NCBI GenBank assembly: GCA_020809705.1
Contig: CP085827.1
Location: 1,550,001-1,614,000 of the forward strand
Length of the DNA stretch: 64,000 nucleotides
Source: Calonectria ilicicola
Lineage: Eukaryota; Ascomycota; Sordariomycetes; Hypocreales; Nectriaceae
Reading direction: 5' to 3'
Shown here: positions 1 to 64,000 of the stretch, piece by piece
How positions within the stretch are numbered: the first letter of the stretch is position 1
Layout of the letters: each line of letters starts with the position of its first letter
The notes under the pieces: generated by a model
Told to the model about the DNA's origin: nothing
Database searches by the model: none
What the model saw: the letters and a program-made list of their open reading frames with translations, nothing else
Program-made: the position numbers and the translations under genes

Positions 1-752
1 TTGCAATGTGTCAAAGAAAAAGTGCAGTCAAATAAAGAAAACCGCCCGAGCCTCCCACTATCTCCCGTTATATCCCGGCTTTGTCACTCCTGCGTTGAGG
101 CAGCAAGTAAAACCATCAAAGTTCTCACGTCACTTAAGAAGAATAAAACAATTGGTGAGTTTGCTCTTGTTAACCTAGGAGGTGAGGTCTATACATCTTT
201 TTCTAATACTAAGCAGCTCATTTTGGCTACTTTGATTTGGATGCCACTTTTTCAGCTGCGTTTGTGCTGGTTATGATGGGATTCATTGAGAGCAGTAATC
301 CCAAAGAACCGCCAGAGGGGCTCCTTCAAGCTTCGGAGGTACTTCAATATCTGTCTAGTGCAGGAAACAAGGCAGCTCAGCAACGCCTCCACGAACTGCA
401 AGTATTTTGCAGTCACGTATGGTCGCCAGACGATACCTGGAGATGGCTCAGTGACCAAAATTTGATCGCAGCATCCACCGACCTAGTGGACCCGGGTCTT
501 TGTAGCCCCAATCAAAACCCACTGAGCGTGGTTGAGGCCAGTAGTAATTCATGGTTGAGTTCAAGACCACCTGAATTAACAGGTATTGACACTGGGGGAT
601 TACTATTTAACTTTGAGTCCATGGATGCTTTTGTGGAAGTTGATCTAACAGAAGAGGCGGGTGATATTTATTCATCCTTCAATGACCCTAACCTGCCATT
701 GACTGGAGTTGATGAGTTGGATTGGGCCGAAATAGGCAAGATATTTCAATAA
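1..752 (+). CDS. C-terminal part of a fungal-specific transcription factor (5' truncated by window)
   Basis: The open frame enters from the window edge. I splice exon 1..154 to 214..752: the donor GTGAGT is at 155, the acceptor AAG ends at 213, and the 59-nt intron has a CTAAT branch. Splicing joins two frames into one helical stretch ending in AAHFGYFDLDATFSAAF and then VMMGFIE. This helix is typical of the C-terminal end of the fungal_trans domain in Zn2Cys6 regulators, where a CVEAA...T..LL helix precedes it; CVEAASKTI is visible here. The tail is acidic and rich in Asp/Glu, suggesting an activation region (inference). The zinc cluster and most of the regulatory domain lie upstream of the window, so the target pathway cannot be named. 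The stop is TAA at 750-752. Confidence 0.72.
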
Positions 753-931
753 GAAATGATAATTTGACCACAAAAGTTGTGTATATTTCCAGGATGAGTT
801 CATTGTATCTATGTTCTACTAGAAATTTAATGGCTAAAGAAGAAAACATGTGTAACCAGACGGAAAATCAGAGGGTATATTGAACAAAAACTATTTTACA
901 TGATTCTAACAGCACTGAACTCATTAAAGCT

Positions 932-1582
932 CTATGATTTCTCAGCTCTAGGTGCCTCGAGCTCATGATGCAGGATTTCCTTTCTTTCGCTTGTTGCTGT
1001 TTCCTTGTCGATAGTACCTGGCCGAGCAATGGCAGCACCGGCCAAGTTCAAGATGTTGTTGGCGCGAAGAAACATGCAGCTGTAGAGAGTGACACCGGTG
1101 ACAATCATCTCCTCTTGGAATTGTGCATCGAAAGCCTTGGGTCCCATAAATTCAAGGTCTCCAAGCCTATTGGGGACCCAGGGGTTGGTGGAAAAGCGAG
1201 CAACTGGCAGCTGGTTCTCGTCGAGGCAAACAAAGTCCCAGTTCTTGACACCGCATGAACCCACCCAGGTCATCGAATGAGGGGCGCCTGAGTCAGAATA
1301 GGTGTAAGAGAGATGATTGTACTCGGTCTTAATGCGCTTTGTTGCTTTCATGATGCCTTTGCGGCCATGGAGCTCATAGTCGGCATTGATAGAGATGCTG
1401 TGGAGCTTGCCGGTACCAATGATTGAGTCGTCGGCGATCCTCTTGTAGACGAGGTTCATGCCAAGAGTCTTGTGCTCAACCTTGTAGATAGGCTCATCGG
1501 GAGTTTGTTTGTTGGAGACGAAGTAGTGCCACTTCTTCCATGCAACGCTGATGTGAAAGACGGGTGGTTGTTGAGCGTTCAT
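932..1582 (-). CDS. Small conserved protein, possibly tubby/LURP-one-like beta-barrel
   Basis: A single-exon frame of 216 residues read from the ATG at 1582. The frame stays open upstream to 1789, but that part encodes a His/Thr-rich low-complexity run. The preceding bases (rich in CACCAC) look like leader sequence, so I prefer the internal ATG. The protein has no signal peptide or membrane segment. It is rich in alternating hydrophobic and aromatic positions (WKKWHYFV, YELHGRKGIM, WDFVCLDE) and has a 'PVARF' segment. This pattern resembles the small tubby C-terminal-like (LURP-one-related) proteins common in fungi. The family call is from overall impression only and is weak. Nothing in the neighbours explains its role. 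Confidence 0.6.
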   Translation of the reverse strand: MNAQQPPVFHISVAWKKWHYFVSNKQTPDEPIYKVEHKTLGMNLVYKRIADDSIIGTGKLHSISINADYELHGRKGIMKATKRIKTEYNHLSYTYSDSGAPHSMTWVGSCGVKNWDFVCLDENQLPVARFSTNPWVPNRLGDLEFMGPKAFDAQFQEEMIVTGVTLYSCMFLRANNILNLAGAAIARPGTIDKETATSERKEILHHELEAPRAEKS

Positions 1583-2965
1583 TTTGGCTGGGTTGGATTG
1601 GGTGATGGGAGAGTTGAAAGAAGTCTCTTGAGGTGATTGTTGTGATGGATGTGTGGTGGTGGTGGTGGTGTGATGGGTTGGTTGATGTGCTTGTCCTGAC
1701 TTGAGATAAGGCTGGTGGCACTTGTTACTTATATATCCTTGATGGCGCGAGAGAGGTTGGTGATGTTCGCTGCAGGTGTTTAAACCCAATCGACCTCAGC
1801 GGCTTTGATGCTGCGGATGGGCGTTCTCAGGGTTAGTCCTCTTAGGGCGATATGCGCCGCTGGGCCATCAATGCCTGACGTCAAAGCCGGAGTTGGTAGC
1901 CAATCAACATCCCTGTTCAGACTTCCTTATCGGGTCATCTTCTGCGCTGAGGAGGACGCTGTGGTGCTGGTGGCGCGCATTCATTGGTGCCGGCGCCCAT
2001 CCACGGCGATCTTAGCGCATCCTTCAGTGGGTGGCGGAGGCTGAGCATTGCTACGGCCAGCAGGGCTGATTGCTCTGAAAACCCCCAAATCCGATCCTGT
2101 TGTGGACACTCGCTTTGCGCGTATCCCACCATTTGTGGTGCGGCTGAATCCACCTTTCGTCATGGTGAGGTGCACCATGAACCTCAAAGAGCGCACCCCG
2201 CCGATCAGTACGCGAGAAACAAGATTTCAGTACGTGTATACATAGTGACTCACCTGCGCTAAATCAATTAAACAACAACCCAAACCTAAAAGCGTGAAAG
2301 CCGTCTGATAAGGACTTGCATCTTCGTTCCGCCAAAGACTTTGGCATTTTGCAACATTCCATCTGATGCATTAGACTGTGGTATCGAAATATGGATTGAA
2401 TGACGGCACAGACAAGATTGCTTGACCAATTAGTTGGGGGGACTTGGCCATCAGCCCTAGCGCAACTAACGACTGCACTGTAACAGTAAGCCAAAATAAA
2501 ACATTAGTCGGCGGTATCGATTGGCTTCCTTATGTCAACGGCTAAATTAAATTCTGGCCTGAAATAGCACGGACTTCGGAATTGATAGGTTCCAGGTGGA
2601 CACACATCAGAACATGGGATTCAAAAGCTATGTGAGGTGCTGAAATAGAAACTAAAAACAAAAACTTTGTGATCGGCATTAATGAGATCTACCACTTTCT
2701 GGACCAGTTGTAAAGGATTGGCTTCATGGCAGTAAGATTCAACTGAATATTTTGATCGATCAGATCAACTCTTGATGTTGAAACATGCCGACTGTGTTAT
2801 GGAATAAGTTGTGGATGAAATTCTTTAGTCAGACCCAAGGTCCTCTGTGTTTAGCCAAGAAATTCAAAGAATAAAATCTTAAGAAATGTAAGAATGGGGA
2901 TTATTTTAGATACTCAATGTATTTTTCTTGACCTTTTATGAATAAGTTTGGACATACCGTTTCTG
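1583..2965. other. Intergenic region, no supported gene
   Basis: About 1.4 kb between two minus-strand genes. The first 500 bases are GC-rich with several short overlapping frames on both strands, none with recognisable content. The rest is AT-rich. A CCAAT box lies near 1900. I see no RNA gene or repeat. Confidence 0.5.
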
Positions 2966-4779
2966 TTAATGTATCTCATAGGCCTCCAAGTCACACAGGC
3001 CTGCTTCCAACCATTCTATTGCTTGGCCGCTCATTAAAGTCTCAATAAATACCGCTGAAACAAACTTGTATCCCTCTTCCCCATGCCGAAGCAAAACCGG
3101 ATAGTGACATCCTAGCAAGATGCAAACCTTGTCTCCCTCCACAATGCCAGGCTGGCTTAGGCCTATTAGTGGATACGAAGTTGAGATACCAGTGGTACGG
3201 AGGTTCTCGATGGGTTCAGAAACAAAGAAGTGAAATCCACAGCAATTTCGATGGATTTCACTCAACAAGACTTCTCGGGCTCTGCGGTAGAATTGGGGAT
3301 TATCGTGCCTCCTTTGTTGACCCCTGCTATCATTATCTAGCTGCAGAGCCCACAGGAGATTTGAGCCATCCCTTCCCGCCATAATGGTGCGACAAAAGAG
3401 CCTTTTAATCGCCGTAGAATCGCCCGGGATGATTTGGGTAGCTTGGTACCACTCTTTGACGACGGTATTGATTTGATCGTTCTGTTCTTCACCCTCCAAG
3501 ACCAGACCACAGTCAGGCAGAGGTGATGCGCATCTTACTACGGTACCTACACAAAAGCCTATGGCACTGAGCGCTTCCCCATTAGGTGATATGCCAACAC
3601 TTGCTGGGCTATCCCTAGCAGCACGATCTGGTACCAAACCGTGGACTGCGCGCATTACAGGCCGGGCCTTGGTATATCTCCAGTCTGGTACCCAGGATGG
3701 AAGCTTGGCTGAAGGGTCGGAATCGGATGCTCCTTCCATCATAGTATGATCCGGAACACTCTGACAGATAATGTCGAGTTTGGACGTTGCATCGACAGTA
3801 GCCCGCACCGCCTCGATATAGACATCTCGGAAGGTGCACTGATCATTGTAATCAATCTTTAGCCCATCATAGATGGTTGAATGAACATTAGAGAAGCCGA
3901 GAAGTGCATAGACTTTGTCCCTCGGATCAGTCGCGTTCTTGTGGCGGTTTTTCCGGAGCAGATCCAAGAGCGGGTCCTTGGAAACTATGGGACTTTCTCC
4001 CATGATCTCACTCCCCTGGAATATAAACGCCAGCTGTTTTAAGAGGAAAAACGTTCCCGCATCAAAATCTTCAACCACCCTGCGCATGGATTTGTCCATA
4101 AAGGTGTTAAAGGACTTTGTGAACCGCCGGAGCGCGTCATAGGTCATGGTGAATTGGCCACACTGGAGCACGCCTTGTCGAGCAACACGAACCTCTTGCA
4201 TGATCCACAGCCGGCTCCAATACTCTCTGCCTATATGGATCATTTTACTGAGATACACATATCTTCGGCGTGACTCTAAATCATCTGAGAGCAACGACTG
4301 TTGAAAAAACTCGTCGGAGAAGTCGTGACTCTCTCCGCTCAAGAGGAGCCTGCTTGCCTCTGTAGCTTCATCTTGTCCATCTTCGCCTAGCCAGCTAATA
4401 ACTTGATCGGCATCACGGTAGATTTGGAGCATCAACTTCACTTGAGAGGCACGCTCATCGAAGTTTCTTTGGTCGATACATACGGCATCGATCCACATTG
4501 TCCTCGCTTCCGAGACAAGTCGAAGATGTCTCAGGGCGGCGCCGAGGTTTGAAGTCACAAAAAACTCGCAATCCTCAAGTAGTATGGATACCTTTTCTGC
4601 TGCGTTACCCCAGACATAGGACAATGCTTCATACTTGGGTGATCATTGAGAAACACGTGCGTGATGTGGCAACGAATTGGCTCCGAACCCTGGCCCGCAC
4701 TAATGGTGATAAGGCGGATTTCCCCACTCTTAGAGTCGAGCCCACGATAGACATATTGGGGTGTAGTGGTATTACTCAT
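2966..4779 (-). pseudogene. HET-domain (heterokaryon incompatibility) protein gene with a frameshift
   Basis: HET proteins trigger non-self recognition and cell death after fusion of incompatible hyphae. The reading frame starts at the ATG at 4779 and runs about 48 residues (MSNTTTPQYVYRGLD to VFLNDHP). The conserved HET start, YEALSYVWG, then appears in a different frame that stays open for about 550 residues to the stop at 2966. The junction is at about 4634-4640, where the sequence reads CACCCAAGTATGAAGC. One extra A would restore the usual DHPKYEALSYVWG, and no GT-AG intron can bridge the step. Downstream HET motifs are intact: MWIDAVCIDQRN, QVKLMLQIYRDADQVISWLG, SRLWIMQEV and a DPRDKVYALLG block. 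Only one lesion is visible, so this is either a recently inactivated allele or a single-base sequence error. Confidence 0.8.
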
Positions 4780-6704
4780 AATGTCAATAGAAAAACCCTA
4801 ACTTTGGGAAATTCTGGTTCAAAATAAAGCCAAATCCGTGATCACTGATGTAAATAAAAAGAACGAGAGATATTAGGCAGCAATCCTAGAAATGTTAGCT
4901 AGTCCTACCCCACGGCAAATCATGTGATTATGTTTCATGTTACCTGGATCAAATCAGCTTCAGACTACTGTATGCTGCGCAATTATGTTGAGTTTTATTC
5001 GTCCACGTCTACATGTCCATCGCGGCTACTATGCGGTTTGAGCTCTATCGACGTTGAAGCTCACACAGTACTGACCACCCCATGGCTCCTCGTATCATCG
5101 TCCTCCAAAAGAGATTCGACTCTGCGCGACCTAGATAAATTTTCGATGAGGACTCCTTCAACATGCATTGTGCGACACGGTTTGTCGATGCACATTACGA
5201 ATCAATCTAATTTTGAAAAGCCTTGGGCAAGCAACTCTTTGATGATACGAATTTCCGGTAACTGCACAGTTTCTGCTATAATATACATTTATGGACTTGT
5301 AAAATAGTTGCCTATTTCTAACATACGCCATGCATCCAGTGTGTTGCTGTTTTCTTAGAAGCAATACGCATGGACGCAAATATTTGAAACATGCATAACG
5401 GAGAACCTCGTTCGCCACAACGAGCCTATAGCTTGCTTCCATGGGTATAGGTAATATTTAGACAATGATAATAATGACCATTGATACGATACTTATCCTT
5501 GTACATAAAAGAATGCAATGACTGAATTACTCTAGGGATATAGAGTACACTTCCAAGATTCCGTGTCTTTATTTTCCCCTAGGAATCGTACTCTGCTGAT
5601 CAATTTATACGATGTACTTGCAATACGTCTTGGCTACTTTGAGTTTTGGTGACTGTGCAGGGAGGTATGTGATACAACGAGTGGCGGGCGGGGATGGTTC
5701 AGGTTCCAAGCCAACTGGCTGACGTATGGACAAGCCCCTGACAGGGGGCCCTGATCAACCAAGGAACAAGCAAATCTATGGTCAATCCTAATAAAGCTAT
5801 AGACGGAATCCATCGGATCCAATTTGCTCATAGTTTTCGTACAGTATTTCATCACAAAACGGTAACCACGATAGCTGCAGAGGGGAAAATTGGAATAAAT
5901 GAATTTCATTTCTTGAAAGCCTAGAGATATGACGTGCTAAAAGTAAATGTGCTGTGGCACTGCCGAATGAGTGGCATGAGCTAATATCTTCTTCCCCAAT
6001 ATTCATGTTCCTCTAGCTTGCCAAGAGCAGCTCTTGTCTTCTAGAGAATCACATAAAATATCAGTCCCCTCTTTCTAATCGATATCAATGGACAGGCGGC
6101 CAACTTGGACAGCGACAAATACGCCTGGACAGCCAAGTTCGGATTGGACAGGGGTCCCAAGCGTAAAGTTCGGGATGTACTGAGATAATTACCTAAACAA
6201 GATATACTTTCACGAATTAGAGTTGGTCAATTTCTTAGAATAGTTATATGATGTAATCCAAATTTGGTAAGATAATTCATTTTTGTTAGACAAGCGAACT
6301 AAATCTTCTGGCCCAATGCATTGGCCCAATGCCGATTCAACATGGCTGTTGCTGCTGACAAAATACATCGTACCAGAATCATCGAGGGTCGGGCTTGATC
6401 GAGGTGCTTTCTGCGAAATTCTTGGCAGATAAACATTTCCAGATTCATATGCATAAATTAGCGCTCTAAACCCAAAGCATCCCAACACGAGCCCCCACAT
6501 GTGATCAGGCTGGAGTTTGTGGTCAATTTAATTTCCGCAGGACGATCCATCCACCAGTTATATATCGGCCTCTTCCAAGTCCGATAAGGTGTTTTCTGTG
6601 CCACTCAAAATCCTCCTAAACACTTAAGACTATTTGTTGTTTTTAACCATAATCTAATAGCCATGTAAGAAGTTCATTCTCGTACACTGTGGTTTCTTGC
6701 TAAC
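4780..6704. other. Long intergenic region, no supported gene
   Basis: About 1.9 kb of AT-rich sequence. The longest frames (127 residues at 4924, 96 at 6210 minus) have no recognisable composition or motifs. Four copies of TGGACAG lie within 63 bases at 6089, 6106, 6126 and 6145. A TATATA box near 6558 probably belongs to the gene that starts at 6705. Confidence 0.5.
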
Positions 6705-7193
6705 ATGGTCAGGGCTTTTTCCAAAGTATTCCGTTCAATTGCTGTTCTTGCTAGTGCCCTGACGCTCGCTTCGGCATCTCCAATCGAATCCAACCAGAAG
6801 CGCGGGATCTGCCCTCTCTCCGAGCATACCGAACCTCCGACAGAGCCGTATGTGGTTGAAATTGGCATTGCCGACAACGAGAATGATGCCACTTGGACCG
6901 CTCTGGCAGATGTTGGCACGTCACTCACCTCTGTGCATGCACGCGCTATCCGAAGCTGGCTGGGAACGATTGATGTCGAGTACGCCTTCAACCATGCTTC
7001 ATCCGATATTATCACCTACGAGTGGGAAGTCTACCAGACCAACTCTACCTCTGCGACCCCTTCAAAGAGCCAATTCACACAGGAGGTCGAAACGAAGTTG
7101 AACCTAACGGGCTCTATTACCGACGGTCGTTACAGCCTTTGCGTTTACGATAATGGTGCTCAGAAGCTCCTTGTCAGCGTTGAACTTGAGTAA
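6705..7193 (+). CDS. Small secreted protein with Kex2-type site
   Basis: A single exon of 162 residues. The N-terminus is a clear signal peptide: basic start, then SIAVLASALTLASASP. A dibasic KR follows at residues 33-34 (SNQKR), a likely Kex2 cleavage site. The mature part, about 128 residues, has two Cys (GICPLSE and SLCVYD) and is rich in Thr, Ser and acidic residues. It could be a compact secreted beta-protein. The family is not recognised. A TATATA lies about 147 bases upstream. The leader contains an ATG directly followed by TAA at 6663-6668, a start-stop upstream frame. A GTAAGA...GCTAAC...CAG arrangement (6665-6712) would remove the start codon if spliced. Confidence 0.72.
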   Translation: MVRAFSKVFRSIAVLASALTLASASPIESNQKRGICPLSEHTEPPTEPYVVEIGIADNENDATWTALADVGTSLTSVHARAIRSWLGTIDVEYAFNHASSDIITYEWEVYQTNSTSATPSKSQFTQEVETKLNLTGSITDGRYSLCVYDNGAQKLLVSVELE

Positions 7194-7568
7194 ATATGCT
7201 ATCATAGAGAGGATCGGAATAATTACGTCAATATTTGCTTAGAAAGCCGTTTAATGTAAAAATTAATAGATTGAACTGTCAAGAGAGAATTTTAGGTTGC
7301 CGTGGTTGGGGGGTTTTCTCTGTGCAGGGTTTCCTAATCATGAATTCCATAAAACGTACTATGATAGACTTCTACTCAGATTAAAATGAAATATATTTGC
7401 AAATATGTGTCATCAAGGAGTAGATATAGAGACCTTTAGAATAGAGTAGATATAATACCGCTTCTGAGCGCCACGAGAACAGTCCGAGGGCCGAGCATTT
7501 CAAGTGAGAGGGGCAACGGGCCGCGGAAAAGAATGGAAGGCACCAAAAAGAGAATCACAGAGGGATGC
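7194..7568. other. Intergenic region, AT-rich
   Basis: 3' flank of the small secreted protein gene, ending at the Pol III terminator of the tRNA-Phe gene. Nothing else recognised. Confidence 0.5.
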
Positions 7569-7573
7569 AAAAA
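7569..7573 (-). terminator. Pol III T-run terminator of tRNA-Phe
   Basis: Five Ts on the minus strand, 8 bases past the tRNA 3' end. This is a normal RNA polymerase III stop and supports transcription of the interrupted tRNA gene. Confidence 0.7.
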
Positions 7574-7581
7574 GAATTGAT

Positions 7582-7709
7582 TGCGGTTTGTGTGGATCGA
7601 ACACACGACCTTCAGATCTTCAGTCTGACGCTCTCTAGAGAGATGGTTAGACTGGATGTGCTGGAGTTTTTCCAAGTTTGACAACTTACCCCAACTGAGC
7701 TAAACCCGC
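7582..7709 (-). tRNA. tRNA-Phe(GAA) interrupted in the D-loop by a 55-nt insert
   Basis: Read on the minus strand, the gene starts GCGGGTTTAGCTCAGTTGGG and ends with a T-arm (GTGTG TTCGATC CACAC), acceptor strand AAACCGC and discriminator A. The anticodon loop is CTGAAGA, giving anticodon GAA with no intron at 37/38. D-stem GCTC/GAGC and anticodon stem TCAGA/TCTGA both pair. One acceptor mismatch (G5-A68) is present. Between AGTTGGG and AGAGCG lies a 55-nt insert (7635-7689). Removing it leaves a textbook D-loop, AGTTGGGAGAGC. A box and B box are both intact, and a T5 terminator follows. Without removal of the insert the D-arm could not fold normally. This copy is therefore either a pseudogene or needs an unusual processing event. 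Confidence 0.85.
7635..7689 (-). other. Spliceosomal-intron-like insert inside tRNA-Phe D-loop
   Basis: The insert begins GTAAGTTGTC, contains AGTCTAACCAT (CTAAC branch motif) and ends TCTCTCTAG. These are the three signals of fungal pre-mRNA introns, and 55 nt is a normal intron length in this window. Excision exactly at GT and AG restores the canonical D-loop. The boundary can shift by one base because G flanks both sides. Whether it is spliced is unknown. Confidence 0.7.
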
Positions 7710-8282
7710 TTCGGTGAGCCTTCGACGTGACAGGCACCCATTTGTACCCGGTGAATGCGAAGGCTGGGAAGATGAATGGGGGTTTCGGCAGTCTATATTT
7801 TAAGACATTAGTGTCCGGTTGTTTAGCAATTGTTGACGAGTTGCTGTTCGCGTAGCTTGTGTTGGTTGTCATGAGAAAAACATCCAATGATCTGAGACGT
7901 GACACATGTGAAGTCAAAATTGACAATGCTGGACAATAACCACCTAATCTGAAGTTCATGAATGATAGTATAGGGTATTTTGCAAGATGATTGTTTATTA
8001 AGAGATCTTGTATCAATGCCATCTTGGATAGCATCATTGGTGAGAACGTACTGTCACATATATTGCCACTCCCATGTTTGTTTGAACTTTTCATCCAAGC
8101 CACCCAATTCACTTACTTTATAGCCCGAAAACAGTATATTTCTCTTCGTTAATCACTTTGTGCTCACAAGGGAGTGGGTTGTCCCCACCACACCAAGGAA
8201 GAATTTTCTTCATGGAACCCACTCGGCCCGTGCAAGTTAATGAGACGATTATGGCTCACCCGACATCAACAATTCGAGCCAC
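7710..8282. other. Spacer between two tRNA genes
   Basis: About 570 bases. A minus-strand frame of 166 residues (7612-8112) overlaps the tRNA and shows no protein-like features, so I treat it as chance. Confidence 0.5.
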
Positions 8283-8365
8283 GCCCGGTTAGCTCAATCG
8301 GTAGAGCGTGAGACTCTTACGAGTACGCGATCTCAAGGTTGCGGGTTCGACCCCCGCATCGGGCT
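8283..8365 (+). tRNA. tRNA-Lys(CUU) with a 10-nt canonical intron
   Basis: Acceptor GCCCGGT pairs with ATCGGGC (8358-8364), with T as discriminator base at 8365. D-arm AGCTCAATCGGTAGAGC and T-arm GCGGG TTCGACC CCCGC are intact. The anticodon CTT is at 8316-8318 and the anticodon stem is TGAGA/TCTCA. The 10 bases CGAGTACGCG (8320-8329) sit between positions 37 and 38, the normal place for eukaryotic tRNA introns. The intron's GAGT can pair with ACTC of the anticodon loop. A T5 terminator follows at 8405-8409. Confidence 0.93.
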
Positions 8366-8404
8366 GTTCCTGTATACGATTGCGAGCATATGCGAGGCTT
8401 TCTC

Positions 8405-8409
8405 TTTTT
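8405..8409 (+). terminator. Pol III T-run terminator of tRNA-Lys
   Basis: TTTTT about 40 bases past the tRNA-Lys 3' end. It is the first run of four or more Ts downstream. Confidence 0.5.
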
Positions 8410-9217
8410 GCTGTTCAAGATATCTTGAACATCCTTGGTGTATTTTTGGCGCGCTGGTGGTACGTACCCTCCTTATCAGACACACGATAAGGAAAGTGGG
8501 GACTACAGCATGTCGCATGCGCCCTCTGGAGGCTAAAATTGCAGTGCTCTTCCGAGTTGTTTCTTCAGGCGCAGGGGCAATATTCCAGAAATCAGAAAAT
8601 GCGATGTCCCGTTAAATCTTAATTGAGGTATTTCCTTCTTTACAGCCGGAGAAAACATAAAAAAAAAACTATGGAAAATTCACATATTCTGAAACTTCCG
8701 ACAAGATTGGAATGATACGAAAACCGTCTAACCTCCCTATAAGCTTGGTCTAAGCCGTGTATGGATAAACCAAAACAAGCATAACAAAAAGCACCCAGAA
8801 GAGTGTGTCGAGCTTGAAGAAATCCTAGTATTACATAATTCAAGGTATTTCGCTTACCTCGCGCCTCATCTTCCTGGAAACGTTCGAGAGCTACTGGATC
8901 TAGCCTAATTATGCGTAGCCAAACAAGTCATTTCCACAACTTCGCTAGGAGCTAGTGGCAATAGCGCTACTAGCTCGAGGAAAAAAAACCAGAGCTGAAC
9001 ACGGAGGCGCCAGATGCGTGCTTTTATTGGCCCTATTTCCTCATATTTTAAGCTTGGCTGAAGCTTAGCATCATTAGTTTGGTTGGTGACCCCTGACGCC
9101 CAGCCCTACATGATCTTCTTCCTCAACCATTCTTCTACGTATATACCCTTCATGTCCCCATAACAACATTCCTGGAAGCTTGGCATTCTTAGCTGCAGCC
9201 GTCTGTCACTCTTTACC
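8410..9217. other. Intergenic region and promoter of the PAN-domain gene
   Basis: About 800 bases with no supported gene. A CGTATATAC at about 9137 may serve the secreted protein gene starting at 9218. Confidence 0.45.
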
Positions 9218-10839
9218 ATGAAGCCCCTCTTTGCCCTCCCACTGCTGTCATTCGTTGGAATTGGAAATGCTATCCAGTGTACCACCACTCGGACGAGCCA
9301 CGAAACTCGGCAAGCCCAGACCCGAACCCAGTACTCGCTCCCGACTCACAAATGCCATGAAGTGCGTCTTCCTACCGTTTTCCATTATTTGAGCCTGTCT
9401 AATTGAGTTAGGATGCTTGCGCAAGAGCTGTGACAGGCGTCAATGGATACGGAGACAAAAGATCCAAGCCTTCCCACTTGGCCGACTGCTCCTCGTTCCT
9501 TCGTTATACCGTAGTCCCTGCTCCGACTACAGTGACGACTACAATCACCGTTACAAAGAAGCCGAGCACCACGCTGCGACAGACAACTCTCGTTACAAAT
9601 GTTGTTACTCAGGCCACCACGATCACTGAGGTTGATGTAACTACAAAGCATGTGACCTCAATCCTCCAAAAACGAGCTCAACAGAACAAGGCGCCGAAAC
9701 CCACCACCATACACCCAACCAATATTCCCCGATATGCTGGTCCCTGCTATGGTCCGGAACGGTACAGTAGTGCCTGCAGTTGCCTTGGAGCCCACCCGAC
9801 TACTACCACTGCCAAACAAAAGACGATTACGAAGACCCAAACCGTTACCGCTGCACTTCCACCCAAGACCAATATTATTGCCGCTACCACTACCCTGGTG
9901 GAAAGGAAGACTCGGACAATCACTCAAGATGTAACCACCACAATGGAGAGCGTTGTTTGCCAGGATGCCACTTTCACGGATACAACTCGCCATGATGAAT
10001 GGGACATTGCGTGTGATTCTGTTATTCTGGTTCTTGTTGGCACTCAATCCTGGACCACGCAAGCAGGGGGGCCTCGAGAATGTATTTCTTTGTGCACTTT
10101 GACGGATAGCTGCAAAGCCGTCCACTACGAGATTTCATCGAGGACTTGCACCTTTTTCGGCGGATTTGCTATCGGAGAGGGACGGGTTGAGGGCTACGTG
10201 GCCATGCAAGACATGACGCTCAAAAACCAACAGGGCAACGGTGGCGACAGCACCGAAACTTGCACAGCCAAAACAACCACAGATATTGTGCGCCAAGATA
10301 CATGGGATATTAAATGTGACACCTCTGGCAGTGCTCTCAGTGGTACTAGCATGGTTCCGGAAACAGTCAGTTCTATTGATGAATGTCTTGAGTCATGCGC
10401 TCGTTATCCGCCTTGCAGATTCGCCAACTACGAGCTCAAGACTAAGACTTGCACTCTTTGGACGGGAGATGTGATCTCCTCTGGAAATACTCCTGGCGTT
10501 GTTTTAATCCAAGATAAAACTCCCCAGAATCAGAATGGAAATGGTGGCACCACATGTCAGAGTAAAACCACCACAGACATTGTGCGCCAGGATACATGGG
10601 ATATCACATGTGACACTTCTGGCAGTGCTCTCGCTGGTACTAGTATGGTTTCGGAAACAGCGGGTTCTATTGACGAGTGCCTTAATTCATGCGCTCGTTA
10701 TCCTCCCTGTAGATTTGCCAATTACAATCCTCAGACTAAGGATTGCGTTGTTTGGGCTGGAGATCTGCAGTCCTCAGGCAATAGCCCTGGCTTTGTATTG
10801 ATCCAGGATACAACTCCTGCGGATCAAGGCGGAGATTAA
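9218..10839 (+). CDS. Secreted Thr-rich protein with three PAN/apple-like domains
   Basis: Exons 9218..9361 and 9412..10839, joined in phase 0 across a 50-nt intron (GTGCGT...GTTAG), give 523 residues. It starts with a signal peptide (MKPLFALPLLSFVGIGNA). A Thr-rich, probably O-glycosylated stretch follows to about residue 215, with repeated VVTQATT/ITVTKKP-type runs. The last 300 residues hold three Cys-rich PAN/apple-like modules of about 95 residues. Each has a W-D-I-x-C start, a C..SC..YPPCRFANY core and a 'TC.LW/VW.GD' end. Modules 2 and 3 are close copies (FVxQDTWDI, SSIDECLESCARYPPC versus GSIDECLNSCARYPPC); module 1 is divergent. PAN domains bind carbohydrate or protein, so a cell-wall or extracellular adhesive role is likely but not shown. 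Confidence 0.85.
10271..10530 (+). repeat. Tandem PAN-module repeat, copy 1
   Basis: Coding direct repeat of about 260 bases, offset 294 bases from copy 2 (10565-10824). Most differences are synonymous or conservative, so the duplication looks fairly recent. It encodes PAN module 2 of the protein at 9218-10839. Confidence 0.8.
10565..10824 (+). repeat. Tandem PAN-module repeat, copy 2
   Basis: Second copy of the repeat at 10271-10530, encoding PAN module 3. GTGCGCCA..ATACATGGGATAT is shared at the same offset. Confidence 0.8.
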
Positions 10840-11623
10840 TAATGGTGAGCCCCAAAAAGACGCACTCTGGAGGAAAAATTGTTCGAAATAGTATTATAAT
10901 GCCCTTTGGGGTTCTTTATTATTACCATCCATTCGGTGACGACATAGATTTGCTTTTATGCGAACTGGTATATTCCTATTCTACTGCGTCATTGATAGAG
11001 GTCTAGATATTTTAGTTATTAGGATTAAAATCTTGAAGTTTACCTCGTTTTGCTATGTCCTTCACTCGAAAGTCTTCTGGTCCATTCCTTCGAGATATTG
11101 AAGCTAGTTATCCATCGCTAACGACAAACTGGGGTTTGTTCATTTTTATCTCAAGTATGGCTAATCGTGAGCTAATCTATGATGAGTTGAATAGCCGACC
11201 AAAGCCACCACTTTGAGCTCACCGTTTTCAACACTAGTAGGGCCTTGGCAGGGAGCTTCAAATGACTGTTCGAAATCCTAGACTTTGTTGGAGCGAGGCA
11301 TCAAGTTTTTGAGACTTTCGTATTAAATACCATGACGAGAAAGATCTGATGCAGTATCTGTCTTAGTCCTAGCGGAACCACCCTGAATGCTTGAGGAACT
11401 TCTAATTCATCATTTTCATGTAAAATATAACAAGTCAGAGGAACGATTCTATCTGATATCTGGTTACATGGTGGCTTGGTCTAGAACGTCAAGCGCAGAT
11501 AGGCGTCAGCCACAATACTCCAAGAGAAATGACGAGACCCACCACTTTTAAATCCATGGTGAAACCTTGTAAAAGCGCTTTCAACTTCGAATTTCTGTCC
11601 CTCAACAAGACAAGGAATTCAGA
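10840..11623. other. Intergenic region, no gene seen
   Basis: About 780 bases of AT-rich sequence without a long frame or a recognisable repeat. It includes the promoter of the gene starting at 11624. Confidence 0.5.
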
Positions 11624-12202
11624 ATGAGAGGCTACAAGTTTGCCCTGGTGGCACTGCTGCTCCCTTATTGTACCTTGGCGGTCCCGGCCAACACTGTAGA
11701 GCCCAAAGACGTATGAATCACTACAACAAAGGTTTCTTAAGATACTAATGAGGAAACAAGAATCTGAATTTATGTGAAATTGAACTAGGGGCTCTTGGAA
11801 AGAATTTCCAGGTTTGTTGAACTATCGGTAATAATTGGATTATTGCTCCTGCTAAAAGACGAACGGCCATGCGCGTATTACGCGACAAGCCACAGCCCGA
11901 AAGCTCAAACATCCACAGAAACAATTACAAAATTACGAAGATCAGAGAAAAAGCCCTTTCGGTGGTATAAAGCCATCTTTTACCTCGCTGGGATCTTTGT
12001 GGCTCTAGTGTTGATAGTTGTGGTTTCGTGCATCAGAACACCGAAGAAAAAGTCTGAGCAGGAGTCTACACCCGAGTCTACGCCTGAGCAAGAGCAACCT
12101 CTAGTCATGTTGCAAGAAAACGGGAATTTGTATTATCATGCAGATGATGCACAGATTGAACCTAGCAGTCAAGTCACACAAGAAGAACTGCGGCCAAAAT
12201 AG
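11624..12202 (+). CDS. Small membrane protein with signal peptide and basic-flanked TM segment
   Basis: Exons 11624..11710 and 11789..12202 join in phase 0 across a 78-nt intron (GTATGA...GAACTAG), giving 166 residues. The first exon encodes a signal peptide (MRGYKFALVALLLPYCTLA). A hydrophobic run, LSVIIGLLLLL, lies near residue 40. A strong membrane segment, AIFYLAGIFVALVLIVVVSC, lies near residue 90 between basic clusters (RRSEKKPFRW and RTPKKK). The tail is Glu/Ser/Pro/Gln-rich (EQESTPESTPEQEQ) and probably cytosolic. The family is not recognised. It follows the PAN-domain gene in the same direction, but 780 bases separate them, so no functional link can be claimed. Confidence 0.6.
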
Positions 12203-12597
12203 TCTAGTTCTAGCTCTTCTGTGATATCCAGATCTGCCAACAAAGAAAGGTCTCCAATCAAAGAATCGTCTCCAAATGGCTTGAATAATGGGCAGTCCCG
12301 TTGATACGACGTCATTTAATGTGACCTAATTATTCACAAGATTGAGGCAATTGCTTGATGCCGAGATGATACACGTGTTCCTGTATCGAGGATATCATAC
12401 CCAATTCGCGTATTTGACCACACAAGCCTGCATTGTCAAATATGATACTCTCTCCTAAATGCAATTGAATGCTATTGGAGAAGAAACAATTTACCCTTAC
12501 GGCATTTGAGATTATGGGTAATGCATTGGATGCCCCTCGAGGTATTAGCTAAAATCGGACTACGCCTGTAATTTTGGTACATAAGTTAAGGTAATAT
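12203..12597. other. Intergenic region between convergent genes
   Basis: About 400 bases between two 3' ends. Nothing recognised. Confidence 0.5.
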
Positions 12598-15086
12598 TCA
12601 AGCATTCTCAGTAGATATCATCCAATCCTCTAGCCACTCTCCATCAATGATTTCCTCTGGACGCCAGGGAGGAGAACCAGGAAGGTCCGGGAAAAATAAC
12701 AGCGGGAGGTTATGGTGATGTGATATATCTGAATGATCCCCTTTCTCCATTGGCCTTGATTGATAGATTCCAGGAGATACTGAATGATGAGTAGTTGGAC
12801 TCGCTATCGGGTTCATTATCCTAGCTCTGAGAGAAGCTAAATATTTTCTTCCGCATAATATGGGGGGCTTGTCTAACCTTGAATCGCGGATAATTTGACC
12901 AACGGAATCATCTGATGGGTCAGTGATGCTATTGTTTCTGAGCCCTATCCCAGAATGTTGCTGATATATGGAGCTAGTAGACACGCTCCCGACGACACTC
13001 CGTGCCTGACGAACAAATTCGGTAGTTTTAGTGAAGGCAGCTTCTCCCGAGGTGATGTACTCCAAACGACCAAAAAAGCCTACAACAATTTCCATTAAGG
13101 CAATATCATCCCGAACAGATTCATCTGAAGGATTCCCAACTACATGCAAGAAAAGAGTAGTGAGTGCAGTGAAGGGGTAATAAAACACCAGCCTAAAAAG
13201 AACATTAGATTAATGCAGCAAGACTTGGTTCTCCTGGTTCAAATTCACGCGACGAGGAGAATGTTTCAAAATGGGTTTTCTTACCACCCAGGCATATAAC
13301 TCTCGATATCGTAAAACTTGGTAAGCAATATTATTGATCTTGCGGCTTCCATATGTGAAATTTCAGAGTAGCGGGAGACATAGTGTCTACAGTCCTTACC
13401 ATCGGAAGTAAACATTGGGGTAAAGCGACGATAAATGGCGCAGAGTACGTAATAGTAGGTCGAATGCAGGACAAGAAGTTGCATTCGTGAAGAATTTGTT
13501 ACGTCGCCGATCTTCCCAAATGGTTTAACTGTTCTCATGTCTAGAGGAAGGCTTCTACGCCACGTCTCCAGAACCGTTAGAATCCTCGTAGCCGCTTCTT
13601 GGAGCTCTGATGCTGGTAAATGTAGCCCTGACGCCGAGTAAAGCTTCTCGGTGATCATGCCACATATGCGAGCAAGCTTGACTGCACATAGCAGAAGGTC
13701 AACCTTTTGTGGATGGCTGGGCAACGATGAATCAAGCTCGACCTCGATAAGCATGAGCTCCCCATGAGGAAAAGCACAGCTAATTTCCTGATCGTGCAAT
13801 ATAGCTGGTCGACCGCAACGGAGAGCGATTGTTTTGTCAAGGTAGTAGATGACCCAGAAAAGCCTGTTTCTTTCGCGTTCTTCGTCTTCTGAAAGTCTCC
13901 ATTCAGGCGGCGAACAATGGTGGAGAGCTAGACTTTGAGCCATCCGCGAGGCCGCTGATGATAGGGTGAATTCCAAACGCTGAGGGCTTGACATGCCTTG
14001 GGCAAATACCGTCATGACAGTTAGTGCCTGTGCTCCGAGAAGGTCTGCGGAGACGTTGGCCATCTTGGATTGGTAGTACATGGCATTACGGAAATAGGCC
14101 CAAGCTGCGCGCCCGGATACCTGAAATGCTTCCGTGGTTTCTTCAGACAGGGCCGCTCGACACCCGGAGGCAAGGACTGCATTTAGAAGTGTATGCCAAG
14201 AATAGTTTGTTCCTGTCGGTTCGGTCCCGTATTTTGCAAGTTGATCTTCAAATTTGTTCCGATCGAGAATTGGGAAAATAGTCTGGACCTTAGAGAAGTA
14301 GGCGTCCACATACTGGGTGACATCAGAACGGAGAATGGATTTCAAGCGGGGGGATGCCCCTGGTGCTGAATAGTGGTCTGCTTGAATGCATTTTGGCTGC
14401 CGCAGATGACCCAAGACAGAATTTCGTATATCAAGGATGCTGCCGCATAGGACTTCTGAATTCGATATATTCTGTCGAATCCATTCTAAACCAAGATCTG
14501 AAATTGTTGAAATGCCCGACGATGGGCCAGTGTACTCATCCCCATCGGCAGTTCTCATCCATACGGACAGGCGCGTAAACTGGAATTTCTGTTGGGTTCG
14601 TTCATCTAGAATTTTATCTAGGAGAATTTCATCATCATAAACTCCACGGTCACCAGCATCATGCCGAGATTGAGGGTCTTGTTGATGGTCAACTTGGTAT
14701 AAGAGTTGGCTATTCTGGGTATCATCAATTTCTCGAGAACTGGGAATTCCGCTTTGCATGTTGCTTGTCGAATTTATGCCATTCGTTTTCGAAATATCAT
14801 TTTCTGATTCGAGGATGAGTTGAGTATCGGAACCATCGGCATACCCTGGAATTGTAGGAATTGCTTGATCCCCGGACTCGACGGGTTGACCATTTCGGCT
14901 TTGGGTTGCTTGATTCGATGGGGTCGAGAGAAGTCGCTGGTCTCCAGTAATCTTCGAGTTTGTCCAGCGGCGTTTGCGACGCTCGCCGGCGTATGTGCAA
15001 TGGCTGGCCCGTAGTCGACAATTTAAACAAGTCGGTCTGGTCCGATCGCACTTGATCTTGCGCGCTCGACAGGTTACACAGGCCAT
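12598..15086 (-). CDS. Zn2Cys6 transcription factor with fungal_trans domain
   Basis: Exons 15086..13285 and 13192..12598, joined across a 92-nt intron (GTAAGA...TTTTTAG), give 798 residues. I start at MACVTCRA because the frame further upstream has only a TTG. The N-terminus holds a complete binuclear zinc cluster: CVTCRARKIKC, then DRTRPTCLNCRLRASHC. A Ser/Asn/Gln-rich linker follows. The fungal_trans core starts near residue 240 (VDAYFSKVQTIFPILDRNKF) and includes RLFWVIYYLDKTIALRCGRP. The intron falls inside the C-terminal helix, joining SYMPGW to LVFYYPFTALTTLF, which is the expected family continuity. The gene sits beside the SnoaL/VOC/monooxygenase/P450 block and may regulate it (inference). 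Confidence 0.88.
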
Positions 15087-15794
15087 GATCCAGCACTTCA
15101 ACCTAAAGGAAAAAATATGAAAAGAGGATGGAGACTTTCTTGGTTAAGACGAGGTTTTCTCTATCGGAACAAGGAAAGAAATAAAAAGGTGTGGGCATCT
15201 GGCCCACTTGGAAAACATGGGGCGGTGGACGGCCGAGCCAGATTCCCCGCAGTTGGAGGCGGGTGAAAGCAGGAACTCGTACATTTGCTCTCTACTCCAG
15301 CCAATAGCGCGACTTGGATGAGCCGGATGACCTCCGCACTTCGAGGGTACGTGAGACTTAGTGTGTGTGGCATGGATGTTGGTAGGAGATGCCTTGATGA
15401 TCTGCCGAACTGGATAGAAGGCAAGTGTTTTAAAACAAAATCTTATTGTAGGAGATGCAAAATTTAGGGCAATCTATACCGCTGAATGCCTCGTAAATAA
15501 CATGTCCTCTGCGTGCCCCAACAAACCGGCAATACGGAGATCTGTGCCCCTACCATCGTAGAATCAACCAAGACTCTCACCCTGCTACTCCCAAATATGT
15601 TAGGTTATACCATTTGTAATTCTGTTTGACCTGGAGCAATCAACAAAAAGTTAGGCATACTAATTGACGATAGACAATGAAATACTAGATGAGCATCATG
15701 TGAATGTCATTGCTGTCCTTTCCCGCGCATGATTCCTAACTTCATCCCTTCAAAATAATACGTTAGTATTTTTCATTTATAATGCCTTTGCGTC
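15087..15794. other. Promoter of the Zn2Cys6 gene and 3' flank of the SnoaL-like gene
   Basis: About 700 bases. No supported gene; the short frames have no recognisable content. Confidence 0.5.
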
Positions 15795-16422
15795 TTATTT
15801 CTTTTTAAGAAAATCTCTACGGGGTGGAAGAGAAGGAGTTGTTCTCACAGCATATACATGTGCGGAGCAGAAACGGGCTCTTCCGCTATCGACGCTGGGC
15901 TTATCAGCCATAAAATGACATGCGAACGGTATATGAGCCGCATCCCCATTCTTCTTGATTATTTTCAGAGTTCCACATAGCATTATTTCTACACCCTGGG
16001 CATTGGCGCAAAAGACCTGAGCCACACGATGTTCTCGGGAGACTATATCAGTCCATGCATTCTCGCGGCTATTGGAGATCTCTACACTTTTATTAGACGG
16101 AAAAAGAAGTCTTCAGTGTTTTTGAGGTAGATTTAGGATGCGTACGGATACTTCCTTTAAATGTACCGGCAGGTGTGGTCATTAAAGCATCTGGAGTGAA
16201 GACCTCAGTCGATAATCTAGGTCCTGCATTTGGCGAGTTACAATCTGCGAGCTCGTAAAACTTGGCGACCAGCTGCTTGATTCCATCGCCAATATCCGAA
16301 TCGGGCCAAATGGTATTCTCTGTGATGTAGTTCATGTTTAGAAAGGATATATTTTGCTCGTATCCTGGAGTAAAAATGCTATATGAATGGTGATATTTGA
16401 AGTTCGGTTCAACCGTGCTCAT
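15795..16422 (-). CDS. SnoaL-like (NTF2-fold) small protein
   Basis: Exons 16422..16152 and 16081..15795 join in phase 1 across a 70-nt intron (GTATCC...GTGTAG), giving 185 residues. The junction yields GTFKGKISNSRENAWTDIV, followed by SREHRVAQVF, a continuous NTF2-like sequence. The order of elements matches small SnoaL-like proteins: an N-terminal helix (IKQLVAKFYELADCN), a 'FTPDALMTTPAGTFKG' strand region, then strands (HRVAQVF, VEIMLCGTLKII, AHIPFACHFM). Such proteins act as cyclases, hydrolases or dehydratases in polyketide and aromatic pathways, and some are non-catalytic. It is divergent from the VOC gene at 16653 with a 230-base shared promoter, suggesting co-expression. No catalytic residues can be assigned with confidence. 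Confidence 0.72.
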
Positions 16423-16652
16423 CACCTCCTTACGGGCTCCGCGGCTTCGGGGCATGATCAAATCGGGTTTGACCGGCTTCAATATCACCCGGGTTCGGAT
16501 TCGGGCTCAACTAAGCCTGTCTACGCGCCCAGTGAAGAACTACCTAAATATAATAATCCATTATTATACTAGTATCTTGTTCAGCCGCAGTAACTCTCAT
16601 TCCAACAAAACTTTATTTCTCAATTCATGCTGCTTTAATTTCGTTTACGCCC
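16423..16652. promoter_or_regulatory. Divergent promoter SnoaL-like / VOC gene, with repeat island
   Basis: A 230-base shared 5' region. It contains a GGGTTCGGATTCGGGCTCAA island at 16491-16510, related to islands near 17.7, 20.1 and 23.3 kb. Confidence 0.5.
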
Positions 16653-17249
16653 ATGCCTGAGATAATCCCGACTTATGATGCACCCAGCACCGTGGTATTG
16701 CAGCCCACCAGTTTGGCTCATGTTGTCCTTCGAACAGCCGACCTAGAGAAGATGCAGAAGTTCTATGTTCAGTTTCTAGGCGGACAAATTACGTACGGAA
16801 ATGAGATGATCTCATTCATCACCTTTGACGATGAGCACCATAGAATCGCACTTATCGGTCTTCCCGAGACTGCAGCCAAGGCTCGAGACAGCTGTGGTTT
16901 GGAACATATTGCATTTGCATTCTCAAGCCTAGCAGACCTTCTGCACTCCTACCTTCAGCGCAAGTCACATGGCATCAAGCCTGTGTGGTTTGTCAATCAC
17001 GGCCCAACCACTAGCATCTACTATAAGGATCCAGATGGTAATATGCTAGAAACGCAGGTGGATAATTTCGACACTGTCGAAGAGGCGACTGATTTCATGA
17101 TGTCCGATAAGTTTTCGGAGAATCCGATTGGAACGGACTTTGACCCAGAAGAGCTCATTTCAGCCATCAACAACGGGGTACCTGAAGCTCAACTTAAAAA
17201 GCGGCGTGAGATCGGTCCTCGTGGGATGCCAAACTTAGGTGCGATGTGA
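16653..17249 (+). CDS. Vicinal-oxygen-chelate protein, extradiol dioxygenase/glyoxalase-like
   Basis: A single exon of 198 residues. It holds one VOC domain, about residues 18-140, with the babbabb pattern. A plausible metal triad is visible: His23 (SLAHVVLRT), His85 (CGLEHIAFAF) and Glu133 (DPDGNMLETQ), the H-H-E facial set of type I extradiol dioxygenases. The C-terminal 60 residues (DFMMSDKFSENPIGTDF...PRGMPNLGAM) resemble the tail of fungal proteins annotated as biphenyl-2,3-diol dioxygenase-like. The protein is shorter than two-domain bacterial ring-cleavage enzymes, so ring cleavage is a proposal. Its neighbours, an FAD aromatic hydroxylase, a SnoaL-like protein and a P450, favour an aromatic pathway. 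Confidence 0.8.
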   Translation: MPEIIPTYDAPSTVVLQPTSLAHVVLRTADLEKMQKFYVQFLGGQITYGNEMISFITFDDEHHRIALIGLPETAAKARDSCGLEHIAFAFSSLADLLHSYLQRKSHGIKPVWFVNHGPTTSIYYKDPDGNMLETQVDNFDTVEEATDFMMSDKFSENPIGTDFDPEELISAINNGVPEAQLKKRREIGPRGMPNLGAM

Positions 17250-17939
17250 CAAACAAGTATACATTGTATAAAGCGGTCGTTGGGTCTGCAGACCATAAGT
17301 TCAATATTATGGATTAAGTAGAAGAGAAAATTGAATAGTTAGTCAAGTGTAACTCCTTTCGAAAAATCCAATCAAATAATATCTGCTCGCATGTGACACA
17401 CATTACTCTCAGCTTTCATCACACTCTGATGATATTAAGAAAACCTATGCGAAATCAATCGTCAGTACTTGGAAGAGTGGGGTTGGCTTCAACCAGAGAC
17501 GCAATATTGCACTCAGTATGATCATTATTATCAAGGGTAAATTCGGGGAGTCCATTTTGGGACACGTGCATATTGGCTCAACCCCGCGCAAAATAAAGTG
17601 CGAGGCCGAGGGCTGATACCTGTGACGGGCCCGACGCGCCAGTCATAGCCTTCCGCTTATGCATCTGATCCAATCTGATCCTGAGCCCGAGCTCGAACCC
17701 GAACCCGAACCCGGGCCGATTGAGGCCGCGGGTTCGGGCTGAACAAGTTGGATGTCAGGGAAACCTTGGGATGCCACACCATTTTTTTCTTCACTCTGTA
17801 TTATGATCGTAATACAAATTCTATGGTTGATGAAAGTAATGGCGATTCAAATTTATGGTATGATAGACTAGAATTCAAGGTCCCTTGCCTGTTGAAGAAC
17901 TACCGCATCTCAAGACTAGAGCCGCCGATGGTTTATACG
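17250..17939. other. Intergenic region with CCCGAACCCGAA-type repeat island
   Basis: 3' ends of the VOC and FAD monooxygenase genes converge here. At 17682-17743 there is a run of GAACCC/GGGTTC units in both orientations, including CCGAACCCGAACCCGG and GCGGGTTCGGGCTGAAC. It could be the scar of a DNA transposon or MITE. No gene is seen. Confidence 0.55.
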
Positions 17940-19853
17940 CTATTGCTGAAAAATGCCCATTTTCTCAAGGACAAAATCTTTTGTCTGGGATGTTTGGTGG
18001 CCAGCTGCACTAAACAAATGGCCTTTGGCTGCTTCATCAGTGCTGGCCGTCCCCAGACTTGCATTGGCTCTCCCGGTCACAGTCCTCAGCACATTTCGAG
18101 CAACTTCTGCTGAGTCTATGCCATCGCTCCTCCAAGCAACATGATGATCAGGTCGAATTAATACAAGGCGGCGTTCGTACAACCTTTTGGCATGCTCCTC
18201 GTGCGCAAGGTTCACCAGAGCCATTGGGACTGATGATCTTTCTGCGGCAGCTAAAAGCAACTGTTGGCCGATCTCCTCTTTGGAAAATACGACAAGGGCC
18301 CAATGAGCGCCGAACAAGTCGAAGATGGCTTTGCCATTGCTGAGGAAAACATGAGGGGCCCGGCTTCCAGGCCAAGTAGTCGGAATATAGTTGCGTGCGG
18401 ACCACTCCGGCTCCTCACCATCAGTATCTTGCTGAAAGATGACATCGGATGTGTATCTATAACCCATCTCAATTCCAAAGTCTCTGTTTTCTCCGTCGTT
18501 TTTCTGGTAATGCTGATGGACGCGACTCCGGAGCTCCTTTCCTTCTTCACTAGTCCCATCCATTATACGTGGATCGTTACCGGTCAATAATTCTTTGAGT
18601 TTGAGATGCACTTCAAAGTGGGCACCAGAATGGGTTACATTTCGAAGAGCGACTGGCTTGCGCTCTTGCTCGTAAGAATTGAGCAACCCGGCCCCGGCCT
18701 GCTGATTCACAACTGCAGCAAGTTTCCAACCCAGATCAAAAGCATCGCCGATGCCCATGTTCATTCCATAGCCACCAGTGGGGATATTCTGGTGCGCTGC
18801 ATCGCCAGCGATGAGAACTTTAACCTTCGGACTTGCCCAAATCCGCGTGACAGCGATGTTCGGTCTCCAAACCGAGCGGACCAGAATCTCGTCAATTTTA
18901 ATCGGGTATTCGCCGTACAGACCGCCCAGAACTTTATAGACTGCCTTCTCAGAGTCTATTTTCTCTGGTTCAGCATCAAGAGGCATGAATAAATGGGTTG
19001 TCCACGTGTCTGTTTCATCTTGAGCTATAATACATGCCTCAAAACCACCGGATTCTCCGAGTAAGAAGATGTGCCAGAACCGTCCTTGTTTGTGAAGGCG
19101 GCTTAAATCGCGGGATTTAAAATGAACAAGCAACGCGCAAGATGGACTGTAACAAGATTCATTAGACCGCATCCTTTGAAGTCTTGATGAACTGGGGGTT
19201 ATTTGAACTGACACTGGGTTCAGATCCACAGGCAACTGTAGAGACCTTCGCACCCTGCTCGATGCACCGTCGCAACCAGCAACGTAGTCGGAGCTCCAGA
19301 CTATTCTGTTACCAGTATCTGTGTTCGTAATCACAGTGAGGACGCGGTCATTGTGCTCCTCTACTGATTCCACTCTGAAGCCATAATTTAGATTAATGAG
19401 GGGGTCTTCATCACACTTCTCTTTGAGCCATTTCTCGAAAATGGCTTGGGAGATCCGTTGCCAAGGTTCCAATGGCAAAGTCCCGTCGTTTTTCTCCATT
19501 ATTTGCTTCTTGAATTTTTCAACCCCGGGAAGCTTCCACGAAGTGATACAAGTCGGAGCTGATAGTCCTGTTGAAACGAGTACATTCTGGTCGATATCGG
19601 GGGGAACACCTTGCTTTCGCAGGTCTTCCGCCAAACCTAACTTTCGAAATATTTCCATAGACCTTGCATTGGTCAGATCCATCTTGGGCCAACCGGTGGT
19701 GGTCTTGTTCCGTTCAAACAATATGGACTTCACTCCGTAGAAAGACAAGACTCGTGCTAGAGTGAGCCCTACAGGACCACCTCCAGCAATCAGAACAGTT
19801 CCTGAAGGTGCAACGTTAAATACATCGTTCATGTCCGTTTTTTTCGATGCCAT
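17940..19853 (-). CDS. FAD-dependent aromatic hydroxylase (MhpA/phenol monooxygenase type)
   Basis: The unspliced frame is 637 residues. A 66-nt GT-AG segment at 19147-19212 (GTCAGT...TCTAAT...TTACAG) lies in frame. Removing it gives LNPVPSCALLVHFKSRDL, the expected family continuity, so I model exons 19853..19213 and 19146..17940 (615 residues). Class A flavoprotein monooxygenase marks: a GGGPVG dinucleotide fold at residues 24-29, a DG motif in YVAGCDGASSRVRRSL, and GDAAHQNIPTGGYGMN near residue 345. A thioredoxin-like C-terminal third follows, as in phenol 2-monooxygenase and MhpA-like enzymes. It would hydroxylate a phenolic ring using NAD(P)H and O2, a logical step before extradiol cleavage by the neighbouring VOC protein. 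Confidence 0.88.
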   Translation of the reverse strand: MASKKTDMNDVFNVAPSGTVLIAGGGPVGLTLARVLSFYGVKSILFERNKTTTGWPKMDLTNARSMEIFRKLGLAEDLRKQGVPPDIDQNVLVSTGLSAPTCITSWKLPGVEKFKKQIMEKNDGTLPLEPWQRISQAIFEKWLKEKCDEDPLINLNYGFRVESVEEHNDRVLTVITNTDTGNRIVWSSDYVAGCDGASSRVRRSLQLPVDLNPVSVQITPSSSRLQRMRSNESCYSPSCALLVHFKSRDLSRLHKQGRFWHIFLLGESGGFEACIIAQDETDTWTTHLFMPLDAEPEKIDSEKAVYKVLGGLYGEYPIKIDEILVRSVWRPNIAVTRIWASPKVKVLIAGDAAHQNIPTGGYGMNMGIGDAFDLGWKLAAVVNQQAGAGLLNSYEQERKPVALRNVTHSGAHFEVHLKLKELLTGNDPRIMDGTSEEGKELRSRVHQHYQKNDGENRDFGIEMGYRYTSDVIFQQDTDGEEPEWSARNYIPTTWPGSRAPHVFLSNGKAIFDLFGAHWALVVFSKEEIGQQLLLAAAERSSVPMALVNLAHEEHAKRLYERRLVLIRPDHHVAWRSDGIDSAEVARNVLRTVTGRANASLGTASTDEAAKGHLFSAAGHQTSQTKDFVLEKMGIFQQ

Positions 19854-20715
19854 CTTGGTTTATGTCAAGATTAGATGTCAATCGGTGTTTATGAAACTGC
19901 AACCGGCAGATGCTGCTGAAATACTGAGCTGGGCTGGACTGGGTGAGATCTAACCAAATTTGAAATTCAGACTGGATGAGAGGTATTGTTTGGAAAAGAT
20001 GGAAAAGAAATTCAGATTCCAACTTTACTTTTTTTCTAGAGAGGGGGAGGAAAGAATACTAACGCTGCATTAGCCAAAGAAGTGACATCCACGACGAGTT
20101 GTGCAAAAGCCGCGCTGGCAATAGCCAACCCGAACCCGAACCCGAATTCTCAGAAGTTCAGGTCCGAACCGACGAGCTGGCAAAAGGCTTTTCATGACGG
20201 CCCGAACTCCTTTGTGTTCGGGTTAATTGAAATTTTGGTCATGCACGAACACTAATGGCCGGCCTGGCCGACCGAAGCCGATTATTTCGTGGTGTCCAAA
20301 TGCAAAACCCGCTTCTGCGCCCTAGTAATATAAAACACATTTTAGCCATAGCACTAATAATTCCAAGATTATGGGAGTGTGAAATGATAAGATAAATGAT
20401 TTTGAAATTTGATCGATAATGCCTCTTTGTGCTGTTGACCTCCAAGTCTAATAGTGCTGCCCGGTCCTCTGTTCTCGCATATTGCGATCCAGAGGGAGGG
20501 GAGATTAGCCGAAGCCGACTTAGACAGCACATCCCGAGAAAGAACGTAACGTTGATGCAACACAAGCAAAATCCAAACGCTGACTAAAATGCAACATTGT
20601 AGCATACTTAAATAGTGAGGACAGACCTCTTTATCCGGGGCTGATGCAATGTCCTGATTGTCTGCGACAGAAAACAATTAAGCAGCTGAAGGAAAAAAGC
20701 CAAAGCCATCCCACA
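19854..20715. other. Divergent promoter region with transposon-like remnant
   Basis: About 860 bases between the 5' ends of the FAD monooxygenase and P450 genes. At 20128-20224 there are CCCGAACCCGAACCCGAA, several scattered CCGAA units and a final GTTCGGGTTAATTGA. An end-like sequence CATGCACGAACACTA follows at 20241-20255. On the minus strand this reads TAGTGTTCGTGCATG, the style of hAT-type terminal repeats (inference). No intact partner end was found. Confidence 0.45.
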
Positions 20716-22753
20716 ATGACTATACTCTCTCTATTCATTTTCGGCCTCGCGCCTGTAACAGCTTTTCTATTACTTTTAGCCAAAGCTTTCAATATTGGCA
20801 GTAGGCCTGATGATCTACCCCCTGGTCCTCCTACATTACCTCTGATTGGAAATCTGCATCTGGTAAGTCTTATCAACACCGACTACTAGATGGAATTCAA
20901 CTAATATTATTCCCGATGCCCAAAAAACAACCGCATTTGAAGTTCCAGGAATGGGCAAATAAATATGGGTAAGTGCCCCACAAGCCTTTTCTCTAAACTT
21001 GAATCAACAGCTCAAACGCCCATGCAGTCCCATTTATTCGCTCATTCTGGGAACTAAGAAAGTCATTGTGCTTTCCTCAGATACCGCCGTGAAAGATCTT
21101 CTTGACAAAAAAGGTGGAATATATTCAGACAGACCAGATATGTTCATTGGACAGAAAATCGCCAGCGGCAACCATCGTTTGGTAGTAATGGTGAGGAGAT
21201 ACCTTGCAATAGACGACTTTGCTTTTTCACCACCAAGCCAGTAGAATCTACGCTAACCATGGCCTTTTTTCAGAGATATGGTGATAACTGGCGGATGATT
21301 CACAAGATGGTACACAATATCCTTAACATTAGGTCTGCAATCACCTATGTCCCGTATCAAGATCTCGAGAACAAAGTCTTGCTCAATAGTTTGTTGGATA
21401 CCCCAGAAGATTTTCTTTTTCATATTAGGCGCTTCACGTACTCGTTATCGACTCAAATGATATTCGGTTACCGCTGCATCAACAACAAAGATCCCAACCT
21501 ACTACAGCTCTTCTCAGTCCGTTCTCCAACCTGCTGATACTTCATGACTTGCGGCTAATCCTTTGACAGTGCTTTGAGAAATGGGGTAAATTGTCCGGAA
21601 GCTCAAGTGCCCAGCTCGTAGATCTTTATCCTATCCTACAAAAGCTTCCTGAGGCCATCGCGCCAAATGTTCGATATGCTAAAGAATTGTACAAGGTGGA
21701 AAGAGAACTCTATGTGGGCCACTGGATGAGATCCAAAAAGGCCCTTAACGATGGAACCGGATTGGTAAGATCATAGGCTCAATCTTTCCAACCCGCTATT
21801 GTCTGTACTAACAGCACGGTGGCTTTCGTTTAGCCATGCTTTTGCAATGACATCTATCAGGGACAAACGGTGCATGGGTTTTCCGACGACGCTGCTGGAT
21901 ATATGAGTGGTTCACTACTCGAAGCCGGATCCGATACAACGGCATCAACGCTTTATGCCTTCATCCTTGCCTTACTAGTGTGGCCTGATGTTCAGAAGCG
22001 TGCTCAAGAGGAGATTGATCGTTTTGTTGGACCAGACCGCCTCCCCACCATGGATGACTGGGAAAATCTCTTCTACATCCGATGCTGCATCAAGGAGAGC
22101 CTGAGATGGATGCCGACTGTGATCCTTGGCGTACCACATGCAGCCCTACAAGATGACACATATATGGGATATAAAATCCCCAAAGGCTCTACGGTGATCA
22201 ATAATGTTTGGTGAGTCGAGGCACATTCGGATTTGCGCTCAATTTTGTTGCCAATAGACAAAACAGCAATGAACTAATTTATGGCAGGGCAATTCATATG
22301 GATCCCAAACGCTCCCCCAATCCACGTGTTTTCAACCCCGATAGATTTCAAGATGACCGTACTACACTTTATCAATCCGCTATCGGAGACACCAAAAAGA
22401 GGGACAATTTCGTTTTTGGTGCTGGGCGTCGGCTATGCCAGGGTATTCACATTGCTGAGAGATCTTTGTTTCTGGGATTTTCTCGATTACTATGGGCCTT
22501 CTCCTTCTCTCCCGCAACAGATTCTCAAGGGAATCCCGTTAAATATGAGACTGAGAATTTAGTAGGGGGGATCACGGTTCAGCCAGATGATTTTCCAGCC
22601 ATTATCACTCCCCGACTACCGGAAAAGACAGCCCTCATCCGTAAAGAAGCAGAGGAGTGCCAAAGGCTTCTTGATCCAATCACGGGACAATGGAAAAGAG
22701 TTCCCGATGGAATGGCGTTTAGTACCTGGACACCAGAAAAGGGTGACATCTGA
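20716..22753 (+). CDS. Cytochrome P450 monooxygenase, one damaged splice acceptor
   Basis: Seven exons: 20716..20862, 20916..20968, 21028..21190, 21274..21516, 21570..21764, 21834..22210 and 22288..22753, in compatible phases, giving 547 residues. It has an N-terminal membrane anchor (LFIFGLAPVTAFLLLL), a PPGPPTLPLIGNLHL hinge, I-helix AGSDTTAS, ExxR in KESLRW, and heme loop FGAGRRLCQG. Exon 2 should begin MPKKQPHLKFQEWA, but the bases before it are CG (20914-20915) rather than AG. The next usable AG ends at 20942 and keeps the frame, deleting nine residues. The donor at 21517 (GTCCGT) is also weak. The gene is otherwise intact and probably active or only recently impaired. It is a microsomal oxidation step in the local cluster. 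Confidence 0.87.
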
Positions 22754-24027
22754 GTCGTTTCCAGTTAGAAGTTTGAAATAATGAGGCCCCCCTGTGGGTT
22801 TTGCGAATATATGCGCGCTCTACGTGGCTTGCAGTAGATTATTTCAGCATCTATGCTATAATGACACGAGACAACTTCATGAAGTCACTGTGAGGCGAAC
22901 GATTTAAATTTTCTCCTATACCTCGAATAGCAAGAACGTCTTTCCACACATGTACGACAAAATTTGTATCGAGATAGTAAGTTAAAGGCAGAAACAAGAA
23001 TGAGGAAGCACAAATATAGACCCTCATTGATGTGCAGGATCATGTTCGTAAGCCATCCACCAAGAACGAACCACGTGGTTCCATTTAGATCTCATAGCGT
23101 AAACTGTGGGGAGTGGAGAACAGCTTCTTCGACTGGGCATCATTGGAATCCAGTCTAGAACCCACAAATTCACCGCGCTTTTACAATTTTGCCTCAATCA
23201 AACCTCTTTCAGACGCTGCGTATAGTGTTGGCTTCGGAGTCGAGCGATCGTCTCCTGTTCTTGGATATAGGGCAGGGTTCGGGCTCGGATTCGGGCTGAG
23301 ACCTCCATGCAAGGACAGGGTGGGCGGTGCGGGGCACAAGCGCCGTTCATCAAATCGTACCAGTAGGGAACAGCATGACGCAGAGCATGTTTATGTTGCA
23401 ACAAGAGAGGCTAAGGCATGAATGGAAGAGTTAGGTCGCGATGAAAAATGGAGCCAATTAGGTGCTTGCTGGATCATAGTTCTCTACACTGCTCTTAAGG
23501 TGAACAGACTCATCACCAGTGCCCCATTTATGCAAAGATTGAAGGAAGGAAGACATTAATTTGCACAAATAGCGCAATAAGGTGTCTCATGAATACTGTC
23601 ACTTATAAACCAAATATAGAAGCGCTAAACGTCCAAAATATTAGTCGATGGTCATTTCACTTCACGAAATATGTGACTGCAAGTAGATCCGGAGTGCTGA
23701 ACTCGCCAAGCGTTTTTGACCATCGTGAAAGATGGAAGCAGGGACCCCCTGCTTAGCGCCAGGATTTCCACATTCAGCAAGTATTCATTGGGATGACCAC
23801 GACCACTTACTGTCATGATATCTAGGCCTGAAGTGATGCAATTAACAGGTGGCAAATTCATTTGGTGATGGAGAAATGCAATTTTTATACTGGTCACTGG
23901 CAAATCATTCCACTGGCCAAGTTGCCCCACTTCTGAGTGGACCAAACTGGCCTTGTCGGAACCCAACGAAGACATCAATCATCCATCCTCATCATCATTC
24001 ATCACTGAGTAATTCACGCAAAACAAA
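22754..24027. other. Intergenic region with a fourth GGGTTCGGG island
   Basis: About 1.3 kb. The island GGGTTCGGGCTCGGATTCGGGCT is at 23276-23298. No frame is convincing on either strand. Confidence 0.5.
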
Positions 24028-24624
24028 ATGACTTCTTCATCTGTTGGAAATACCAAGATTAAGGTGAAATTCACCAAGAGATCTCCCGAAGCCGACCGAG
24101 ATGTCAAAATCAAAACAGAAAAGACTGCGGGGACCAAAAGGAAGGCAGACGATGATGCCATTTCCTTAGGCGCAGATGCTCCGAGCTCTACCATGCACCA
24201 AAATAACACCACAAAGAAAAAGAGAACTACAAAGTCTCCCACGCCACTTACTTCGAAACCTCCGACTATCAAGACTGAGGATGAACCCAAGGCACCTCCA
24301 GCTCCTAAAATGAAGACGACTCGTCGAGCAGTCGACAATTTACAGCCACCACCCCCTGACGCCACTTTGGCACAAATTTCATCTCCAAAACCTATCACCT
24401 TGTCCAGCGCGCCGGTGGACTTTTTACCTCAACATATTTTCCAAAACGAAGAGTCAACGCTTGACAAACAGTTTGACGATTTTTGGAACGAGGATTCATG
24501 GCTCGATCTTCCCGACTGGCCCAATTTTGCAGAGGAGTGTGAATTTGAGAAGATGGTTGAATATGAGTGGATGTACTGTAATGATGCGTTGGAAATCGAT
24601 GACGTGATAGATTTCAACCTTTAG
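24028..24624 (+). CDS. Disordered, probably nuclear protein with acidic C-terminus
   Basis: A single exon of 198 residues. The first two thirds are Lys/Thr/Pro-rich and likely disordered, with basic clusters that could be nuclear localisation signals (GTKRKADDD, TTKKKRTTKSP) and SUMO-like KxE sites (IKTE twice). The last 60 residues are strongly acidic and aromatic (FDDFWNEDSWLDLPDWPNF, then CEFEKMVEYEWMY), which looks like an activation or docking segment. The family is unknown. The 6-nt context AACAAAATG before the start is acceptable for fungi. Codon periodicity and the absence of stops support a real gene. Function is not inferred. Confidence 0.6.
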   Translation: MTSSSVGNTKIKVKFTKRSPEADRDVKIKTEKTAGTKRKADDDAISLGADAPSSTMHQNNTTKKKRTTKSPTPLTSKPPTIKTEDEPKAPPAPKMKTTRRAVDNLQPPPPDATLAQISSPKPITLSSAPVDFLPQHIFQNEESTLDKQFDDFWNEDSWLDLPDWPNFAEECEFEKMVEYEWMYCNDALEIDDVIDFNL

Positions 24625-25426
24625 GTAGACGACTAGAAAAAAGTTTTTTGTAATTAGTTACAGCATGGGATACGTCCCTTCGGCCATCTCAATAACACAT
24701 ATGAAATAGACTGGCCAAAAGAATTGAAAAAAAAGTATATTATGGATCCTCATGGAATTGCGTTCACTGTCAGTGGAGCCATCTGTTATCCAATGAAATT
24801 TATTTCGCCGTCGGGACCCATGTCGAGTGATTTGCGAATGTGTTCATGAGGGGCAGAGAAACACACGCCACCGCCTATAGATAGCATACAACTAGACTAG
24901 TCATGGTAGATTAACTTGATGCCATTAACAGTGAAAATTTTTTTTGTGAATGATACATAAGCTTCACTTGGCTGGAATTTAATGACGATCGTATAACATC
25001 ATTATGAATACTTCACTTCACCGCTTTTAACCCCTTATCAGTATTCACCGCTTTTTTCTCATGAAAGAATTTGCCCTTCAAAGCCAAGCATACATGGAAT
25101 ATTCTTTTGGGTATTGGAACTACCCCGGTTTTTTTCTTAAAAATTTTTTTTCTTGAAGTTATTGTGTTGTTTCAAAATCGATGGATCCGAAACATGAGGA
25201 TATTCTAAGTTTTAACTACATCATATACTCCAGGGTAACTAAGTATCATCCAGACCATCTCATTTTTTGGCAAAAGGGGAGATACCTCCTTGCCTAAGAA
25301 AACAAGACTAGGAGTTTTGTAGACTTTAAATATTATCAAGATGCTTCATAGTCATACGTGTTGTCTTCTTCTCAACTGAAAGCGACATTAATTGCAGAGT
25401 CCACAACAGACGAACAAAGGATATAA

Positions 25427-26061
25427 ATGCAGCTCAATCATGGTAAGCTTTCCAACTTTTAATGTTAAAATATCCAATCAAGTTAAATAAATTCACGATA
25501 TATTTTTGAGCTTGTGCTCTCTATCGCGTTATGTAGGGCGGAACCCGCGGGCCCCGGAACCCTTGTTGCTCCCCAGGTTTGTGTGGAGTGAGTTCACCTG
25601 CTTTGACCACCCTCTGCCTCCGAAAGATGTTCGAGGTTAGCCTGACTGCTTTTTGATGGATCCTAGTCTGAGTTTGCTACGAATTTGATTGAGATATCCT
25701 TGATCGCTTTGCTAGAAAACGCCCGAGCCAGACATGCTTGGCATTTTATCTGCAAGTAGTTTTCATCATAGAAGGTTTGATAATTTGATGATAGAAATTT
25801 CAGGATCCCGCATTATGCAAAGGATTTGACCCATAGCAATAGTGGCTGATGGCCTAAGGCCATTTTGTTGATATGCACGTTTCTGTTTGATTTTCAGCAC
25901 CTTTGACTGGTCAAATGCCGGGCTTTCACGTTTGTCAAGCCTCACACTCTGACACAGGATTCATCTGCAGTGTCAACATCTGTCCTGAAATAAATCTGGT
26001 TAGGGATATCCAACAGGTTGGCATTCAATTAATGGCAAGTATTTACGCTAAGAAGAATTAG
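25427..26061 (+). CDS. Tentative five-exon small gene of unknown function
   Basis: Five segments can be joined with matching phases: 25427..25442, 25537..25635, 25716..25755, 25804..25841 and 25898..26061, giving 118 residues. The acceptors AATTTCAG and GATTTTCAG are good. Donors GTTAGC, GTAGTT and GTGGCT are weak. The product has a Cys-containing C-terminal half (FHVCQASHSDTGFICSVNIC) and no signal peptide. I built this by searching for open joins, so the phase agreement is weaker evidence than it looks. It could be a real small protein, a decayed gene, or chance. Confidence 0.22.
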
Positions 26062-26401
26062 ATTGCTGACTGAAAATTTGTCATGTTGTCCAAAAGCTAA
26101 ATGAAGCAAACCCAAAGGTCAGTGGCTAATGTACCGGGTCTAACCAACCTCTACCCGAATATCTTGAATTTCGGCTACAACTGACCCATCGCCACGGCAT
26201 TGCTACAGGGATGATCAGATATTCTTGGCAGAAGGGGGTCATGCGTTCCATTTGGGCAATCAAAATGCGAAAACAAGGTAACAAACTCAAATTGTCGTAT
26301 TGTTACGCTGGGGCCAATTATTTGATGAAGAGTCACGCCAAGGCTAATGCCCTTACAAATAATGTTACTCCAGAGTCAGCACTTCAGGAGGGGCTACGTT
26401 G

Positions 26402-26410
26402 TATATATAT
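26402..26410 (+). promoter_or_regulatory. TATA box of small secreted protein gene
   Basis: TATATATAT, 94 bases upstream of the ATG at 26505. This is a normal distance for a fungal TATA element. Confidence 0.55.
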
Positions 26411-26504
26411 AGAGCCAAATCCCGTTCTCCTTGATGTTGTAACACTAACAACCCAAAAATATCTGAACCATCTCATTCAATTTCTGATACCAATCTTTTG
26501 CATC

Positions 26505-26961
26505 ATGAAGGTATCATCTGTCTTGTTGTTTGCTGGCGCAGCTATGGCTAGTGCTGTGCCTCAGGTGGAGGCACGACAGGAAAGCTTGGTTGAATGCTGC
26601 TACAAATGGACCGCTGCCAATGTGAGATTTTTATTGAAGAATATGGGTACATGGTCTAACTTGAGAATAGGGTGGGTGGATGCTTTTCCGCTCCTCTTCT
26701 GAGAGAGCAGGCCAAGGAGGTCGAATCTTTGACAAAAATGGCCACTGCATTGCCTCTTTCCAGCGGTACGTTGCCATTTGGTGATTCAATAACTTGCATG
26801 TAACGACAGAGCTAATACGTATGTGTTATTTTAGTGATGCTCAGAACCCCAACGATTGTGCTGCCCCCGTTGTGACTATTGTCGGCGGTTATTGCACTCC
26901 AATTGACTCTAAGTTGGAAGTGGCTTCTTGCGACCTTGCCAACTACGGTCAGGCAAACTGA
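26505..26961 (+). CDS. Small secreted cysteine-rich protein (effector-like)
   Basis: Three exons, 26505..26621, 26671..26765 and 26835..26961, with 49- and 69-nt introns (GTGAGA...GAATAG; GTACGT...TTTTAG) and consistent phases, give 112 residues. It has a signal peptide (MKVSSVLLFAGAAMASA) followed by a short propeptide ending in an Arg (VEARQ). The mature part has six Cys (CCYKW, GHC, NDC, GGYC, ASC), enough for three disulphides. The size, Cys content and strong TATA box fit fungal small secreted cysteine-rich proteins. No close family is recognised. The gene lies in a gene-poor AT-rich stretch, a common setting for such genes. Confidence 0.75.
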
Positions 26962-27310
26962 ACTATCCAGCCCAGTTTATTGAAATCTAAATAGTTTTAG
27001 AATAGCTCACTGTAACCATCTCTTCTCAAGTTCTGTTGTTTTTATGATCACATCTCGTCGTATGTATGTTTGAGTCCATTCTCGAGTACCTCATTGTCGA
27101 TGTGGCTCCAGCCCATTTGGGGATGTTGTCACATTTGAAGAGAATTCTCATTGTATGTTAGCTTTCCAAGTCCATTTCAGGCAACCAACATAGGTGTTAG
27201 ATGCAATTGCGGGACAACGCAACGGCTTTATTTCAATCATTGGACATGATTGCGGTCCAATAATGCGCTAGATGATCTTTAATAGTTCTAGATAATGGTT
27301 TATTTGTAGT
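26962..27310. other. Intergenic region between convergent genes
   Basis: About 350 bases between the secreted protein gene and the F-box gene. Nothing recognised. Confidence 0.5.
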
Positions 27311-29038
27311 TTATTCAGTAGCAACACTCTGCCAAGCATGCTCTGGATAAATTCTCAGACAATCTTCGCATTTTCCACATCCTTCACACCCGGGGTCCTC
27401 CCAGTCTCCAGTCAAGCGATTTATCTTCCATGTATCCGGCCTCTCGCCATGTACACCAGTTTTCAAATCAAATTTGTCAGGCGCGGCGGGGAAATTCTGC
27501 CAGGTTCCGCTATCGTCCCTGTTTGTCATGGTGTGGACGTGCACTCCAGCCTCACGCCCTACTGCAATCGCCTTCTGAAAACAAGGCTTCTCGCGTTGTC
27601 CGCCTTGCCTGCCATGCCTATCCATAGATTGCTCGGTAGCATCCACGTATATTGTATGTAAATTTGTATAGAGCTCAGACTTCTGGTTGATAATGGCCAC
27701 GAGCACATCGTCGAGGATATCAAGCCGATCAGCACCTTCGTCCACTTTAATGAAATCACAGTTGCTCCACTGCGACCAAAACATTAAAATTTCCATGCTG
27801 GGAGGAAATATTTCCCCTTCCACTATCCAATCGATAAATTGATCCCGATTGGGGAAATCCTCATTACCCGAGTAGTTGTAGTATGCATCTAGTTCCACAT
27901 CATCCAAGGCAATGGAAAATTGCTTTAGGACTCTATAATTGGACAACTCCTCTGGCCGATAAACGCTGCATCGATAGCCGTGCAAGCCATGCGGATTATA
28001 GAACGTAAGCGTTTCCATTGTTTCTGGGTACTGCTTTCCCAGTGAACTAACAATTATGTCCATATCGTCAAGTTGGCTGTGGTCCTTGCCTCGCACTGTC
28101 ATGGATTGGAGGTGTTTTGAAACACCCAAAAGCACACGCCGGAATTCAAACTCAATCCGATCTGTGCGGTCGAGATAGATATGCTGAACAGAGGAAGAAG
28201 AAGGAAGTAGGCTGTACTTGACTGCCGCTCTGTCAACATCGTCGCTGCGGACGTCTTGGTCCTCGTCCCAGTCCTGGTCGAGGTCCTGGATATAAACCGT
28301 TTCGATGTCAGGAAGATTCAGTATGGCAGCCAGGTCAAAGGCTTTTCGATGAACTTCTTCTTCGTCTGACCCCATTCCTGCTGATACACCAATCGCCACA
28401 TTGCGAAGTGACTGGAAACCGGGTGGCCATTCTCCGCTGGCTTTGCTCCATCCGATGGCTTTTGTCATCCACTGTAAGCTAGTATGTGTATCATCCCCTC
28501 GCTTGACAAACTTTATGGTGTGCAAACGTGGACACGAAGCAATAAGAAGCATTTTGATGAATCCGTCGTCGCCCGATTCAAGCTCGCTTCTTACAGTGTC
28601 AAAGTCGTTATCAGAAAGCTCCCACCACATTTTTGCCAATGCAAGATATGCCTTAGTTTCTTTCCGCGTAAAGCTCAGTTTAGCGGGTTCTTCAGCGGCT
28701 AACTGGAACGTTTCGGGCAGTTGCAACTCCCAGGCCCGCCAGTCTTCCCAGAGTTTTCGACTCCCCCAGAATTCTAGTTCGCGCACATGCCACCTGCTAA
28801 CGCCATTTTTATTTGCGTTTCCTAGGATTTCAGTGACAGTGACCGGTAAAAGATCCGACGTTATGTTGTATTTAGTGTCCGCGACGCGATGAAGATCCAG
28901 AACGGGCACGGTCTGCCGATGGAACCGTGAGCATGTGAGAGCAAGGTTCAGCAATGATGAAGGATCGAGATAGCTGGTAATCTCAAGAATGAGCTCCATA
29001 GAGAGCGTGGAGAAAAGAATCCCACGCGTAGTCTCCAT
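27311..29038 (-). CDS. F-box protein
   Basis: A single exon of 575 residues. The N-terminus is an F-box: LSMELILEITSYLDPSSLLNLALTCSRFH, about residues 12-40 (two adjoining blocks). F-box proteins connect substrates to SCF ubiquitin ligases through Skp1. The remaining 500 residues have no clear WD40 or LRR repeats but resemble the large fungus-specific F-box families with degenerate leucine-rich helices. The C-terminus carries an unusual Cys cluster, CEGCGKCEDC, near residue 555, which could bind zinc. Substrate and pathway are unknown. Confidence 0.85.
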   Translation of the reverse strand: METTRGILFSTLSMELILEITSYLDPSSLLNLALTCSRFHRQTVPVLDLHRVADTKYNITSDLLPVTVTEILGNANKNGVSRWHVRELEFWGSRKLWEDWRAWELQLPETFQLAAEEPAKLSFTRKETKAYLALAKMWWELSDNDFDTVRSELESGDDGFIKMLLIASCPRLHTIKFVKRGDDTHTSLQWMTKAIGWSKASGEWPPGFQSLRNVAIGVSAGMGSDEEEVHRKAFDLAAILNLPDIETVYIQDLDQDWDEDQDVRSDDVDRAAVKYSLLPSSSSVQHIYLDRTDRIEFEFRRVLLGVSKHLQSMTVRGKDHSQLDDMDIIVSSLGKQYPETMETLTFYNPHGLHGYRCSVYRPEELSNYRVLKQFSIALDDVELDAYYNYSGNEDFPNRDQFIDWIVEGEIFPPSMEILMFWSQWSNCDFIKVDEGADRLDILDDVLVAIINQKSELYTNLHTIYVDATEQSMDRHGRQGGQREKPCFQKAIAVGREAGVHVHTMTNRDDSGTWQNFPAAPDKFDLKTGVHGERPDTWKINRLTGDWEDPGCEGCGKCEDCLRIYPEHAWQSVATE

Positions 29039-30061
29039 GATGATGATGTTGGTGTTGAAATGTTGACGGGGAGACGTGAGAATTGGCGATGGCGTGTTGC
29101 GAGGCAGTCACGGTTTAATGAATGGTCAGACTTTCACGTCTTACGAATCCACCTCTAACTAATTAATGGGGAAACCTCGGATGCGGAGCCCATCAGATGG
29201 CTAGCCCGACATCTCCGCAATTATTCGTGAAACGAAAATGGAGGATGCTCGCATTGATCAAGATCTGATAATATTTGACAGGTTTTTCGGTTGCACAAAT
29301 AGGCCACGCTCGTTGGTCCAATTACATTTGATCTGGCCTGATTCCAACCGCTACTGCCGCACATTAGCCAGTACAAAATTGTACTATTTGAGTAAACTTC
29401 TGTGCACTTCATTTAGTTTTCTTCAATTCAACCAAAGCTAGGATCTGATGTTTTTCGCAAGTGTTGAACGTTTGCGGCCGATCTGGAAGCGGGAGAAGCG
29501 ATGTTTTGTTCTGAGAGCGGGGTCTCGACAACAAGTCACCTAAATGAAGTCGCACCATGCCGACTTAAAGTTATATATATGGATATGGTTACTTTAGCCT
29601 GCTTATCAGTCACATGGCGAGCTATCTGACTGCATTTTCAGACAACTTTTGGATAAAAAGGTTGGATTCCAGATGCTGACGGTGAGTCACGCCGCTGTGA
29701 TAAGCCGTCGCTCCCACCGTAGTGTAGGGCAAGAGTCTCCGAGGCCCACCTGGAAATACAGGGGCTCGCAGCGGCTTACCCCCCAAATACTTGCCGCCAA
29801 CCAAATCCTCTAGGTGACTGTTCACTAGTCTGCCTCTAGCTTAGAGGCAGGAAAGCTTCCAATAAACACATGCGAATGGTGCCACAAATTTGCTAATTGG
29901 CCATCTCAGTACCTTGCTCTGTTCGTCTGCTGAACATGTATTTTATTTGTAGGCCCCCTCTTTCACTTTTGTCTCAAATTTCTAGAGCAATGTTGTGAAA
30001 GAAAACGACACAAAGTCGAGCCATCGCCACAAAATTCATATTGACTACTCTTGATCAAACA
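29039..30061. other. Divergent intergenic region F-box / MFS transporter
   Basis: About 1 kb. A TATATATATGGATATGG lies near 29572. Short frames on both strands are not convincing. Confidence 0.5.
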
Positions 30062-31768
30062 ATGTCTACCACTGGAACATGTAGCATCGAGGTCTCCCAC
30101 AGGGGAGAAGCAGTTCCCCTAAGAGATATTCCAGCAACACTCGCGCAGGAGAATGTCCTCGTTTTGTCCGAAAACCACCAATTACCATCTGATACACCAG
30201 CTCCCCCTCAACTCACAAATCTCCAAAAGGTCGTCCTGACAATTTTAATGTCCGGCATCACCTTCACGGGAAGCATGGTCAATGGCATCGTCGGAGTCGC
30301 GCTGCCAGCCATCGAGAGAGATCTAAAACTTCCACCGTCGCTCGCTTTCTGGCCAGCATCAGTATCCAGTCTTGCAACTGCATCTACTTTACTTCTCGCC
30401 GGTTCTGTTGCTGATGTTATTGGTCCTCGATGGGTTGACCTAACGGGATCATTTGCAAGCGGTGCACTGATGATTGCCGCTGGATTCGCACGAGATGGCT
30501 CTGAGTTGGTAGCACTCAGAGCCCTTCAGGGCGTTGGACTCGCTCTGCATCTCGCATCCTGTGTAGCCATCATCACTGAAGCTCTCCCTCAGGGCAGAGG
30601 CCGAAACCTTGCATTCTCATTCCTCGGGCTCAGTCAACCATTTGGCCTCTCCGTCGGCCTTGTCTTAAGCGGAGTCTTTGTCGATACTATCGGTTGGCGC
30701 TCTGGGTGGCATCTCTCAGGTGGCCTGACGTTGCTGCTTGCTATTATTGCTACTTGGGCTTTGCCTCGCAACAAGAAGTCCCACAACTTAAAAAGCGTAT
30801 TGCATGATCTCAAGAGCAAAGTAGATTGGGTCGGCGCTCTGTTGTCTTGTGCCTGTATGACATTGCTATGCTACCTCTTGGCGTAAGTTCCCGTCACATT
30901 GGTGCTGCCTTTAAAGATACTGATTTTCTATCCAGGATTCTCAGCGCAGACGTGTCTCGCATCAGGGAGCCTGCGAGCATTGCCTGTCTTTCTTCCAGCA
31001 TCGTCGCTTTGGCCACATTTATTTTCTACATGCACCAGCGCGTCAAGGTAAACAAAAAAGCGCTAATCCCCAACTATCTTTGGAGAAATACGACTTTTTC
31101 AACTATTTGTGCCACGATAGTCCTCTCGTCCGCTGTGATCAACTCGATGGAGCTCTTTTCTAGTCTTTTGTAAGTAGACCAAGATTCAACGATGGCATTT
31201 TAAGCTAATACCAGCTCGCTTTAGTTTCCAAGAGGTACAGCACCTTTCAGCCCTCCAAGCTTCCATCCGTATCTTGCCTTCCACAATTGTCGGAACTTTA
31301 ACGAACCTTACCATCGGTCTATTTGTCCATCGAATTCCAGCAGTGTGGATTGTTGCGTCCACTTCGGCGTTGTGTGCAGTCTCCGCAATACTAATGGCAG
31401 TGATTCAACCATCATGGCCTTACTGGGGAAATGCATTTGTCTCTCAGATGCTGCAGCCCGTTTGTATCGATGCATTGTTCACTGTAGGGCTCATAGTCAT
31501 CACCGATGTGTTCCCAGAGGATACGCAAGCACTTGCTGGGGCAGTCTTTAATACAGCCGCTCAATTTGGTGCAGCCCTGGGCCTTGCCGTGGTTCAAGTC
31601 ATCTCAACGGTTGTTACCGATAAGCAGAAGGGTATGGATAGGGCTTCAGCATTAATGGAGGGATACAGAGCTAGTTTCTGGGCTATGTTTGCGTTCATGG
31701 TCTTGTGCGGGACAGTTGGGACATTCGGACTGAGAAAAACCGGCAAGATTGGACTGAAGAAAGAGTGA
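30062..31768 (+). CDS. MFS transporter, DHA2-like (drug/metabolite efflux type)
   Basis: Exons 30062..30882, 30936..31169 and 31225..31768, with 53- and 55-nt introns and consistent phases, give 532 residues. The ATG at 30062 is chosen because the frame upstream has only a TTG. A hydrophilic N-terminus of about 60 residues is followed by many hydrophobic helices. MFS marks: VGVALPAIERDL in helix 1, GSVADVIGPRWVDLTGS (motif A-like), RALQGVGLALHLAS (motif B) and GLSQPFGLSVGLVLSG (motif C, antiporter type). This suggests 14-helix proton antiport. It borders the polyol cluster at 32-43 kb and could export a metabolite. Membership of that cluster is uncertain because its motifs are of the efflux rather than sugar-porter type. 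Confidence 0.85.
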
Positions 31769-31980
31769 TCCAATCCGTCTTGACCATTTATAGAACCATT
31801 GAAGGGGCTTCTACGGACATCGGAGCTCGACTCAGGGCGCTCAAACATTCAACTTCTAATCTGAATGGCAATTTTAACAAAGAACTTATTTCCAATACTC
31901 CAAATATTAGTGCTAAGATCAGGCGGGCGCATTTTTCATAAAAAAGTGTCATTATTCATTTTAGATCATAATTATACTGT

Positions 31981-32890
31981 TTAAGGCAGTGTGTATCCAC
32001 CATCGATAACAATGTTTGCGCCTAGTAAATCATGTTAGCTTGTTCAATCAGAGAATTATTTCATGCACTCACCAGTCATGTAGCTACTAGCATCACTGGC
32101 CAAGTAGACATAAGAGCCCTTCAACTCGGAGGCTTCGCAAAGTCTAGATCCGGGAATCATGCCAAACCACTTATCCCTCCATTCCTTAGGGTGAACCTCC
32201 AACATCTCAGTCGCGATAAATCCCTAGTTCAATTAGTAAAAGTTTCCTCTAACATTTGCGATCCAGACTTACGGGAGAAACACAGTTGACTCTGGCAAAG
32301 TCAACCCACTCAACTGCCAAGCTCTTGGCAAGATGGACAACGGCGGCCTTGCTAGCATTGTATGCAGCCTGAGTCTGAGGCACATTCACAAGAATGGCGC
32401 TCACACTGGCGGTGAAAATGATGCTGCCTCGGGTCTTGGTGCCCTTCATGACGTTGGCAGCGGCCTGCGCCGTCCAGAAAGCGCCGTTGAAGTTGACATC
32501 GATGATCTGTCGCCACTTATCCTCGGGGTAGTCCTCAGCAGGAATGTGGTCAGCAATACCAGCATTGGCAACGACGATGTCGAGGCCGTTGAGCTCCTTG
32601 GCGGCAGTCTGCACCACCGAGTTTACGGAAGCGCGGTCAACGACATTGCACTGGTAAGCCTTGACAGTGCGACCGGGGTTGGCGGAGGAAAGCGAAGCAA
32701 GGAGAGAAGAGATCTCGTCGGCCGATGTTGATGAGTAGGTGATGGCGACGGAGGCACCAGCTTCAAGGAGACCGATGGCGACTTGAAGGCCAATTCCTCG
32801 GGATCCACCCGTAACAAGGGCTGTCTTTCCCTCTAGGGAGAAGTGCGATAGCACTGGGGCAGTGGGGTTGGGGTGGGCAGCGAGAACCAT
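31981..32890 (-). CDS. Short-chain dehydrogenase/reductase, sorbose/mannitol dehydrogenase-like
   Basis: Three exons, 32890..32273, 32223..32073 and 32021..31981, with 49- and 51-nt introns, give 269 residues. Classical SDR marks: TGGSRGIG at residues 27-34, NAG at 109-111 (VVANAGIAD), a catalytic Ser in FTASVSAI, Tyr177 and Lys181 in YNASKAA, and a C-terminal SDASSYMTGANIVIDGGYT. The whole sequence resembles NADP(H)-dependent fungal L-sorbose/L-xylulose/mannitol dehydrogenases. Its upstream region has a dense group of CreA-type sites, consistent with glucose repression of a sugar-use gene. It probably interconverts a ketose and a polyol in the cytosol. The substrate is not determined. Confidence 0.88.
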
Positions 32891-33625
32891 TGTGGATGAT
32901 TATTAGATGAGCGGAAGAAGAGAGTCTAGATGTGAGTTCAAACTGACAATCAATTCACTGAACGACTTACAAAGATTTAAAGCATCTTACAGTCGCGACA
33001 ATGAAGATTCACCGTCTCATTGAAGCTGCAGCTCCTGCGGCTGACCCTCTCCGGTGCTGATCTGGCCAAGGTGGGGATATCTGCGGGGTTGCGGTCTGGG
33101 GCGACTCTCCCCCGGAGCGTGGGGCTCAGATCGGGCACCAACTGGGAGGGTCACCCTCACTGCTTGTTCCGTGTCCTTATGCTAGGTCAGGTCTAAATTA
33201 AACTTGGTTACTCGTTGGTATGCTCAATCGATTTTAGCCTCATGTCGCTGGAAGACTTGTGAACAGGTGGAGAGATTGTGTGAACTCGAGAATGCAACCT
33301 ATGAAAGATGATGGCTTTTTGTGTTATCATTGTAACAACATAATCTGACTACCCTAAATATCAATCTGATGGTGAAAAATGATCAATAAAATTCGGAACA
33401 ATTACATATAAAACTAGATGTTCATTTGTTTTTGTATTCTGGACCAAAAGAGTAGAGACAAGCTGGGTGTTTTGTTTCTTATTGAAGCAGCCAAATACGT
33501 GGTATCTGTCCACGATATTTTCTACCAGTTGGCCAAACATCATCACATTTACACGATGGCTAGTTTTTGGAGATATCTTAATACTTTATTTTCGACTTGA
33601 ATTAAATTTTCTATCCCAATTTATT
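32891..33625. promoter_or_regulatory. SDR promoter with cluster of CreA-like sites
   Basis: Five matches to SYGGRG or its complement fall within 54 bases: GTGGGG 33071, GCGGGG 33083, CTGGGG 33096, CCCCGG 33110 and GTGGGG 33119. CreA/Cre1 binds this motif, and closely spaced pairs are functional in known cases. The rest of the interval is AT-rich 3' flank of the zinc dehydrogenase gene. Confidence 0.5.
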
Positions 33626-34782
33626 CTACTTCTGCACTCCCTCAATAATAACCTTGAGCGTGTTCTCCTGAGCCTGTCGAACCAGTTCAAATGCTTCCTC
33701 AGCTTGCTCGAACTTGAATCGATGAGTGATGAGCTTGGAAGGCTTGATTTGGCCGTTTCCAATAAGTCTAATTGCCTCGGGGTAGCAACCCGTCGAGTAA
33801 CGAATGGAACCCTTGACATTCAATGCCCGGATGCAAGCTGTCGTGATGGGGAAAACGACATTCTCCTTGCCCATGCCGGCCTGCACATAGGTACCACCCT
33901 TCTTGGCAGCAAAGATACCGGCCTGAATGCAAGGTTCTGCACCTGTGCACTCCAGCACCACATCTGCGCCCTGACCAAGACCAAATTCCTTGATAATTCT
34001 CTCTCCCATAGCACGAGCAGCCTCAACTGGGTCCTCGCCGGCCTCGGGTTTGGTCTTGTTGACGTAAACGCCATCGGCAGCGAAATCACGAGCAAATTGT
34101 GCTCGAGATTCGGAGATGTCAACGCCAATGACTCTGCTGGCACCTGATGCTTTGGCAACGGCCTGGCAAAGCACACCAATGGGACCACATCCAAAGACCA
34201 AAACCGACTGGCCAGCGCGAAGATCTCCCACTTTGACAATCTGAACAGCAACAGCCACGGGCTCTACAAGAGCACCGTCCTCGGCAGTCATGCTGTCAGT
34301 GATAGGGTAAACATAATCAGAAGCAACGTCGTAGTACTTCTGAAGAGTTCCATCGTGAGGGGGGGTGGCAGCGAAGACAGTATCCTCGCAAAGGTTGTAG
34401 GAGCCAACACGGCAGAAGTCGCATCTGCGGCAAGGAACACCAGGCTCAATGGCGACTCGGTCGCCCACCTTGACGTTCTTTACTTTGCTGCCCACCTCTA
34501 CGATAACACCAGCACTTTCATGGCCCAAGATAATGGGGCTCTTGAGGATAAAATCACCGATGCGTCCACGCTGCCAGTAGTGCACGTCACTGCCGCAGAT
34601 ACCAGTCTGCTGGACATGGACACGAACATCGTGCTCATCCTTCAGTGGGGTCACCTTGCGTTCCTCAAAGGAAACGTTCTTGAGGGACTGAAGAACAAAG
34701 GCGGGGTTCTACAGAATATTCTGTCAGAATGATGGCCATATGCTACCGACGGACATCAAGAAAAACTTACTACTTCTGTCAT
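33626..34782 (-). CDS. Zinc-dependent polyol dehydrogenase (sorbitol/xylitol dehydrogenase family)
   Basis: A tiny first exon, 34782..34771, encodes MTEV. A 62-nt intron follows, then 34708..33626, giving 364 residues. The start NPAFVLQSLKNVSFEERKV is the usual beginning of fungal xylitol and sorbitol dehydrogenases. Catalytic zinc ligands: Cys42 (GICGSD) and His67-Glu68 (LGHES). Structural zinc Cys at 97, 100, 103 and 111 are all present. The coenzyme fold has FGCGPIGVL and VIGVDISESR; the Asp after the second strand suggests NAD. It oxidises a polyol to the 2-ketose. It is divergent from the kinase gene at 35104 with a 321-base shared promoter. Confidence 0.9.
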
Positions 34783-35103
34783 GGTGAATTATCGAGTACC
34801 TTGATGGCTGCAGAGTGGAAGCTGGGGAAGAGAGGTTGATCGAGATTCTTATTAATTCATACTAGATATTTTAGGTCATCTCAAAAAAGCCGTCCATGGT
34901 GTATTCGGATGGTGTATCCGGATGAACTGCTGCGGGCGGGGAAGCATGAATGCAGGGTGACAGAGCTCCGCAGGGATCCGAATGGCCTCTCACTGGCTGA
35001 GATTTTATACAGTAAATAGGAATAATAAATGCATCGAAATTTCCATGACCTATGGTATGAGAAATGAAGGGAACAAGCACAAAATTTAGACATCAAGGGC
35101 ACA
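34783..35103. promoter_or_regulatory. Divergent promoter, polyol dehydrogenase / sugar kinase-like genes
   Basis: A 321-base shared 5' region. It has a GCGGGG CreA-like site near 34936, and a TCGGATGGTGTATCCGGATGA near 34905-34925 with the inverted units ATCCGGAT/ATTCGGAT, a possible regulator site. Shared use suggests co-regulation. Confidence 0.5.
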
Positions 35104-35790
35104 ATGGATACTGTCTACCGCTCCTTAGCAGAGCGTGTCGAGCGCCAATTCGCGCTCAATAAGGCCCAGGGCAAAGACCGGCTCCTCATTGCCATGGCCG
35201 GGCCACCAGGTTCGGGAAAGTCGACAATTGCCCAAATGGTTGCCCAAGCCGTGGCATCGTTGCCTTCGGGACTGTCCATTGCGGTCGTCTCGGTGGACGG
35301 CTTCCACCTTCCCCTGGCCACTCTCCGCTCTTTGCCTAATGCAGCGGAGGCTCTCGCCCGCCGCGGCGCACCCTGGACCTTTGACGGGGCAGCCGCGGCC
35401 GCCCTGGTGGCCAAGCTCCGGGATGGGGCCGGGAGCTTCGCTGTCACTGCGCCAACATTCGATCACGCAGTAAAAGATCCGGTGCCTGATGGCCTGACAG
35501 TGGGACCCGATGTGCAGGTGTGCATTCTTGAGGGTAACTATCTACTGTGCGACGAGGAACCGTGGGCGGCAATCGCCCCTGCAGCGGATGATCGATGGCT
35601 TGTCAAGGTCGAACCATCTCTTGCACGTACACGAGTAGCAAAGCGACATCTTCAGGCAGGAATTGAGGACACCATGGAAAAGGCGCTCAGCCGAACCGAT
35701 GAGAACGACCTGGTTAATGGAGAGTACGTGACTAGGCACAGCGAGGGGCGTTATGATATTTTGATAGAGAGCATTGAGGAAAAGATATAG
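35104..35790 (+). CDS. P-loop kinase of the uridine kinase/FrcK-YFH7-like family
   Basis: A single exon of 228 residues. It has a Walker A, GPPGSGKST, at residues 33-41. VSVDGFHLP follows, with the DGFH typical of uridine kinase, phosphoribulokinase and pantothenate kinase relatives. Further marks are RRGAPWTFD, PTFDHAVKDPVP and EGNYLL..EEPW, then VAKRHLQAGI. This combination matches bacterial FrcK ('fructose transport system kinase') and yeast YFH7-type proteins, whose substrates are poorly defined. In this context, next to polyol/ketose dehydrogenases and a sugar porter, phosphorylation of a ketose is a reasonable guess. The gene is intronless and clearly more GC-rich in its first 550 bases than its neighbours, which may reflect a different origin. 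Confidence 0.85.
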   Translation: MDTVYRSLAERVERQFALNKAQGKDRLLIAMAGPPGSGKSTIAQMVAQAVASLPSGLSIAVVSVDGFHLPLATLRSLPNAAEALARRGAPWTFDGAAAAALVAKLRDGAGSFAVTAPTFDHAVKDPVPDGLTVGPDVQVCILEGNYLLCDEEPWAAIAPAADDRWLVKVEPSLARTRVAKRHLQAGIEDTMEKALSRTDENDLVNGEYVTRHSEGRYDILIESIEEKI

Positions 35791-36315
35791 GGGTAACACT
35801 ATTGCTATTTTTTCTTGTTCCTAAACTCGCCTGAATGAAACTGCGGTGTGCGCACTGTTTCCAATTCCTACATCGTTAGCCTTCATAATTCGGCTTGGTG
35901 CCCAATGTCCTAATGCCTGTACACTTTCATAATATTACCTCAATAACTTCATTAAAAACAATGACAGCACTAGCAAGAATGCGAATTAATCCGGGGTTAT
36001 CGAAACCATCAGTCCCCCACATTTTGCTCCAAGAGTTAATAACCAAGGGCGACAATCACCCTACCCCGGACGGGGAGTGAATACTCCAACACGGAGCGGC
36101 ACGGCCGCCCCGTCCGCTTTCTCCACAGTCCCCGTTACCCCAGCTTTGACGGACGCTGGTTCCCGTCTTGCATTAGATGGGCATAGCGTTGTGATTATTT
36201 GAAGGCCCGAAAACTCTTGCTCGCCTAATGACAGAACGATCCATGCTTTGGTGTACACTCGACATTTAGCCTCAATTTTCGTTTTCGGATCAAACCACCA
36301 ACTTGATTAGTTACA
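35791..36315. other. Intergenic region upstream of the second SDR
   Basis: About 525 bases: kinase 3' flank plus the promoter of the gene at 36316. The ACCCTACCCCGGACGGGGAGTG at 36058-36079 has back-to-back CCCCGG/CGGGGAG CreA-like sites. Confidence 0.45.
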
Positions 36316-37214
36316 ATGTCGGACACAAACGGAACCAACGGGGCCAACGGACGAGTGTCCATTCGCAAGCCCAACCCACCTATTGAGGATAGCCTCTTTA
36401 AGTCGTTCCGACTTGATGGTCGCACCGTGATCATCACCGGTGGATGTGGAGGTATTGGTGTTGAGATCGCCCGCGGCTTGGCCGAGGCAGGTGCCAATGT
36501 AAGACAATCCTCGCTACAATCCATCTGAAAATAGGGCTGACGTTTCATTTTAAGCTTGCTCTGTGGTACTACCGATCTTCTTCTGCAGAGAAGATCAAGA
36601 ACAAGATCAGCCAAGACTTTGGAGTCAAGGTAGAGGTCTACCAGGTTGATGTCCGCAAGTACGAGAATGTCGAGGCCACCGTCGCTCAAGTTGTCAAGGA
36701 CTTTAGCAGACTTGATATCATGATCGCCAACCACGGTATCCCCACAAAGGCTGGAGGCCTTGATGACAAGATCGAGGACTGGGATAATGTACGAGCTACC
36801 GACTTTGACGGAGCTTACTACTGCATGCGTGCTGCTGGTCTCGTATTCCGAGAGCAGAAGCGGGGTGTCGGTATCATCACTTCCAGCATGAGTGGCCACG
36901 CTGCCAATGTGCCTCAGGAGCAGAGCTGCTACAATGCCTGCAAGGCTGGATGCATCCATTTGGCCAAGAGCCTAGCAGTCGAGTGGGCCAAATGGGGCGG
37001 CCGAATCAACTCAGTCAGCCCTGGTTACATTGACACGGCAATTTCCGGAGACTGTCCGTTTGAGATGAAGGAGGAGTGGTTCAGCCTTACTCCCTTGATG
37101 AGAGATGCGGACCCCAGGGAGTTGAGAGGAATTTACTTGTACCTCGCCAGTGATGCAAGCACATACACCACTGGTGCTGACTTCATTATTGATGGTGGAT
37201 ACACTGCGCGATAA
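36316..37214 (+). CDS. Second short-chain dehydrogenase (NADP-mannitol/sorbose reductase-like)
   Basis: Exons 36316..36498 and 36555..37214, with a 56-nt intron (GTAAGA...TTTTAAG) in phase 0, give 280 residues. It has TGGCGGIG at residues 41-48, a 'MIANHG' element in place of NNAG, ITSSMSGH with the catalytic Ser, the YNACKAG active-site Tyr/Lys, and the C-terminal IDGGYTAR. The N-terminal extension (NGTNGANG) is low-complexity. It is of the same subfamily as the SDR at 31981-32890 but clearly diverged, so the two probably have different substrates or directions. Same strand as the kinase, the sugar transporter and the regulator that follow. Confidence 0.88.
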
Positions 37215-38627
37215 ATTATGATCATTGTAAATAAAATAAATAGATTTTTAAAGTTACTTGTCACTCTTCAGCCTCAGTACCTTGTAACTATGCACCATGG
37301 GAGTTTGTGGACTATCTATTGCCGGGTCCGGCCCGACAAAATGATGCCTCTCAATGAACAGTGGACCTTTCAATGTTCATGACGACACCACTTGTTTGAA
37401 CCGGTTCCCTACAATGACAACAAAACAACATGGATTACCATGAGAAAACTCATCTAGAAGTGGGAAAATAAAATCACTAAACCAGTAATGGTATTAATTT
37501 ACCTAAGACTAGATAATATAGTGATAAATTTCTTTATTTTCATCTAATGATTACTTATTTTACTACCGCTTTCTCCAGCAGCTGGCATGTGTATGGTCAC
37601 CAATGGGTCATAACCCCCGGCCTATTCCCATAATTACGCCCACAAGGCCCGATTCCTGCAACAAACCATCCATCATCACCAGACGTGGCAACGCGCATAG
37701 CTACGCAACCATACCATGCATCCACCGACTGGGACATGCCGTTACCGGAAGACCGGGAGAAGAGTCACGTGAGAACATTGACAGGAACCTCCTGTGTATA
37801 CGAAAAGGGCTGGGTTAGGGGAAGAATGCGACCCAAATAGTGGAGTAACATGTCCCTAAAGCGGGAATAAGATTTGAAAGTTGGGGAGGAAAACTGGCCA
37901 CCGTGGCACAGCAATGGATGAAATGGAAGCCATCCACCACTATACACGGCTTGAAAGTCACTCGTATCTACTTATTTGCAGTCCATGTTGCTTTGGATTA
38001 ATACAACGAATGTTCAGATGTGATGAGTCCCCTTTCGCCTGTGTCGTTTGTCATGTCGTATTTCCGCATTTTGCCGACTCGGTGACTTCCGGGGTCGGAG
38101 TCGACAAGGAAAACGAACGTTTACATCGGTACCAGGATCCCGGCCATCGGCTTAGTGTTAGAGAATGCCTCAGTGGGTCTGAATGGAACGGCCCAGCAGG
38201 TTACCGTTTCCCACACAGAGGCGCCGTCAGGCCCACTCGCAAATCATCTCGAGTCATGAATTGGTCCCTGTCCACTGAGCATCGCGGTCGACTGTCACCC
38301 TCACCCGGGCGCCCCACACCGCCAGGCCTGGTTGGCCTGACGGAGGGATGCAATGCTTCTCCATTTCCCCGCGTAATCTCCACAGGCTAGTGGCTCCCCT
38401 TCTCCAGGTTATGGCATGCAGACAATCCGGGGGGAGGAAGTCTGATGTTCACTCTCAAACGCTGCCTCGGGTCTTGCTTCGGATATGACGCGTTGTAGTA
38501 TACACATAAACATGGTTAATATATATAGATCGGCTGTCCCACCCTTCCACTGCTGATGCCACGCTCAGTTCGTTTGGCTTTAAGATCACCTGCATATCAT
38601 CCTCGTCACTTGGTTACTCTTCCTACC
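37215..38627. other. Long intergenic region, promoter of the sugar transporter
   Basis: About 1.4 kb without a convincing frame. A TATATATA box at 38520-38527 is 101 bases upstream of the transporter ATG. Long upstream regions are common for carbon-regulated transporter genes. Confidence 0.5.
38520..38527 (+). promoter_or_regulatory. TATA box of sugar transporter gene
   Basis: TATATATA, about 100 bases before the ATG at 38628. Confidence 0.55.
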
Positions 38628-40378
38628 ATGGCGTCCCAGGTAGAACGCGACGCAAAGATCGTCGGCAAAGCCCTGGCTGAGGTCTTGCCACGAACCGAGA
38701 AATATTGGTTCCAGCAGTCCCATCTTATCAAGCTGAATCTTCTTCTTCTCATCCCGCTATTGTCAAGTTCCGTCTCTGGATATGATGGTGGGTGGCTAGG
38801 GCATCCATGTTGTGTGGCATTGACTAACTGCAGATGCAGGTTCCCTCATGAACGGGGTTCAATCTCTTACCCAATGGAAAGACTTTTTCGGAAATCCTAC
38901 AGGAACTAAGCTCGGGCTTGTAAATGCAGCCCAATCGATCGGATCGGTTCTCGCACTCCCGTTTGTTGGTAACTTGTCGGATAAATTCGGACGAAAGCCA
39001 GTGCTTCTTACGGGCACCATTCTTATCTGCATTGCGTCTGCAATTCAAGCGGCTTCAATCAACTATGCCATGTTTGTCATCTCTCGAATCATCGTTGGAT
39101 TTGGCGGCATGTTCGTTGTCCAACCCAGTCCGATGCTGATTGCCGAGTTGGCATTCCCCACACATCGCGGCAAATACACAAGTGCCTTCTGGACATTTTA
39201 TTATCTGGGCGCTATTCTAGCATCTTGGACAACATTTGGAACACAGGATTACACGAGCAACATCTCTTGGAGGTTGCCATCTGCTTTGCAGGCCTTGTTC
39301 CCTCTTGTTCAACTCGTCTTCTGTTGGTGGCTTCCAGAGTCTCCTCGTTGGCTCGTATCAAAGGACCGCACGCCCGAAGCCGCTACCATTCTTACCAAGT
39401 TCCATGATCCAGAGACAGAGAACAGTCCACTTGTCACCCGAGAATTGGCAGAGATCGTGGAGACTATCCAACATGAGCGAATGGCCAAGAGCACTGGCTG
39501 GTCTGCGCTTGTTAGCACCCCCGGTAACCGCAAGCGAACTCTCATCGCCGTATTGACAGGAGGAATGGCTCAATGGAACGGTATTGGTAAGCAAACTTTT
39601 GGTCTTTTACATTATCGAAGTTGAGAAAGAAACTTGTTGGGCATACTTTGACTGCATGTCAATATCCAAAGTTTTCTTCTCAACAGAAAAGGCCCCTTAA
39701 CTTTAGGAATGCATTGATTACTAATTACTTTAAAACACAGGCGTGGTATCGTATTACCTTACATTGGTTCTTGATACGGTTGGAATCAAGGACACATTCG
39801 ACCAGACCTTGATCAACGGACTGCTCCAAATCTTCAACTTTGGAGCAGCATTGGGCGCCGCCTTCCTTGTGGACCGTCTAGGACGACGAACTCTATTTTT
39901 ATGGTCAGGAATTGGAATGCTCATCAGCTACTGCGTTTGGACTGGAGCCAGTTCTGTCGAGGGCAGCAAGCCGGCAGGAATTGTCGTGGTCGCAATGCTT
40001 TTTGTCTTTTACTTCCACTACGACATCGCTTGGACTCCTCTTTTATTTGGATACCCGACGGAGATTTTCCCCTTTTCACTCAGATCCAAGGGTATCGCAG
40101 TCGAGCTTTTCTCCATTTACGGATCTCTTATTATTGCGGCTTTCACCAACCCAATCGGCCTCGACAACATTGGCTGGAAGTACTATATTGTTTTCTGCGT
40201 TCTGCTCGCAATCTTCCTCGCAATCACGTTCTTCTATTTCCCAGAGACGAAGGGATACAGCCTGGAAGAAATTGCAAAGATTTTTGACGGCGACGATGTG
40301 ATTGATGAAGAGCGAGTTCGAAGCAGCAAGATCCCCAATGACTTCAAGGACAATGCCAGTCATTGTGAGCAGGCTTAG
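38628..40378 (+). CDS. Sugar-porter family MFS transporter
   Basis: Exons 38628..38787, 38840..39586 and 39741..40378, with introns of 52 and 154 nt and matching phases, give 514 residues. I use the second of two close acceptors (38839), since this gives GYDGSLMNG, the sugar-porter helix 1 end. Family marks: GNLSDKFGRKP, WWLPESPRWLVSK, FLVDRLGRRTLFLW, FGYPTEIFPFSLRSKG and PETKGYSLEEI. It is a 12-helix plasma-membrane proton symporter of the lactose/hexose/quinate-permease-like fungal type. Position between the SDR and the Gal4-type regulator suggests it imports the substrate of this cluster. Confidence 0.92.
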
Positions 40379-40999
40379 AAACGCCGCGGGATTGCTGGGT
40401 GGTAGCGTTGTGTTTTGTTTCCCATTTATACTCTAAAGAAATCATATTTACAAGAAACAGGTTCTTCTTTCGTTCACTGGGTCCGATGTTGCTGACGTTC
40501 AACTTGACTGGTGCTGGTGGAGACTGACGCGATTACGTCAGGACAGGCCACATTCCCACATAATTCCTGTTCCCCCAAAAATTATCCATCTACAATATCA
40601 CGGGGCTGATCCTGGCGAGATCGAGCTCAGTCGGTTGTTCCAGTGCTGACAAGACGTCTTAAAAACCCCAAAGCGGGCGCGGGAAATGCCATACCACACA
40701 GTGTTTCCCCCCCTCTCTCTCCATTTTCGCCAGCCTTCGTAGCGATAAATCGGTGTAAACGGTCTGGTAGCGTGCGGGGAACAAACCTTCTCCGCAGACG
40801 ATTGTAGAAATTAGTCATGCAACTCCCCAGCCAAAGTGTGCGTGTGCCTGAGCGCTAGTCCCACTCCCCACATTAGACGCTGTCACGCGGATCTGTTAGA
40901 GAACGAACTGTTAAATCTCTCCCCAAGCCAAGGGCCGATATCGTTTGATGGCCAAGGGCGTATCTACCGTGCTTCTTCTGAAATCCAAGTATTTACACC
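40379..40999. other. Promoter region of the Gal4-type regulator
   Basis: About 620 bases. It contains several CCCC/GGGG runs with CreA-like matches (GCGGGG near 40776). No gene is seen. Confidence 0.45.
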
Positions 41000-43489
41000 A
41001 TGGGGCCTCCCGCATCAGATCCATCTGCGGCACAGCCGGCCCAGTTCGATATGTCGGCACTCACCAACACGGATGAGTCTCACGACACCTTCATCGGCTC
41101 ATCGGACCAGGCCTGCAAGGAGTGCCGGAGGAGAAAGGCCCGGTGCAATCGAGCCCTCCCCATGTGCGAGCCCTGCATAAGGTACCGCAGACACTGCTTG
41201 TATGAGAAGCACTCGCGTACTCCATTGACGCGCAAGTATGTGCCCCGCTCCCGCGCCGCATCCCTTAGGTGTGAGCTAACCAGCCAAGACATCTCACCGA
41301 AGTTGAGGCTCGTCTTGAGCGAGCGGAGGCTATGGTCAAACACATGCGCACATTGATACCTTCTAACTTAAGATCTCCGGACAAAGGGAGTAATTTGCCC
41401 GTGTCGTCCGCCAATTCCCAGTCTCAGCAACAGACACAGCCCTTCAATTTTTCTAGCACACCCGCGCCCCCGGTAGAGCAGCCACAATACGCAAACAACC
41501 ACGGCCCAACCCCTTCCGCACAGGACACGGTCACTTTAGCCCAGCCCACAATAACCCCTTCTACTTCTTCCTCTGATAGGACACAGGGACCCAGTCCTTC
41601 TCATGTGGATCACCAGAGGATGCTAGAAAGTCCACCTGTTGACGATTTTGAGTGGTGTGAAAGGACAACAGCTCATGTACACGGACTATCTCCGGATGCC
41701 GTAGCAGAGAATGCCGAAGAGGACAGTCCAATTTCAGATGGCATGGCTTCATTAACGGTGAATGAAGGTGAATCGGGTTATCTTGGTGTTGCCTCGGGCG
41801 CTGCATTGCTTCGTCTGCTAGAGCCCAAATCACGCCGCCGCCTTTCCAGATCACAACAGACAGTTACAAACCTTCATCCTCTAATTTCACAGCCCAATCC
41901 GAATAGGCATATCGCAGAGTCCATGATCGATGCCTATTTTAGACTTTATCATGTCAGTTATCCGATCATTCATGAACCAACTTTCCGCGCCCAATATAGC
42001 GAGGTGATTCCTCGGCCCAATGGGGTTTGCTGGACAGTTCTCGCATATGTTGTTGCAGCCATTGGCGTATGGGCTTCTGCAACTTCCTCAGCTGAAACCC
42101 TTGATATGGCCTTATTCCAGCAGGCCAGTTCAGTCCTTAGTTTCGACTTTCTTGAAGTCGGCAACCTCTCTTTGGTGCAGGCTTTGACACTGGCATCAAA
42201 CTTTCTCCAAAAACGGGACAAGCCCAACTCGGGTTACAACTATCTCGGTTTGGCAGTCCGCATGGCAATGGGTCTGGGACTTCACAAAGAGTTCCAGGGA
42301 TGGAACATTTCTCCACTTACAATGGAGATTAGAAGGCGTGTGTGGTGGTCGCTGGCGGTGTTTGATGTGGGAGCTACCATTACCTTTAGTCGTCCAGATG
42401 TGTGGCCGTACAAGGGGGTTGAGGTTTCGTTTCCTCTCAATGTCAATGACAAGGTAATTCCAAAAGTCTAATCTCATTCTGAACCTTGCGCTAAACGGAG
42501 CTTAGGATCTCACTGCTGCTTCGACTTCCTACCCGGTTGAGAGCAATCAAATTACGCCTTATACCGCTGTAGCAACACAGGCACGATTTCACATCGCGAC
42601 GCATGAATGCTATGATCGAATTATCTCAAAACCCTTCCCTTCTGCAGAAGAATTGCTGAAAATGGATTCCGCATTAATTGAGTCATGGCAGTCTGAAGTT
42701 CCTTCATTCTTTAGCGAGAGTGTTGTTGTGCCTCCTCGATATGCCTTCTCTCAGGCAGTCATGTCTTGGAGGGTACGAAACTTCAGAATAATTCTCTATC
42801 GTCCCATCGTAATTCGGAGAGCTTTGAGGCGTCGGGCGGATTCTGACCCTGAAAGTATTATGGCTTATGAGCGCTGCCTTGCGGAGGCAAAGTCCTCGAT
42901 TCATATGATAGCCGATTACTGGAAGAACCACGAACACAACCGACTCGCCGCGTGGTACAGCTTGTAAGCTCTTATTGATTATTTGAATATTTAGGTATAC
43001 TGAACCGCTCTTAGATATTTCCTCTTCCAAGCAGCTCTTATTCCATGCATCTGCTTGCGCAACCAGCCTTCAGCCCCCGAAGCATCAGATTGGCGAACGC
43101 AAATCACCATTACGCTCCAGACAATCACGGCGCTTGCACCAGCCAATGCCAGCTCAACAAGATGTTATCAAGTTATTTCTGACCTCTGTGGTCGGTACTT
43201 GGACAATGATCAAACCGAACTCGCCGCACCGGGTGTTTCAATTGGAGATGACATCAACGGTGCGAATGATGCCATGAACCAGCCAGCAGCAGAATTGGAG
43301 CAATGGATTTCAGAACCTGTGGAAGAAAGCCCCCAAACTCAAATTAACAACGTATTTAGCATGATGTGGCCGAACGCACCCCCATTAGAAATGGCTGACG
43401 TGGTGATGGGCGAAGACGCAGGCTGGATGGACTTTTTACGCATGGATAACAACGAGGAGTGGGAATCACCAAATCCTGAGCATTCATAA
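41000..43489 (+). CDS. Gal4-type Zn2Cys6 transcription factor, probable regulator of the sugar cluster
   Basis: Four exons, 41000..41235, 41289..42453, 42506..42963 and 43015..43489, with phases 2, 0, 2, give 777 residues. The zinc cluster is complete: CKECRRRKARC, then NRALPMCEPCIRYRRHC. The first junction gives LTRKHLTEVEARLERAEAMV, a linker-coiled-coil dimerisation element typical of Gal4-like fungal sugar regulators. A Gln/Ser/Pro-rich stretch follows, then the fungal_trans core (IDAYFRLYHVSYPIIHEPTF, RRVWWSLAVFDVGATITFSRP). The C-terminus is acidic (MADVVMGEDAGWMDFLRMDN), a likely activation domain. Last gene of the 32-43 kb block, so control of that block is likely (inference). Confidence 0.9.
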
Positions 43490-43952
43490 ATGCGGAACGA
43501 GAATCATGCCTGAATGGACATCTATCTGATTTAACTGTAATATGATAAAAGCATTGATTTCCACCTCGTTCACAGCTAAAAGTTTATTTGGTTTAACATG
43601 AGAGATCCAATGTTCGATTAGCCTGTTATTTAGTGCATTTAGATAATTGGCATAAGCGTGCCTTGAGTTTATTTTCTCATATTTTCTCCATGCATACGTA
43701 AATTAAATATATTCATCAATCATTGAGTCTTGGGCACCACCCAACACACATCGTCAATGTTGTTCTTGTCGAGAAATATTGGGAATTCTGCTATGAAAGT
43801 CACACATGCCATTCACAATCCGTAATTCAAGTGCAAATATATGAACTTTCAGATTCATACGTCAGCATTGCAGTAAATATTCGTCAATAGTCATTTTCCA
43901 TAATAAATTCCCCCTATCCACAATTCTCCAGTCTTCTGTGTCGCGGCCCCGT
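43490..43952. other. Intergenic region between convergent genes
   Basis: About 460 AT-rich bases. Nothing recognised. Confidence 0.5.
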
Positions 43953-44656
43953 TTAGTTCAGGACAGGTAGCTCTCCCTTGTCTTGGTACTCCTTGACAAG
44001 GTTGTTGTAAATAGTAAGCTTCTCCTCATAGATAGCAACCAAATCCTCATCCCTCTTGCCAGGCGTAGCATCACTTCCACCAAAAGCTCGCACAGCAGCG
44101 TAATACACATCTGCAAGGGCGTTGCATACTGCCTTGACGCTCACTGACGAACACTGGTAGTAAAGACTATAAGAAAGAAGTGCATGTTAGTTGGCCGCCT
44201 TGATAGGAATAACGAAATAAGAACGTAAACAGATTGAGCATCGACTTACTCGGTCTTGAAGTTGTTATCAATCTTAAGCTTGGCGCTCACGGTGAATCTG
44301 GACTGAGCTCGGTAGTTTTGGTAGCCAAAGTCATGACGATTGCATGCTGATGGTGTAGGTTAGTAACCGATTCCAGAGTCAACTCAATGTTCTCTAAAAG
44401 TGGACAACTCACCAGGTGTGAATGGGAAGCCGAACGGGTTATCGGGCGACGAGGTGCAGCCGTCAGAAGTCCAGTCAAGAGTAGAAGGATTCTTGGCGTT
44501 GCGGCGAGCTGTGAACGCTGGTAGCGTAATGCTGAAGAGAAGTTCATCCGTAGTCTCTTGAGCAGTGGCGCGCTCAAGGACACCAGCCTCCACTCGCTTA
44601 GAAGGAGCGCTCAACACTCCAGGGAGGAGAGCAAGGAGAACTGAAGAGGCCTTCAT
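43953..44656 (-). CDS. Secreted phospholipase A2 (prokaryotic/fungal group XIV type)
   Basis: Three exons, 44656..44413, 44346..44250 and 44166..43953, with 66- and 83-nt introns and matching phases, give 184 residues. It has a signal peptide (MKASSVLLALLPGVLSAP) and a short propeptide with a basic site (PSKR). The domain shows LDWTSDGCTSSPDNPFGF and, across the first junction, PACNRHDFGY with the catalytic His86-Asp87 pair. This is the group XIV PLA2 signature; the four expected Cys are present (DGC, ACN, YQC, AVC). It would hydrolyse the sn-2 ester of phospholipids outside the cell. Next to the MACPF-like/lectin genes it could add to membrane attack, but co-regulation is not shown. Confidence 0.9.
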
Positions 44657-45829
44657 GATGTAATGTGTAATGATTGAGATGAGATTGAAGCTGCCGATTC
44701 CAAGATTTTCCTGGGAAACTTTGTGGTTCTTGTATAAAGCTCGTATCGTAGGAGCACCATCCCAGGCTAGCCCCAATCGGGCACTGTTGCCGGTCCTTCG
44801 ATTACTACCTACCAGAAATAGAAAAGATCTTTCGGTGAAGAGACCACGGGATTTGCTTCCACCCAATACCCCGCGTCGCAGAGCAACACGTTCTAAAGGC
44901 GACCGCTAATTATTGGTGTGTTAATTCTGCCAAGAAGGCTATTGCATGACCTTTGTCGCGCGGGATAATAGCTCTGTGGTGCTATTATGCACCTCTGGCT
45001 TCATTAGACCGCCGATTTCAACATGTGAAATTTTAGAGATGGAGGCCCTGTTCCGTGTCGGAAACAATGGGAAATTGCGCCGAGACAAAAGCGAATTAGC
45101 AATGAGTTCTTGTGTCAACTCTCATCACCTCTCTGTCTCATTCTGTTTTTATTTCATTTCTTCTTCCATTTAAGGTTAGATCGCTCTGATGGCCACTGCT
45201 TATTTTTATTTTTTTCAGGTACCAAGACTTCGGTGTCCCATATAGGAAACTTGCTGCAGATCCACATACGTCTCGTCAACACAACTTTACGGGGGGGCAC
45301 TTTGGTAAATCGTGGGCTCGATCAAGACGGAGCTCCAAAGTCACAACGGTGGCACAACTATGTTTGGCCATGATTCACCCGACCAAGAAACAATCAACTT
45401 AATACTGTATAACACAACTTTTATGCCGTCATAAAAATTAAACTGCTATATTTAGGATGGCTTTCCTTGCCAAGATCATGAATCCCAACGCACTTACGCG
45501 CGTCTAGACCAAAGATCAAGGCAAAGGGATGGCCAGATAGTACCCATCTAAGCAATCAGAAGTGCTTTTCTTTAACAATTAATATTCGGTGACAATTATG
45601 GACGGGGGGATACAACTATCAATTATAGTAAAATAAAGCTGATTTTAGGAGCTACAAATTAGGCAGAGCTTAATGCTCCCTCTTCTCTTTCTCGCCTTGC
45701 CGTTACTCAAACGCAGCAAATAACTTGATCCTACTCCAGTCGGAATTTTTAACAAGCTCAATGTTTTAGTTTGAGTTTATGCACATGGACTAATGTAAAA
45801 TTGCGTTCAATACGTATAGTCCATTTCAA
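44657..45829. other. Intergenic region, no gene seen
   Basis: About 1.2 kb, PLA2 promoter and 3' flank of the MACPF-like gene. Short frames only. Confidence 0.5.
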
Positions 45830-47562
45830 TCATCCAGCGATCGCCAAAAACTTGTTAGCTAGATCCTCGGAATTAACCTTGGACGCCGCAGCAGCCTGTG
45901 CCACTGGACTAGCTTGAGTTGCGAGGTCAACTCCCAAGGGAAGGAGCATCTTAAACAGGAAGGGGCTGAGGTAGGGAGGCTTTCTTTTTTCGTCAATAGC
46001 AATCTCAGGCTTTATCGTGATATTATCAATCTTAAAAAATTCAAATTAGTTGAGCTCAGGTTTACAGATGCTATACAATAATATCTCACCTCTTGAATGA
46101 TGCGATTCATCATGAAACGGCATTTGAGGCGCGCATCCTCCAGACCCTCGATAGTTGCAGCGAAAGGCTCTTCGACTGGGGGCAGCGGGGCTGTTATCAC
46201 CTTAGTCGGAAGTTTGACGATTGCTGTGGTTGAGGCCGCTTCGCTCCCAGTTGGATCCGTCTCAGCACTTGAGGAAGCCTCTTTCGACTGTTTGTCGGCA
46301 TCTTCATCGGTGGCCGCTTCTGTAGCCGATTTAGTTTGTTCCACTGTTGCATTGTAAGCTTCGTTCAAGTCGGGGATCCAATGTAGACGTACCAGCCTTG
46401 GCACCACGTGGGTTGACAATGAGAGCTTTCGTTCCCTCAGAGACATCATATGCGAGTACCTGAATCCCGCTGAGAATCGACTTGTAGTCAAGATAGGCCT
46501 CCTGAAGAACATTGGTATATGTTCCAGTTTTGTCATACACAGGCAAGTCGAATGTTTGGGTTGTATAGAAGCTTCGAAGGCCCGTGTACTTGGTCAGTAA
46601 GGCGTGAGTACGCATGGGAGTTTTAGCACACAGCTCTGGGAATTTTAAGGCGGCGTCCTTCATGGTGTCAAAGTCCCAGTCCTTCCCACCTACATACAAA
46701 ACATGATTAGTTCTTCATCGAGTTCACCAAAGCGAACGCACTCACTATCTTTCAGCTTTTGGCCACCACCAGTCCATGTGACCGAAACCGAGACCTCGTT
46801 TTCGGCCGCAATATCCTTCTTAATCTTGTCAAACTTGGCGTTGATGTTTGCAGTCAACTCTTTCTTATCGCTATCAGGGGGTGGACTCTTGTTGTGAGAG
46901 AAAGCAACTCTAGCCCTATAGAAGAACTCTGTTAGCGATTGCCCGAATACGAAGGGACCCAATGAGAAGTTACATGGCATTAATGTTCTGGGATTCGTCG
47001 CGGTTCTTTGCTTTGATGCTAATCACTGCCAGGAACTCGCCGCCTTCCTGCCAGCCAGAAATGAACGAATCTCCATAGACTTCAAGCAAGCGCTGTGGTG
47101 TGGCTTCCTTAATGTTGGTGATTGGCTGAAATTTGATAAGAGAGTGGTCGTAGATTACTTGGTTAACCACCTTGACAGAAATCATGATGCTGACGTCGCT
47201 CTCTTTGATCTTGTTGGTGTTGACGAATCCACCACTACCATCAACCTTCAGCTGATCATACTTGATTTTGAACGCGCCATTGATCTTTATTGTTAGTAAT
47301 CTATCATGGACGAAAGTTGAGGGTAAATAGGAGGTCTTACATTCATCTCATCGGTAACATCCGTGGTCTTATCGATGACACTTGTCTTGTAAGTCACGGA
47401 CTGCGCTATTTCTCTGTCGTTCGGCTTCTCTTCTTTCTTGATTTCTGCCAGCACTTGGTCATCTCGAACCACGGCATGGTCAACGCATAGTGTCTGAGTG
47501 AATGAATTGAAGCCAGAGCCAAGTTGCATAGCAGTGTTGTATGGAACGAGTAGAGTAGCCAT
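45830..47562 (-). CDS. MACPF-like protein A (no lectin domain)
   Basis: Six exons, 47562..47341, 47284..46974, 46915..46746, 46689..46393, 46319..46090 and 46030..45830, all phases consistent, give 476 residues. It starts MATLLVPYNTAMQLGSGFNS, no signal peptide, closely matching the start of protein C at 49734. A VYGDSFISGWQEGGE element aligns with IYGDCFISGFVEGGE in C and IYGDFYVAGYRVGA in B. It recalls the Y-G-T-H-F...G...G signature of MACPF/CDC pore-forming proteins. Further shared parts are VTWTGGGQKLKDS, LLTKYTGLRSF and a final PYLSPFLFKMLLP. The region between exons 4 and 5 is low-complexity (EDADKQSKEASSSAE). It ends where C continues into jacalin domains. MACPF membership is inferred from motif and context. 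Confidence 0.72.
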
Positions 47563-48182
47563 TGTGGAAATTGATGATGGTATTGGAATAATTGTGTGTG
47601 TTACTCTGGTAAAGTGAGTATGAAGATACAACCAGAAAACTACTGTAGGTCATTGCCAGCTTTTTTAAAACATGGCCGGAGTTAAAATGTACCTTCATGA
47701 GCTTACGTAGAAAATTACAAGCAGCGATCTAGGCCATCGGCGCTGCCGAGTCAACTAGTTGAAATTCGACCTGGAGCCATGCGGTCTCCAGGTTTCAGCT
47801 CACCACAATATTTCAGCTCACCACAATAGTTCAGCTCACCACAATAGTTCATTTTTCATCAATAGTTCAGTTTCATCAATAGTTCAGGTTATAGCGTGCA
47901 TTAGTTTCGGTCTAACCTCAGCAGATCTTGGGGTATCTAGACTGCCGCATTTAGACTCACGCCAATGTCTTAAATCAAAGGCATGTCTCAGTTGCAGATA
48001 CAGGGGGGGGAGTTGATTGAGAATTATGGAATCCTTAGGTAAAGTGAAGACCTTCGCTTCAAATCAATCATGTTGTGGATTGTGAAGGAATACGTAATTC
48101 AGCCTTAAATATTGATAGTATTTTATGCCATGAGGAAATTCCGCTTACGGTTGTTTTGATACAGTGTAGCTAAACTTTCTCT
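47563..48182. other. Promoter of MACPF-like gene A, with tandem repeats
   Basis: About 620 bases. It holds the 18-base tandem array listed at 47794-47893 and the first copy of a 30-base direct repeat (47875-47904) whose second copy is at 53646-53675. Confidence 0.6.
47794..47893 (+). repeat. Tandem array of ~18-base units, TTCAGCTCACCACAATAG
   Basis: Three near-perfect 18-base units start at 47794, 47812 and 47830. Two decayed units (TTCATTTTTCATCAATAG, TTCAGTTTCATCAATAG) and a partial one follow. It lies 230-330 bases upstream of MACPF-like gene A on its promoter side. Confidence 0.85.
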
Positions 48183-49226
48183 CTAAACGTGACTAATTCT
48201 ATTTAACCTAGGCGCTAGAATAGATTGATACTCTCGTAGCAAAGCAAAAGGAGAGAGCAGTAACTCTGTGACAAGACCCTTGTCACAGAGTTGATCCACA
48301 ACAGCCTGATACACGATGCCTTCATGATTGATCGAAAACTTGTTGAGCAAAACCTCAGAAGCCCTATTAGCAATATTCATTGCTCTTTGTTTGTTATCAG
48401 CCGCAATATTGCCAGCCTCAAGGCTGGCCTCGAATGTATGGGCTATGAAAGTTTTGTAAAAACCCGTTAGCGAGTCAAAGGCTGACACCCTGAGTCCACC
48501 AACATCACTTGCAGATTGCTGAACGTCATTAAATGATTTGTGAACCTTAACAAAGAGAGCCTTGACTTCAAGTTCGACGCGCTTCGCCTCGAAGAAGCTT
48601 TTGTTGGCCAGTTGTCCTGAAATGGTAGTACTGTTCACGGCTCCTACCCTATATCCCGCCACATAGAAATCTCCATAGATCTTACGGAATTCGTTGACGG
48701 GATCACGAGAAGTGCTCAACAGCCTCACTGCGTTGATGCTGAGCTTAGGCTGGCTGATAGTATCGATCTGACCGCAGGTATGCTCGGCGTGGACACTGAT
48801 ATTTGATGTCTATTCCGATCATTAGCTATCCTCATAACTCGTGACAACCATCTTGGGACAAACGTTTTTATTGTCTCGTACGCTCTTCTCATAGCTTCCC
48901 CTACCAGAAGCACCGAGAAAGCTGCCACCCACAGATGCACTGATGGCAAAACTGGTATTTTCCGATGAAGTGGCGATGTTTGAGCCCGACTCGTCCTTGA
49001 TCATGGTTGACTGGCATTCTCGATATTGGAGTTGAGTTTCGAACGTATTTTGAAATGCTGAGCTCTTCAAAAATAGAGGATCAGTCTGTTCGCGTCGGCT
49101 ATTGAAGCTTGCGCCGAGTGGAATCCTCCCTTCAGCCCAGGGCACTGTGAATGGAGTTTGGCTCGCACCAGCATACTTGATTGTTGGCTCGAAGGGATCT
49201 TCTGGGAAGACATCTTCGATATTCAT
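48183..49226 (-). CDS. MACPF-like protein B (short form)
   Basis: Exons 49226..48864 and 48809..48183, joined in phase 0 across a 54-nt intron (GTTTGT...CTAATG...AATAG), give 329 residues. Leaderless. The middle reads SFAISASVGGSFLGASGRGSY, a glycine/serine-rich strand-turn-strand like membrane-inserting parts of pore formers, followed by IYGDFYVAGYRVGAVNSTT, which shares the YGD...G signature with A and C. The C-terminal half is helical (NKQRAMNIANRASEVLL) and ends HFRE/LREYQ-like (ALLREYQSIL). It shares little else with A and C, so it may be a partner subunit rather than a copy. It is divergent from gene C with a 507-base shared promoter. Function inferred only. Confidence 0.65.
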
Positions 49227-49733
49227 CTTCCTTTGATCTGTTGTGGTGTATTGGGACTGGACCTAATAGCAATTTCATAAAACCTGGTAGAAAGGTGACA
49301 GAGAGGCAATCGAAGTCAGTGCCATTGCACCTAAGGGGGCTTCGAAGTCTCCATTTGCAGCTTTGTGATCTATTGAGACCCGTACTATCAATATTTCTGT
49401 TAGCGCTAGTCTGGAACTACCATCCCGCTGCGGGGCAGCAGGGGTATATCCCCCTCCTGAGCTCAGCTCTCCACGATGCAGCCACCAATATTTCCATTCC
49501 AAAAGCGGCTACGATCCCCACACAGCCACTGCAAGCCCTGAACTCTAGACCAGTCTTGCAAGTGCATATGGGAATGATCTCGTGGGTGCCCTTCGCCACT
49601 TCCCATCAAAGTAAATCAACCAAATAGATTGTGCCTACTTGAAAACTGCGAGCTTTCTCTCTATTCTTGCGAATTGTTCTTCCCTCCTTGGTCCTTCCAT
49701 AGCTGATTGTTCTTTCGATTACTACTTCTCAAC
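49227..49733. promoter_or_regulatory. Divergent promoter of MACPF-like genes B and C
   Basis: A 507-base shared 5' region, suggesting joint control. Overlapping frames here (for example 49181-49627) look like chance. No TATA box is evident. Confidence 0.5.
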
Positions 49734-52700
49734 ATGGCTTTCATGCTGGCACCCTACAATAGCGCCATGCGCTTGGGCATGGGCTTCAACTCCTACACTC
49801 AGGCGCTCTGTGTGAACGATGTCGTCAGAAAACCTGGCAATGTCTTGGCAAGTGAGGGTGACTTACGTGCCAAGGCGTTGACAGAAAAAACAGACACGGG
49901 CAGCACGCAGCTCCAGAAGATAACGCCTAGCCCGGAACCTCCATCAAATCCCGCCATTCTTGAGGGAGTAAGCGGCAGCGTGGCAAGAAAGCTTGTTGAT
50001 GGTCAAAAGGAAGTCAGTCAAGTTGTCACATGGACAGCAGATTTTGTCGAAAATGCTTCAGAAGTTCTATCGAAACTTAATGTCAGCGGTAAGATTCCTC
50101 GTTTCCCGAAATCAGGAAAAATAACTGCTAACACGTAACTCAGGTGCGCTAACCATCAAACTGGCAAGCCTGGGCAAGCTTTCTGGTGAAGTCACCTTTG
50201 TTGATGCGACCGAAATCAAGAAAGCCGACGTTACGTACCACATACATGTTAGCGTGGTCAACCAACGTTTAGTTGCTGACAATGTCACTGAGTTCTCTCC
50301 TATCGATAACATAGAGCCTGGGCAGTTCACAGACATATACGGCGACTGCTTCATCTCAGGCTTTGTGGAAGGTGGAGAGTTCGATGCTCTCGTCTCTATC
50401 ACAACTGAAGACACGTTGAGGAATTATAGCCTCGGCGGAGGGGCTAAGCTCGAAGCGAAAATTGGCGGTTTTGATGTCGAGGGCAGCGCTTCAGGCAAAA
50501 AAACAGAAGATTCTCATCTAAAAAATGCCAAAACAAATATCAGGTGAGAGATGAACGAAAAACGACTCATTTAGATCAAGTCCTAACTTGCACCTTAAGC
50601 GTGAGATGGTCTGGCGGAGGAGACATTAGAGAAGACACTATCAAGGAGTGGACTCTAGAGAAGCTCAAGGAGGTAGCTATGGGATTTCCGGATGCGGTTG
50701 CTGCTTGTAAGTGAAAAAATACTGTCCAATTTCATCGCCAACTTACTGACGACTTTCCCTTTCAGGTCCACAGCGTGTGAGGCGAGTATATGCTTCACTG
50801 GAGATCTGTATTTCGTACTAACTTGAGCCCTTAGTGCAATTTTGACAAAGTATACTTCTTTGCGAAGTTACCACGAACAAACTGTGAAAGGGTCACCCCT
50901 AGACTACGAAAATGCCGGTGTTTACACTTCATCTTTATATGATGCATATACCGTAAGTGACTTCATTTCTGAATTATTATGAATCCCGGTTTAAAGGTAA
51001 AATTTCATAGGACTACAAGATTATGTGGAAGGAAATTCAGACCAGTTTGTCTACCCAGAATCTGGTAAAATTATGCGTTAATTGACGTGTTTTCAGTGAT
51101 TTCTAGGTTGAACAGAAAAGAGATTCAACTTTATGTCCAAAATCTGCCAGATGGTTTGAAGAAGTATGCGGATTCCATGATCAATATTTACAAGGCAAAG
51201 GATGAAAAGTACACAGCCGCCATTGAGGCAAAGAAAAAACATGAAGAACGTGCCTTGGTACCCGCAACAGGACGATCTCAAGATTTGAAATCAGTCGAGA
51301 AGCCGCTACCGATCAATGAGTTTATTTCCTACAATCCTAATATCTTTGGTCTGGAGGTCGCAGCGAATGATTGTCGTTTTGAGATGATCAAGATTGTGCG
51401 AGAGGTGCGTCAAAAAGGTCTTTAACGTATCGTTCCCTAATACTTACATGTTCTCCAGGTTGATGCCGTGACGAAGGATCCTAAGGTTGCCTGTGACCCT
51501 GAACGCATTGGCCAATATTTAAGCCCGAGCGTGTTCAGGCTTCTCCTCCCCGTAGGTTCTATCCTTTTCATCTGAGTTGAAAAGAAAAGAAAATACTGAC
51601 GATTACCCATATAGACGCCTGAAAAAGACAGTCTGCCCACTCTTGAACAGTGGAAAGCGACCAGGGATGACCTGGAGAAGAAGAATAAAGATGTCCAGGA
51701 TCGAGAGAGCGAAATCGCTAAGATCAAGCAGAAGTTGGAGGCCGCGCTTATTGTGAGTATATCGTATGCTAGGTTTCCTATTTCATGACTAACAAGACGT
51801 TACAGACACCTCAGAAAGATCAGAACGGAACACTCTTCGCTCATACCGTCAAAGACACGACAAAATTACACCCCAAAATACAGGAATCTGTAACCAAACA
51901 TATTTACAAAGCAGATGAATACCGAATGCAAAGCCTATTGGAAGACCAAAGTATTATTTCAACCGGTGCATCATTTTTCAATGACCTTGACGAAATACAG
52001 CCTAATGCTCGTCCCAAGGAATTGAAGGTGTGGGGTGATGACAAGAAGATCAAGGGGATTTTCGTGGCATACACGGCTGGTAAAGAAATTGCGAACGGAA
52101 AGAACGAAAAAGATCCTCAATATGTTCTCAAACTGGACTCGGATGAGGTGATCACCGAGCTGGAAGTCCACGTCGTCAAAAGCGCAGAAGGAAACAGCTA
52201 TGTCACAGCTATTGCGGTAGCAACCTCGAAATGCAATATCTTGACGGCTGGAGTCAAGTCTGGCGGAAAGACCTACAATTTCTCTATGGCGGAGCATCGC
52301 GAGTGGACATTCCGTGGTCTTTTTGGATTCACTTTTGCAGATGGTTTTGAAGACCTAGGAGTTGTCTGGGGCAAGGATACTGCCACGGCGACTACAACGA
52401 CCGTTCAAATGACACCAGCGAAGAATCTTCTTGGGATGGGTTCGTCTCTCCAAAACAAAACCAAGAAATCAATGTCTGAATCGAAGCCTACTGAACACTT
52501 TTACTTGGGTGATTGCGTCAGCACTGGGTCCACATCTTCGACTATCACCAGCTTCAGCGCATTGGATACCATCACCGGGTCATCTAAAATCCAAAAGATA
52601 TCCTTCAGCGCATCCGGGAATCGACTTAGTGGCCTCCGGGTCGATTATAGTGACGGAAAGCAGTTGACGCACGGCGCTTACTTTGAAGATCAGAAATCGT

Positions 52701-53017
52701 GGGCTTGTGACGTGAGGGCCCCGATTGTCGCAGCCAAACTAACAGTGGGAAAGATTGTCAGCAGCCCAGAACCTTTCGTTGACACAGTTGAACTGGTATG
52801 CGGTGATGAGAACGGAGAATTGCCGCTGTGGCCACTTGATGTGTTGACCATACGATATCTTGGGGATCACTCAGAAGCCGACAAGTTGGAAGTTGTTTCC
52901 AAATTGACTGAGCAAGCACCAAAACTCTCTGGAGCGAACTGGACTTTGCGGGGCTTCTACGGAGAAGAGACCGAAAGGCGAATCACAAGACTTGGTCTGA
53001 TTTGGGGGTGCGTTTGA
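49734..53017 (+). CDS. MACPF-like protein C with two C-terminal jacalin-like lectin domains
   Basis: Ten exons: 49734..50088, 50144..50543, 50600..50706, 50766..50781, 50835..50952, 51011..51044, 51097..51404, 51459..51551, 51615..51752 and 51806..53017, all phases consistent, give 926 residues. The fourth intron (50782-50834) uses a GC donor; this is the only join giving PQRVSAILTKYTSLRSY, the counterpart of PMRTHALLTKYTGLRSF in A. Residues 1-480 parallel protein A, including IYGDCFISGFVEGGE. About 485-522 is a coiled coil (DDLEKKNKDVQDRESEI). From 524 two jacalin-like beta-prism domains follow, ending GVVWGKD and LGLIWGCV. No signal peptide. It looks like a lectin-targeted pore-forming protein (inference). 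Confidence 0.78.
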
Positions 53018-53901
53018 TGGACTGCATATACTGTCTTTTGTCTACGTACACGCAGCATGAATTCTATTGAATGTGGGGTATATTCCCAGGTAGAGATTTC
53101 TTGACAAGGTCATCCTACGACCAGAGTGCTACGAAGGACCTTGATAACCTTGACTGCATAAGTGTTTAGCAATGATTGGGAATAGCAACAGTTTCACCAA
53201 CCATCCAATGTGAATGACCTTCTAGGGACCCAATATTCAGGTCCTCTAGCTATTAAAATCAAAGAAAATAGGCCATTTAGCAACAGTAAAGGGTTGGCTT
53301 TAATCTACGCGAATCTTAAAATATCGATTAGTGCGACCTCTTTTGATAAGCCCAAAGCAGAGTCCCAGTAAACTAAGTATGACTCTCTCTCCCAGAAAGG
53401 GAGGCCTGTAGATGATCACTGGGACAAATCATCTGGGCGCTCATGTTCCCGCCAAGTGTCCAGCTGATCAGCGAGACTCTCCGGACATCGCCGTTCAGCT
53501 CGCCTCAATCGCCCTAATGGTACCGCTATAATCTTATAGTGAGACAGAGAAGACGCCACATTGCCGATAGAATATACCTTTTCCGAGTGATTTTGAGACG
53601 CATGTTGGAGCTGATCTGCACAATGTTCAGCTGACATCAATATCAATCAATAGTTCAGGTCATAGCGCGCACTAATCTCACGCTAAGGGCGGGCGGAGGG
53701 ATTATTTACTGATGGTCCAAGCTACAGTACGCAGGGGGGCTTTCGTAATGAGCCAGTCTAAAGTGTGTAAAAAGAGCAATTCGGCACAATCAACTCTGAC
53801 ACTCGTCATTCAGTAAAATACCTGCAACTTTTGTCTATCCGAACATACGCTACCCTGTCTTTTCTCTCCATCTTCAGATATTGTACCTTTAGTTGACATC
53901 A
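53018..53901. other. Intergenic region with second copy of a direct repeat
   Basis: About 880 bases. ATCAATAGTTCAGGTCATAG and following bases repeat the sequence at 47.87 kb. No supported gene. Confidence 0.55.
53646..53675 (+). repeat. Direct repeat shared with 47875-47904
   Basis: About 30 bases (ATCAATAGTTCAGGT, then CATAGCGCGCACTAA) match the copy near 47.88 kb with four mismatches, three of them C/T changes. The two copies enclose MACPF-like genes B and C. Confidence 0.7.
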
Positions 53902-55180
53902 ATGGCGTCACCAACTCAGCACGCTTGCAATCGCGAATCTGCCACAGATCCCAGCATTTTCAGAAATGACACCAATAATGTGACAGCACTTCAACTCGCT
54001 CGCCTCCAACAGCTCAAATTAAAGGAAGCAGAGGATCAGTTAGAAGCTCAGCGCGGTCAAACGGAATTGGTAATGGGGGAACGGACTAACTTGCGCGAGA
54101 CCGTTGAACGATTGAAAAAAGAGTTGGATGGATCTAACGAAAAGATTACCAAACTCCAAAACGACCAAGTTCAATTGAAAGATTCAAGCACAAGAAAGGA
54201 GAATGACTCCCTCCGTGACAAAACTGCTTTAGAGCAGACTGTTGCACAGAAAGAAAGAGAGTTGATCAACAAAAATAACGAGATTCAGGCTCTGAAGACA
54301 ACGCAAACTCAGATGGAGAGTACGATTCAGAATCTGAAGACAACAGCACAAAATGAGGTTAATACCTTAAGGAACCAAAAGGACGCTGAAATTGCGACTA
54401 AGAACACTGAAATTGGGATTTTGAAGCGACAGCTTCCTGGCAGCCGACAAGACAATAGCTTGCCAGCCCAGTACCACAATGCAACGGTCATGTTCGTCAA
54501 CCTCGGATCTCAGATGGCTCTGGACGCTGGAAAAGGTAACATTAGTTTTTTCAACATCTCTTGTAAAAGAAAAAGAAAAAGAAAAAGAAGAGGAGAGACT
54601 AATTTGTTGCAGACAACGGTACTAGGGCACATGCTTGGCAATATGATGTATCGAATCAGAACCAGATCTTCAAGCTTACGAGAGCCAGTGGCGACCTCGG
54701 TCCTGACGGTTATTGGATGATCAGTCGCAAGAACGATAACAGTACGTCGATACCAGCGCTATGAAAAGTATATTGCTGACTGTTTGTCAAAGTGAGGCTG
54801 TACTACCCGAACGCAAATGAAGATAATGATGTCCATGTTATCAGCAGTGCTCCTGGACGCCAAGATTATTGGTACATTGGTCGTGGAGCATCCAATCGCG
54901 TTGGTTCTTGGATGTAAGTACCTTTATGATACTAAAAATTGGAGATTCTCCCAAGCTAAAGAGACTGTTAGAATCAAGAATGCAGAGTGGAATACGACCA
55001 TTGAGTTGGCAAACGGCAATAGAGAGAATGGGTATGTGTTATCTTTTCTTCCCTAGGCTTTCACAGTTGGCACCAAATGAGGGATTAAGGCTAATATATA
55101 CTAGAATTCGCGCGAAATCATACCCGCCCAAAGACCATTCGGATACCAATTGGGTCATCATTCCTGTTTCTTTCGACTAG
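53902..55180 (+). CDS. Coiled-coil protein with C-terminal ricin-B-like (R-type) lectin domain
   Basis: Five exons, 53902..54535, 54613..54741, 54793..54913, 54972..55031 and 55057..55180, phases consistent, give 355 residues. Residues 30-190 form a long coiled coil (LARLQQLKLKEAEDQLEAQ, ERLKKELDGSNEKITKLQN). From about 195 a beta-trefoil-like region begins: FVNLGSQMALDAGKDNGT, then AWQYDVSNQNQIFKL, where QxW/QxF-type repeats mark R-type lectins. SAPGRQDYWYIG and TNWVIIPVSF follow. Exon 4 to 5 boundaries are the least certain. No signal peptide. It lies just downstream of MACPF-like gene C on the same strand and may supply sugar binding or oligomerisation to the same system. Intron 1 holds a (GAAAAA)n run. 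Confidence 0.7.
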
Positions 55181-56480
55181 TATGATTGGATTGGTCAAAA
55201 GGCATTTTAGGTCTTTCCGTGATTATTCACACTAAATAGTTGTTTTTGGAGCAGTGTAGTATCTCTGAAGTTGATTCCTGTTAAGACTTTGCATGATCAA
55301 TTTTCACCTGTGGATGTGATTGCTACATATATGTGCAAAGGCTTTTATGTTCATAACAAAGAGCTAGTGTATACACCCTAAAATCACCGCAGCACAGGCC
55401 AGAGAAAAAAATGTTGTGGGAGTGCGGGGTCGTTGTGATCGACTAATTCAACGCCTTTTTCGGCAACTCATTCTGATGCGAGAGCTTGAACCCTCAGAGG
55501 CCACTTATGTTTTCAACGCATCGGTCCTTTATCCGAAACAATAATGGTTAAATAGCTGGCTTTAGTTATTGTTATAACATATCATCTTCAAGCCTAAACC
55601 TATAGTCTGTATCTTATCTTGGAATCGCATGCTATATGTGGGTCAATCAAGCTTGGCCTGGTTTGTCTCAACCGTTTCTGGCATGTAGAATGCTTACGAG
55701 TGCTTTCGAATCAATTTCTCGCTCAAAATATGATTTTGATCTTGAGCATATAATCACTCTTGCTGGAGAATCTGAAATCAAGTTGATAGCCACTTCATAC
55801 ATTTTGCTCAAACCAAAAACAGGGGGGTTCTTAATTTCCAGACAAATTTTTTTACGATCCATCGATGCAGATAATCTTCCTACCCATGATTTAGTAATTT
55901 ATAACATGAAACAAACTATCGAGGTCTTCAGCATGTGTGAATTTCCCATCCCAAGCAAGGACATGTGTGAGGGGAGACTCGATCACCATGGCACACTGAA
56001 GCGGAAGAAGCAAGGGAAAAATAAGACCGAACATACTGAGAACTGAATAAACAATTTTAGTCTTATTTGCAATGATTCTTTGGAGATTTGCGTTGTGTGC
56101 CAAGATTTCAATATTGGTTAGCCCCACCACTACCATCTACTCAGCGAACTTTACATCAAATGATATCATCTTAGAGAAACGGCTTATAATTAGTCATAGA
56201 TCCCATGTCTCGGTTGTATGCGACCCGAGAAAGGAGCATTATAGTTTCTAGCTAGCTATTTCTATTATATCTCGCACTCGATGTTAATGCGTCCGGGTCA
56301 CAAACCAAGCAGTCTATATATCTAAATAGGACTTCAATGGGCTATTATTGATAACACATCATGACAAATAAATCATAAGATTGAAGCTATTGTACAATGC
56401 AACATTATACATCCATCGTGATGACCAAAATCCACACCAGTCATTGAAAACTGGATCCTCCAAATTCCAATGTCATGACC
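55181..56480. other. Intergenic region, no supported gene
   Basis: About 1.3 kb. A frame of 136 residues at 55636-56046 has no recognisable motifs and atypical composition, so I do not call it. The rest is AT-rich. Confidence 0.5.
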
Positions 56481-58149
56481 TCAGGTAGATGTTCTGGGAC
56501 ACACTTGTGTCCTGAGAAATTCCTTTTTAATCTCTGAATCTCCCTCCAAGACAAGGTCAAAAGTTGTCGTCCACGCAGTCGATGATAAACCGACTGTCGT
56601 CTCGAAAATTGCCCAGTCGGCGTTGTTCTCTCCAGTCGCATTGAAATATAATGATTCAATCTCTGTCTTTCTCACCACCAATCCATCTACTCTTGAATAC
56701 CGAACAACATCCATCCTCAGAGGTGAGGAAGCTCTATCTTTGTGGATAGCAACTTTAGCCGTAAAGTTTCTCAGCCCACCAGAACTGGTCCGTGAGACAC
56801 AAGACTGTTCATCTTGATACAAAATTGTGTCGGAGACGGGATATCCTTGGCCTTGGTTGGTATACTCGGTGGTTTCCTTGGTGGATGGAACAGTCAAATG
56901 AATGTTGAATTTGCTAATTCCCTGATAAGAGTCCAAAATTGTGTCGAATTCAAACCAGCCAAAGGTCTCGTTATAGAGGCCAGTCGAAGTTCCTGCATAT
57001 GTCGTTTCAATCTCTTGTGAATCATTTCCGCGTCTATTAGTGTAAGTGAGGTGGACGGATAGATCTGTTGGGTCACGCCCTTTCTCAGCGCCCTCTGTGG
57101 TCCGAACACGAACTCGACCCTTGAACACTAATCCTCCTTGGTCGTTCAAGTACAACTTTGTGATGTTGGGTTTTATATCGATCGCATCAATAGGATCAGA
57201 TAGTGCCACACTTGTCGGAACTGTATCAATCATCCTGCCAAATATTTGGGCGCACTTGGACTCAAATGTTGAAGCACTCTGGGCCAGCTCAGTTATCGTT
57301 TTATTTTGGTCGGATCCAAAGACGCGCAAGTCCGAGTTGACGGTGTTGTTTGTGCCTATTACAAGCGGGTTGCTTGTCGTCCCATCCACATACTCTGATG
57401 CAATCTTGTTGTCGAAAACATACTGTGAGCTGTCAAATGACCCAACAGTGTCGTTATACTGATTCGAATCCCCCGGCACAATCTCAGGGAAATTGTTGGA
57501 ATGCACTCCTCCAAGGGTATGTCCACATGCAACAAGCGTAATCATATCCTCATGGCTGAATCCTGCCGTAGAAAATCGGCTCAGCATCGTCTCTATTGGG
57601 GTGTGAGCTTCTGGTACCCCGGCCGGTCCAGCTTCGGTGGCATCGACTCGACCCCAACGGAATGGAATCTTAGTTGTGCCGCCACAAGAGCTATGTGAGA
57701 CAATAACACTCATAGCGAGTAAATCTGCAGCAGTCGCTTTCCTTGAAAGCAGAAATGAGAAGAAGTTGAAGGTGTTGACGAATGCTCGTCCTCCGTTCTC
57801 AGCGCGATCCAACTCATACCATAAGGAACCATCGAGGCCGCCGGTTCCTGCTTGCGCATCGTGTCCAATTGCATCATGGAATGCGCTTCTTATCCATTCG
57901 GCAGCATTCTGACGACCCTTGACACCACCGCCTTCGGAACATGGAACAACACCTATCGCGTCATGTTAGAATAGCTCCGGTCCGTGTCTCAATGATACAC
58001 TCACCGTCAGCAAATCCTCTCGACACATAACCACCTTGGAGGTAGAGAATTTCCTCTATTTCGTCATATTCTGAAGGCCAAACATATTCGGCGGAATGAA
58101 CCAAGGAGGCCAGAGAGGCAATGACCCCTGTGACAAAGACGGGCCGCAT
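56481..58149 (-). CDS. Secreted heme peroxidase with large C-terminal extension
   Basis: Exons 58149..58005 and 57952..56481, joined in phase 1 across a 52-nt intron, give 538 residues. It has a signal peptide (MRPVFVTGVIASLASLVHSA). The plant/fungal/bacterial peroxidase fold shows the distal Arg70-x3-His74 (WIRSAFHDAIGHD), DGSLWYEL, and the proximal His at about 193 in LVACGHTLGGVHSNNFPEI. The catalytic domain ends near residue 290. About 250 residues follow that are beta-rich and Thr-rich (LNDQGGLVFKGRVRVRTTEG, FNIHLTVPSTKETTEY) with N-glycosylation sites and resemble no peroxidase part I know. It would oxidise phenolics or other substrates with H2O2 outside the cell. Class II lignin-type residues cannot be judged from sequence alone. 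Confidence 0.85.
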
Positions 58150-60766
58150 GTTGATCAATATTGGTTGAGAAAGGCCACTCTTTCACCTCTGCCGCAGTCT
58201 CCTTCATGGGCTACCAAGGACCTTTTTAAATCTTTCAGGTTCGTAAAGGATGCTGGGGCAAAATCGAAATCCAGGGCCATTGCCAAGAGCGAAGCTCCAT
58301 CTACAGCACGGATGCTTATCCTATTGAGGACTGTGGGTCTACGCGATTCCCGTTAATGGCACTTTTCATCCTTGTCGGAGATTATCAAAAGATTTTTATC
58401 AGATGGTCCCTGATTGATAAATGTCTCCGTTCTTCTCGTATTAAGCAGGCGAAGTGGTCCCTTGCATGCAATCAATCCACCAAAATCGCACCAGGCTCCG
58501 TTTTGCAGTATGATTTAGCTGAAATACTGAAAATCATTGTCTCATTCTCTCCGCTTTGCAAATTAAGCATATTCACAGAAACCCGGGCACAGAAACAATG
58601 TACTTCAGTGGGTTCGACTGGCTATCAAGACTTCACGCAAGGCTCCAGAGATGTCCTATTGTCGTATTTTTTTGAGTGCATATTTCGAGGCTGCACTTAT
58701 CTACAAGGAAAACTTAAACATGTTCAACACGAAACACCAAAAATTGTCGTAGCCTATGGGCGATGGGGCTCTCTTCACTCAAGACTAGTTCGATGCGCGA
58801 TTTCGACACACGACAATTGCATGAATTGGAATTGGGCCCATAATGACAGCTCACTTTTATCCCCTCATCTATTGGGCTTCTCATCCGATCATGGACATGT
58901 GAATTTGGGTCCAATTGGCCAAAAAGTGCGTAATGCGATCGTGAAAGGGTTGCAGCCCCGGCTTGGCGCGGGGGTTACAATGGCGGTGTTGCAGGGTTCT
59001 GTGGGTGTTGCCAGCGGCTCTGCTAGGTGGAATAACTAATTGGCACTCCCCAGGATGTCATCTTTTAATATAATTACCGAAGCACAAGGCGGTAGTCAAC
59101 ATATTAAACTATGCGTGACGCGTGATTGGAACAAGAAGATCTCCTCAATCACTACCACTCACTCAGATGAGAACAATGAATGTGCTGTTCATCACATAAA
59201 CCCGCGAAAAATTAAGTTTGGCATGAGGTCCGTTTGGAACCGGTGGGGGTTTGAGAAGGTGGGAGGGAATAAATACCCAAGCAAAACAAAAGTCTCAGGG
59301 CCGAGCCGGAACCCCACGTTCGGTGATGCTCCACCGCAACTCCCGTGATGTTCAACTACAAGCCATGGATGAGCCTTTTAGAGACCTACGAGTAAATACT
59401 TTTTTCGGACGCGCCATCCTCTCTATGCAGCTCATGCACCTGGTATTCTTCCGCGCATTGCCGTCATTCATGACGCAGCGCAATTAAACCCCAAAGCTTC
59501 CCAAGGTCCATGCTCCCAATTATCGGCAGGGGTAAGGGGCAAGCTTAATTTGGGATCTCAGTCCCGTGTCCACTCCGGACCAAAGATTGCCTGATTTATT
59601 CGAACTTCCCCTTTCGCATTCTCTTCCGCTGTCCTAATGCAGTTCCTAATCGTCCTCTTGAATGTTAAAACATGAAGCGTGTCGCATACTCAGAGTATTT
59701 CTGTGATGGGATGGCCAACTCCGAGGAAAGGCCCCGCACATAGAAAACGGACTAAACGGGATATTCCGGAATGAAATCAAGTTGAGTAGGGATGTCTAAC
59801 GTTTTAGTGCGGCACAATCGGTTAGTGATAAATCAAAGTAGTCCGTATTGGTCCGCCTTGGCGGCAAAATGTTCAATCCTCAGCCTTATCCGCTTTGGAC
59901 GCTGTCCATCAATGTCAACATTCCAAGTTGAGACTCAATGCTTTGGAAATCACTCCTCGGCTTCGGTTAAAAGTAAGATAAGATGGCCGTAATCGTCAGG
60001 ACATGATATGATGTTGCCAATGAAACAAGCAGTACATAGCCGAATACGTCAGCCATAGTTTATGTAAACCCTTGTACATGACCCGGATTAAGATTTTTCT
60101 ATGGTGAACACGAAAAATCTTGTTTAGATAGGCAGTGACACAAGTTCATGTGTAACTAAATGATTTGCTAAGAGTGATTGGTTCAACTCTTGGGACGCTA
60201 GTCACTATCACATGGTTCATGATAGCGATCGAAGAAACAGAGGAATGTTGCAATGGAAATAACTTGCGGTGAGAAATCCGGAGTCCGTGGGTTCCCTCAC
60301 ACGTGCTACAAACAAGGTTAAACCCCTTTTAGCATAGTCGACAAGACTAGATAACGCCTAGAACGATTGATCGGTTTCAGCCATGACCAAGCACATTGGC
60401 TCAGGAACACATGGTTGCACAAGACGAGATTATCTTTTGCTCTTTTGGTCCCTTGGCACTCGCCATTGCGGTAATTGTAATTTATCAAGCTTGGCTTGAA
60501 GCGTCTCTCGATTGGCTCAATTACACGGGCGCTGGGTCAGGCGGGAAGCCCACCATATATTCGGCACTCGAGTCATGGCTGTACAGTTCCCCAGTTTCAT
60601 GGCTCTACCCCAAAAGCCAGACCTCTGCGCTAAAATTATGCACGCCGGACCCACCAAGGCAGACCAGGCTCTTCCGCTGACACAAATTCCATGTCAAAAC
60701 CCCAGATTTCCCTCCCTCCACCAAAAGTCCAACCGGGTTCCCAAAATTCACTCGACCCGGGAAACC
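58150..60766. other. Long gene-poor region
   Basis: About 2.6 kb. The longest frame, 227 residues at 58356-59039, starts within the peroxidase 5' flank and has no motif or protein-like pattern. Others are shorter. No RNA gene, terminal repeats or transposase remnants are recognised. Confidence 0.5.
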
Positions 60767-62502
60767 ATGCCGCGCCCGGTGAGTAAGGGATCTTGGTAAG
60801 TTCCTGATGAAAGCCATTCCGGGCTCGCAGTTGAAGGGAAAATATCGCTCACTTCGTCCTAGTAATACCTGCCGCAGGCGGAAAGTAAAATGTATGTCTT
60901 GCAGTTCAACTTCGCCGCTCCTTTTTTTAAGCCTCACGGAAATAATCATCTAATGCCGAAGCATGAGCAGGCGGCCTCGCCACGCCGGTTTGCCAGCAAT
61001 GCGCAAAAGCCAATCGCTACTGTGACAGGTCGGAAAGAACCCTGCAATTCCGATCGTCATCGGTCGACGCCCTGAATGGTAATCCGAATCCTTCGCCAAA
61101 CCGCTATTGGAACCGAGACTGACGAAGCCAAGAGCAGACCAACCGCACATTTAAAACTCCCCGTGACGCGCTTCAAGACCCAAAGATAGCCAGCTTGTTC
61201 AACCACTACATAACCCATTTGGCGAACTGGTATGACCTCAGCGACACCTCTGCCACCTTTACAAACTCCATACCACAAGCCTCTCTCGACGAGCCATTAT
61301 TGTTCTACAGCATCATAGCCTTGTCGGCGATGCACATCTGCAAGACAACAGCGAGCGGTCTGCGAACCATTGCCGAGTTATATCACGCCCGCTGGGTTCA
61401 ACTGGTAATTACTCTAGGCGGGGACGACGAGGTGATGACCAATGGCGTAGCCCTGGCTGCAACATGCCTGCTCAGATCTTACGAAATACTCGACAGTATG
61501 TGCACCATTTACTCTGATAAAAAAGAATTTTCCCCCAGATTTTATGGCCCGGAATATTAAATCCCCATGCCAGGCGATGTCGATCCAAACATGCACCTTC
61601 GCGGAGCCTACTCGATGGTGTCGGTCCAAGACCCAGTTTTGGAAAATATCCACCGCGGGCTGCTAGCAGCAGGCTTCTGGAACTATCTTCGCGAAGATAT
61701 AACTTTTAGTCTCTTTAAAGTGTGCCCGTTAAAAATGGACCTGGGACCCGTCGTAACCCCCCCGCATGAGTCGGATCAAGATTACCTCAACTCCGTTAGC
61801 CTCATCTTGGGCAGATTAATAAACATGGCCTTTGGCCAGAATTTTACCGTCGAGGACTGGGACACTGCGCTTCAATGGACGTATAGTTGGTCTCTAGCCT
61901 GTCCAAAAAGAGTTTTGCCTTTTTCCTCCCAGCCAGGCGGGCCTGGGGCGTGTAATCCATTGCCACAAATGTGGTTTCTACAGCCGTGCCATGGTATTAC
62001 TCGTTTTTTTCTTCCCTCTCTTTTTTATTCCAGCCCTCCCCTTTGCCACCCCCATCAACGGACAGACGAGTACTAACACAGGCAGCTTCTACCATACACG
62101 CCTACCTCACCGTAGTATTTATCCTCGCCGTTCACGCGACTGAGGACCGTTTCCATAACCTAGAATGTCTTCGCATGCTAGATCGAGAGCTCAGACCGAG
62201 GGATGAGCTTCTCGAGGCCATTGCGCTTGATATTTGCGGCATCGCATTTACAGCCAAGACCCCATCAGTCATTGTAAATGCATTCAGCCTCATTTCGTAC
62301 TGCATGTGACCCTGAAACGCTCCGTGTCATCGTTTTCCCCTCCGCCAGCTAACCGGGTTGTGTAGGCGCCAGGTACATTCGGGCCGAGGTTGTTCGCCAG
62401 GAGCTGACCCGACAGCTCTTGGCCTGCAAGTCAAACATTGGTTGGCCTGTTGAACCCCTAATCCAGAACTTGGAGGAATCGTGGAGGTCGGAAACAGTGT
62501 AG
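60767..62502 (+). pseudogene. Damaged Zn2Cys6 transcription factor gene
   Basis: Likely exons: 60767..60778, 60837..60891, 60971..61078, 61133..61495, 61574..~61970, ~61971..62305 and 62373..62502. The N-terminus reads PGKYRSLRPSNTCRRRKVKC, then across an intron GLATPVCQQCAKANRYC. Five of the six zinc-cluster Cys are present; the first is Ser (SNTC). The middle resembles the ARCA-type fungal regulatory domain (DPKIASLFNHYITHLANW, FYSIIALSAMHICKTTA). Around 61965-61985 the frame must shift (PLPQMWF to STAVPWYY) with no phase-compatible intron; one missing T would explain it. The end (IGWPVEPLIQNLEESW) is normal. Both defects argue for loss of DNA binding, though an error in my splicing is possible. 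Confidence 0.55.
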
Positions 62503-62723
62503 TAGTTGCAGCATGGCTGGTCACATGAGAAACAATAATTCCTTTTGGCCTAGACCAAATGTGGAAAGGTACCCCGAGACTCGGAAAACTCATCGAAGGT
62601 GCCAACAAAAAGAATTATAAGTAAAGGTCCAATTCGGCGGTGAAAAGCATTCTTTTTCTTCATTCTCTTCGCCTCAGACGCGATTAAAAAGCGTGTGCGA
62701 CTATCTAGGCGTGATTAAAAAAA

Positions 62724-63787
62724 ATGTTTCGTGTTTCAATCTCAAGACTTGTCCCGACTCTTGCGAGAGGGGGGCGTCGATGCTTCGCGTCAGCAACACC
62801 ACTTCCGCGACCAGCCGTTATTCAGCCTTCAATTGAGGAGGTGAAGAGCCAAACACTCAATGCTAGAAACCTAGAGATTGCCGTTCGTCACATGCATGAA
62901 GATGGGTTGGTCGTTGTTGAAGACGTCGTCCCGCATGAACACATTGATGCTCTAAACCCAAAGATGGTTCAAGACGCTTTGACACTGGCGGGACGAGGTA
63001 GCGACGGCCCGTTCAACTACAACAAGGGTAATATTCAACAAGATGCGCCACCCATTGCCAAGTTCTTTTTCCCATCCATCTTTACAAGTACGTATCTCAT
63101 TACACACTGTCAAGCCCAATTGAAAGACAACTCACGCACCAACACCCACTTCTAGATCCAATTGCAACACAAATCACATCTGCTGTATTAGGCCCGCGTC
63201 CAAAATGGACTTTTTGCTCTGCAAACTCGGCAATGCCAACAGGTTCAGAAGCCTTGAGGCAGCCCGTCCACTCGGACGCAGACTTTTCCCATCCTTCGCA
63301 CCCGTTTGCGCTGGTCATCAACGTGCCGCTCGTCACCACGACGCCGGAAAACGGATCCACAGAGCTCTGGCTCGGCACCCACTCCAGGTCCGGAGTGGAG
63401 GCCCAGGAAGGGGCCCACGGCGAACGGGCAAGCGGCCGCATCAACGAGGCCATGCTAGAGCAGCGGCGACGGGTCGCGCCGCCGCTGCAGCCCGTCATAA
63501 AAAAGGGCAGCCTCGTGGTGCGCGACCTCCGCCTCTGGCACGCGGGCATGCCCAACTCGACCGACCAGGTCAGAGTCATGCTGGCCATGATCCATTTCGC
63601 GCCGTGGTACCGCAACAGGATGCGCCTCGAGCTTGGCGACGACATCAAGCCCGTGCTCGAGGCTCTAGACCGCGAGGGGAAGCTGGGATTGGAGGTTCCT
63701 GTTGACTGGCTCAACGCAAGCGAGGTCATGGGAAAATACCTGGACCGGGGCTTTGGCAACAGCTACGACTTTGATCAAGAGCTCTGA
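62724..63787 (+). CDS. Phytanoyl-CoA dioxygenase-like Fe(II)/2-oxoglutarate enzyme
   Basis: Exons 62724..63087 and 63156..63787, joined in phase 1 across a 68-nt intron (GTACGT...TTCTAG), give 331 residues. The first 25 residues are basic and hydroxylated (MFRVSISRLVPTLARGGRRC), a possible mitochondrial presequence. The iron site is visible as H-S-D in QPVHSDADF plus a distal His in LRLWHAGMPN; STELWLGTHSRSG is the usual PhyH loop. These enzymes hydroxylate substrates using O2, Fe(II) and 2-oxoglutarate; in fungi many act in secondary metabolism, so the substrate stays open. Exon 2 is markedly GC-rich compared with exon 1 and the flanks. Confidence 0.87.
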
Positions 63788-63857
63788 AGTATTTCATGTA
63801 TAGTAACTCGGCTGTGGTGCTAGTTTCAAGCCTACAGCAGCAGGGATCATAGCTTTG

Positions 63858-63879
63858 AAAAAAAAAAAAAAAAAAAAAA
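63858..63879 (+). repeat. Homopolymer A22
   Basis: 22 consecutive A residues about 70 bases past the stop of the PhyH-like gene. It is too isolated to call a retroposition tail, as the gene keeps its intron. Confidence 0.9.
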
Positions 63880-64000
63880 CATTGGGATCCAAGCTCTGCA
63901 CATTGTAAACAAATAGGCAATTCACTTTCACATGCGAAACACGGCTTACACACAGATGATTGAATAGTATAGTGACATTGTCGTAGTAATTACCATGTCT

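Follow-up and report, generated by a model that had tools for sequence, protein, structure and literature searches.

In Calonectria ilicicola, two tRNA-Phe(GAA) genes and all three tRNA-Val(UAC) genes found in the genome carry inserts of 54 to 55 nt in the D loop that very likely (with a probability of roughly 0.86) represent GT-AG, U2-type spliceosomal introns within working Pol III tRNA genes. Spliceosomal removal of these inserts is a strong inference from their sequence, and it suggests that the messenger splicing machinery also helps to make tRNAs. Textbooks assign the splicing of nuclear tRNAs to a protein endonuclease that cuts at position 37/38 and is separate from the spliceosome.

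An interrupted tRNA-Phe gene

The window, a stretch of 64,000 nt from contig CP085827.1, contains on its reverse strand an interrupted tRNA-Phe(GAA) gene of 128 nt including A73 (7582..7709; all features of the gene lie on this strand). Its first exon (tRNA nt 1-20, 7690..7709) has the same sequence in all 12 tRNA-Phe genes of the genome and holds an intact A box, TAGCTCAGTTGG (nt 8-19, 7691..7702), that ends upstream of the insert. The insert itself, 55 nt at 7635..7689 and of the spliceosomal type to judge by its signals, lies between G20 and A21 (nt 20/21): it opens with the 5' splice site GTAAGT (7684..7689), carries a branch-point-like CTAAC (7646..7650) with 12 nt from the putative branch A to the insert end, and closes with the 3' splice site AG, here as TAG (7635..7636). 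The second exon (nt 21-73, 7582..7634) is without a 37/38 intron and includes the anticodon GAA (7619..7621) and the B box core GTTCGATCC (7594..7602), and beyond it stands a T5 run (7569..7573) that is likely the Pol III terminator. Given that a complete A box precedes the insert and that the B box and the T5 run follow it, the Pol III promoter and terminator of this gene look intact, with an A box to B box distance of 88 nt, as against 53 nt in one measured tRNA-Phe gene with a 37/38 intron.

The initial annotation had described a complete tRNA-Phe(GAA) with a 55-nt GTAAGT...CTAAC...TAG insert in its D loop, and the sequence bears this out. Its further claim, that precise GT-AG removal restores the tRNA, agrees with ARAGORN, which calls the spliced 73 nt as tRNA-Phe(gaa) and mis-calls the unspliced gene as a tRNA-Pro with a 53-nt intron. 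Over the 72 nt compared, moreover, the spliced exons match without difference those of all ten tRNA-Phe genes that carry a 37/38 intron. The gene escapes both ARAGORN, run in its bacterial default mode, and Rfam at gathering scores; they return only the adjoining tRNA at 8283-8365, which appears by eye to have a short anticodon-loop insert, is left unnamed by ARAGORN in bacterial mode and was taken as tRNA-Lys in the initial annotation. Of six proteins encoded in the window and scanned for domains, one carries HET and one Fungal_trans together with Zn_clus, which suggests a filamentous ascomycete.

The combination of signals is rare. Counted on both strands of the whole window, just one of 127,890 stretches of 55 nt starts with GTAAGT or GTATGT, ends in AG and has a CTRAY that stops 8-14 nt short of the end, and that one is the tRNA-Phe insert; likewise, when each of the five inserts is shuffled by mononucleotide, 0 of 20,000 shuffles reproduce the combination. 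A chimeric assembly, named at the outset as the finding's possible undoing, is unlikely at this site, since the same architecture recurs in four more genes at other loci.

The tRNA-Phe family

A genome-wide search (69.93 Mb, 12 contigs) with a pattern of the tRNA-Phe 5' half, allowing up to 3 mismatches, returned 12 exact places and four with three mismatches, against eight in the backward control, and all 12 exact places are tRNA-Phe genes. Ten have a 19-20-nt intron at 37/38 and no D-loop insert, and their exons are all identical. The remaining two, namely the window gene (PheA) and a gene at C3:1959226-1959352 (PheB), have the D-loop insert and lack the 37/38 intron. The comparison of tRNA-Phe genes with and without the insert, proposed in the initial annotation, thus places the insert in 2 of 12 and adds what that annotation had not foreseen: the genes with the insert are exactly the two from which the 37/38 intron is absent (2/2, versus 0/10 of the others).

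PheB lies 0.4 Mb from the window gene, and its insert, at the same site, is a 54-nt GTATGT...TACTAAC...CAG; the spacing from A box to B box in the two genes is 87-88 nt. Their exons are identical at 71 of 73 positions and differ only at nt 49 and 65, where G49-C65 has become A49-U65, a compensatory change of a T-stem pair. The insert cores, on the other hand, are identical in only 19 of 40 alignment columns (versus 71/73 exon positions, Fisher p 6e-10) and are not detectably alike, as 68 of 1000 shuffles match as well. The earlier suggestion of a dead copy that marks a recent intron gain is unlikely, because the exons have been kept at 71 of 73 positions while the insert cores are no longer detectably related. 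Gene conversion could account for part of the exon identity. Segmental duplication of the tRNA-Phe genes is not supported: the 150-nt flanks of the 12 genes are no more alike than shuffles, except where clustered neighbour genes overlap the compared stretch. A cluster at G000:C3:1959226-1959716 comprises three tRNA-Phe genes with 5' ends each 182 bp apart and with spacers that are not alike, and only one of the three has the D-loop insert.

The tRNA-Val(UAC) family

A second isotype is also affected, which goes beyond the initial annotation. Three identical places reached with a broader pattern, in which a 5' splice site comes after an A box, led to three tRNA-Val(UAC) genes (L097 on C1, L098 on C5 and L099 on C11), all on contigs other than that of the window. 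In each, 55 nt of the form GTAAGT...CTAAC/CTAAT...AG separate T20a from A21, and a 7-nt intron follows at 37/38; the A and B boxes are 96 nt apart. With both introns removed as placed, ARAGORN calls tRNA-Val(tac) in 3/3, and in none of the three unspliced genes does it call a tRNA at all. Removal of the D-loop insert alone gives Val(tac) for L098 and L099, but for L097 ARAGORN then chooses another 7-nt intron and calls tRNA-Lys(ttt). The 37/38 intron of L097 was placed as in its paralogues, and the mature form of L097 then equals that of L099. Exons within the trio are identical at 72-73 of 73 positions and the inserts at 40-48 of 55 (p 0.02, 2e-5 and 9e-7).

Searched against the genome, the complete L097 gene with its insert gave three matches, all with the insert (3/3), and no tRNA-Val(UAC) gene without it. 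A gene lacking the insert would still have the 36-nt 3' end and the 17 nt before the small intron in common with L097, and for this reason would probably have been seen; comparably, the ordinary tRNA-Phe genes were detected by the corresponding search. It is likely that all tRNA-Val(UAC) of this fungus has to pass through two unrelated splicing machines, the spliceosome and the tRNA endonuclease with its ligase, acting on one and the same Pol III transcript. The codon GUA could also be read by an inosine-34 tRNA-Val, so that tRNA-Val(UAC) could be dispensable to the cell.

The initial annotation had left a choice between removal of the insert by the spliceosome and a dead gene copy. That these are dead or dying tRNA copies in which intron-like DNA has landed and from which it is not removed might be argued from the ten ordinary tRNA-Phe genes, which make two copies freely losable, and from the failure of a default tRNA finder to detect the window gene. 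Such an explanation must contend with exons that stay intact and constrained while the inserts diverge, with the compensatory T-stem pair of PheB, and with the presence of the insert in every tRNA-Val(UAC) gene found, and is very unlikely. Of the two branches, spliceosomal removal is favoured, and the dead copy is disfavoured both by exon conservation and by the three of three tRNA-Val(UAC) genes.

Signals of the inserts and extent of the search

The five inserts measure 55, 54, 55, 55 and 55 nt and share one organization. Their 5' splice sites are GTAAGT in four and GTATGT in one, in keeping with the extended GT-AG form; the branch motif is CTAAC in four and CTAAT in one, with 11-13 nt from the putative branch A to the end; and all end in AG, as TAG, CAG and TAG in three and as AAG in two of the tRNA-Val genes. 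Insertion is directly 5' of A21 in every case, away from the nuclear 37/38 position, and on direct reading each tRNA gene permits a single GT-AG placement. TTTT is absent from all five inserts, a T5-T6 run follows each of the five genes, and after removal every gene has a complete cloverleaf, A and B boxes and a terminator. AAG is a weaker acceptor than YAG. Against the spliceosomal reading stand the AAG ends of two tRNA-Val inserts, the CTAAT of one and the longer spacing between A and B boxes; the two tRNA-Phe genes could, besides, be dispensable next to ten others.

Between isotypes, the inserts resemble each other no more than shuffled sequences do (154 to 905 of 1000 shuffles match as well), and the shared insertion site is the only hint of a common origin. 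The window insert had also been suggested to be an introner-like element, of a mobile kind that would spread intron copies and hit tRNA genes by chance. The same site in five genes and the near-constant length would suit such elements, but the genome search for further copies that the initial annotation had suggested, run with either tRNA-Phe insert, returns that insert alone (1/1 match each), and the search with the whole L097 gene finds only the three tRNA-Val paralogues, whose inserts form the only related set. Because the DNA search passes over very frequent words, the copy-number negative is not absolute; even so, spread by mobile elements is extremely unlikely.

An ectopic tRNA intron could instead be cut out by the tRNA splicing endonuclease, the route supposed for introns in the D-arm of tRNAs from the red alga Cyanidioschyzon merolae. 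Atypical introns in the D-, anticodon and T-arms of C. merolae tRNAs are described in part of PMC9602550, and one permuted tRNA of that alga has its junction at 20/21 according to part of PMC3978253. Moreover, a relaxed 5-bp central helix can be drawn with 4/5 pairs in PheA and 5/5 in PheB, together with 2/3 exon-side pairs, and a test for bulge-helix-bulge (BHB) structure is of low sensitivity, given that the ordinary 37/38 intron of one tRNA-Phe gene itself scores only 3/4 central pairs and 1/3 on each side. The relaxed helices nevertheless have next to no intron-side stem (0/3 and 1/3); the fixed BHB test (4-bp centre, 3-nt bulges) finds at best 4-5 of 8 pairs, with 1/4 central, across all five junctions, a score that 895-1800 of 2000 shuffled inserts reach as well; and an endonuclease would leave the GTAWGT, the CTAAC/T and the AG of every insert unexplained. 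Removal by the endonuclease is accordingly highly improbable.

Patterns that join an A box to a 5' splice site gave 27, 49, 38 and 99 places in overlapping lists, with 34, 106, 94 and 162 in the backward controls. Downstream sequence was checked for 27/27, 49/49, 38/38 and 98/99 of them, partly by script and for 20 places by eye, and the two tRNA-Phe and three tRNA-Val genes are the only tRNAs among them. Six look-alikes flagged by a loose T-arm test (L012, L086, L089, L129, L158 and L159) were rejected as tRNA candidates. L129 (C7:3534497-3534677) has a D-arm-like TAGCCTAGTGGTTGTAAG and no convincing tRNA body, and is perhaps a tRNA-derived repeat or relic. The pattern scan covered inserts directly behind an A box, with the A-box forms and 5' splice sites of its patterns, and the number of affected isotypes is a lower bound. 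A genome search with RF00005 scored 63 of 2542 candidates and is for that reason no census of the tRNA genes. Two scans of viral contigs for the junctions gave no match.

U6 and U3 genes as an in-genome comparison

As a background for introns in this genome, the motif GTRNGT...CTRAY...YAG occurs 102 times in 251 kb of the loci sampled, versus 30-52 times in five Markov shuffles and 63 times in the reversed sequence. This sample is biased, many of its loci having been picked for a GTRNGT, and U6 introns were therefore used as the comparison. U6 is a Pol III transcript. The genome search for U6 gave two matches (47 of 4404 first-look candidates scored; C1:6580508-6580615 and C3:884181-884349), both with introns, of 55 and 58 nt, that begin with GTAAGT, have CACTAAC/TACTAAC at 12/11 nt and end in CAG; by hand count they lie at about 1486-1540 of L036 and about 1555-1612 of L037. 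The tRNA inserts agree with them in the kind of 5' splice site, in the branch point and in its spacing. On direct reading the two introns occupy different places, and each gene is uninterrupted at the site of the other's intron, which makes it almost certain that the spliceosome of this fungus splices a Pol III transcript. Both U6 introns contain a B-box-like GGTTCGANTCC, and the U6 intron may carry part of the Pol III promoter. The three U3 snoRNA genes (L094, L095 and L096) apparently have a spliceosomal intron as well: by eye, CTAAC...AG directly precedes their conserved GAGAATC core, and L094 and L096 show a GTATGT farther upstream.

Proposed mechanism and origin

In the simplest reading, the five tRNA transcripts would take the same route as the U6 intron. 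Pol III would use the intact A and B boxes and read through the intron to the T-run, and the spliceosome would then release the insert as a lariat, so that nt 21 follows directly on nt 20. In tRNA-Val the D-loop intron would be removed by the spliceosome and the 7-nt 37/38 intron by the tRNA endonuclease, perhaps in that order. The claim that a pre-mRNA-type intron had entered a Pol III gene is in this respect supported, as the insert differs from 37/38 introns in both kind and place.

The inserts may be old and may have arisen when introns were reverse-spliced into tRNA or transferred to it. For tRNA-Phe, one possible route would start with reverse splicing into a mature tRNA from which the endonuclease had already removed its intron, with reverse transcription and gene conversion as later steps; this would give gain of the D-loop intron and loss of the 37/38 intron at once. 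The tRNA-Val genes retain their 37/38 intron, and such loss is thus not obligatory. Derivation of the tRNA-Phe D-loop intron from the 37/38 intron is not convincingly supported. Parts of the insert at 7635-7689 of the window, and of the insert in L040, resemble the ordinary tRNA-Phe 37/38 intron, and 0/1000 and 13/1000 shuffles are as good a match to that intron, and 49 and 20/1000 to the whole gene. Against real genomic segments the match is unconvincing, as 167 and 106 of 3000 controls for A and 254 and 32 of 3000 for B (gapped and ungapped, respectively) do as well.

Relation to known systems and implications

The closest parallels are the U6 and U3 introns of fungi, likewise short GT-AG introns with CTAAC in small structured RNAs, of which U6 is made by Pol III. 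Here, however, the host RNA is a tRNA, and its promoter boxes lie in the exons, in contrast to the B-box-like motif within the U6 intron. With canonical nuclear 37/38 introns, present in ten of the 12 tRNA-Phe genes and in the tRNA-Val(UAC) genes, the D-loop inserts share that they are intervening sequences in tRNA genes: they differ in position, are longer, and bear spliceosomal signals in place of an anticodon-loop structure. The ectopic introns of C. merolae, cryptophyte nucleomorphs and archaea also occupy non-canonical places, including the D-arm, and those in the D- and T-arms of C. merolae are supposed in part of PMC9602550 to leave before the anticodon intron. Ectopic introns are described in part of PMC3978253 as having a bulge-helix-bulge or a similar motif, but many of those in the Guillardia theta nucleomorph have no defined one; the D-loop inserts, unlike these ectopic introns, have splice sites and branch points and no BHB beyond that of shuffles. 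The disrupted tRNA genes reported in the parts consulted of these two papers (PMC3978253, PMC9602550) are BHB-type cases from algae and archaea, and among the matches listed, which give part of its text, tRNAscan-SE 2.0 (PMC8450103) treats non-canonical introns for archaea only. A spliceosomal intron in a nuclear tRNA gene is not reported among the matches listed, in a search outside which lie preprints and most subscription papers.

For gene finding, the implications are practical. Unspliced, the five genes defeat ARAGORN, which misses the three tRNA-Val and mis-calls the two tRNA-Phe; covariance-based finders may fail likewise on D-loop-interrupted genes, and D-loop introns may conceal isoacceptors that are recorded as absent from fungal genomes. 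More broadly, confirmation would show that the spliceosome can act on a tRNA transcript made by Pol III, and would break the division of labour between endonuclease and spliceosome. If the reading is true, tRNA joins U6 and U3 among the small structured RNAs matured by the spliceosome, and the supply of tRNA in this fungus would be coupled to mRNA splicing. Finally, both the entry of introns into non-coding genes by reverse splicing into RNA and the response of tRNA supply to splicing become testable.
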